30,551 bases of DNA from a virus. Made by a program: the position numbers and the translations under genes. This document shows, piece by piece, positions 1-30,551 of this stretch; position 1 is the stretch's first letter; every line of letters begins with the position of its first letter. The notes below the pieces were generated by a model, which had not been told where the DNA came from, did not search any database, and saw only the letters and a list, made by a program, of their open reading frames with translations. The stretch is from positions 1 through 30,551 of the IMG/VR virus record IMGVR_UViG_3300009034_000161, one strand, 5' to 3'.

Positions 1-54
1 AATACCAGAATGAAAAAACTGATGCTAATGATTAGTGTTAAACAACAAGCATAG
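1..54 (+). CDS. C-terminal tail of an upstream gene (partial)
   Basis: An open frame runs from the window edge to a TAG at 52-54 and gives 17 residues (NTRMKKLMLMISVKQQA). It ends just before the Shine-Dalgarno of the next gene, the same spacing seen through the rest of this operon, so it is probably the end of a preceding gene. It is too short to assign a function and could be a chance open stretch. Confidence 0.35.
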   Translation, partial: NTRMKKLMLMISVKQQA

Positions 55-63
55 GGAGGATGG

Positions 64-351
64 ATGGAAAGAAAAGAAGCGATTAAATTAATAGAAAAAG
101 ACTTTGATTTTGTTGAAAAGAAAGTAGTCAACCCTCTTTTTTGGTTCGATGAAAATGGTAAGGAAGCTATTAAACTTCTCCTCTCCACCGCCAAGCAGGT
201 GGAGAAAGTGGTGGGGAAGTTGAAAGTAGAAATACCAAGGCTCCAAAAAGAAGTAGATAGCCCCCAAGATGTTAACACAAATACTGATGCTATATGGGGT
301 GAATTAGAAGCACATAGATGGCTATATGGACTGCTAACCGAGGAGGAGTGA
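64..351 (+). CDS. hypothetical early protein, 95 aa
   Basis: Unrecognised acidic/basic helical protein. The start at 64 is supported by AGGGAGGA at 53-60. The ATG at 60 is in another frame. The N-terminal half is rich in Lys/Glu heptad-like stretches (MERKEAIKLIEKDF and TAKQVEKVVGKLKVEI), suggesting an all-helical or coiled-coil fold. No catalytic motif is visible. Its stop overlaps the next start (TGATG), so the two are probably translationally coupled. Confidence 0.75.
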   Translation: MERKEAIKLIEKDFDFVEKKVVNPLFWFDENGKEAIKLLLSTAKQVEKVVGKLKVEIPRLQKEVDSPQDVNTNTDAIWGELEAHRWLYGLLTEEE

Positions 352-530
352 TGAGCAAGGAATTGGAAAAGGCGATTGAGGAAACAAAAAGGATTCTTGA
401 ATTTCCTAATTTTCATGTCTTTCTTGATTGTGAGGAAGAAGCCCTCCGCCTCGTGATTGAGGCGGCGGAAAGGGATTTAGAATTAAGCAAGGAATACCCC
501 TTGACTACTGAGGAAGGAGGGAAGGAATGA
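351..530 (+). CDS. hypothetical small acidic protein, 59 aa
   Basis: The frame can be extended to an ATG at 318, but AGGAGG at 341-346 points to the ATG at 351, which overlaps the previous stop by one base. The product begins MSKELEKAIEETKRI and is predominantly helical and Glu-rich. It shares a style with the preceding gene (a helix, then a Leu/Ala/Glu segment such as EEALRLVIEAAERD), so the pair might be diverged paralogues or partners. No known family recognised. Confidence 0.75.
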   Translation: MSKELEKAIEETKRILEFPNFHVFLDCEEEALRLVIEAAERDLELSKEYPLTTEEGGKE

Positions 531-721
531 AAATATGCCATGATGATTCAATTAAAAATACAGGTAAGGGAAAAGGTAAAACCGAAAGGGTTCACATCAT
601 CCTCTCGTTTCTCCAAAAGGTGAGGGGTCAAGGAGTCATTATTGATTTAAGAAATATTTTATTTAAAGCTACAGACTTACAACTAATCACCTTCATCAAG
701 AAGGTGCTGGAGGGGGAATGA
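527..721 (+). CDS. hypothetical protein, 64 aa
   Basis: Starts within an ATGA overlap with the previous stop, behind GAAGGAGGGAAGG at about 514-526. The N-terminus is basic (NTGKGKGKTER), followed by an alternating hydrophobic/charged region ending in FIKKVLEGE. No family recognised. The overlaps on both sides support it as a real member of this operon. Confidence 0.65.
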   Translation: MKICHDDSIKNTGKGKGKTERVHIILSFLQKVRGQGVIIDLRNILFKATDLQLITFIKKVLEGE

Positions 722-1191
722 TTAAGCAAATCAGGTTAGAAAGAGAACACTTCGGTTGTATAGAAACTAATCCCGATAGAACTGCATATTGGGATTTAAA
801 AATAGTCATTACTCCTAATTGGGTATCAAATCGTCATTGGGCTGTGCATAAAAGTTTAGTAAGTAATCGTGAAGATTTTGAAAATGAGGGAACGGTGAAA
901 AAGCATTTTCAGCTTTCAGAAAACGATGAAATGTTATTTGGTAAATTTGATGATGAAAAGACAAAGATATTATTCCCCGAAACCAAAACTAAGCACATCA
1001 AAACCAATGAAATAGAAACAAGGCAAAAGGGTTATATAAAATTCAGAGATTACGATAATGACCATGAGATATATCTTGACTCTGACTATATAGAGTTATT
1101 TAAAGTAACCGAGCTATGGGGAGCGTGCCGGGATGCTTATATTAACAAACCAGACGATCCCACATTTATAATTATGCCGTGTAATTTATAA
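718..1191 (+). CDS. hypothetical protein, 157 aa
   Basis: Starts in an ATGA overlap with the previous gene, behind GGAGGGGG. The protein is rich in charged and aromatic residues (for example WVSNRHWAVHKS and FRDYDNDHEIYLDSDYIELF). No signal peptide, membrane segment or catalytic motif is evident. It overlaps the next start by one base (TAATG). Function unknown; accessory phage protein. Confidence 0.75.
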   Translation: MIKQIRLEREHFGCIETNPDRTAYWDLKIVITPNWVSNRHWAVHKSLVSNREDFENEGTVKKHFQLSENDEMLFGKFDDEKTKILFPETKTKHIKTNEIETRQKGYIKFRDYDNDHEIYLDSDYIELFKVTELWGACRDAYINKPDDPTFIIMPCNL

Positions 1192-1571
1192 TGACCTTAT
1201 TCCTAAAAGAAAGATTTAACCGGGAAGAACGGATCGTCTTTGATGAGATATATGGTCATCAGGGGCGGGATGCTGCTATCTCTGTCCCCATCTTAACTAA
1301 GTCTGTTCACATCCGCTTAGGTGAATTTATATCAGAAGTTAAGGTTAGGGAAATAGTTAGAAACTTGGTTGTTAAACACGATATGCCTATCGGGTCTGCT
1401 ACTCACCCGCCCCCAGGCTACTATATCATTATCGATGCTGAGGAATTAAAAGAGGTAGTTAAATCTCTGAGAAAGCGGGGGTTGAAGATATTAAAAAGAG
1501 CCTCAGAATTAGAAAGCTATGGTCGGCGGAACTTTGTCGGGCAGTTGGAATTGGAGTTACCGGGGAGGTAA
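1191..1571 (+). CDS. winged-helix-like phage protein, 126 aa
   Basis: Likely a DNA-binding or replication-associated accessory protein. The segment from about residue 50 (KVREIVRNLVVKHDMPIGS) followed by PPPGYYIII and a charged helix (EELKEVVKSLRKRGLKIL) has the helix-turn-helix plus beta-wing pattern common in small phage winged-helix proteins. The start overlaps the preceding stop and the gene ends just before the ASCH-domain gene. The DNA target is unknown; the fold call is inference from pattern, not from a search. Confidence 0.7.
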   Translation: MTLFLKERFNREERIVFDEIYGHQGRDAAISVPILTKSVHIRLGEFISEVKVREIVRNLVVKHDMPIGSATHPPPGYYIIIDAEELKEVVKSLRKRGLKILKRASELESYGRRNFVGQLELELPGR

Positions 1572-1572
1572 T

Positions 1573-1917
1573 ATGAGAATTATATCTTTTGCTTGGACAA
1601 CTGAGGCTTTGTTGGCTGGCAAGAAAACCGTTACCCGGCGATGGTGGAAAAAGTGCCCATACAAACCCGGCGATCTTGTTCAAGCTTACAATAAAAGTCC
1701 CAGGTTCGGGGGCAAGAGAATAGCTATAATTAAAATAATATCTGTAAGGGAAGAACCATTGCTCGCTCTTACTTCAGATGAACTTATAAAGGAAGGTGAT
1801 TTATGGATTAGTTATTACGATTTTATTGACCAATTTCTTAAAGGACATCCGAGGGCTTGTAAGGATGATTATGTCTGGCGGATAGAGTTTGAATTGGTGA
1901 GTAAGGAGACTGAGTGA
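1573..1917 (+). CDS. ASCH-domain protein, 114 aa
   Basis: ASCH domains are PUA-like beta-barrels thought to bind RNA or modified nucleotides. The family hallmark GxKxxxxR is present near the N-terminus as AGKKTVTRR (about residues 15-23), followed by a PGD turn and beta-strands, and ending VWRIEFELV. A longer frame opens at 1519, but GGGGAGG at 1562-1568 and the previous stop at 1569-1571 favour the ATG at 1573. It is the last gene before the non-coding stretch at 1918-2033. Its place near methyltransferases fits a role connected with modified nucleic acid, which is only an inference. Confidence 0.8.
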   Translation: MRIISFAWTTEALLAGKKTVTRRWWKKCPYKPGDLVQAYNKSPRFGGKRIAIIKIISVREEPLLALTSDELIKEGDLWISYYDFIDQFLKGHPRACKDDYVWRIEFELVSKETE

Positions 1918-1938
1918 AAAATCGCTTAAATAAGAGCT

Positions 1939-1969
1939 TGGGAGGTAGGGTAAAAATAGGCTTTATAAT
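1939..1969 (+). promoter_or_regulatory. candidate sigma-70-type promoter
   Basis: A perfect TATAAT lies at 1964-1969, with TTGGGA (4 of 6 matches to TTGACA) at 1939-1944 and a 19-base spacer. This is the only clear non-coding gap in the left operon and it precedes the methyltransferase genes. A start site about 7 bases downstream would fall inside the palindrome at 1967-1982. The long spacer keeps confidence moderate. Confidence 0.5.
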
Positions 1970-2016
1970 GCGTTAACGCATTCTCTCTGGGATTGCCCCT
2001 CCCCAGACGAAGCCTA
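1957..2016 (+). ncRNA. potential three-way-junction RNA leader
   Basis: Three nested helices are possible: an outer 7-bp stem TAGGCTT (1957-1963) with AAGCCTA (2010-2016), a hairpin from the palindrome 1967-1982, and TCTGGG (1986-1991) with CCCAGA (2002-2007) around a 10-base loop. The junction strands are only 2-3 bases. It sits 17 bases upstream of the next start codon. If transcription begins at the TATAAT promoter, the 5' strand of the outer stem would not be transcribed, so promoter-operator and RNA-structure readings compete unless the RNA reads through from upstream. Confidence 0.3.
1967..1982. promoter_or_regulatory. 16-bp perfect palindrome, candidate operator
   Basis: AATGCGTTAACGCATT is a perfect inverted repeat with no spacer. 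It overlaps the last three bases of the TATAAT at 1964-1969 and covers the expected transcription start, the usual place for a dimeric repressor site. No second copy was found by eye. It could instead form a hairpin with a TTAA loop as part of the structure at 1957-2016. Confidence 0.55.
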
Positions 2017-2033
2017 AATCATAGAGAGGTATT

Positions 2034-2252
2034 ATGACCCCTAAAAAGCTAAAATCAAATATCCAGTGTTTCGGCCCGAACTGTAAAGAAACGGTAGCGA
2101 AAAACCGCCCCTGGTCAAAGTTTCATTCTGCTAAATGCAAAGATAATTACCACATTATTAAATATTGTTTAATATCGAATTTGAGCCTACTAAGCAAACC
2201 CGCCGCCCTGGACATGCTGGAGAACTTAAAAAGGCGAATAGAAAGGCAATGA
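2034..2252 (+). CDS. small Cys/His zinc-binding-type protein, 72 aa
   Basis: Four candidate metal ligands are spaced C12-x4-C17-x13-H31-x3-C35, with basic residues between them and a helical C-terminus ending [11 protein letters not shown]. This resembles small phage zinc-finger proteins (CFGPNC ... FHSAKC). The start at 2034 follows AGAGAGG at 2022-2028. Its stop overlaps the C5 methyltransferase start (ATGA), suggesting coupled translation and perhaps a shared DNA-modification role. Function not known. Confidence 0.65.
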   Translation: MTPKKLKSNIQCFGPNCKETVAKNRPWSKFHSAKCKDNYHIIKYCLISNLSLLSKPAALDMLENLKRRIERQ

Positions 2253-3166
2253 TTTATGGCCTGGATCTCTTTAGTGGTATCGGAGGGCTCACAATCGCCC
2301 TACAAGAGTGGGTCGTGCCGATCGCCTATTGTGAAAACGACAGATATGCTCAAGCGGTCTTGCTTTCAAGAATGTCTGAGGGCGAATTACCGATTGCCCC
2401 GATATGGGACGATGTCAAAACCCTCAGGGCCCGACACTTACCAGTCAAGCCCGACATCATTACAGCAGGTTTCCCGTGCCAGGACATCAGTGTTGCAGGA
2501 GTTGGTAGGGGCTTGGAAGGAAAGCGAAGCGGGTTATTTTTCGAGATCATACGGCTTGCTAATGAGTTACGACCAAAGTTCATCTTCTTGGAAAATGTCT
2601 CAGGTATCGCTACTCGTGGAGGATGGGGAGTCTCTACCGCCTTATCCGAGATACGGTATGATAGTAGATGGGGGATGCTATCCGCTTATGATATGGGGGC
2701 GCCGCATATTAGAGAAAGGTGGTTTTGCTTGGCCTACTCCAATGATTCACGGAAACAACAACCGAAAAGGAGTGGGCAAATCAAGCGGGAACGGTCTTGC
2801 AACGGCAGTAAAGCTTTGGCCTTCCCCCCAAAGCCGGGATTACAGGATCGGACAAGCGAAAAGGGTAGGCAGAATGGGCTATCAGAACAATTTGAACGAT
2901 ATAGTTTCTCTGTTGCCGACTCCGACAGCAAGAGACCGATGGACAAGAGGAAAGGCCGAAGCCTTCCGGAGGAGTCCATGCTTGGATCATGTAGCGGGGG
3001 AAGGGATTGGTGGGAAACTGAACCCGATGTGGGTCGAGTGGTTGATGGGCTTCCCTATCGGGTGGACAGAATTAAGTGCCTGGGTAACGCAGTGGTTACG
3101 TGCCAGGCGAGGGAAGCGTTTGTCAGATTGATGGGACATGCTGGAGAATCTGAGGAGGAGAGTTGA
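2249..3166 (+). CDS. DNA (cytosine-5) methyltransferase, 305 aa
   Basis: Transfers a methyl group from S-adenosylmethionine to C5 of cytosine, probably to shield phage DNA from host restriction. Conserved motifs are visible in order: motif I DLFSGIGG (residues 6-13), catalytic motif IV GFPCQ (74-78, nucleophile Cys77), motif VI ENV (115-117), motif VIII RERWF (155-159) and motif X around GNAVV (279-283). The frame opens at 2165, but motif I needs a start near 2249, and the ATG there overlaps the previous stop (ATGA). The region between motifs VIII and X is the target-recognition part and looks weakly structured and Ser/Arg-rich. Almost the whole gene is overlaid by another long frame (2256-3131). 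No endonuclease partner is seen, so it is probably a solitary phage methyltransferase. Confidence 0.92.
2256..3131 (+). CDS. overlapping alternative-frame protein within the C5 methyltransferase, 291 aa
   Basis: A second frame stays open for 291 codons inside the methyltransferase gene, starting 7 bases after its ATG; AAAGG at 2242-2246 is placed well for the 2256 ATG. From about residue 66 it carries motifs I recognise from stand-alone phage proteins: [24 protein letters not shown] (108-120), PRYGM, repeated [16 protein letters not shown], and near the end [18 protein letters not shown] (253-270). The DNA for motif VI ENV encodes KMSQ here, and the DNA around GNAVV encodes the end of this protein. 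Function unknown. It could be a real overprinted gene or a database family that arises from mis-called frames of phage C5 methyltransferases. Expression is not proven. Confidence 0.5.
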   Translation: MAWISLVVSEGSQSPYKSGSCRSPIVKTTDMLKRSCFQECLRANYRLPRYGTMSKPSGPDTYQSSPTSLQQVSRARTSVLQELVGAWKESEAGYFSRSYGLLMSYDQSSSSWKMSQVSLLVEDGESLPPYPRYGMIVDGGCYPLMIWGRRILEKGGFAWPTPMIHGNNNRKGVGKSSGNGLATAVKLWPSPQSRDYRIGQAKRVGRMGYQNNLNDIVSLLPTPTARDRWTRGKAEAFRRSPCLDHVAGEGIGGKLNPMWVEWLMGFPIGWTELSAWVTQWLRARRGKRLSD

Positions 3167-3897
3167 GAGACTGGATAAATAAAGTCATTTGCGGCGATTG
3201 CTTAGAGGTAATGAAAAAGATACCAGACAAATTTATTGATATGATTCTCTGCGATTTGCCTTATGGGACGACGGCTTGTGAGTGGGATACAATTATCCCC
3301 TTTGAGCCTTTATGGGGATTATATAAAAGGATTATAAAAGATAATGGTGCGATAGTATTATTTGGGAGCCAGCCTTTTACCAGTAAGTTGATTATGAGTA
3401 ATATGGAAATGTTTAAGTATTGTTGGATATGGGACAAAAGACAAAAGGTAGGAATGCTTAATTGCAAAAGAATGCCACTGAAACAACATGAAGATATTTG
3501 TATCTTTTATAAAAATTTGCCAACTTATAATCCACAAAAGACGAAGGGAATTTACAGAAACAAGAAGATACAGCCTACAAAAGAATTTCAAACTTACGGA
3601 TAATTAAAAAACCCGATAAATAATTTTAATGATTCATATTATCCATCTTCGATATTGGAATTTTCAAATGCTAACCAAAAAGATAAATCGCACCCCACTC
3701 AAAAACCAGTAGCTTTAATGGAATACCTGATAAGAACTTATACCAATAAAGGCAATTTGGTATTAGATAGTTGTTTGGGTTCTGGCACAACTGCCGTAGC
3801 TTGTAAATTAATGGGTAGAAATTATATAGGCATAGAGATAAGTCCTGAATATTGTAAGATAGCTGAGAAAAGATTAGCTCAGGGAGTATTGTTTTAG
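3163..3897 (+). pseudogene. DNA N6-A/N4-C methyltransferase interrupted by an in-frame TAA
   Basis: A beta-class (motif IV before motif I) site-specific DNA methyltransferase of about 244 codons. It starts with TTG at 3163, overlapping the previous stop (TTGA), behind GAGGAGGAG at 3151-3159. Motif IV is DLPYG (residues 31-35), followed by [10 protein letters not shown]. The frame then meets TAA at 3601-3603 but continues open in the same frame with HPTQKPV and the AdoMet-binding motif I LDSCLGSGTTAVA (about residue 201 onward) to a TAG at 3895-3897. A single point nonsense mutation explains it best. The downstream piece has no visible ribosome-binding site, although a TTG at 3655 could start it. 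The gene looks more AT-rich than its neighbour, suggesting separate acquisition. Alternatives are a sequencing error, stop readthrough or a two-piece enzyme. Confidence 0.85.
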
Positions 3898-3909
3898 GAA
3901 GGAGGGGTG

Positions 3910-4104
3910 ATGGAATACACTGGAGACCAAGAACACTTACCTGAATGTTGCCCTAAGTGTAAATCGAAAACCATAGATGCTAATTTTGATGGTCTCATTT
4001 GGATTCATAAAGTTAGAGGTAAATGGAGAATAACTAATGCTTATTCACATGACCAATCTGCTATTTTAAGCTGTTCGAGATGCGGATATGAATGGGCAAT
4101 TTAA
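3910..4104 (+). CDS. small zinc-ribbon protein, 64 aa
   Basis: Two CxxC knuckles are visible, C14-P-K-C17 and C55-S-R-C58-G-Y, about 37 residues apart with beta-rich sequence between: a typical zinc ribbon. A GTG at 3907 is also in frame, but GGAAGGAGGGG at 3899-3907 fits the ATG at 3910. It may bind nucleic acid or mediate protein contact; the substrate is unknown. Confidence 0.72.
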   Translation: MEYTGDQEHLPECCPKCKSKTIDANFDGLIWIHKVRGKWRITNAYSHDQSAILSCSRCGYEWAI

Positions 4105-4123
4105 TCGAAAGGGGGTGATAAAA

Positions 4124-4351
4124 GTGGGAGTTATTAATATGGATATTTATGGGAGCTTCCCAGGGGAAGTGCATGGACAGAGATCGTTTAGTGCTATGAC
4201 ACACGGCCATGCCCATGCTGTTACTAAGGCCATAGTTTTTCTGGTAAATAAAGTATTGCCAAAAGCCATTGCCCTCGATCACAAGCTCCATGAGGAAGGA
4301 GAAAAACCATCAAGGGGATTTGACCCAGATAATAAAGGAGGTGATACCTAA
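4124..4351 (+). CDS. conserved small phage protein (HGQRSF / GHAHAV), 75 aa
   Basis: The frame extends back to 4088 but would overlap the zinc-ribbon gene. AAAGGGGGTGAT at 4108-4119 points to the GTG at 4124. The product contains VHGQRSF, HGHAHAVTKAI and ALDHKLHEEG, a pattern I remember in uncharacterised small phage proteins that lie near membrane and lysis-type genes. Several His residues could bind metal, but no enzyme motif is certain. The stop overlaps the next start (TAATG). Confidence 0.7.
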   Translation: MGVINMDIYGSFPGEVHGQRSFSAMTHGHAHAVTKAIVFLVNKVLPKAIALDHKLHEEGEKPSRGFDPDNKGGDT

Positions 4352-4473
4352 TGGAAGAAATTCTTAGAATCGTAATGGAGATCGTGGCGACCGGTGTGGG
4401 GATTCTGGCTATAATCCTTATCAGGAGAGCGGCTAAGAAGCATGGGTTTGAGAGAAGGGAGCGAAATATCTGA
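4351..4473 (+). CDS. single-pass membrane miniprotein, 40 aa
   Basis: ATG at 4351 sits 5 bases after a near-perfect Shine-Dalgarno AAAGGAGGTGAT (4334-4345). The peptide has a short N-terminal amphipathic part, a hydrophobic segment (about residues 8-24, VMEIVATGVGILAIILI) and a strongly basic tail (RRAAKKHGFERRER). This is an inner-membrane protein with the positive end expected inside. It could be a holin-type or anchoring protein; no family assigned. Confidence 0.65.
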   Translation: MEEILRIVMEIVATGVGILAIILIRRAAKKHGFERRERNI

Positions 4474-4712
4474 ATTCAAATGGCAAGCGGATCAAAGGCC
4501 GGGAGAAACTAAGCGAGGCAGTTGCCCTTTTCTCGGAGGAGAAGCCCGGTCATTCTGAGGAGAAGGCTGTGCAGTTAGCACATGAGGCTCTGCTTATTAA
4601 TGGGTTTGGTGCGACCGCTCCGAAGGAATTGACAATACGTGGGAAACCGCCAGAAGGGAGTGGGATAACGAATGTGGTGAACAAGGTCGAAGTTGAAAAA
4701 GGAGGTAGTTAA
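4470..4712 (+). CDS. 80-aa protein with probable CTG start
   Basis: The frame is open from after a TGA at 4449-4451 to TAA at 4710-4712 and has no ATG, GTG or TTG near its beginning. A CTG at 4470 overlaps the previous stop (CTGA), exactly like the ATGA/TTGA junctions elsewhere in the operon, and AAGGGAG at 4455-4461 is correctly spaced. The product has REKLSEAVALF, a helical EEKAVQLAHEALLINGFG, and a C-terminus ending VNKVEVEKGGS. It fills what would otherwise be a 240-base gap. Alternative: entry by a -1 shift from the 40-aa gene, although no slippery heptamer is seen. Confidence 0.5.
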   Translation: MNSNGKRIKGREKLSEAVALFSEEKPGHSEEKAVQLAHEALLINGFGATAPKELTIRGKPPEGSGITNVVNKVEVEKGGS

Positions 4713-4713
4713 G

Positions 4714-5133
4714 ATGGGAAGGCTTTATAATGTAGAGAAAGAGGAGCTTACGGAGAGCGGTGTTTTAGTTGTAGTTGTGGTTGTTGTTCTTGCTATCCTG
4801 TTACTAATAGGTTCCCTTATGGCTGGTTGCCCAAGATATAATGTCTGGCAAAAGGGATTAGCAGGAAAATCTCAGCTAAGAAAAGCTGAATGGAATCGCC
4901 AGATAGTGGTGCAAGAAGCAAATGCAAAAAAAGAATCCGCTACTCTTTTGGCAGAAGCCGAGGTTATCCGAGCAGGAGGCATTGCAAAAGCAAATGAGAT
5001 AATTGGTAAGTCAATAACCAAAGAATATCTCAAATATCTGTTCATTGAGGGGTTGAACGATGGGAATACTGAGGTTATCTATGTGCCGACAGAGGCTAAC
5101 TTACCAATCTTAGAAGCTCGTGATGAAAGGTAA
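4714..5133 (+). CDS. band-7/SPFH-like membrane protein, 139 aa
   Basis: Starts at 4714 behind AAAGGAGG (4698-4705); the in-frame TTG at 4693 is less likely. The N-terminus has one strong transmembrane segment (about residues 17-38, a run of Val followed by LAILLLIGSLMAG). After YNVWQKGLAGK comes a charged amphipathic coiled coil with SATLLAEAEVIRAGGIAKANEIIG, then EYLKYLFIEGL and EVIYVPTEANLPIL. This is the pattern of phage proteins related to the C-terminal part of SPFH/prohibitin domains. It probably assembles at the host membrane; its exact job is unknown. It is the last gene before the convergent terminator. Confidence 0.75.
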   Translation: MGRLYNVEKEELTESGVLVVVVVVVLAILLLIGSLMAGCPRYNVWQKGLAGKSQLRKAEWNRQIVVQEANAKKESATLLAEAEVIRAGGIAKANEIIGKSITKEYLKYLFIEGLNDGNTEVIYVPTEANLPILEARDER

Positions 5134-5145
5134 GGTCAATTAACC

Positions 5146-5173
5146 GGGGTGGGGTGAAAGCCCCACCTACCCC
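5146..5173. terminator. hairpin between convergent operons
   Basis: GGTGGGG (5148-5154) pairs with CCCCACC (5161-5167) around a six-base TGAAAG loop; two outer G-C pairs can form if TA is bulged. It lies between the end of the plus-strand operon (5133) and the end of the minus-strand operon (5214). T-runs are weak on both sides (CCTTAATTT on plus), so it may act with Rho or only partly terminate. Confidence 0.6.
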
Positions 5174-5213
5174 GCCTTAATTTCTGCTGGCATTGTTATG
5201 CGTTTGAGATAGA

Positions 5214-5432
5214 TCACTCCAGCCCCCCATATTTAAGGCCCAGCACGGTCAAAGCCCCGCCTACTATACCACCGATAAGTGATTTGCTTTTATCTATCCA
5301 GCCCTTATTTTCAAGGGCAGAGATTCTCCGTTCCTGATTATTCAGATTCAAATAAATAGTATAATTCTGTTCATCTTGTGGCAATGATTTAAAGGCTTCT
5401 TTGCTGATAACCATGTGTGCGTTACTTCCCAT
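5214..5432 (-). CDS. small membrane protein, XhlA/holin-like, 72 aa
   Basis: Residues about 15-47 form a helical, heptad-like stretch (YLNLNNQERRISALENKGW) followed by SKSLIGGIVGGALTVLGL, a single Gly-rich membrane segment at the C-terminus. This layout resembles XhlA-type haemolysis/holin accessory proteins. It is the last gene of the virion operon, where lysis-related genes may sit, but no endolysin is next to it. The ATG at 5432 overlaps the preceding gene by 11 bases; the ATG at 5414 is an alternative start. Confidence 0.55.
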   Translation of the reverse strand: MGSNAHMVISKEAFKSLPQDEQNYTIYLNLNNQERRISALENKGWIDKSKSLIGGIVGGALTVLGLKYGGLE

Positions 5433-5784
5433 CTTTTTTGCCTTTCTTAGCCTTCGGTTTCTTAGTTTTTAAAGTAGGTTTCGCTGGCAGACATTCCTTA
5501 ACGGCCAGATGGTAGGTTTTACCAGGTTCGTAATTGTCAAGTGCCTGATGAGCAATATCTGAGCAAACTCGGAACCGGGATTTGTTTAGCTCAAAAATAA
5601 GAGTTACCTTTTCGTTATAGAGAGACATTAATAGGAAGGTAAACGGCCCGCCGGGATCAACCTTGACCTCAACAGTTTTACCGGCAAACATAATGAAATA
5701 AGGTATCAGGGCGGCGGGTAAATAACCCATCTCGCCTTTATTAAAAATTGTCTTACCCGATATGCCAACATCCAATTTAATCAT
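5422..5784 (-). CDS. hypothetical virion-operon protein with Lys-rich tail, 120 aa
   Basis: No family recognised. The N-terminal 100 residues look like a compact mixed alpha/beta domain (MIKLDVGISGKTIF, PFTFLLMSLYNEKVTLIFEL). The last 20 residues are strongly basic (KTKKPKAKKGKKDGK), which could contact nucleic acid or an acidic surface. It lies downstream of the fibre genes and is translated in the same operon, so a tail-tip or late accessory role is possible. Confidence 0.65.
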   Translation of the reverse strand: MIKLDVGISGKTIFNKGEMGYLPAALIPYFIMFAGKTVEVKVDPGGPFTFLLMSLYNEKVTLIFELNKSRFRVCSDIAHQALDNYEPGKTYHLAVKECLPAKPTLKTKKPKAKKGKKDGK

Positions 5785-5793
5785 AACTACTCC

Positions 5794-6108
5794 TTATGTA
5801 TGCTGTGTTATAAAGCTGCCTGACGTCGGTGCACCAGCCGTGTAATGAAGTTTGATTACCCCATTATGTTTGAACGGGATCGGGGGATCGAGATCGGCGG
5901 CGGCGGCGAAATCTAAAGTATCACCGCCAGGAAATGTAACCTGCACCGCAGCATCAAGGGTATTGATAATCTGTAAATTATTGAACACATGCTTATCATC
6001 CAGGTCAATAATCTCCGTAGCACTTGCAGCAACATCCCCAAATGCCGTGGTGCTTTTCTTAACAACATTAATATACTCATGTCCGGTTGGGTCTAACGAT
6101 CCGCTCAT
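5794..6108 (-). CDS. small beta-rich structural protein, 104 aa
   Basis: Unrecognised. The sequence alternates polar and hydrophobic residues with Asp/Gly turns (FNNLQIINTLDAAVQVTFPG; VIKLHYTAGAPTSGSF), which suggests a beta-sandwich of the kind found in phage decoration or fibre-tip proteins. A Shine-Dalgarno (AAGGAGG on the minus strand, 6114-6120) precedes the start and overlaps the end of the upstream gene. Confidence 0.65.
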   Translation of the reverse strand: MSGSLDPTGHEYINVVKKSTTAFGDVAASATEIIDLDDKHVFNNLQIINTLDAAVQVTFPGGDTLDFAAAADLDPPIPFKHNGVIKLHYTAGAPTSGSFITQHT

Positions 6109-6118
6109 AATTACCTCC

Positions 6119-7084
6119 TTAGCAATCTACTATGTTTTTAAAATCAGCACTTGGTTGATCGGGAACTACCCCTCTTTGCTCCCATCTAAAATCATCTTTA
6201 CCTTTTTCTGTTTTTGTTACAGTGAAAATATACTTTGTATCAGTTGGCTTATAATCATCGTTCGGTATTAATTCAAGCTCAAAATAACCTTCGCTATTAG
6301 ATACGGTTTCGCTGGTCATCTTGGCAATTTTCAGTGAATCGGCAAAGGCACTTGGATCAGTGAGTTTTGCGGATATGATAGCACCGGGAAGCTTCCGGCC
6401 ATTCACTCCATAAGTATATCCAAAAACTACACATAAGCCGGGAACCGAGGGAGAGGAAGGCAGTAATCTTTCTCCATGAATTATCAAATAAGTTCCGCCA
6501 GGAGGAACAATCAAGTCAACTACAACCGGGAAATTCCAAAATGATTTTCGGAGCTTGACTTTATAATCACCGGGATTGAGATTAAATTCCTGATTGCCAT
6601 CATTGTCTGAATCATTACCGCTATGCAATCTTATTAAATTACCCTCATCCCAGATTTCATAATCCGCCTCCGGGATCGGCAATTCAGTCCCGGTTTCCTT
6701 TGCATAAATTGTAACCAGTTCAGACCCTTCCCCAATAGTTAAGCTATCAACTTTATCATAGACATCTTGCAGATCTTGTTCAACTACCCCGAAGGAGAAA
6801 CGCCATTTTAATATAAACGGGCTACCATTAATGTTAACTTCGTGTTTCATCTCTATTCTACGGGAACCCAGCTCCGTTGCTGTGTGAGTCCAATAATATT
6901 CACCGGGGACAGTCACGGAATTGGTTTCAACTATTATTACCGTATCGGAAGAAATAAAGTTATTTGATAATACCTGAATATCAAAATCGCCTTGTATGAG
7001 TCCGGTTATCGGTAGATTAGTCAATGGGTGAGTGATTTTTATATAACCTGAGTGAGGTTCATTTATTTTCATCATACTATTCAT
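6119..7084 (-). CDS. fibre-associated protein with Ig / carboxypeptidase-regulatory-like domains, 321 aa
   Basis: Probably a receptor-binding or fibre accessory protein. The N-terminal half reads as one or two beta-sandwich modules (GYIKITHPLTNLPITG; PGEYYWTHTATELGSRRIE). A middle module contains YKVKLRKSFWNFPVVVDLIVPPGG. The C-terminal module from about residue 215 (VFGYTYGVNGRKLPGAIISA ... SNSEGYFELELIP) has the carboxypeptidase-regulatory-like pattern seen in adhesive phage proteins. The start overlaps the end of the tailspike-like gene (ATGA); the Met residues at 4-5 are alternative starts. Confidence 0.7.
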   Translation of the reverse strand: MNSMMKINEPHSGYIKITHPLTNLPITGLIQGDFDIQVLSNNFISSDTVIIVETNSVTVPGEYYWTHTATELGSRRIEMKHEVNINGSPFILKWRFSFGVVEQDLQDVYDKVDSLTIGEGSELVTIYAKETGTELPIPEADYEIWDEGNLIRLHSGNDSDNDGNQEFNLNPGDYKVKLRKSFWNFPVVVDLIVPPGGTYLIIHGERLLPSSPSVPGLCVVFGYTYGVNGRKLPGAIISAKLTDPSAFADSLKIAKMTSETVSNSEGYFELELIPNDDYKPTDTKYIFTVTKTEKGKDDFRWEQRGVVPDQPSADFKNIVDC

Positions 7085-8067
7085 GGTGCTACTCCAAAAC
7101 CTCCGGGAGGCATATGGCTAAATATGAAATCCCTAATCATAGAGGTTGATGATATAGTTCCCATTTTATTAGCAAAGAAAGCTCCGATGTTACTAATCGG
7201 TGCTGGATCGGGGTGAGCAAATACCCAGTCAGCTTCTTCATTCGGCCAGGGTAATTGTTGACCCCATCCACTAAAACCTTGTTTAATATCATCATAGATA
7301 TTAGAAAATAAATGCCAGTGATGAAGGGAATCGGCTTGAATGCAAGGTATATCATTATCTCCAAAACGGCAATTCGCAATAGCATGGTCAAAATGAGTTG
7401 CACTATTAGTTATTTCTATCCCAACTTCATTTTTAGCAATAAAACAATCGAGCAGAAAATTTGCATCCACTCCGTAATCTGCTAACTTAAATCCAGTAGT
7501 TTTATTAACACCGCCACCGATTCTACCACCACTTGCCCTGCAATTGATGAATCCATTGCCTCCGACAAATTCAAGATTAGGATTTAATGGATCGGCAGTA
7601 AGTTCAAAACCAACTTGGCCCGGATCTTCTTCTATAAGATTCCAATCACTTCTAACTATTAAAGACCTTGCACAATTTTTGATTTGATAACCAATATCGA
7701 GTCCATCACCATTAACCGAAGCTCCCGAAACTAAACAATCATTTAAAATTTGAGTTGGATTAAAAATCTGAATACCGATCCCAGAATTAACGAAAACTGA
7801 AAAATGACCTAAGAGGGCGGTATTTTCCTTATCTAAAACCACATTTTCTGTAAAGGAATATAATCCTAATGCCGGGATATGCAATTTTGAACTATGAGCC
7901 CAGGCTTTGTCACCTGCCCCGGCTCTACATTCTGATAGTAATCGGGCAATCGTCAGAAAAGGACTCTCGTCTGTTCCAGGATTTGAATCATTACCAATAG
8001 ACGGATCAGCATCAGCATAAAAATTTCTACCATGATATTTTTGATGTATTGTTGCCCATTCAAACAT
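7081..8067 (-). CDS. beta-helix tailspike-like protein, 328 aa
   Basis: Likely part of the receptor-recognition apparatus. The N-terminus has a pectate-lyase-like opening (GRNFYADADPSIGNDSNPGT ... SPFLTIARLLSE), characteristic of right-handed parallel beta-helix surface proteins. It is followed by repeated short beta-rungs with Asn/Gly/Cys turns (IQIFNPTQILNDCLVSGASV; NGFINCRASGGRIGGG; NFLLDCFIAKNEVGIEI; IANCRFGDNDIPCIQAD). At 328 residues it is short for a depolymerising tailspike, and no catalytic acid pair can be assigned, so it may bind without cleaving. Confidence 0.7.
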   Translation of the reverse strand: MFEWATIHQKYHGRNFYADADPSIGNDSNPGTDESPFLTIARLLSECRAGAGDKAWAHSSKLHIPALGLYSFTENVVLDKENTALLGHFSVFVNSGIGIQIFNPTQILNDCLVSGASVNGDGLDIGYQIKNCARSLIVRSDWNLIEEDPGQVGFELTADPLNPNLEFVGGNGFINCRASGGRIGGGVNKTTGFKLADYGVDANFLLDCFIAKNEVGIEITNSATHFDHAIANCRFGDNDIPCIQADSLHHWHLFSNIYDDIKQGFSGWGQQLPWPNEEADWVFAHPDPAPISNIGAFFANKMGTISSTSMIRDFIFSHMPPGGFGVAP

Positions 8068-8075
8068 TTTAACAC

Positions 8076-8555
8076 CTAAGATAACAGTTCATTTATCTGG
8101 TCAAGTATCTTTTGATCTTCGGGACTGAGTTCGCCCAGAGATTCCAAATGTGCTTTAAGTTCAAGTAATAGTGATTGACAACCATGCTTGACAATAGATT
8201 CCTTGAATATTGTTTGCTGCACTATTTTGGCTTTCAATAAATTCCTCTTTGCTAAAATAGCTTCATCAAGTTGAGTGCCTTCCATCAACTCACATAAGGA
8301 CGGCACACATGAAAGGAGACAGATTAAAAACTGTGCTAAATCCCCATGTTTAATATCTACTATTTTATTTGCTATATCTAAAAGTTCATCTTGGGTAAAT
8401 TGGGCAAGAAGCGGATCAAGGCTGTCAATAAATAATTGTAGTTTCTCAGCATTGCCAAGACACCATGCTTGGGACGATATAAGATTGCATAACTCCGGCA
8501 TCTGTGGACAGACAATTTTCTGCATCTCTGATTTTAACTTAGGAATATTTATCAT
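8076..8555 (-). CDS. helical cysteine-containing protein, 159 aa
   Basis: Not recognised. It is predicted all-helical, with seven Cys residues (three in the first 32 residues, three clustered in LICLLSCVPSLCEL, one late) and a C-terminal region resembling a coiled coil (LLLELKAHLESLGELSPEDQKIL). It lies between fibre genes, so it could be a fibre chaperone or tail-tip component. No evidence for disulfides or metal binding beyond the Cys count. Confidence 0.6.
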   Translation of the reverse strand: MINIPKLKSEMQKIVCPQMPELCNLISSQAWCLGNAEKLQLFIDSLDPLLAQFTQDELLDIANKIVDIKHGDLAQFLICLLSCVPSLCELMEGTQLDEAILAKRNLLKAKIVQQTIFKESIVKHGCQSLLLELKAHLESLGELSPEDQKILDQINELLS

Positions 8556-9388
8556 TGTTTCCTCTTTATCGAACCGCTTAATCCGAGCCAGTGTTTAGCT
8601 TTCTGAATTATAGTAGGCTGCTCAGTATCGTTTATGTCAATTTCCCATACTTCGGCTGGCACAGCACTAATATCAGTTCTGATTAAAGCCTCAGAGATTG
8701 TAATGGCCGCTTCTACCTGAGATTGACTTGCTGGATCGACAGGTAGGTTATCAGTTTTGGCCTCAATAGCAATAGTGTCTGATTTGATACTATCCAACTT
8801 GGCTTCATTACTATCTATCTCTGAGATTATTTCATTCTTGTTAGCTGTGGCATTTGGTTCTGAGGCTGGTAATGCTGGCAAATTATCAGTCTTAGCTTTT
8901 ATTGCTGTGGTATCGCTTTGCACTGAATCAATCTTAATTTCGTTATCGTCTATTTCAGAGACAATAGAATTTTTATTAGCAGTTGCGTTAGGTTCGCTTG
9001 CGGGGATTGCCGGTAAGTTATCCGTTTTGGCTGCCACGCCTGCAACATCGGTTTTTAGACCAGCAAGATAATCATCAAACATAAGACTTCCGCTAAAGAT
9101 ATAATATCGTGATATAGCAAGAAGCTTACCAGCCGTATCATATACCTGCCATTCATACCAGCCATCGTCCCAGGGCTCAATATCAAATGTAGCGGATTCA
9201 TAGATATAGTTTTGCGGTGCACTACGGGCTGGCATAGTAATCCTTGTATTAGCGGAATCGGTCGCAACGAAATTATTACCTCCAGCAATAAAATCATAGT
9301 AATATAAATCTACACCCCGGACTATTCTACCCAATATATTTAATCCGGTTTTAGCGGCGGCATATTGGATATTTTCTAAATTAGCCAT
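8552..9388 (-). CDS. tail fibre protein with 45-residue repeats, 278 aa
   Basis: Probably a trimeric fibre segment. Residues 1-105 form an N-terminal beta domain with a YEWQVYD motif. Residues 120-222 contain two full and one partial copy of a 45-residue repeat beginning AKTDNLP, each with PASEPNATANKN and a heptad-like EIDxNExKxDS helix, a known style of phage coiled-coil stalk. The C-terminus has SAVPAEVWEI and a basic end. The start codon is ATG at 9388, 13 bases downstream of the preceding gene. Confidence 0.78.
   Translation of the reverse strand: MANLENIQYAAAKTGLNILGRIVRGVDLYYYDFIAGGNNFVATDSANTRITMPARSAPQNYIYESATFDIEPWDDGWYEWQVYDTAGKLLAISRYYIFSGSLMFDDYLAGLKTDVAGVAAKTDNLPAIPASEPNATANKNSIVSEIDDNEIKIDSVQSDTTAIKAKTDNLPALPASEPNATANKNEIISEIDSNEAKLDSIKSDTIAIEAKTDNLPVDPASQSQVEAAITISEALIRTDISAVPAEVWEIDINDTEQPTIIQKAKHWLGLSGSIKRKQ
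8723..9031 (-). repeat. 135-bp direct repeats in fibre gene
   Basis: Unit 1 is 8897-9031 and unit 2 is 8762-8896, each encoding 45 residues; a partial unit runs 8723-8761. AKTDNLP begins each at residues 120, 165 and 210, an exact period of 45. Such repeats can change in number by recombination and so alter fibre length. Confidence 0.85.
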
Positions 9389-9400
9389 AAGTTAATCCAA

Positions 9401-9715
9401 TCAATCTGTAACCCATATCCTGACCCTTGCCTCCTCACAACAACTATCTTCTTTTGCCCGATAAACATCAATAGTGGTATTGGTAAGATTTATCCAATGG
9501 ACTCCATTATTTTTCTCCCAGCGGTCACTTTCCCCTTCTCCGAGAGGAGCACCCCGGTAATGTAATTCTACCATATATTTATCAGTAGTTCCGCCCAAGT
9601 TATGTGTCAGTTGAACAATGCCGTCTAATACTGTAGTGAACCAGCCGGAATCATAATCAGGAACCGGGACATTTCCTAATGCCTCAATATCTGGTATTGG
9701 ATTTGCAAATGCCAT
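9401..9715 (-). CDS. small fibre/adhesin-type beta protein, 104 aa
   Basis: The central pattern DSGWFTTVLDGIVQLTHNLGG followed by KYMVELHYRG resembles small receptor-binding modules (H-type lectin-like beta-sandwich) at phage tail tips. The C-terminus ARVRIWVTD looks like a final beta-strand. It sits between two fibre genes and is probably a head domain or partner of one. The function call is by pattern only. Confidence 0.62.
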   Translation of the reverse strand: MAFANPIPDIEALGNVPVPDYDSGWFTTVLDGIVQLTHNLGGTTDKYMVELHYRGAPLGEGESDRWEKNNGVHWINLTNTTIDVYRAKEDSCCEEARVRIWVTD

Positions 9716-9726
9716 TTTAATTTTAA

Positions 9727-10911
9727 TTAGTAATGGTTTTGAATAGGGCTATAATCTATTTTTAGAATAATGTCTTGTTCATTAGCTGGATTTGCTGCAA
9801 ACTTAAAAGCTAAATTGCCATTAGAACTTTTTGCATAGAGTCGTCCTATATTTGCTCCTTGTTCCTCTACATTCATAAGCATATATGGAAGAGCAGAACC
9901 ATCCCCACCTTGTTCAGTATAAAGAAATCCAATAACATTTCTGGTTAAAACTAAATCTAAACTTGCGGGATCTTGTGCATTACCATAAGCAAATATTCCA
10001 TTGTCACCAGCCTGGCCAGGAAGTATTGATGTGCCAAGTTGCACACCCCACCCATTTATAGCTATAAACCTATCTCTCCAGTCAATGCTGTTATCCAAAA
10101 TGATTTCAGTCGTTCCTGTTGTTCTAAGCTCTACCCAAATAATCCCACCTCCGGTTGCATCGGGGGCAGGGCTATCACTTAAATTTTTAGTTGCAGTTTT
10201 TGAATGTTGACTATATGGAGGCCCATGTAATGATCCACCAGAATGCCTGATAATTATATCATTAGAAATGTCGGCAGAAATATTTGTCAAGACAGTCGTT
10301 ACTGTGCCGCTTGGATTAAGTATCTCACCCTTTGCCAGATTGCCCTTTTTGGCCGACTCAATCTCAAAGGCACTTGTTATCGTTCCCGTAGAAGCATTAT
10401 TGACAATGATGTTGGTATGGTTGTTGTCGTCTCCGTTCAATGATACTGCATTAACAACCGTCCCGGTATGGGATAGTTCAAGGAGAAGATCCCCTTCGGT
10501 CACAACTCCATCGCTGAATTGCAATACAGTTGCTAAGTTCTCATCGCACCAGAGCTTCTTACCCTTTTGTTGTTTGAGGAGAATGTTGGCCGGGATAACC
10601 ATCGTTGCCCCGGTAATCTCCTCATCAACTTTAAGAAATACCCGATCCCCTGCCGCCGGGGAATCGGCAATATAGGCCGCTAAAGTTGTATAATCCCCCT
10701 CATCTGTGTCGCTGTCAATGATGATATTAAACTCCGCCTCACCACTAAAGTAGTCAATGAACTGGCTTACCAGATTAAAAAACCAGTTGAAAAACTCGAA
10801 GGGCGGGCGTTCTGATTTAAGCCAGCCCGTTGTTTGCTTCGATCCACTCGGAACAATTATATTGCTTGTGTCATCCGGTATCCAATTAGGTTTTGTTGGT
10901 TTGTCTGCCAT
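9727..10911 (-). CDS. tail fibre protein, 394 aa
   Basis: The N-terminus carries a conserved baseplate-attachment signature: MADKPTKPNWIPDD, then SGSKQTTGWLKSERPP followed by FEFFNWFFNLVSQFIDYF. I recognise this as the start of many myovirus tail fibres. The remaining 320 residues are beta-rich with many Thr/Asn/Gly and look like a fibre shaft (NGDDNNHTNIIVNNASTGTI) and a tip. It follows directly after the DUF2612-type baseplate gene, the usual position of the main fibre. Confidence 0.8.
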   Translation of the reverse strand: MADKPTKPNWIPDDTSNIIVPSGSKQTTGWLKSERPPFEFFNWFFNLVSQFIDYFSGEAEFNIIIDSDTDEGDYTTLAAYIADSPAAGDRVFLKVDEEITGATMVIPANILLKQQKGKKLWCDENLATVLQFSDGVVTEGDLLLELSHTGTVVNAVSLNGDDNNHTNIIVNNASTGTITSAFEIESAKKGNLAKGEILNPSGTVTTVLTNISADISNDIIIRHSGGSLHGPPYSQHSKTATKNLSDSPAPDATGGGIIWVELRTTGTTEIILDNSIDWRDRFIAINGWGVQLGTSILPGQAGDNGIFAYGNAQDPASLDLVLTRNVIGFLYTEQGGDGSALPYMLMNVEEQGANIGRLYAKSSNGNLAFKFAANPANEQDIILKIDYSPIQNHY

Positions 10912-10920
10912 GATAACTCC

Positions 10921-11724
10921 TTAGCTTGCTTGTATATATGCCAGCTTTCCGCCGATCTCCTCATTGACAGTATAGCCCTTGCCTGTGCCTGTAAATATAT
11001 GAGCATCTAAAACCAATGTATGTAAGTCCTCAACTGATACAACTTTAGCCTCTCCCCCGTCTGTGTTATTATAAACATCGCTATCGACCGCCACTAAATC
11101 AGTTACAAAATCAGCTGCACTATCCACCAGCTTACTTGATACCACACTGGTATTTGTTCCCTGGGAGAATAGATTCCCAAAACCTTTTGTATTTGGGCCA
11201 CTATCAGCAAAGCCAAAAGCTTCGTCTGGATCATAGACCTCAATATAATCTACCTTAATCCCTGCCCCGGCTACTAATTGTAAAAGGTCAAGCGTTGTTT
11301 GAGCAAGGGCATCAGATGATAGGGCTTCAGTTAAATAAAGGCACATGGCGGCGGGGAATAGCTCAATAAGCTGAACCCCGGCCCCGGCTGTTAAAAGGCT
11401 CCAGACAGATAGAATCTTTTCAATATCACTTTCTGAGGTATTGATACCAATCCGGGCTCTAATATAGGGCCTATATTCAGCATCGCTTTTGCCCTGCCGA
11501 TCTTCCCCAACTATTGAACCAATACCATTAAGCTGAACTCCTTCGGCAGTATCAATATCAAGCCTGCCAAATAATGTCCATAAGGCATTTTCAATATCCT
11601 GAATCTGCTCACCGAAATAAGCACTGAGCAGGGCTTCAACTTTAACCTTGCCCTGATATTGAAACAACAGACGCTTTTTGGCATCCGCCACATGAGTGGT
11701 AATTTTGACTATTTTCTCACCCAT
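10921..11724 (-). CDS. DUF2612-type baseplate protein (gpI-like), 267 aa
   Basis: Probably the baseplate component that, with the gp47/J protein, forms the wedge and anchors fibres. The N-terminal part with VEALLSAYFGEQIQDIENAL and LNGIGSIVGEDRQGKSDAEY matches DUF2612. A C-terminal extension from about residue 190 (SSKLVDSAADFVTDLVAVDS ... AKVVSVEDLHTLVLDAHIF) matches a small beta domain found appended to other phage virion proteins. It overlaps the J gene by one base. Confidence 0.82.
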   Translation of the reverse strand: MGEKIVKITTHVADAKKRLLFQYQGKVKVEALLSAYFGEQIQDIENALWTLFGRLDIDTAEGVQLNGIGSIVGEDRQGKSDAEYRPYIRARIGINTSESDIEKILSVWSLLTAGAGVQLIELFPAAMCLYLTEALSSDALAQTTLDLLQLVAGAGIKVDYIEVYDPDEAFGFADSGPNTKGFGNLFSQGTNTSVVSSKLVDSAADFVTDLVAVDSDVYNNTDGGEAKVVSVEDLHTLVLDAHIFTGTGKGYTVNEEIGGKLAYIQAS

Positions 11725-13235
11725 TAGCTATTCACCGTTATATTAGCAGTATCCCATTGACTAATCTCTGCCGAGCCCCCGGAACCGTCATCAATGGGAA
11801 TATTATCATCAAGTGTCGGGGCCGGGGCTATGCCTATTTTTACCCCAACATCCGTAATGCCGGGGATAGCTGTTAGCTGTCCTAATAAATCGGGATAAAC
11901 AATGACATCTTGGCCCACCCCTAAAGCATTGCCCCATAATACCATCAGGGCTTTTACCTGGTCATCACCATCGGTCGGGTAATCGCTGGTAACTGTTAAA
12001 TCAAGTATAAGATATATATCCACCTTAGCAGGTCGGGAGAATTGAACAGTATGGTCAAATCCCTGAGAATCTTTCACAGTCTTAGATACATCACCGAAGG
12101 GCTTAATCCCGGCGGGCTTTGATATGAAAATAGCTTCAGCTACCTCTTGATCCCGTGTAGTTGTATCCCCTCGCTCATAGACAAATGCCTCAAAACTTTT
12201 ACCGGGTCGCCCCCCGCCATCAGTCGTCAATTCGTTATTCTCAATTACAATTACATCATCAAGCGGGGTTTTATCCTCATCTTCATTGAGACTTAATATC
12301 TTTGCTCTGATTGCCTCAGTCGGCCCAGCTAAACTTGTCTGTAATCTGGTCAATCGCCGGGATCTGAAAGCTGCATCCGATTCTATATCCCGGCCTATCG
12401 TAGCGTCCTCAACATTTCGCACACTATCAAGGCCACTAACAGGGGTATCAATTACTATTAAGGTATAAGCATTTGCGACTGTCGGGCCAGTCTCTTGAGC
12501 CGTGGCTTGAGCTAATCCCTGGTCAACTCCGGGGGTAGTTTCAGTGATAGTAATAGTAACGGGTGCACCGTCATCAAGAGTATTATCGGTATAGCCAAGT
12601 AGGGGTTGTATCTGCTTCCCATCTGCCCCGGCGAATGTTACTACAAAATCAGCGGCAAAGGTTCCCGAAACTGTAACCTCAGATAACCCGTCAAGGGCAC
12701 GGAGGGCGGTTTGAACATCTGCGGCTACATCATTCCAATTAATAGCTGCCGTGGTTTCATTACGGTAAGTGATCTTAAAAAGCCCGCTTGTAGGTGTGCC
12801 ACTGAAACCTATTGTCTGCACCTCATCAGTCCCGGCAATAAGAGTAACATCTGCGTCTTGATTAAATTTATCATCAGGGCTACCGTCAACTGAGTAGGTT
12901 GTATCCTTCGGCACTACTGTCGTGGCCGTGCCAAATAACTTAACCGCTACAACTGAGGCAAGGGCAGGCAACCGAGTCAAGGCAGTAATAGAAGCCACAT
13001 TGTCAAAACTTGCTCCCTCTGCCGTCTCTGGGTATTGACTATTGTAGATTGCCTCGGCCAACTCCCAGACTAACGATTCCCTTTCAGCATAAATACCTAT
13101 TAACTGACCATAGACCCCCTCTGGTAATGTATTGATTTGTTTACCGAGGGCGGCTCTCAAAGCCTTATCAATTTCATCCTTGATAATAGCCAGTGTTTTA
13201 ATGGCAAATCCAGTGCTTGTCAATCCATAAGCCAT
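11724..13235 (-). CDS. baseplate J / gp47-like wedge protein, 503 aa
   Basis: Structural protein of the contractile-tail baseplate. The N-terminal helix (KDEIDKALRAALGKQINTL), the stretch PEGVYGQLIGIYAERESLVW and the central DATIGRDIESDAAFRSRRLT are typical of gp47/baseplate J. Residues about 137-240 look inserted: DEVQTIGFSGTPTSGLFKI ... AADVQTALRALDGLSEVTV is a beta module recognisable in many unrelated phage structural proteins. The C-terminus ends AEISQWDTANITVN, the usual final strand. Located between gp25 and DUF2612 genes as expected. Confidence 0.88.
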   Translation of the reverse strand: MAYGLTSTGFAIKTLAIIKDEIDKALRAALGKQINTLPEGVYGQLIGIYAERESLVWELAEAIYNSQYPETAEGASFDNVASITALTRLPALASVVAVKLFGTATTVVPKDTTYSVDGSPDDKFNQDADVTLIAGTDEVQTIGFSGTPTSGLFKITYRNETTAAINWNDVAADVQTALRALDGLSEVTVSGTFAADFVVTFAGADGKQIQPLLGYTDNTLDDGAPVTITITETTPGVDQGLAQATAQETGPTVANAYTLIVIDTPVSGLDSVRNVEDATIGRDIESDAAFRSRRLTRLQTSLAGPTEAIRAKILSLNEDEDKTPLDDVIVIENNELTTDGGGRPGKSFEAFVYERGDTTTRDQEVAEAIFISKPAGIKPFGDVSKTVKDSQGFDHTVQFSRPAKVDIYLILDLTVTSDYPTDGDDQVKALMVLWGNALGVGQDVIVYPDLLGQLTAIPGITDVGVKIGIAPAPTLDDNIPIDDGSGGSAEISQWDTANITVNS

Positions 13236-13591
13236 TAAGGAACCTCCTCTGAGAAATCAATAATGCCTTCGCTTGTCAGGGCCTTAAACGATAATGTCAT
13301 TACTCGTGTGCTTATATCTACATCAATGTTAAATGCGATTAACTCCAGCACTCCCAGCGTGTCAAGTATTTGCCTTTTAAATGCACTGTCCACCACAACG
13401 GGATCGGGATTTTTAACAAGGATATGTTGAAAGTAAGGCAGGCCCCGGCGAAGGTCTAAAAACCACTCATTGTAAAATGTTTTGAGTCGTTGTTTAATAT
13501 GTTGTTTAATAGCATCAACTCCGGTGGTTTGCTGAAGGTCGGGCTGGGATGTATCTATATCGCCAGAACTATCAAGTTTTATATCACTCAT
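13235..13591 (-). CDS. gp25/W-like baseplate wedge protein, 118 aa
   Basis: Small wedge/sheath-initiating subunit. It has the family pattern DAIKQHIKQRLKTFYNEWFL with LRRGLPYFQ and a C-terminal beta-hairpin. Length about 118 residues fits gp25. The start overlaps the end of the spike gene and its stop overlaps the J gene start, so the three are translated together. Confidence 0.85.
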   Translation of the reverse strand: MSDIKLDSSGDIDTSQPDLQQTTGVDAIKQHIKQRLKTFYNEWFLDLRRGLPYFQHILVKNPDPVVVDSAFKRQILDTLGVLELIAFNIDVDISTRVMTLSFKALTSEGIIDFSEEVP

Positions 13592-14253
13592 TTCTTTAAA
13601 GTATCGATTTTGACCTTATCGGCTGCTAATATTGTCTTGGTTGCTGTGTCCATCTCTCCCGTCCCGGCTCCTGCCGGACAGGTCGTCACCATTGTTGAAT
13701 CGTGAACATGCTGAAAGAAGTCACTAATCACGGCCACCATCTCCTCGCTTGCCCCCTCAATACTTACCTTACCATCGGGGTAAAGGGTCAATTTCATATT
13801 ATCATTTACCACCATCAAATCATCTGCTAATATCCCCTGTAATGCCTCGCTGAAAGGCAACACTCCCGGAATAAATATAGCATCCGATAGATCGTGATGA
13901 CGGGGATCGTCCGGGTCAACGATCCCTCCGTCTCCGGCTAAGTATTTGTCAATCGACCTATCACAAAAAATAGCTGTCCCCAAATCGCCTTTCTTAATAG
14001 GTAAATGAATAAATGCTTTGCCTCCATTAGCTGAAGGATGCTGAACCGGCACACCGGGAATAATAGGCATTTTTATTTTCAAGCCGTCTGATTTATATTT
14101 CTTATAAAGTAAAGGCTGGATATTAGCCTTCTGTTTATCCTTGTCGTACTTATCCACCCGGGCAGGCAAGGCCACATGGAGATCCAGGAGAGCCGCCCTA
14201 ATAGCTTCTTGAATTACTTCCGCCATTGTCGGCGGTTCAACCTTTTCAGCCAT
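13588..14253 (-). CDS. baseplate spike / Gp138-N-like puncturing protein, 221 aa
   Basis: Forms the membrane-piercing spike beneath the hub. A frame is open from 14355, but that region overlaps the hub gene; the ATG at 14253 (MAEKVEPPTMAEVIQEA) is the natural start. The N-terminal domain (ALPARVDKYDKDKQKANIQP) is an OB-fold-like Gp138_N pattern, with FIHLPIKKGDLGTAIFCDRS next and a beta-rich end (LTLYPDGKVSIEG). The C-terminus has HVHDST. No lysozyme domain is present. Confidence 0.82.
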   Translation of the reverse strand: MAEKVEPPTMAEVIQEAIRAALLDLHVALPARVDKYDKDKQKANIQPLLYKKYKSDGLKIKMPIIPGVPVQHPSANGGKAFIHLPIKKGDLGTAIFCDRSIDKYLAGDGGIVDPDDPRHHDLSDAIFIPGVLPFSEALQGILADDLMVVNDNMKLTLYPDGKVSIEGASEEMVAVISDFFQHVHDSTMVTTCPAGAGTGEMDTATKTILAADKVKIDTLKK

Positions 14254-15064
14254 GTCCCACCGTCTTGGCCCAGCCGGTGATGTGCCACGGCTGGCCGTGT
14301 GTGTCACCTCGATAAGTAGCCTTCGTAACTTTAAAGGTTTCAAATATATGCTCACTATGAATTGTTACTAATCGCCCTGGCCCGATACCCGGAATAATAA
14401 GGGATACAAATTCAACCCCGTCATCACCCCTTTTGGCTGGTGTGCCTAAAAGCCCAGTCTGTGGTGTGAGTAAAACCGCTTCGTCCTGAGTGCCTTGATC
14501 CGGCTGCAATAGCTGAAAGTTGTTGTCCTGCATAGACCATTCTAAATTAAGCTTTCCAACAAGATCGTCCATAACATCTTTTGCCATACCGGAGAGGGCA
14601 AGCCCCGACTGCTCTTTTTTATCATCAATACTTGCGAATACATTAGCTAAATTGCCAACGATAATACCACCGGCATCCCGGAAAGTATCCGCAACTTCCT
14701 TGATAGTTGTCTTGATACTAACACCGGCTTCGTAGCTTTTATTAAAGCGGACTTCCCTTAATGGCTTTTCAGCATCCCCAATAGTAAGAGTCGTTATCAT
14801 ATTAGCCCCTTGCCTTTTTGTGGCACTTTTGCTGACATTACCGATAAATAATTGTTCAAGATTCTCTCCGTAACCAACCTCTAAAATAACAATGGTATCC
14901 GGTTGCTGTGATAAAACTCTGGTAGTCTCATTGAGATTATAAACATTAATCGTTCCCTTATTAGCCTCTGGCCCCCTTTTATTCTTTTCAAGATCGAATA
15001 CAATCCGCAATCCCGTGGCTTTGACATCATCAATTATAATAGCTGAATTCCGTCCAAATAACAT
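14246..15064 (-). CDS. baseplate hub protein (gp27/gpD-like), 272 aa
   Basis: Probable hub linking tail tube and spike. It lies between the plug and spike genes and has the size and beta-rich composition of phage hub proteins (IVFDLEKNKRGPEANKGTIN; ILEVGYGENLEQLFIGNVS; LVTIHSEHIFETFKVTKATY; WHITGWAKTV). Ends eight bases past the spike start. The call rests mainly on position and overall pattern. Confidence 0.78.
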   Translation of the reverse strand: MLFGRNSAIIIDDVKATGLRIVFDLEKNKRGPEANKGTINVYNLNETTRVLSQQPDTIVILEVGYGENLEQLFIGNVSKSATKRQGANMITTLTIGDAEKPLREVRFNKSYEAGVSIKTTIKEVADTFRDAGGIIVGNLANVFASIDDKKEQSGLALSGMAKDVMDDLVGKLNLEWSMQDNNFQLLQPDQGTQDEAVLLTPQTGLLGTPAKRGDDGVEFVSLIIPGIGPGRLVTIHSEHIFETFKVTKATYRGDTHGQPWHITGWAKTVGHG

Positions 15065-15381
15065 CAGGTTGTATCTGCATATAGCAATAGAGAATTAACA
15101 CCTAAATCGTCTGCTCCCGCTTCTACTGCTTCGTTCTCAAGATTGAATATAATAAAATGACCAGCGGGTAATGCAGCATCCTTAAATCGAACAATCAAAT
15201 CAGAGCCCTGGAGCAAAGGCACGCCGTTAATTAAGGGAATGTCCTCTGCATCCTTAACATCCATAAACCACCTGTTCATTCTAAAGTTAAGGCGGAATGC
15301 CAGAGTAAAAAATACACCATCAAGGCTTATCCTAAATTCATAATTGCGGTTATCTGTAATTACCGGTATTTGTCTAAGCAT
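15064..15381 (-). CDS. baseplate plug protein-like, 105 aa
   Basis: Small beta protein of the type that plugs the tail-tube tip (pattern NYEFRISLDGVFFTLAFRLN ... WFMDVKDAEDIPLINGVPLL). Starting at the ATG at 15381 overlaps the previous stop by one base (TAATG) and yields the expected N-terminus MLRQIPVITDN; an upstream ATG at 15423 would overlap the previous gene by 43 bases. Order Dit-like, plug, hub, spike matches minimal contractile baseplates such as cyanophage Pam3, as I recall it. Confidence 0.72.
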   Translation of the reverse strand: MLRQIPVITDNRNYEFRISLDGVFFTLAFRLNFRMNRWFMDVKDAEDIPLINGVPLLQGSDLIVRFKDAALPAGHFIIFNLENEAVEAGADDLGVNSLLLYADTT

Positions 15382-16088
15382 TATTGAATCAAACCTGCCC
15401 TTTGACCTATCCCAAAAGCCCATGTTTTCGGATTTGTTACTTTGTCTAAAACCGCCTGTTCTGCTATCTCTGCCGATTTATTACCTTGTTTAGTTTTATC
15501 CAGTGCTGGTCCCGCATCATCGGCAATATTTTCCTTCGTCACGGGAACTACCTCACTTGATACTATTGTAATTTGACTGAACGAAGCCGTAAATCGCAAT
15601 TCATTCGACCGCCCTGCCTCTACGGGGATAGATAATCTCTCCATGATCATATTGTTATAATCCCTTAGTCCAGTGGTAATGCTTACCGGGATACCTAATA
15701 ACCAAATATCCTCAAATACTTCTAAGGCGGATTTCGTTGGTTTCTTTTCAGCATTAGCAACTAATGAGCTACCTACCTTCGCTGTGTATCCAGTTATAGC
15801 CGCCCCAGCTATTCCGCCAAATATACCCCCAGCAACCCCAGCTAAATTACCAATGGCAACTTCGGCCAAGTCAATAGGATCATCTGAAATAATACCAGTC
15901 ATTGTAAGTGTTCTGGGTTGCTTGATAATGTGATCTGATATTTCCGAACCATCCTCAATGCCATGCTTGGTAGCCTGAGCCTCAAGGCCGTGGCCCTCAT
16001 TGACAGTTGCATCAACTTTCAGGAGTTCCCTGTCGGCATAAAGGATAGTAACCCGCTTTTTACCTTGATATAGGTCGAATATGTTCAT
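15381..16088 (-). CDS. Dit-like baseplate protein (DUF6046-type), 235 aa
   Basis: First baseplate gene after the tape measure. The N-terminus MNIFDLYQGKKRVTILYADRE and HIIKQPRTLTMTGIISDDPI are the strand pattern of distal-tail-like proteins in contractile phages. An unusual Gly/Ala-rich hydrophobic segment (NLAGVAGGIFGGIAGAAITG, about residues 80-100) interrupts the domain and could be a membrane-contacting or flexible insert. The C-terminus is Lys/Ala/Glu-rich. Confidence 0.72.
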   Translation of the reverse strand: MNIFDLYQGKKRVTILYADRELLKVDATVNEGHGLEAQATKHGIEDGSEISDHIIKQPRTLTMTGIISDDPIDLAEVAIGNLAGVAGGIFGGIAGAAITGYTAKVGSSLVANAEKKPTKSALEVFEDIWLLGIPVSITTGLRDYNNMIMERLSIPVEAGRSNELRFTASFSQITIVSSEVVPVTKENIADDAGPALDKTKQGNKSAEIAEQAVLDKVTNPKTWAFGIGQRAGLIQ

Positions 16089-17638
16089 TATTTTTGCCGT
16101 GGCTCGGTCTGCCTGCGTGCGTGCTCAAGTTCTTCATAAAAAACTTCTTTTGCGGCTGCTGTTATTGCTGGTGCAATTTCCTCTGGCGGAGTCCAAGCAG
16201 GCACATCAATCCTGATATTAGGGCTTAAAGTAATGACATTGCTAATTACTCCAGCCGCAGCCCTACCTACAGGAAGAATCTCTGGGCCAATACCAACTGA
16301 GGTAACTGCTTTAACAACGGGAAGTTGCTTTGCCATTTCTATCAGGCCAACCTTTATAGAAGCCGCATCAAAGGTTAGTATGCCTTTTAATGCCAGTGCT
16401 ATCCCTGCTATAAGTTCCCCCAGGCTTTCTAAAGCATCCTTTGTTATTTTAAATGCGTTCGGGAATTTCTTTTCAAAGGCATCCAGTATCAATCCAGTAA
16501 CGCTATCTTTGCCCTCAAAATAACCCTTGATGTCTTGCAGGAGAATTATCAGGGCGCCAACGGCGATCCCTACCAAGATCGGCATAGCAAGCATTTTTAA
16601 CTGAGCTAATAAAGCGGCCTTTCCTAAAGTGCTATAAGCAATGACCACTTTATTCAAGGCAAGAATAATGTTACCGATACCCATCAACATCTGGGCTCCC
16701 CATAATATTCCCATTGCAATGGCGGCAAACTTAATAGCTTTTTCAAGTCCCCCAAACATATCCGCCATTGATTTAATAGTAATAACAACGCCTTTTGCTA
16801 CTCTAAAAACCCACTCCATAGCCTTCGCAACATTCTTGAAAAACTCAACTGCTTTAAGTTTGATTAATTTCTCATTTGCCTGTAAATATTCAAGGGCAAA
16901 TACCACCATCTTCTTGGACTGTGGCAATAATGTTTTACCTATTCGCCGTGAATAGATAATAAGAAAATCTATTAAGTTTGACCAAAGGCCAAAGAGGGTT
17001 TTACTCTGCTTGGCCATCATGTTGTTAAACTTGCCACCCTCTGAACTCATTCTCCGAAATGCCTCTTCAATTATGGGAAAGCCAATTTCTCCTCTACTAA
17101 CCATTGCACTAATCGCTTCGTCATTCTTACCTGTTATTTCGACAAGCGTCTCCATAATAGGCACGCCTAAAACTGCAAAGTCCCTCAACTCCCGACCTGT
17201 TAATTTTCCCTGCGTTTTGACTTGCCCGAAATTAAGAGCAACACGCCATAGTGGTCTGCTCAGGCCAGCAGCAACATCACCGAGAGCTTTCATAGTAGGT
17301 ATTATTTTGTCTACCTCAATACCCATTGCCAGAAGTGTCTTTGCATTTTCCTCAACTTCCGGGATTTTAAAAGGGGTCTTAGCGGCGAAAGCATAAAGGT
17401 CTGATAAAACTTCCTTAGCTTTTTCAGCACTTCCCAACATTGTTGTAAAGGCTATCTCTGTCTGTTCAAGCTTACCGGCCTCACGGACAAAAAATAGCAT
17501 CCCGGCCCCAGCAGCGGCAATAGCAATAGTAAGTCCTTTGATACTACTCTTTAATTGACCAATACCCTTATCGAGTCGCTTTAACTCCTTGTCATCAACA
17601 TCGAATCCAATCCTTACGAATAAATCCCTAACCTTCAT
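16088..17638 (-). CDS. tape measure protein, 516 aa
   Basis: Sets tail length and leads DNA ejection. The N-terminal third has the tape-measure-domain pattern: KTPFKIPEVEENAKTLLAMG, GDVAAGLSRPLWRVALNFGQ, GKLTGRELRDFAVLGVPIME, GGKFNNMMAKQSKTLFGLWS. Hydrophobic segments occur near residues 34-50 (IAIAAAGAGMLFFV) and in the middle (FAAIAMGILWGAQMLMGIG; AMPILVGIAVGALIILL), probable membrane-inserting helices. At 516 residues it is short, implying a short contractile tail. Follows the tail-chaperone frameshift gene, the standard order. Confidence 0.9.
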   Translation of the reverse strand: MKVRDLFVRIGFDVDDKELKRLDKGIGQLKSSIKGLTIAIAAAGAGMLFFVREAGKLEQTEIAFTTMLGSAEKAKEVLSDLYAFAAKTPFKIPEVEENAKTLLAMGIEVDKIIPTMKALGDVAAGLSRPLWRVALNFGQVKTQGKLTGRELRDFAVLGVPIMETLVEITGKNDEAISAMVSRGEIGFPIIEEAFRRMSSEGGKFNNMMAKQSKTLFGLWSNLIDFLIIYSRRIGKTLLPQSKKMVVFALEYLQANEKLIKLKAVEFFKNVAKAMEWVFRVAKGVVITIKSMADMFGGLEKAIKFAAIAMGILWGAQMLMGIGNIILALNKVVIAYSTLGKAALLAQLKMLAMPILVGIAVGALIILLQDIKGYFEGKDSVTGLILDAFEKKFPNAFKITKDALESLGELIAGIALALKGILTFDAASIKVGLIEMAKQLPVVKAVTSVGIGPEILPVGRAAAGVISNVITLSPNIRIDVPAWTPPEEIAPAITAAAKEVFYEELEHARRQTEPRQK

Positions 17639-17641
17639 TTC

Positions 17642-17863
17642 TTATTTTCTCATATTTTCCGGCATATTAAAATATTCTACTTCTTCCCGGATGTCCAATG
17701 CTTCGTGTGCATCAATTAGGTCAGTTAGGCTCCAGTGCTCTTCCATTTCCTTTAATGTCGTTATCTCGGCAAGGATAGGTCGCCAGATGTAGAGATTGAC
17801 TTTTATGCCGGTAGGTTGATGGCCGCTTGTTTTAGGAAGTCTTGAAGGACGGAGCCCTCGCCG
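17642..17863 (-). CDS. -1 frameshift extension of tail assembly chaperone (73 codons)
   Basis: After the T TTT TTC site at 17869-17863 the -1 frame begins with CGG at 17863 and stays open to TAA at 17644-17642, just before the tape-measure ATG. It encodes RRGLRPSRLPKTSGHQPTGI, then YIWRPILAEITTLKEMEEHW and DLIDAHEALDIREEVEY. No ATG, GTG or TTG lies near its beginning, so it is best read as the second half of a gpG-GT-type fusion of about 208 residues. The LTDLIDAHEALD pattern matches the second frame of tail chaperones in related phages. Confidence 0.75.
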   Translation of the reverse strand, partial: RRGLRPSRLPKTSGHQPTGIKVNLYIWRPILAEITTLKEMEEHWSLTDLIDAHEALDIREEVEYFNMPENMRK

Positions 17864-18267
17864 AAAAAATCGGCGTATTCTACCTCCATCGCTGCACTCA
17901 CAACTTTGATAAGGTGCATTATTCGCCCTTTAAAAAGAACATTAAACGCCTTACTAACTTCCCCATGTCCTTTATGTTGAACCTGGCTTGTCATTGCAAG
18001 AATAATCTGCTTGATCTCGTTTTCGTCCAGCCGTTCACACAAAGATGCTACGATTTCCCCTATGTCCATTTTCCTAACAACATCATCAACATCGGCATCC
18101 ATAAGGTTCTCTATACCGCTCTTAGCCATTTGTTCCGTTGCTTTCCCGATTGATTTGCCAGTTATTTTGAGGATTTTAGTTAGGGTCAAAATGCTTGTCA
18201 TCGGATCCATCTGGTGAAATGTATAGACCTCCTCATCAATAGTCCTCTCGACCGCTTCCCTTGCCAT
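17803..18267 (-). CDS. tail assembly chaperone, zero-frame product, 154 aa
   Basis: Helps polymerise the tail tube around the tape measure. Lies between the tube gene and tape-measure gene, the classical position. The protein is helical (SILTLTKILKITGKSIGKAT; RLDENEIKQIILAMTSQV) with a C-terminal segment FKGRIMHLIKVVSAAMEVEY. The codons for ADFFG (GCC GAT TTT TTC GGC) provide a T TTT TTC heptamer for -1 frameshifting about 20 codons before the stop. Confidence 0.82.
   Translation of the reverse strand: MAREAVERTIDEEVYTFHQMDPMTSILTLTKILKITGKSIGKATEQMAKSGIENLMDADVDDVVRKMDIGEIVASLCERLDENEIKQIILAMTSQVQHKGHGEVSKAFNVLFKGRIMHLIKVVSAAMEVEYADFFGEGSVLQDFLKQAAINLPA
17863..17869 (-). other. -1 programmed frameshift heptamer T TTT TTC
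   Basis: On the minus strand codons GAT TTT TTC begin at 17871, so the heptamer T TTT TTC is in the correct register (X XXY YYZ). Shifting back one base joins the chaperone to the open frame running to 17642. A downstream stimulatory structure was not worked out; the following bases (GGCGAGGGCTCCGTC) are GC-rich. Confidence 0.72.
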
Positions 18268-18287
18268 AACCTACCCTTTCCCGATAA

Positions 18288-18704
18288 CTATAAAATAGCT
18301 ACCGGATTACCGCCAAGAACATGAATGGACAGGTTGCCTCTAATAAGCCATTCATATTCTCCAGCCTCTTTTCCATAAGCCGCATCCGGGGATTTCGTAA
18401 CTGTCGCCTCTGGTATAACATGCAAAGATACCCCGGACTTATCAGTAACAGATACACTGATTTGAGCCCCTGAATTGAAAAAAGCGGATAGCACCGCATT
18501 GTCAACCGATGCCTGGGGCAATACCAAAGTAAGAACCCCCATCTTATTAGCGTTTTTTGTCCGGGTAGCCTCCCCCTGAGTTCCGACCGTCATCATAAAG
18601 TTTTCCTCATCACGGGCTGCGGTCACGGTATTCCATGATTTGACGATAGAACCCCCCACGATAACAACAACCTGGGAAGGATCGTAGGTTTTTGTGTCTG
18701 CCAT
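18288..18704 (-). CDS. tail tube protein (DUF3277-type), 138 aa
   Basis: Major tube subunit. Length and beta-rich sequence match DUF3277: the start MADTKTYDPSQVVVIVGGSI, EENFMMTVGTQGEATRTKNA and the end YEWLIRGNLSIHVLGG are recognisable. It follows the sheath gene directly, behind a clear Shine-Dalgarno (AGGAGG on the minus strand). Confidence 0.88.
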   Translation of the reverse strand: MADTKTYDPSQVVVIVGGSIVKSWNTVTAARDEENFMMTVGTQGEATRTKNANKMGVLTLVLPQASVDNAVLSAFFNSGAQISVSVTDKSGVSLHVIPEATVTKSPDAAYGKEAGEYEWLIRGNLSIHVLGGNPVAIL

Positions 18705-18734
18705 AATAACCTCCTATGGTTTTAAATTTTAATC

Positions 18735-20315
18735 TTATACTGTCAAAGTGCCTTTTATTGCTACCTTATTAACAGCACCCTGTAACTGTGCTGACCAAGA
18801 TACATCATTCAAAAAGCGGGCTGCCTTATCTGCCGGGTCAACATCATCAATAGCAGGCATATTGATCACGATGGAATCCCTAACTACGAAGCCCTTGTCA
18901 GCACCTTTCTCCAGCCAGTAACGGATTTTATCTTCTACCTGACCAATACCCTGAGTTGTGAAAGGAACCTTTTCAGCATTTACCAGCAGGGCGAAAATGC
19001 CTTCCGCCATTCGGGTTCCTAACCAATCCGCCCCCCGGATTATATCAATATATTCCGCTGAGGCCATGACACCATAGCCGGAGACAACATTTTGACCTGC
19101 AATTGTCTCAAAGAAATTGCAGTTTTTGCCTCTCAGATATGTTACCTGGCTACCGGTTAAAACATCTGGAGTAATTCCGGATAGTGATTGTAAATACCAA
19201 TTCGTAGAGCTGGGGTCTTTTGGTAACTGCTTCCCAAACCAAGCGGCTTCCGGGTAATTCTCTTCGTCTGTCGAATAGAATACTCCCCCGGTATGATCAT
19301 AAGCTAAACCCTTTAAGGTGCTGGCAATATCATCTGTCGCTGCGGTTGGGATTGAGGATTCGTCAATACAAGGCAGGTAGATTTTCATAAGCGGTTCGAT
19401 GTATGCAGCGGCGTCCTCGATATCCTGAAGCTGCTTAGCCTCAGTCGCACTTCGGGTTAAAACAAGACCATACCAGTCGTCATTTTCAACTCTCAGGGCG
19501 GATAGCTCGCTGGCTACATTGATATTCGGCCTATCCCCGGCAATGCTCTGCCGGGCATCCACCCAAATATTGAATTGAGACCCGGCAGCATCTGCAGTGA
19601 GATCGTAAGTTCCGTCTGCATTGTCAAGGGCAGTTACCGGCTCTGCACCTGCGTTTATAGCTGTTACTAATAATCCGGCAATCTCAATTACAGTCGGGGT
19701 AACGTCGCTGGTAACAATAAACTTGGTAGCGTTGATCTTGGTCATGTAATCAGTCTCCGCCGTGGCTGTATCCACTGTAACCACTGTCACCTGAGTTATG
19801 CTTTGCCGGGTGCCGGTTGTGAAAGTAAATGGATCGCCAGAGACATCCGAAATGCAATAATAAGTCCCATCTGTATTGTCCGTAGCTGTTACCGGTTCGG
19901 AGCCTCCATTAATGGCAGCTACCAGTAGGCCGGCGATCTCAATAGCGGTTGCATCGGCATCACTGGTGACTTTAAATTCCACCCCATTAATGTAGGCAAA
20001 ATAATCCGTTAAATTCTCTACTGTATCTACCGTAGCCGTCATTTTCTGGATAGCATTCGCACTCCGATCCCCAATCTTGATCTGAGTAGGGCTTACTTCT
20101 TGACCAAATAATTGCTTGGCTGCTTTATACTCCTCGTCGGTCGTGGCGAAGTCCTCCTCTACTGCGTCAATATTGTTATAAGTTCTTGATAGTTCCCCAA
20201 GAGAAAATTTAGCATGTTCACCGAAAACAAGAGCGGTTCCGAAACCTACTCTTGTCAATTTCGCCGTTTCCCTGGTAATGTTGATGGTGATAATGTCATT
20301 AATTGTAGTTCCCAT
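18735..20315 (-). CDS. tail sheath protein (DUF3383-type), 526 aa, with two inserted modules
   Basis: Contractile sheath subunit. The N-terminus (INDIITINITRETAKLTRVG ... FGTALVFGEHA) and the C-terminal regions (YDHTGGVFYSTDEENYPEAA; GIGQVEDKIRYWLEKGADKG; WSAQLQGAVNKVAIKGTLTV) match DUF3383 sheaths. Residues about 93-258 are two tandem copies of an 85-residue beta module (FAYINGVEFKVTSDADATAI; MTKINATKFIVTSDV), probably exposed on the outside of the sheath. Related sequence is found in the capsid decoration protein. A tail this way implies myovirus morphology. Confidence 0.9.
   Translation of the reverse strand: MGTTINDIITINITRETAKLTRVGFGTALVFGEHAKFSLGELSRTYNNIDAVEEDFATTDEEYKAAKQLFGQEVSPTQIKIGDRSANAIQKMTATVDTVENLTDYFAYINGVEFKVTSDADATAIEIAGLLVAAINGGSEPVTATDNTDGTYYCISDVSGDPFTFTTGTRQSITQVTVVTVDTATAETDYMTKINATKFIVTSDVTPTVIEIAGLLVTAINAGAEPVTALDNADGTYDLTADAAGSQFNIWVDARQSIAGDRPNINVASELSALRVENDDWYGLVLTRSATEAKQLQDIEDAAAYIEPLMKIYLPCIDESSIPTAATDDIASTLKGLAYDHTGGVFYSTDEENYPEAAWFGKQLPKDPSSTNWYLQSLSGITPDVLTGSQVTYLRGKNCNFFETIAGQNVVSGYGVMASAEYIDIIRGADWLGTRMAEGIFALLVNAEKVPFTTQGIGQVEDKIRYWLEKGADKGFVVRDSIVINMPAIDDVDPADKAARFLNDVSWSAQLQGAVNKVAIKGTLTV
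19545..20039 (-). repeat. two tandem 85-residue modules in the sheath
   Basis: Copy 1 covers roughly residues 93-172 and copy 2 residues 178-257. Landmarks recur exactly 85 residues apart: Tyr105/Tyr190, SD at 118/203, GLLV at 129/214, DG at 149/234 and RQSI at 170/255. The two copies have diverged in DNA, so the duplication is not recent. Confidence 0.85.
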
Positions 20316-20329
20316 TTTAACCTCCCATT

Positions 20330-20866
20330 TTAAGTTGTATCTATTGTTTCGTCAATTAATCCGTCCTGTCCAGTGAAACGAACCTTTTGAATTTCACCGA
20401 CAGCATCATCTTCTATAGCCTCACCATAAGCAAAGAATATATCTACCGCAGCCCGATCCTCAAATTGAGTATCAAGTAAAGTGCTTAAATCAACCGGATC
20501 TTCTGAACCCCAACAAGCCAAGCCAGCCTGTCTTAATGGAGTTAAAACCGATGGTTTTTCCAGAGAGCTAATAAGGTTTCCTAACTGTTCAAGATACCCG
20601 TTACCGCCATAAATACCAACGGTCAATGTAAATTCCCATCTCATTGCATAAATATATGTATCCAATTCCTTGTATCTCTCCTCTGCTGATGGGCTTGTTT
20701 TCCGGGGCCCACTAAGTATATTCAAAAGAGCATAAGGCGGATCGGGCCGGGGGCCTCCCCTATCCCAGATAACATTAGAAGCCGAGAGGCCCAGAACAGT
20801 TGATACCCACAACTGGATAGCGTCTTCTTTGGCCTTATCTAATCTATAAGCACTGGACTCGGCCAT
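20330..20866 (-). CDS. neck terminator protein (LIC_12616 / gp12-like), 178 aa
   Basis: Tail-completion or neck protein joining the connector to the tail. LWVSTVLGLSASNVIWDRGG with PRPDPPYALLNILSGPRK is the family signature, and EFTLTVGIYGGNGYLEQLGN follows. It sits immediately before the sheath gene as is usual, and its start overlaps the preceding stop (ATGG/TAATG style). Confidence 0.82.
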   Translation of the reverse strand: MAESSAYRLDKAKEDAIQLWVSTVLGLSASNVIWDRGGPRPDPPYALLNILSGPRKTSPSAEERYKELDTYIYAMRWEFTLTVGIYGGNGYLEQLGNLISSLEKPSVLTPLRQAGLACWGSEDPVDLSTLLDTQFEDRAAVDIFFAYGEAIEDDAVGEIQKVRFTGQDGLIDETIDTT

Positions 20867-21207
20867 TAGGTTTGCCCCTCTATCAATAACATAGTTGCCT
20901 TGATATGTTTCAAGGCGGTCGTCTGATAACTCTCAGTCTTTAATATCATATATCTCAGGCCATCACTTGCTCTGGTAACAATATCTCTAAGCTGAATATC
21001 CATTACTACCGTAAACATATTCATAGGCTGCTTTTTTCTGTCACCTTCGGCAAGTAGCAATAATTCATTTCCGGTCAAGGGAGTTATTGTTACCAGTTCA
21101 TTCTCATGGATGATTGATTCTGAACCCTCTACCCATCGGCCCTTACTATCATAAGCCCCACCCGTGAGTCTGCTGATATTTACTTTTTCCCTACCTATTA
21201 ATCCCAT
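20866..21207 (-). CDS. head-tail stopper/head-closure-like protein, 113 aa
   Basis: Position between connector-type genes and the neck terminator, and a pattern of small beta proteins (GGAYDSKGRWVEGSES ... VTITPLTGNELLLLAEGDRK, ending TALKHIKATMLLIEG) fits a stopper. The identification is by pattern and place; a different neck role is possible. Confidence 0.62.
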   Translation of the reverse strand: MGLIGREKVNISRLTGGAYDSKGRWVEGSESIIHENELVTITPLTGNELLLLAEGDRKKQPMNMFTVVMDIQLRDIVTRASDGLRYMILKTESYQTTALKHIKATMLLIEGQT

Positions 21208-21548
21208 TAATCTGGTATCACTGGTTTAATTATAGTAAAATCAATGTCGCCAGATTTGTCAATATTGCTACTGCTGAAATGAATCTTTAGTTCGCCAACA
21301 TAAAGATTTTTTTCTTGGTCAAGATTGTCTGCTGATAATGGCAAGGTTACAATCCCACTCGCTGCTAAAGTTTTATCAAATGTGCCGTCTGCTTTCTCAA
21401 TGATATATGCCGGATCGCTTTTTAATCTTTTTACCCCGAATGTCAAAGTAGCGGCGGAGACATTTACAGGATCACCAGCAGCATCCTTGATAGTAAATCT
21501 CAAAGTCTTGGCTTCTTTACGCTTAAAAGATACTTCCTCATTCGCCAT
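21207..21548 (-). CDS. Ig-like/BppU-N-like small virion protein, 113 aa
   Basis: The start (EEVSFKRKEAKTLRFTIKDA) followed by GDPVNVSAATLTFGVKRLKS resembles the N-terminal beta-sandwich of upper-baseplate or fibre-anchoring proteins. The C-terminal strand is IDFTIIKPVIPD. Its place among connector genes suggests a collar or neck decoration. No enzymatic residue seen. Confidence 0.65.
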   Translation of the reverse strand: MANEEVSFKRKEAKTLRFTIKDAAGDPVNVSAATLTFGVKRLKSDPAYIIEKADGTFDKTLAASGIVTLPLSADNLDQEKNLYVGELKIHFSSSNIDKSGDIDFTIIKPVIPD

Positions 21549-21661
21549 TATTCTACCACCACTTCGACATCAATAATGCCGTCCACTTCGACTGTAACAT
21601 CAATGTCGGCAATAATGAGATCCTTATCCTCCTCACCATAGCCCTGAGTAATTATCATCAT
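21548..21661 (-). CDS. MIITQGYG-type miniprotein, 37 aa
   Basis: A short gene fills the gap between two virion genes. Its ATG overlaps the preceding stop (ATGATGA) and its TAA overlaps the next ATG (TAATG). It starts MMIITQGYGEEDKDLIIADI and ends in alternating Val/Glu strands. The QGYG opening followed by an acidic beta tail is one I have seen in very small proteins of head-tail clusters of many phages; function unknown. The second ATG at 21658 is equally possible. Confidence 0.7.
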   Translation of the reverse strand: MMIITQGYGEEDKDLIIADIDVTVEVDGIIDVEVVVE

Positions 21662-22251
21662 GGCACAAATACCCTTTCATATACATCCTTCATAGAAGCC
21701 TCACCCGCAGCATTTTTGAGATTAAAGGTTACCAGTAAGCTTACATTGTCGGGCTTATAAAGTTTAAGTTGATTATTTTCTATAAGCCACCTACCTGAGA
21801 GTATATCTGATAAAAACTGAGCTCCTATAATTAAGGCGTCAACATTGCTATCCACTGTGGCAAGTGCCGCCGCTTTAGCAACAGTAGCCTCTACCGCTCT
21901 TGTAGATAGCACCACATCCAAGTTATCTGCTATCTTTTTCATTTCGTCGCTGATTAAAAATGCCTCGGTCAAATGGGTTGTGATACTATCAACAGTAGCC
22001 TCTACTAATACTTGATATTGCCCGGCTACTAATGCACTAATATCTAAGGCATAACCATAAAAGCCAGTCTTGGATTGCTTCTTAACCATTGCAAAGGGCG
22101 AACCGGAAATCGCCGCCTCTGTGCCATCTGCCTGATTGACCAGATAAACATTAGCATTGCAGACCGAGGGATCGATTTTAGTCCCATCTGCCTTCGTTGC
22201 GGCCACATAAATATTGACATATTTCAGTCCGGTTTTGACTTTGAGAATCAA
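21658..22251 (-). CDS. fibre/collar-type beta protein, 197 aa
   Basis: The N-terminal domain (LKVKTGLKYVNIYVAATKAD ... YALDISALVAGQYQVLVE) looks like an Ig-like module. A helical linker rich in Ala/Val follows (STRAVEATVAKAAALATVDS), then LSGRWLIENNQLKLYKPDN and FNLKNAAGEASMKDVYER, the pattern of a short C-terminal trimerisation or tip domain in many virion proteins. It starts in an overlap with the lectin-like gene. Likely a collar whisker or fibre. Confidence 0.68.
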   Translation of the reverse strand: MILKVKTGLKYVNIYVAATKADGTKIDPSVCNANVYLVNQADGTEAAISGSPFAMVKKQSKTGFYGYALDISALVAGQYQVLVEATVDSITTHLTEAFLISDEMKKIADNLDVVLSTRAVEATVAKAAALATVDSNVDALIIGAQFLSDILSGRWLIENNQLKLYKPDNVSLLVTFNLKNAAGEASMKDVYERVFVP

Positions 22252-22937
22252 TTCAGGAGCCCCCCTCCCATCAGTGGATTATTTTCCAAGTCATTTGATA
22301 GCAGGTCAAACTTGCCTAAATCTGGATCGTAGTCATTGATGGATAGTGTATCAATATACTTTGCATCCGGGTGGGGAGTTTGTGCCAAGTAGAATCTTAA
22401 ATGATTAAGAGAATCGGCGGTGTTGTGCCTGAAACCAAGATTCGTAAGTTTTGGGGTATCCATACCTCCAACACCCCCGGCGGCACTAACCCAACAAACC
22501 CACTTTTTAGTAGCAAAATCGAACTTGACTTTACCAACATAGAACTGGCCGTTTACCACTGCCACACCCGTGGAAAGCCAAGTCCCGCCACCAACACCAT
22601 TGCCATCATAGCACTTTACATAACCATCTAAGAATCCAACCAATATTGCCTGCAAAGCTGATGTTTTACCGAACACAAACCACGGGAAGGATTCGGTCAC
22701 ATCAGAACTTCCAAGGGCAAACTTGGCCCAATGATCTTCATTGTTAGTCCCAGCAAAATCTCTTTGTCCCGATACATAAACACCGCTGATATAGTGGCCC
22801 TCTACCCCCTTTGCCCCTTCAAACTTAACTGCTTCTTGAACCTGTGGATAAGTATCGCCAGCGGCTTTATAGAAACCATCACTATCAAGATCGCCGCTGG
22901 GAAGTAAGTTGAAATTTTGTGAGTAGTTAATAGCCAT
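22248..22937 (-). CDS. concanavalin/LamG-like virion protein, 229 aa
   Basis: The opening INYSQNFNLLPSGDLDSDGF and repeating aromatic strands (WAKFALGSSDVTESFPWFVF; VKFDFATKKWVCWVSAAGG; HLRFYLAQTPHPDAKYIDTL) match the jelly-roll of ConA-like lectins in phage virions. It could decorate the collar and bind host or environmental glycans. It lies inside the connector cluster, not with the fibre genes. Confidence 0.65.
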   Translation of the reverse strand: MAINYSQNFNLLPSGDLDSDGFYKAAGDTYPQVQEAVKFEGAKGVEGHYISGVYVSGQRDFAGTNNEDHWAKFALGSSDVTESFPWFVFGKTSALQAILVGFLDGYVKCYDGNGVGGGTWLSTGVAVVNGQFYVGKVKFDFATKKWVCWVSAAGGVGGMDTPKLTNLGFRHNTADSLNHLRFYLAQTPHPDAKYIDTLSINDYDPDLGKFDLLSNDLENNPLMGGGLLN

Positions 22938-23206
22938 TAACTAAGCCTCTTTTCAAGAATATCAATATCAAAATCAGGGCAGACTTTTTCCTCTGTCATT
23001 TGCTCCTTTGTCAATTCAACCGCTCCGGGTATCAATACAAAATCCCTTGATTCCATCACAACGGCGGCACGGGGTAACTTCTCATCATAAAATACCCCGA
23101 ACCGTGTCCCCGGTAAGATTTCCTTAATAACCGCCACATCCATCAATTCATTGTCCAAGAATTTCTCTTTGACAATCTCTACCGGAAATATGCCGAATAC
23201 TTTCAT
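22937..23206 (-). CDS. hypothetical connector-region protein, 89 aa
   Basis: Unrecognised small protein: MKVFGIFPVEIVKEKFLDNE, then a beta-type middle and a C-terminal helical tail. It overlaps genes on both sides by one base. From its position it may be a minor connector or accessory protein, but no motif supports a precise role. Confidence 0.65.
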   Translation of the reverse strand: MKVFGIFPVEIVKEKFLDNELMDVAVIKEILPGTRFGVFYDEKLPRAAVVMESRDFVLIPGAVELTKEQMTEEKVCPDFDIDILEKRLS

Positions 23207-23670
23207 TATTTAATTACTCTAAAAGTTATTCTTTGTAGAATATTTGTTGTTGTATCGACTAAAGGTTGATCACCTACTTTGCCCGCAACAGTTTTTCTTG
23301 CTATTGTTGCTGGAGCGTTGGGAACCGCCCACTCTTTGCTGCGGTTAATCCGTTTGACAATAACATCATCGGCAACATATACCCCAAGCCCCTTTAAAAA
23401 TCTTTCAGTAGTCATCTTGCCCCGAACAATATTATCCTTACCCTTATCCAGTTTATCAGCAATATCTTTTTTCTTCTCATCAATACCACTTCTTAAAAAT
23501 GACCGTTGGGGTATTATCTCAGTGCCAAATTCATTTGAGGCGGCAATAATAACCGCTTCACTACCTTGATCCCCAAATATACCAATATCCACCGCCCCAC
23601 CCTTAAATTCTTTTTTAATCTTATTCAGGCCGGTATCTCGATCCTCTATTCTTACTGTCGATTTAATCAT
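23206..23670 (-). CDS. HK97 gp10-like / tail-completion protein, 154 aa
   Basis: Head-tail joining protein by pattern: FKGGAVDIGIFGDQG ... IIAASNEFGTEIIPQRSFLR then KTVAGKVGDQPLVDT. The EFG...IPxRSFLR and PLVDTT landmarks are characteristic. The frame opens at 23718, but the ATG at 23670 overlaps the previous stop (ATGA) and is the more natural start. Confidence 0.8.
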   Translation of the reverse strand: MIKSTVRIEDRDTGLNKIKKEFKGGAVDIGIFGDQGSEAVIIAASNEFGTEIIPQRSFLRSGIDEKKKDIADKLDKGKDNIVRGKMTTERFLKGLGVYVADDVIVKRINRSKEWAVPNAPATIARKTVAGKVGDQPLVDTTTNILQRITFRVIK

Positions 23671-24053
23671 GTTGTGCTTACAATCCCTGGGATAATTGTT
23701 CTGATACCAATTATACAACCTTTGCGAATCCGCATAAATTCCCGACCATAATTAGTAGAATCAAGCTCACCATCAGTCTTAGAAATACTTCCATAACTAA
23801 CAGACAGAGGCCCGGTTTTTTCCGAAGTAATAGGGCCACTGGCAAGAGGGTTTCTATTTGAATCGGGATTAGATAGTGTTAAAAGGTGGGCTGCTAAATA
23901 TCGCTGGGCTCGCTCTTGTTTAGTTCCGAAAACCGAAACTGTTACATCGTTTGCAACATCATCTAAAATAGTATCCCAGAGCAGATTGTTTGTAATATTC
24001 GCAAGCTCCGGGGCTATTACTAAAACCAAGTCCTTGTTGGTGTTTCCCATCAA
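23667..24053 (-). CDS. head-tail connector (DUF4054-type), 128 aa
   Basis: Connector protein with YLAAHLLTLSNPDS, then PITSEKTGPLSVSYG and STNYGREFMRIRKGC, the order found in DUF4054 proteins just downstream of major capsid genes. Two adjacent ATG codons (24053, 24050) are possible starts. It likely forms part of the ring under the portal. Confidence 0.82.
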   Translation of the reverse strand: MMGNTNKDLVLVIAPELANITNNLLWDTILDDVANDVTVSVFGTKQERAQRYLAAHLLTLSNPDSNRNPLASGPITSEKTGPLSVSYGSISKTDGELDSTNYGREFMRIRKGCIIGIRTIIPGIVSTT

Positions 24054-24065
24054 TCCTAAGCATAA

Positions 24066-24560
24066 TTAGTTAGTATTAGATTTATCTTTTTCCTCTTCAC
24101 GCTTTTTGTCGTGTTCTTGAATTTCGGCAATTTGCTCATCAATGGCTTTCAATACCATTTTCCGGGGCTTCATATCCTTACGACCCTTTTCCGCTTTTCG
24201 ATATTTTTCAAGGATAGCAATATCCTTTTCGCTATCAGGAGATGCGGTTCCGGCAATTAAAACCTTCGCATCATTGACATTCATTTCAAGGATGTCGATC
24301 TCATTCTCATTAGGACCGATAGTGAATCCGCTCTCATCGATAGTTGGCTGGACTACTTTTAGGATAGTATCGCAATGCTCTTTCCTGGTATCGGACATAC
24401 CCTCTCTGATTGCATTCCATATTTCCGGGTCAATCTCATTGTTGCCGGGGAGGAAATCAAATACTTCGCTTCTTATCCTCTTTTTACCCCGTTCGTCAAC
24501 ATACTCGCCCGTCTTGTAACAAAAACTCCTGATACCCGGTTCTACATTGATTACAATCAT
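24066..24560 (-). CDS. hypothetical head-cluster protein, 164 aa
   Basis: Unrecognised protein following the major capsid gene. An N-terminal beta part (MIVINVEPGIRSFCYKTGEY) is followed by a middle with DIAILEKYRKAEKGRK and a strongly charged helical tail (IAEIQEHDKKREEEKDK). Start is behind TAGGAGG. It may be a minor head protein or a regulator of connector assembly. Confidence 0.68.
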   Translation of the reverse strand: MIVINVEPGIRSFCYKTGEYVDERGKKRIRSEVFDFLPGNNEIDPEIWNAIREGMSDTRKEHCDTILKVVQPTIDESGFTIGPNENEIDILEMNVNDAKVLIAGTASPDSEKDIAILEKYRKAEKGRKDMKPRKMVLKAIDEQIAEIQEHDKKREEEKDKSNTN

Positions 24561-24580
24561 GATACCTCCTAATTGATTTC

Positions 24581-24614
24581 AGCGGGCTGGAGGAAAGCCT
24601 AACCCCAGCCCGCT
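24581..24614 (-). other. hairpin after the major capsid gene
   Basis: AGCGGGCTGG (24581-24590) pairs perfectly with CCAGCCCGCT (24605-24614) across a 14-base loop, in the only sizeable gap of the head operon (24561-24629). On the minus strand no U-run follows, so it is more likely a partial attenuator or a 3' stabiliser of capsid mRNA than a full terminator. Confidence 0.65.
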
Positions 24615-24629
24615 ATGCCTAAGAAATGG

Positions 24630-25574
24630 TTAAATACCAGTCAGAAAGCACATTGCTAAGGGTCGTCTGATAACTACGCCGGCGTTTCGGGCCTCACCGG
24701 GGATTATAAATTCAAGATTGCGTGGCTGCACTGGCTGTAAAATAAGTTCCAAGGGAATCCGTTGCTCCAGCACTTCGGGATCTTTTTCATAGATCACCGC
24801 TCCGTCCTCAGTACCGCCAGTGAAGGCCAGTTCTAACTCCACAGGCAATGTAGTAATTGTTGACAGGCCATAAGCTTCCTTGTTATTTAAAACGAACTGA
24901 AGCACGGTAACATCGCTATGTGTGCTCCGGGGCAGGCCGGCAATAATATCATACTGTGGAATCGGAAGCAACATTGTGTCGGCCTGATGAACGCCCTTGC
25001 TCTGAGTGCGAACCTTTGAGGTTCCGAGCCTGATGTCATTGATGATTTCGTCCGCCGTTTTCAGAGCCCAAGTGTAGCCCCCCGTTCCGGTTGGCACAGC
25101 CTGAGTCGGCACATTGGTGTTATTTAAAACACCGAGTAGGCCAGTCTCGGTATCGCCATTCCAGCAGATGTTATTTTCTTTTTCCCTGGTAGCCCTCCGT
25201 AGAGAGGCGGCTTGCTCACCATCGAGATCAACACCCGCCATCATAGCTGCCCGGATATCCTGAGTGCTATATCCAATCGCCCCACCAAGTCCCTTAACAT
25301 TAGCACTGTATTCCTTGGCATATACATCCACCCTGGGAAGATCATCAGCATAATTAGCAATAACCTTGACCATACCTACCTGAGTTAGCATTCGATAGGT
25401 AATAGTATTAGCCCCTGCGTTATCCCGATTTGATACCGGAATTAGATCCCGATATTTAAGCTCTCTTTGTAACAAACGATAAACGGTAGCCTCGATTGAT
25501 TCCAACTGCCTTGCGAAAAATACCGTTTCTTGAGCGTCAAGATGAAACTTAACTGCGTCCATTTTAATAGGCAT
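24630..25574 (-). CDS. major capsid protein (DUF2184-like), 314 aa
   Basis: Forms the icosahedral shell. The overall pattern is that of DUF2184 capsids: MDAVKFHLDAQETVFFARQL, then LKYRDLIPVSNRDNAGANTI, GYSTQDIRAAMMAGVDLDGE, IPLELILQPVQPRNLEFIIP and the end VVIRRPLAMCF. Length and position between the decoration gene and connectors agree. A hairpin lies just downstream. Confidence 0.88.
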   Translation of the reverse strand: MPIKMDAVKFHLDAQETVFFARQLESIEATVYRLLQRELKYRDLIPVSNRDNAGANTITYRMLTQVGMVKVIANYADDLPRVDVYAKEYSANVKGLGGAIGYSTQDIRAAMMAGVDLDGEQAASLRRATREKENNICWNGDTETGLLGVLNNTNVPTQAVPTGTGGYTWALKTADEIINDIRLGTSKVRTQSKGVHQADTMLLPIPQYDIIAGLPRSTHSDVTVLQFVLNNKEAYGLSTITTLPVELELAFTGGTEDGAVIYEKDPEVLEQRIPLELILQPVQPRNLEFIIPGEARNAGVVIRRPLAMCFLTGI

Positions 25575-25616
25575 ATTATCCTCCTTGTTTTAGATATTAT
25601 CGGTTAAATAAGCCCT

Positions 25617-26411
25617 CTATGTGATAGTAGGTAGATTAATCTCAAGAATCGTCAGTTCCCCGGCTCCAGCAGATAGCTTATATCGAGTTCCCGGCAGAGC
25701 ACCGGCATCCGTTCCATCAACATCACTTCGGAAAGCTCCAACTTGCTCCCCGGCCCCGGCAACTGCCCTAACAAAAGCCTGCCCACCAGCGATAACGGCA
25801 TCCTCAACAGTAACCCATATCCTGCCCCTTCGCACAACACTCATTGCGGAAGCTAACGGATAACCAACGTTATTTGCATTTAGAACCGCCTGCTCAAGAG
25901 CCTGAGTTCTAACCGCTACCCCCAGGGCTCGGTTAGTATCGGTGATCTGAGTCACCAGAGTCGGCAAGTGGGCCAGATTATCAGCACCACCAGCGGCGAG
26001 AGCACCTGTGTCCTGCACAACACAAAGACCAAAATTGACTCCAGCCTCATTTGGTATCTGCTCCTCAGTGGTGCAATTAAGAGTTCCAACACAGGTGAAA
26101 GCAACACCGGCAACATCGGCCTCAACATTCATAAAATCGCCATCGTCTATTGCCAGAACTGGCTCGGCTCCAGCATTAATAGCGGCAACAAGCAAATCCA
26201 CCAATTCCGCCTTAGTCTTTGCGGCTGAACCGGAATTGACATTAAAGGCCGTCCCATTAATAGTTACAGTTGTTGAAAGATCGATAGCGGTAATGGTAAC
26301 ACGAAAAACCTGCTTACTGTTATTGATATAGGTTGCTATATCGTGATACCCGGAATCGGCAAGTGCACCTTGAACTCCTACTGCCATATTATCATTTACT
26401 GCTGTCTGCAT
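25617..26411 (-). CDS. head decoration/cement protein with an inserted module, 264 aa
   Basis: N-terminal MQTAVNDNMAVGVQGALADS and the C-terminal half (YPLASAMSVVRRGRIWVTVE; AFVRAVAGAGEQVGAF) match structural cement proteins located before the capsid gene. Residues about 36-113 contain a beta module (VTINGTAFNVNSGSAAKTKA ... LVAAINAGAEPVLAID) closely like the two modules in the tail sheath. Without this insert the protein would be close to the typical cement length. Confidence 0.78.
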   Translation of the reverse strand: MQTAVNDNMAVGVQGALADSGYHDIATYINNSKQVFRVTITAIDLSTTVTINGTAFNVNSGSAAKTKAELVDLLVAAINAGAEPVLAIDDGDFMNVEADVAGVAFTCVGTLNCTTEEQIPNEAGVNFGLCVVQDTGALAAGGADNLAHLPTLVTQITDTNRALGVAVRTQALEQAVLNANNVGYPLASAMSVVRRGRIWVTVEDAVIAGGQAFVRAVAGAGEQVGAFRSDVDGTDAGALPGTRYKLSAGAGELTILEINLPTIT

Positions 26412-26456
26412 TTTAATCCTCCTTATTTAACTTGGATTTAAAATTGAAATCCTTGA

Positions 26457-27056
26457 TTATTTCGCTGGGGTTTGCTCCGCCGGTTTCTCCTTATGAAGCC
26501 CTTGGCTATAATCAATCATATCCTGCCGGGGGTCTTTGGGAGTTCCGGCATCCGCCCTAAGCTCATCAGCATTGATGAGGAAAGTCTTCATACTATCATC
26601 CCCAGCATCGGTCTTTTCCACCGCCTCCCGGATAGTATCAAAGCGGGCCTGGATATATTCATCACTCTTTCCCTCGGAATCGAAATCCTTTGACACTGAC
26701 TTGATGACATCCAGCCTGATGGTCTTATCGTCCTTGTCCTTATGTTCAACCTTGAGCTTATCGGCCAGATCCTCTAAGTCTTTCCGGGCCTTGAGCATTG
26801 TCTGAATCTTATCTGAGGCCGGATCTTTCCAATCCTCTAAATCCTTTTTCACCTTTTCAAGATCCTCTGCACTGGCATCAAGACGACCCTGAAGAGCATC
26901 GCCCGCCTTAGCCAAGTAATCAATAATGCCCACAGCTTCATCCAGTTTCCCGGACAGCTTTTCAACAGTTTGCGTGGCCTCGTCCGGTATCTCAGTATCC
27001 ATTGCGTCCATATTAAGGCCAGGGGCTTTAATTTCATCTCGCTTGAATTTAAACAT
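26457..27056 (-). CDS. scaffold protein from internal start, 199 aa
   Basis: Within the protease frame an ATG at 27056 (MFKFKRDEIKAPG) is preceded by AAGGAGG with an 8-base gap (minus strand, about 27065-27071). This would make the helical, charged C-terminal region alone (EKLSGKLDEAVGIIDYLA ... VEKVKKDLEDWKD style coiled coil). Nested scaffolds of this kind are known in lambda and relatives. Directly visible: the strong site and start; inferred: that it is used. Confidence 0.65.
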   Translation of the reverse strand: MFKFKRDEIKAPGLNMDAMDTEIPDEATQTVEKLSGKLDEAVGIIDYLAKAGDALQGRLDASAEDLEKVKKDLEDWKDPASDKIQTMLKARKDLEDLADKLKVEHKDKDDKTIRLDVIKSVSKDFDSEGKSDEYIQARFDTIREAVEKTDAGDDSMKTFLINADELRADAGTPKDPRQDMIDYSQGLHKEKPAEQTPAK

Positions 27057-28016
27057 GATAACATCCTCCTTAGTTTTCTGGTCTAATCTTAGTCTCGCAT
27101 CTCTACCGGCACGGCCAGTAGCAACGAGACTCAAATGATTATATTGAATATTAGATTGAATTGCATCGTAAGTTTCACCGTTAAATTCGCCAGGTATCGG
27201 GTCAACATCACATTTATAGCCTAATGATATTTCGTAATTACCAAGTCCAGTATCGTGGCGGTCTTGAATTTCTTTAACTAAATTTTTATCTGTTATTACT
27301 AATCGGCAAGCCAGAAAATCACCGTCTCTATGTATCGTATCGCCAGTCGTTCCGATTTGCAATTCCTTAACATTGTCAACACTAACCATTTCCGATGGGT
27401 GTTTTAAGGTGACCGGAATGAGCTTTAAGCTCTCCATCGAATCCTCATTAAATACTTCCCCTTCTGGTCTAAATTCTTTAACTCCACCAATACCTGTGTA
27501 ATCAAATACTCCTGTCCGAGTAACAGTGGCATCGGCAACAATAAAACCCTGATTAGTTATTTTGAATTTATCCTCACGGATAGAAATATCATATCGGTCT
27601 TGTCTTTCGCCGGGATGCTTATCGTGAGCTTTGAGAGATAGATTCCCAATGCTATTATCTTTTTTATTCCCGTTTTTGTGATGCAGATCAAAGCCTTTTG
27701 GTATTGGGCCGTTTCGTTTTTCCCATATTTCCCGTGCTATTCTTGCATCTTTACAGGCTTCAGGATCGGAGGCATCTTTTTTAGCAGCTTCAAAAGTTCC
27801 TTCGTGCTCTTTACAATGAGTCTCCGCTTCCCCGGCAGTCCACTTATTTTTATCGTAACGATAGGCTTGCTCAGTCATTGTATCCTCACCTTTGAGCCTA
27901 CCTAAGATAATGGAATAGACTTTACCAGCGTGTTTGCGGGTCATTCTGCGGAAGCGGCCTTCTTGAAATGATTCAGGGGATTTTAAACGACAGGCATGTT
28001 CATTTGGGAATGGCAT
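26457..28016 (-). CDS. DUF2213-type capsid maturation protease with HNH domain, 519 aa
   Basis: Probable prohead protease-scaffold polyprotein. Residues 1-75 carry a phage start motif (PFPNEHACRLKSPESFQEG ... RYDKNKWTAGEAE). Residues about 92-140 contain an HNH nuclease-type motif (FDLHHKNGNKKDNSIGNLSL). Residues 180-312 match DUF2213 (LIPVTLKHPSEM; GNYEISLGYKCD; YNHLSLVATGRAGRDARL); His206 and Ser264 are plausible catalytic residues. The C-terminus from residue 321 is a charged coiled-coil scaffold with its own start. An alternative start at 27878 has AAAGGTGAGG, but the upstream part is conserved-looking. Confidence 0.75.
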   Translation of the reverse strand: MPFPNEHACRLKSPESFQEGRFRRMTRKHAGKVYSIILGRLKGEDTMTEQAYRYDKNKWTAGEAETHCKEHEGTFEAAKKDASDPEACKDARIAREIWEKRNGPIPKGFDLHHKNGNKKDNSIGNLSLKAHDKHPGERQDRYDISIREDKFKITNQGFIVADATVTRTGVFDYTGIGGVKEFRPEGEVFNEDSMESLKLIPVTLKHPSEMVSVDNVKELQIGTTGDTIHRDGDFLACRLVITDKNLVKEIQDRHDTGLGNYEISLGYKCDVDPIPGEFNGETYDAIQSNIQYNHLSLVATGRAGRDARLRLDQKTKEDVIMFKFKRDEIKAPGLNMDAMDTEIPDEATQTVEKLSGKLDEAVGIIDYLAKAGDALQGRLDASAEDLEKVKKDLEDWKDPASDKIQTMLKARKDLEDLADKLKVEHKDKDDKTIRLDVIKSVSKDFDSEGKSDEYIQARFDTIREAVEKTDAGDDSMKTFLINADELRADAGTPKDPRQDMIDYSQGLHKEKPAEQTPAK

Positions 28017-28048
28017 ACTCTCAGGATAAATGCCTAAAAGTTAACTTG

Positions 28049-28228
28049 TCAAGGATTATTTTCAGTTGAGGGATTTGGCAGGTTATTTTTCTTCTTGATA
28101 TTATGAAGTAGAACCTTGACGCTTCCTTCCGGCATAAGCAATAATTCCTCTATCTGTGAACACTTTAAGCCACTTGCTCTGAGCCTTAACACTCGCTGTC
28201 TCCTTGCTTCGGCTTCTGCTTTTCTCAT
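28049..28228 (-). CDS. small helix-turn-helix protein, 59 aa
   Basis: A longer frame opens at 28330, but the ATG at 28228 overlaps the methyltransferase stop by one base (TGATGA) and lies behind GAAGGGA. The product begins MRKAEAEARRQRVLRLRASG and has CSQIEELLLMPEGSVKVLLH, which resembles a sigma-70 region-4-type helix-turn-helix. It could control the head operon or guide methyltransferase expression; no DNA target is visible. Confidence 0.7.
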   Translation of the reverse strand: MRKAEAEARRQRVLRLRASGLKCSQIEELLLMPEGSVKVLLHNIKKKNNLPNPSTENNP

Positions 28229-29730
28229 CAATCTCCCTTCGGTAATAGTTTCGCTTTCTTGCCCGTGTAATCCTCCCATCGTTTGATAATTACATCGACA
28301 TAAATGGGATCGATCTCCATCCCATAACATATCCGGTTAGTCTTTTCGCAAGCTATGAGAGTGGAGCCGGAGCCGAGGAAGGAATCCAAGACTAAGTCAT
28401 TCTTATTTGATGTTGTAATTATTCCCCGTTCACATATCTCTATGGGCTTAACTGTCGGATGTTTATCTGTTGTTGTTAATTTTTCAAGTTTCCAAACATC
28501 TGTCCAGCCATTTGTATTATCAAAATAGCCACGAAGATCATCATATTCTCTACGAATTTTATTGTATTCCTTACGGAATGCTTTTTTAGCATTTTTTTGT
28601 AATGTTTCATATACTTCACGGGTAGGGAATGACCATTGAGATTTACCAAACCAATGATCTCTACTTAAATCTGAATGACCAATCATTTTCTTAACGGTTG
28701 GTATATCCCAACCCATCTTTTTTCTCTCTTTATCTAAATATTTTCTGATTGGGTCGAAACCATTCCAATAATGTTCAGCGTTCGGGGAAACAGACCAAGC
28801 GCCGTTTTGAAATGGTTGTCCATAAATACAAAGCAGGCAGGCTGCATAGTTTTCTGGTAATTGCCTAAACTCAGGAGAGTTAATGCCTTGTATATAACTC
28901 TTTTGCCAAATAATAAAATTCCTAAAATTACACTTCCCTTGTGGCTTAATAATTTGTTCCCAATATCTACTTAAACCATCGAAGTATCCCCACACATAAA
29001 AATAGCCATTGTCTTTTAGATTTAATAAAAAATTGTCTGTGAACTGTCTATAAAAATTAAGCCAGTCATCTTCTTTTAGATCATCATTTATAATCTCTTT
29101 ATTTATCCCATAAGGCGGATCGGTAAATACCATGTCCGCCCGCTTCCCATTCATCAGCTTATCAACATCTTCCCGGCAAGTAGAATCACCGCACATAACT
29201 TTATGCTTATCAAGCTGATAAATCTGCCCTCGCTTTGACTTAGCCTTTTTAGGAATTTCGGGAATGTCATCTTCCCCAGTCTGAGCAATCTCTTTTTCAA
29301 ACCAACCTATCTTAAACTTATCCATATTAAAATCAGGCAGGTCAAGGCTACCAAAATCAATATCCAAGCCTTGAATAAATTCATAAAGCCCCTCATCAGT
29401 TACCTTGCCAAACTGAGAAATATAGCCAAGCAATCGTTCCTTAGCTTCGTTTATATCCTTCGCTTGTATCTCTACGATAGGGAGCTTATTACCGGGAAGT
29501 GAATAGCCGTCCTCAATCATCTTTTGCACAGTTCTAATTCTCTGAGTGCCGTCAAGCACCTTACCCTTCCAAACGAATATTGGGGCGTCAAAGCCGAGGC
29601 GGGCAATTCTATCCTTCAGCTTATCGTAATTAACCTTACTCAGTTCCTTGAGATTGCCCTGAATGATTTCAAGTTTGTTAATAGGAATAAGGGGACAGTT
29701 TTTAACCTTGATTTGGATTTCGGTATTCAT
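28228..29730 (-). CDS. ParB-like / DNA methyltransferase fusion, 500 aa
   Basis: Residues about 11-105 form a ParB/Srx-type domain (ISQ-style segment VLDGTQRIRTVQKMIEDG in place of the usual DGHHR box). Residues 165-495 are an adenine-N6/cytosine-N4 methyltransferase with motif IV TDPPYG (203-208) and motif I DSFLGSGS (449-456) in beta-class order. The region between (YLDKERKKMGWDIPTVKKMI ... WSFPTREVYETLQ) is the recognition domain and looks notably AT-rich. The gene sits between head morphogenesis and protease genes; such ParB-methylase fusions are frequent in phages, where the ParB part may help DNA binding. Confidence 0.9.
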   Translation of the reverse strand: MNTEIQIKVKNCPLIPINKLEIIQGNLKELSKVNYDKLKDRIARLGFDAPIFVWKGKVLDGTQRIRTVQKMIEDGYSLPGNKLPIVEIQAKDINEAKERLLGYISQFGKVTDEGLYEFIQGLDIDFGSLDLPDFNMDKFKIGWFEKEIAQTGEDDIPEIPKKAKSKRGQIYQLDKHKVMCGDSTCREDVDKLMNGKRADMVFTDPPYGINKEIINDDLKEDDWLNFYRQFTDNFLLNLKDNGYFYVWGYFDGLSRYWEQIIKPQGKCNFRNFIIWQKSYIQGINSPEFRQLPENYAACLLCIYGQPFQNGAWSVSPNAEHYWNGFDPIRKYLDKERKKMGWDIPTVKKMIGHSDLSRDHWFGKSQWSFPTREVYETLQKNAKKAFRKEYNKIRREYDDLRGYFDNTNGWTDVWKLEKLTTTDKHPTVKPIEICERGIITTSNKNDLVLDSFLGSGSTLIACEKTNRICYGMEIDPIYVDVIIKRWEDYTGKKAKLLPKGD

Positions 29731-30551
29731 TAAGTTGCCCTCGGTATTGTTTCCCCTGCCGCAAAAAACTTATCCATTACCGGGATAGCAGAACACCGGC
29801 ATTGATAATCTTCTCCGGGATGTCCAACGGCGGGGGGCTTATTCCAAGAGAACTTATCAGTATTAAGGCGGGCGTGCTCTGGCCTCACCCGTGCGTCCCT
29901 CTCAGTTGACCAGATATACTCCTCAACACCTATCTCAGTTTGTCTTAACCGTGTTAATGAACCATTAAATTTACTAATCTGGTCACGGGCAATAAGCCGG
30001 GCTCTGGCTTTAGGATTTATCCGCCTGGCTCCTTTGACGGTAGGTTCAAACGGAGCAATCTGCATATCTTTTAATATTTGCTTTTCAAGGGCCTTAGTGG
30101 ATACTCCCCGCTCTACCGCAGTTCTAACCATCGGTTCAAGCTGGGTTAAATACTCCTCCGGGATGGATTTGACAAGCTGTGCATTCCTTTCAACAAAGCT
30201 ATTCATCTGAGGTATTAACCACGGCTCCTCCCTGAGAACTGAGATCCCCAGCACAGTCTTGAATTGCTTATCTACTTGTTGAGCATTGAAAGCCTGAGTT
30301 CTGACAGCATATCTATCCCCAACCGTGCGAGCCATCGGGTCGGTCATTGTTCTGGCTACCCCTAATTTCAAGTCATTGAAAATAGTAGAGATAGTTTCCC
30401 CGTAAGTATCGACACGGGTTTCGCTTTGATATTGAGCAATGATAGAGGGCAGGCGGGGGATAAGCTTTTCTCTAACATCATCAAGGGTAGGTTCTAAGAG
30501 ATCAATAATATCCCGGTAATAAGCCCGTTCAATAGCGGAGGGATGTAATTG
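29730..30551 (-). CDS. Mu gpF / SPP1 gp7-like head morphogenesis protein (partial)
   Basis: Minor head protein needed for capsid assembly. The frame is open through the window edge (the first codons read QLHPSAIERAYYRDIIDLLE), so its N-terminus is missing; 273 residues are visible. The C-terminal landmarks are RINPKARARLIARDQISKFN, EEYIWSTERDARVRPEHARL, and GHPGEDYQCRCSAIPV, the classical Mu F/SPP1 gp7 end. A TTG at 30371 is an internal codon, not the start. Its stop overlaps the methyltransferase start (TAATG). Confidence 0.88.
   Translation of the reverse strand, partial: QLHPSAIERAYYRDIIDLLEPTLDDVREKLIPRLPSIIAQYQSETRVDTYGETISTIFNDLKLGVARTMTDPMARTVGDRYAVRTQAFNAQQVDKQFKTVLGISVLREEPWLIPQMNSFVERNAQLVKSIPEEYLTQLEPMVRTAVERGVSTKALEKQILKDMQIAPFEPTVKGARRINPKARARLIARDQISKFNGSLTRLRQTEIGVEEYIWSTERDARVRPEHARLNTDKFSWNKPPAVGHPGEDYQCRCSAIPVMDKFFAAGETIPRAT

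Follow-up and report, generated by a model that had tools for sequence, protein, structure and literature searches.

How an HNH nuclease-like segment came to share one reading frame with a prohead protease, and what it could do there, is the question raised by a single gene of the window, by which we mean the whole stretch of viral DNA that was analysed (30,551 nucleotides, record IMGVR_UViG_3300009034_000161). The gene is a 519-aa ORF at 26457-28016 on the minus strand, and the plus strand is stop-rich in that frame. The features of the locus, with L001 denoting the contig of the nearest relative, are as follows.

26457..28016, minus strand: fusion ORF of 519 aa (PNEH module, HNH_3 and DUF2213 prohead protease/scaffold)
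27777..28016, minus strand: PNEH module, residues 1-80 (MPFPNEHACRL...WTAGEAETHCKEHEGTFEAA)
27606..27767, minus strand: HNH segment, residues 84-137 (Pfam HNH_3, fragment model, relatives)
27678..27683, minus strand: H112-H113 (ungapped profile alignment to 1u3e; invariant among relatives)
27642..27644, minus strand: N125, corresponding to N87 of I-HmuI
27615..27617, minus strand: H134, putative metal ligand, corresponding to N96 of I-HmuI by extrapolated ungapped offset
27090..27563, minus strand: DUF2213 protease domain, residues 152-309 (Pfam, alignments, Foldseek)
26460..26984, minus strand: C-terminal scaffold-like region, residues 345-519, helical/coiled-coil by structure prediction
28049..28330, minus strand: small HTH protein gene, just upstream, where the variable region shared with L001 begins
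28228..29730, minus strand: ParB-like/N6_N4 DNA methyltransferase gene (domain matches), mostly deleted in L001
29730..30371, minus strand: MuF-type minor head protein, upstream gene (domain matches)
25617..26411, minus strand: structural cement protein gene, next downstream (Pfam)
24630..25574, minus strand: major capsid protein gene (Pfam, PHROGs)

We found that the fusion gene is a normal DUF2213 capsid-maturation protease/scaffold gene at its normal place in the head operon. Residues 152-309 match DUF2213 (PF09979; Pfam, E=1.4e-37, 129.7 bits against a gathering score of 22), PHROGs assigns the protein to the head maturation proteases (3e-79), and H206 and S264, the putative catalytic dyad, are invariant in alignment A1 and in 52 further DUF2213 sequences. 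In the full-length structure prediction, residues ~150-305 lie mostly above pLDDT 90, with strands starting at ~159, and are followed by a helix (345-397) and a helical tail; the best Foldseek match of the protease fold was T4 gp21 (5jbl; prob 1.00, E 5e-4), followed by HCMV assemblin. The operon order (MuF, MTase/HTH, protease, cement, MCP) is that of Pam3, TLS and phiEt88, and the protease gene stands between the minor head/portal genes and the cement/MCP genes, as expected for DUF2213 proteases. The presence of tail sheath, baseplate and tape-measure genes identifies a contractile-tailed phage. No close DNA relatives were found among isolated phages, and searching with the major capsid protein gave no relatives either. 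The DUF2213 head maturation proteases of Pam3 (gp5), TLS (hspA), phiEt88 and Pa193 (gp24) share with the window protein the domain, the invariant His/Ser, the helical C-terminal region and the gene order, and Pa193 gp24 (9B40) matches it in sequence at E=4e-7. However, the known members begin at or near the domain, as in the proteins of the isolated phages Pam3, S-CBS4, RHph_N28_2, TLS and phiEt88 in alignment A1, whereas the window protein has ~140 extra N-terminal residues that include the HNH. An internal ATG (M47; 27876-27878, minus strand), which follows AAAGGTGAGGATACA, has a better ribosome-binding site than the annotated start, so that a shorter product is possible. Elsewhere in the window there is a second DNA methyltransferase gene (2165-3166, plus strand; phrog_363, 1e-62).

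The initial annotation had reported an HNH signature at residues ~92-140, between an N-terminal motif and the protease, and this was borne out: Pfam HNH_3 (PF13392) matches residues 97-129 (E=9.2e-11, 41.6 bits against a gathering score of 24.8), DLHHKNGNKKDNSIGNL forms residues 110-126 of the 519-aa protein, and the PHROGs secondary matches of the fusion protein include several HNH endonuclease families (down to 4e-8). Judged by these profile scores, the HNH match is far above chance level. The same annotation had placed the HNH inside the capsid maturation protease, which holds in that the two belong to one protein and one frame; the protease fold itself does not contain it, as the full-length prediction puts the HNH in the preceding linker, between the PNEH module (1-80) and the protease. 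Its point of addition lies between 'FEAAKK' and 'RQDRYD'. Considering that the PNEH module is joined directly to DUF2213 in three other loci (L026, L108 and L254), the HNH is best described as an addition to the linker. A foreign base composition was also considered and was not distinctive, the G+C of the segments being similar (44%, 43% and 39%).

Could the HNH be a normal part of DUF2213 proteins? This was rejected, since alignment A1 and two censuses show members that do not have it. With the first Met taken as the start, the extension in front of the domain was shorter than 40 residues in 174 of 202 DUF2213 ORFs of the first local census, and the only HNH carrier there was the window protein, listed twice (as the window and as L008). 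The larger set comprised 340 loci with 214 DUF2213, 67 HNH and 84 PNEH ORFs, the window being counted twice, and there too the window held the only ORF joining an HNH with DUF2213 or PNEH. The HNH is thus found on 1 of ~213 DUF2213 ORFs and on none of the 82 other PNEH ORFs, a rarity that applies to loci ranked by similarity to the window protein and not to all phages. Moreover, in the P0001 search of 398 + 398 genomes, drawn from two phyla, no single match covered both HNH and DUF2213. The HNH-DUF2213 fusion is real, rare and in frame; it is represented by a single sequence, and no close homologue was found.

Whether the segment could still cut DNA was approached through its residues and its predicted fold. 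A profile search of solved structures picked I-HmuI (1u3e; E=0.004, ungapped), whose D74-H75-N87 align with H112-H113-N125 of the window protein, while the pairing of H134 with N96 is extrapolated, the printed 1u3e alignment stopping at residue 94. By analogy with I-HmuI, we take H112-H113 to be a putative metal ligand and general base, and H134 presumably a further metal ligand. All four residues are invariant in an alignment of 13 sequences (A8; the window protein and 12 free-standing relatives). In the 12 relatives an extra histidine lies four residues past H134 (five in L310), where the window protein has R138 beside the junction; with the fusion, the usual HxxxH loses its second histidine. 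The HNH was modelled alone, as joint PNEH/HNH/DUF2213 alignments misplaced the HNH rows. Structure prediction, which had been proposed as a check on this region, recovered part of the fold: the fragment model has a helix (87-102) and both strands (109-113 and 126-130) at pLDDT 86-91, but the closing C-terminal helix is absent and residues 131 onwards are at pLDDT ~50. The full-length model gives the helix at ~85-102 and low confidence at residues 107-134, because its alignment contained no HNH rows. Foldseek found no match at E<=0.001 for the 70-residue HNH model, and the comparison with I-HmuI was weak by both measures (Foldseek prob 0.51, VIA Z 3.1). The I-HmuI/HNH_3 phage endonucleases thus share the H-H..N..H motif with the window protein, its last pairing being extrapolated; unlike them, the window HNH is fused, has no DNA-binding part and has its C-terminal helix truncated by the junction. 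The unpredicted closing helix, together with R138 in place of histidine, suggests that the HNH may be inactive. As to the functional nuclease proposed in the initial annotation, the segment keeps the catalytic residues and loses part of its C-terminal helix to the fusion, and retained nuclease activity seems to us conceivable, if somewhat doubtful.

The origin of the segment is illuminated by L001, in which the DNA is ~84% identical to the window through MuF and again from protease residue ~137, and in which a different phage cassette (MPIPTKNPGEKESAFISRCM...SWAAVDKSKLPKSCFLW...) begins at the start codon and takes the place of residues 1-~136. An opening like this one, MPI...SRC...QAVAIC..W, precedes DUF2213 in L095, and the HNH-less PNEH-DUF2213 proteins are only 30-37% identical to the window protein. 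Taken together, the replacement in L001 and the direct PNEH-DUF2213 joins indicate that the N-terminal cassette to which the HNH belongs is exchangeable. L001 itself is a short contig whose protease frame enters unrelated repeat-like sequence at 3735-4276, so its 3' end may be a chimeric assembly. At 1874-2095 of this contig a deletion of ~1.2 kb, as compared with the window, leaves the ParB-like/MTase gene with an ORF of only 73 aa, and the alignments flanking the deletion overlap by ~19 bases.

The first part of the cassette, the PNEH module, is predicted to be a confidently folded domain (strand-strand-strand-strand-helix-strand, the last strand short; ~80 residues, pLDDT 96-98), and as such it is an unnamed domain without a Pfam match that merits its own family model. 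It also occurs alone, in proteins of ~100 residues, and at the N-terminus of apparently several protease types, of which those other than DUF2213 were assigned by eye and not by profile, as well as at the C-terminus in L012 (Pfam Peptidase_S78) and L073. The N-terminus of the window protein matches Roseobacter and Synechococcus phage capsid polyproteins; no plasmid copies of this region were found, and a stand-alone PNEH protein (L013) matched nothing from isolated phages at E<=0.01.

As for the HNH, the sequences nearest to it among viral contigs belong to free-standing phage HNH proteins or to intein endonucleases, none of those examined being fused to a protease. In Klebsiella phage PWKp9B a free-standing HNH gene lies between the scaffold and capsid genes, and nuclease genes are known from exchange boundaries in phages (PMC10448857). 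From these sequence comparisons, an origin of the HNH by modular capture is well supported. A fragment of a free-standing phage HNH_3 gene of homing type has most probably been captured in frame, by recombination, into the PNEH-protease linker, giving an N-terminal cassette (1-~136) that consists of the PNEH module and then the HNH_3 endonuclease fragment. Since the HNH is N-terminal on a DUF2213 protein, which presumably acts inside the prohead, it would lie inside the head; the scaffold-protease would carry it there as an accessory or passenger domain. Such carriage, already suggested in the initial annotation, is plausible by analogy with the DUF2213 relative Pa193 gp24, which LC-MS detected in mature virions and whose helix-turn-helix lies at the five-fold vertex on the inner side (PMC11042391). 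Provided that metal binding survives in the shortened fold, the HNH domain might nick DNA weakly, either during packaging or once ejected; failing that, it would be a neutral linker remnant. The whole reading, an exchangeable PNEH-HNH cassette on a normal protease with a captured HNH fragment that is carried into the prohead, is the one we favour and consider rather probable.

The free-standing homing-type or intein relatives, the PWKp9B gene and the nuclease genes at exchange boundaries would also suit a selfish homing insertion kept in frame in an essential head gene, as the initial annotation had suggested. HNH homing insertions that can be read in frame do exist, and the ShiLan element in a phage methylase is likewise an HNH-bearing insertion that keeps the host frame open (PMC11855218). 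However, the HNH of ShiLan lies in another frame than its host gene, whereas that of the window is in the protein's own frame. Pfam shows only HNH_3, DUF2213 and weak, sub-cutoff coiled-coil matches and gives no sign of an AP2, NUMOD or intein part, and the HNH with its flank amounts to only ~55 residues. Moreover, the corresponding site in L001 is occupied by a different cassette instead of being empty. The suggestion was not upheld by these observations, and we regard a homing insertion as unlikely. A hidden out-of-frame HNH of the ShiLan kind was also sought and rejected, the two alternative coding-strand frames having no separate HNH ORF.

A second alternative, that the HNH enters the virion together with the protease and, after ejection into the host, cuts the DNA of the host or of rivals, draws on other enzymes found in the same slot. 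Nudix hydrolase domains (E~1e-14) stand in front of DUF2213 in two bacterial-genome contigs (L235:3458-4300 and L244:3371-4300), and a DUF2213 protein in L277 (2428-3100) carries an N-terminal 2H phosphoesterase with an additional Acb1 match slightly below the cutoff (E=2.4e-5), on which basis the domain is possibly a virion-carried, anti-CBASS Acb1-like counter-defence. Phage fusions that join a Nudix domain to MuF, to portal or to the capsid-processing serine peptidase have been described, and injection of the domain has been proposed (PMC9503650), and effector fusions to MuF, and also to portal, have been published (PMC5512222). The Nudix-peptidase fusions, with their equivalents in L235 and L244, likewise have an enzymatic domain N-terminal on a head protease; the window protein differs in carrying an HNH nuclease with the PNEH module in front. 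Accessory domains on head proteases are thus already known, and the HNH variant is new. Against delivery as an effector, the role of DUF2213 proteins is that of scaffold and protease, the greater part of the protein may already be gone when packaging begins, and HNH activity is doubtful, so that we consider this alternative improbable as well. One further DUF2213 protein (L168:2656-3000) has an N-terminal CxxC..HHH..CxxCH zinc-ribbon/HNH-like domain, whose relatives are found in phage proteins bearing the annotation baseplate wedge gp25 or homing endonuclease.

A functional packaging nuclease, which the protease would bring to the prohead to aid DNA cutting or processing by the terminase, has its model in HK97 gp74, also an HNH nuclease tied to head assembly and packaging, which stimulates the cleavage of cos when packaging is reconstituted (PMC9410871). 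The retained I-HmuI-type catalytic residues and the location of scaffold-proteases inside the prohead are consistent with such a role. However, gp74-type HNH proteins are free-standing, have no protease fusion and work with the terminase outside the shell, so that a fusion to the internal scaffold would be on the wrong side. Moreover, the HNH is absent from all other DUF2213 phages examined, and its fold in the window protein is shortened; this role appears very unlikely. Finally, an assembly artefact joining two unrelated contigs, which the metagenomic source of the record and the single copy of the fusion might suggest, is extremely improbable given the reading frame unbroken across three domains, the recurrence of the PNEH-DUF2213 pairing in other loci, the flanking operon in order and the similar G+C of the segments.

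Beyond the capture reading, one may conjecture that the N-terminus of the prohead protease is a general loading slot whose modules (HNH, Nudix, Acb1-like) enter the prohead and are ejected into the host, with PNEH acting across unrelated protease types and an active nuclease as the cargo here, a generalization to which we attach little credence. If the HNH is active, the capsid protease would be a vehicle that sets a nuclease beside packaged DNA, which invites the question of what keeps the phage's own genome from being cut. With an inactive HNH, the comparison still suggests a recombination slot for interchangeable modules at the front of the prohead protease, the PNEH module common to protease families being one of them, and this pattern makes protease-carried virion cargo directly testable. 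In L276 (~4310-4600), PNEH is a separate short ORF that overlaps the 3' end of a DUF2213 gene, an arrangement suggesting that the two may work together.
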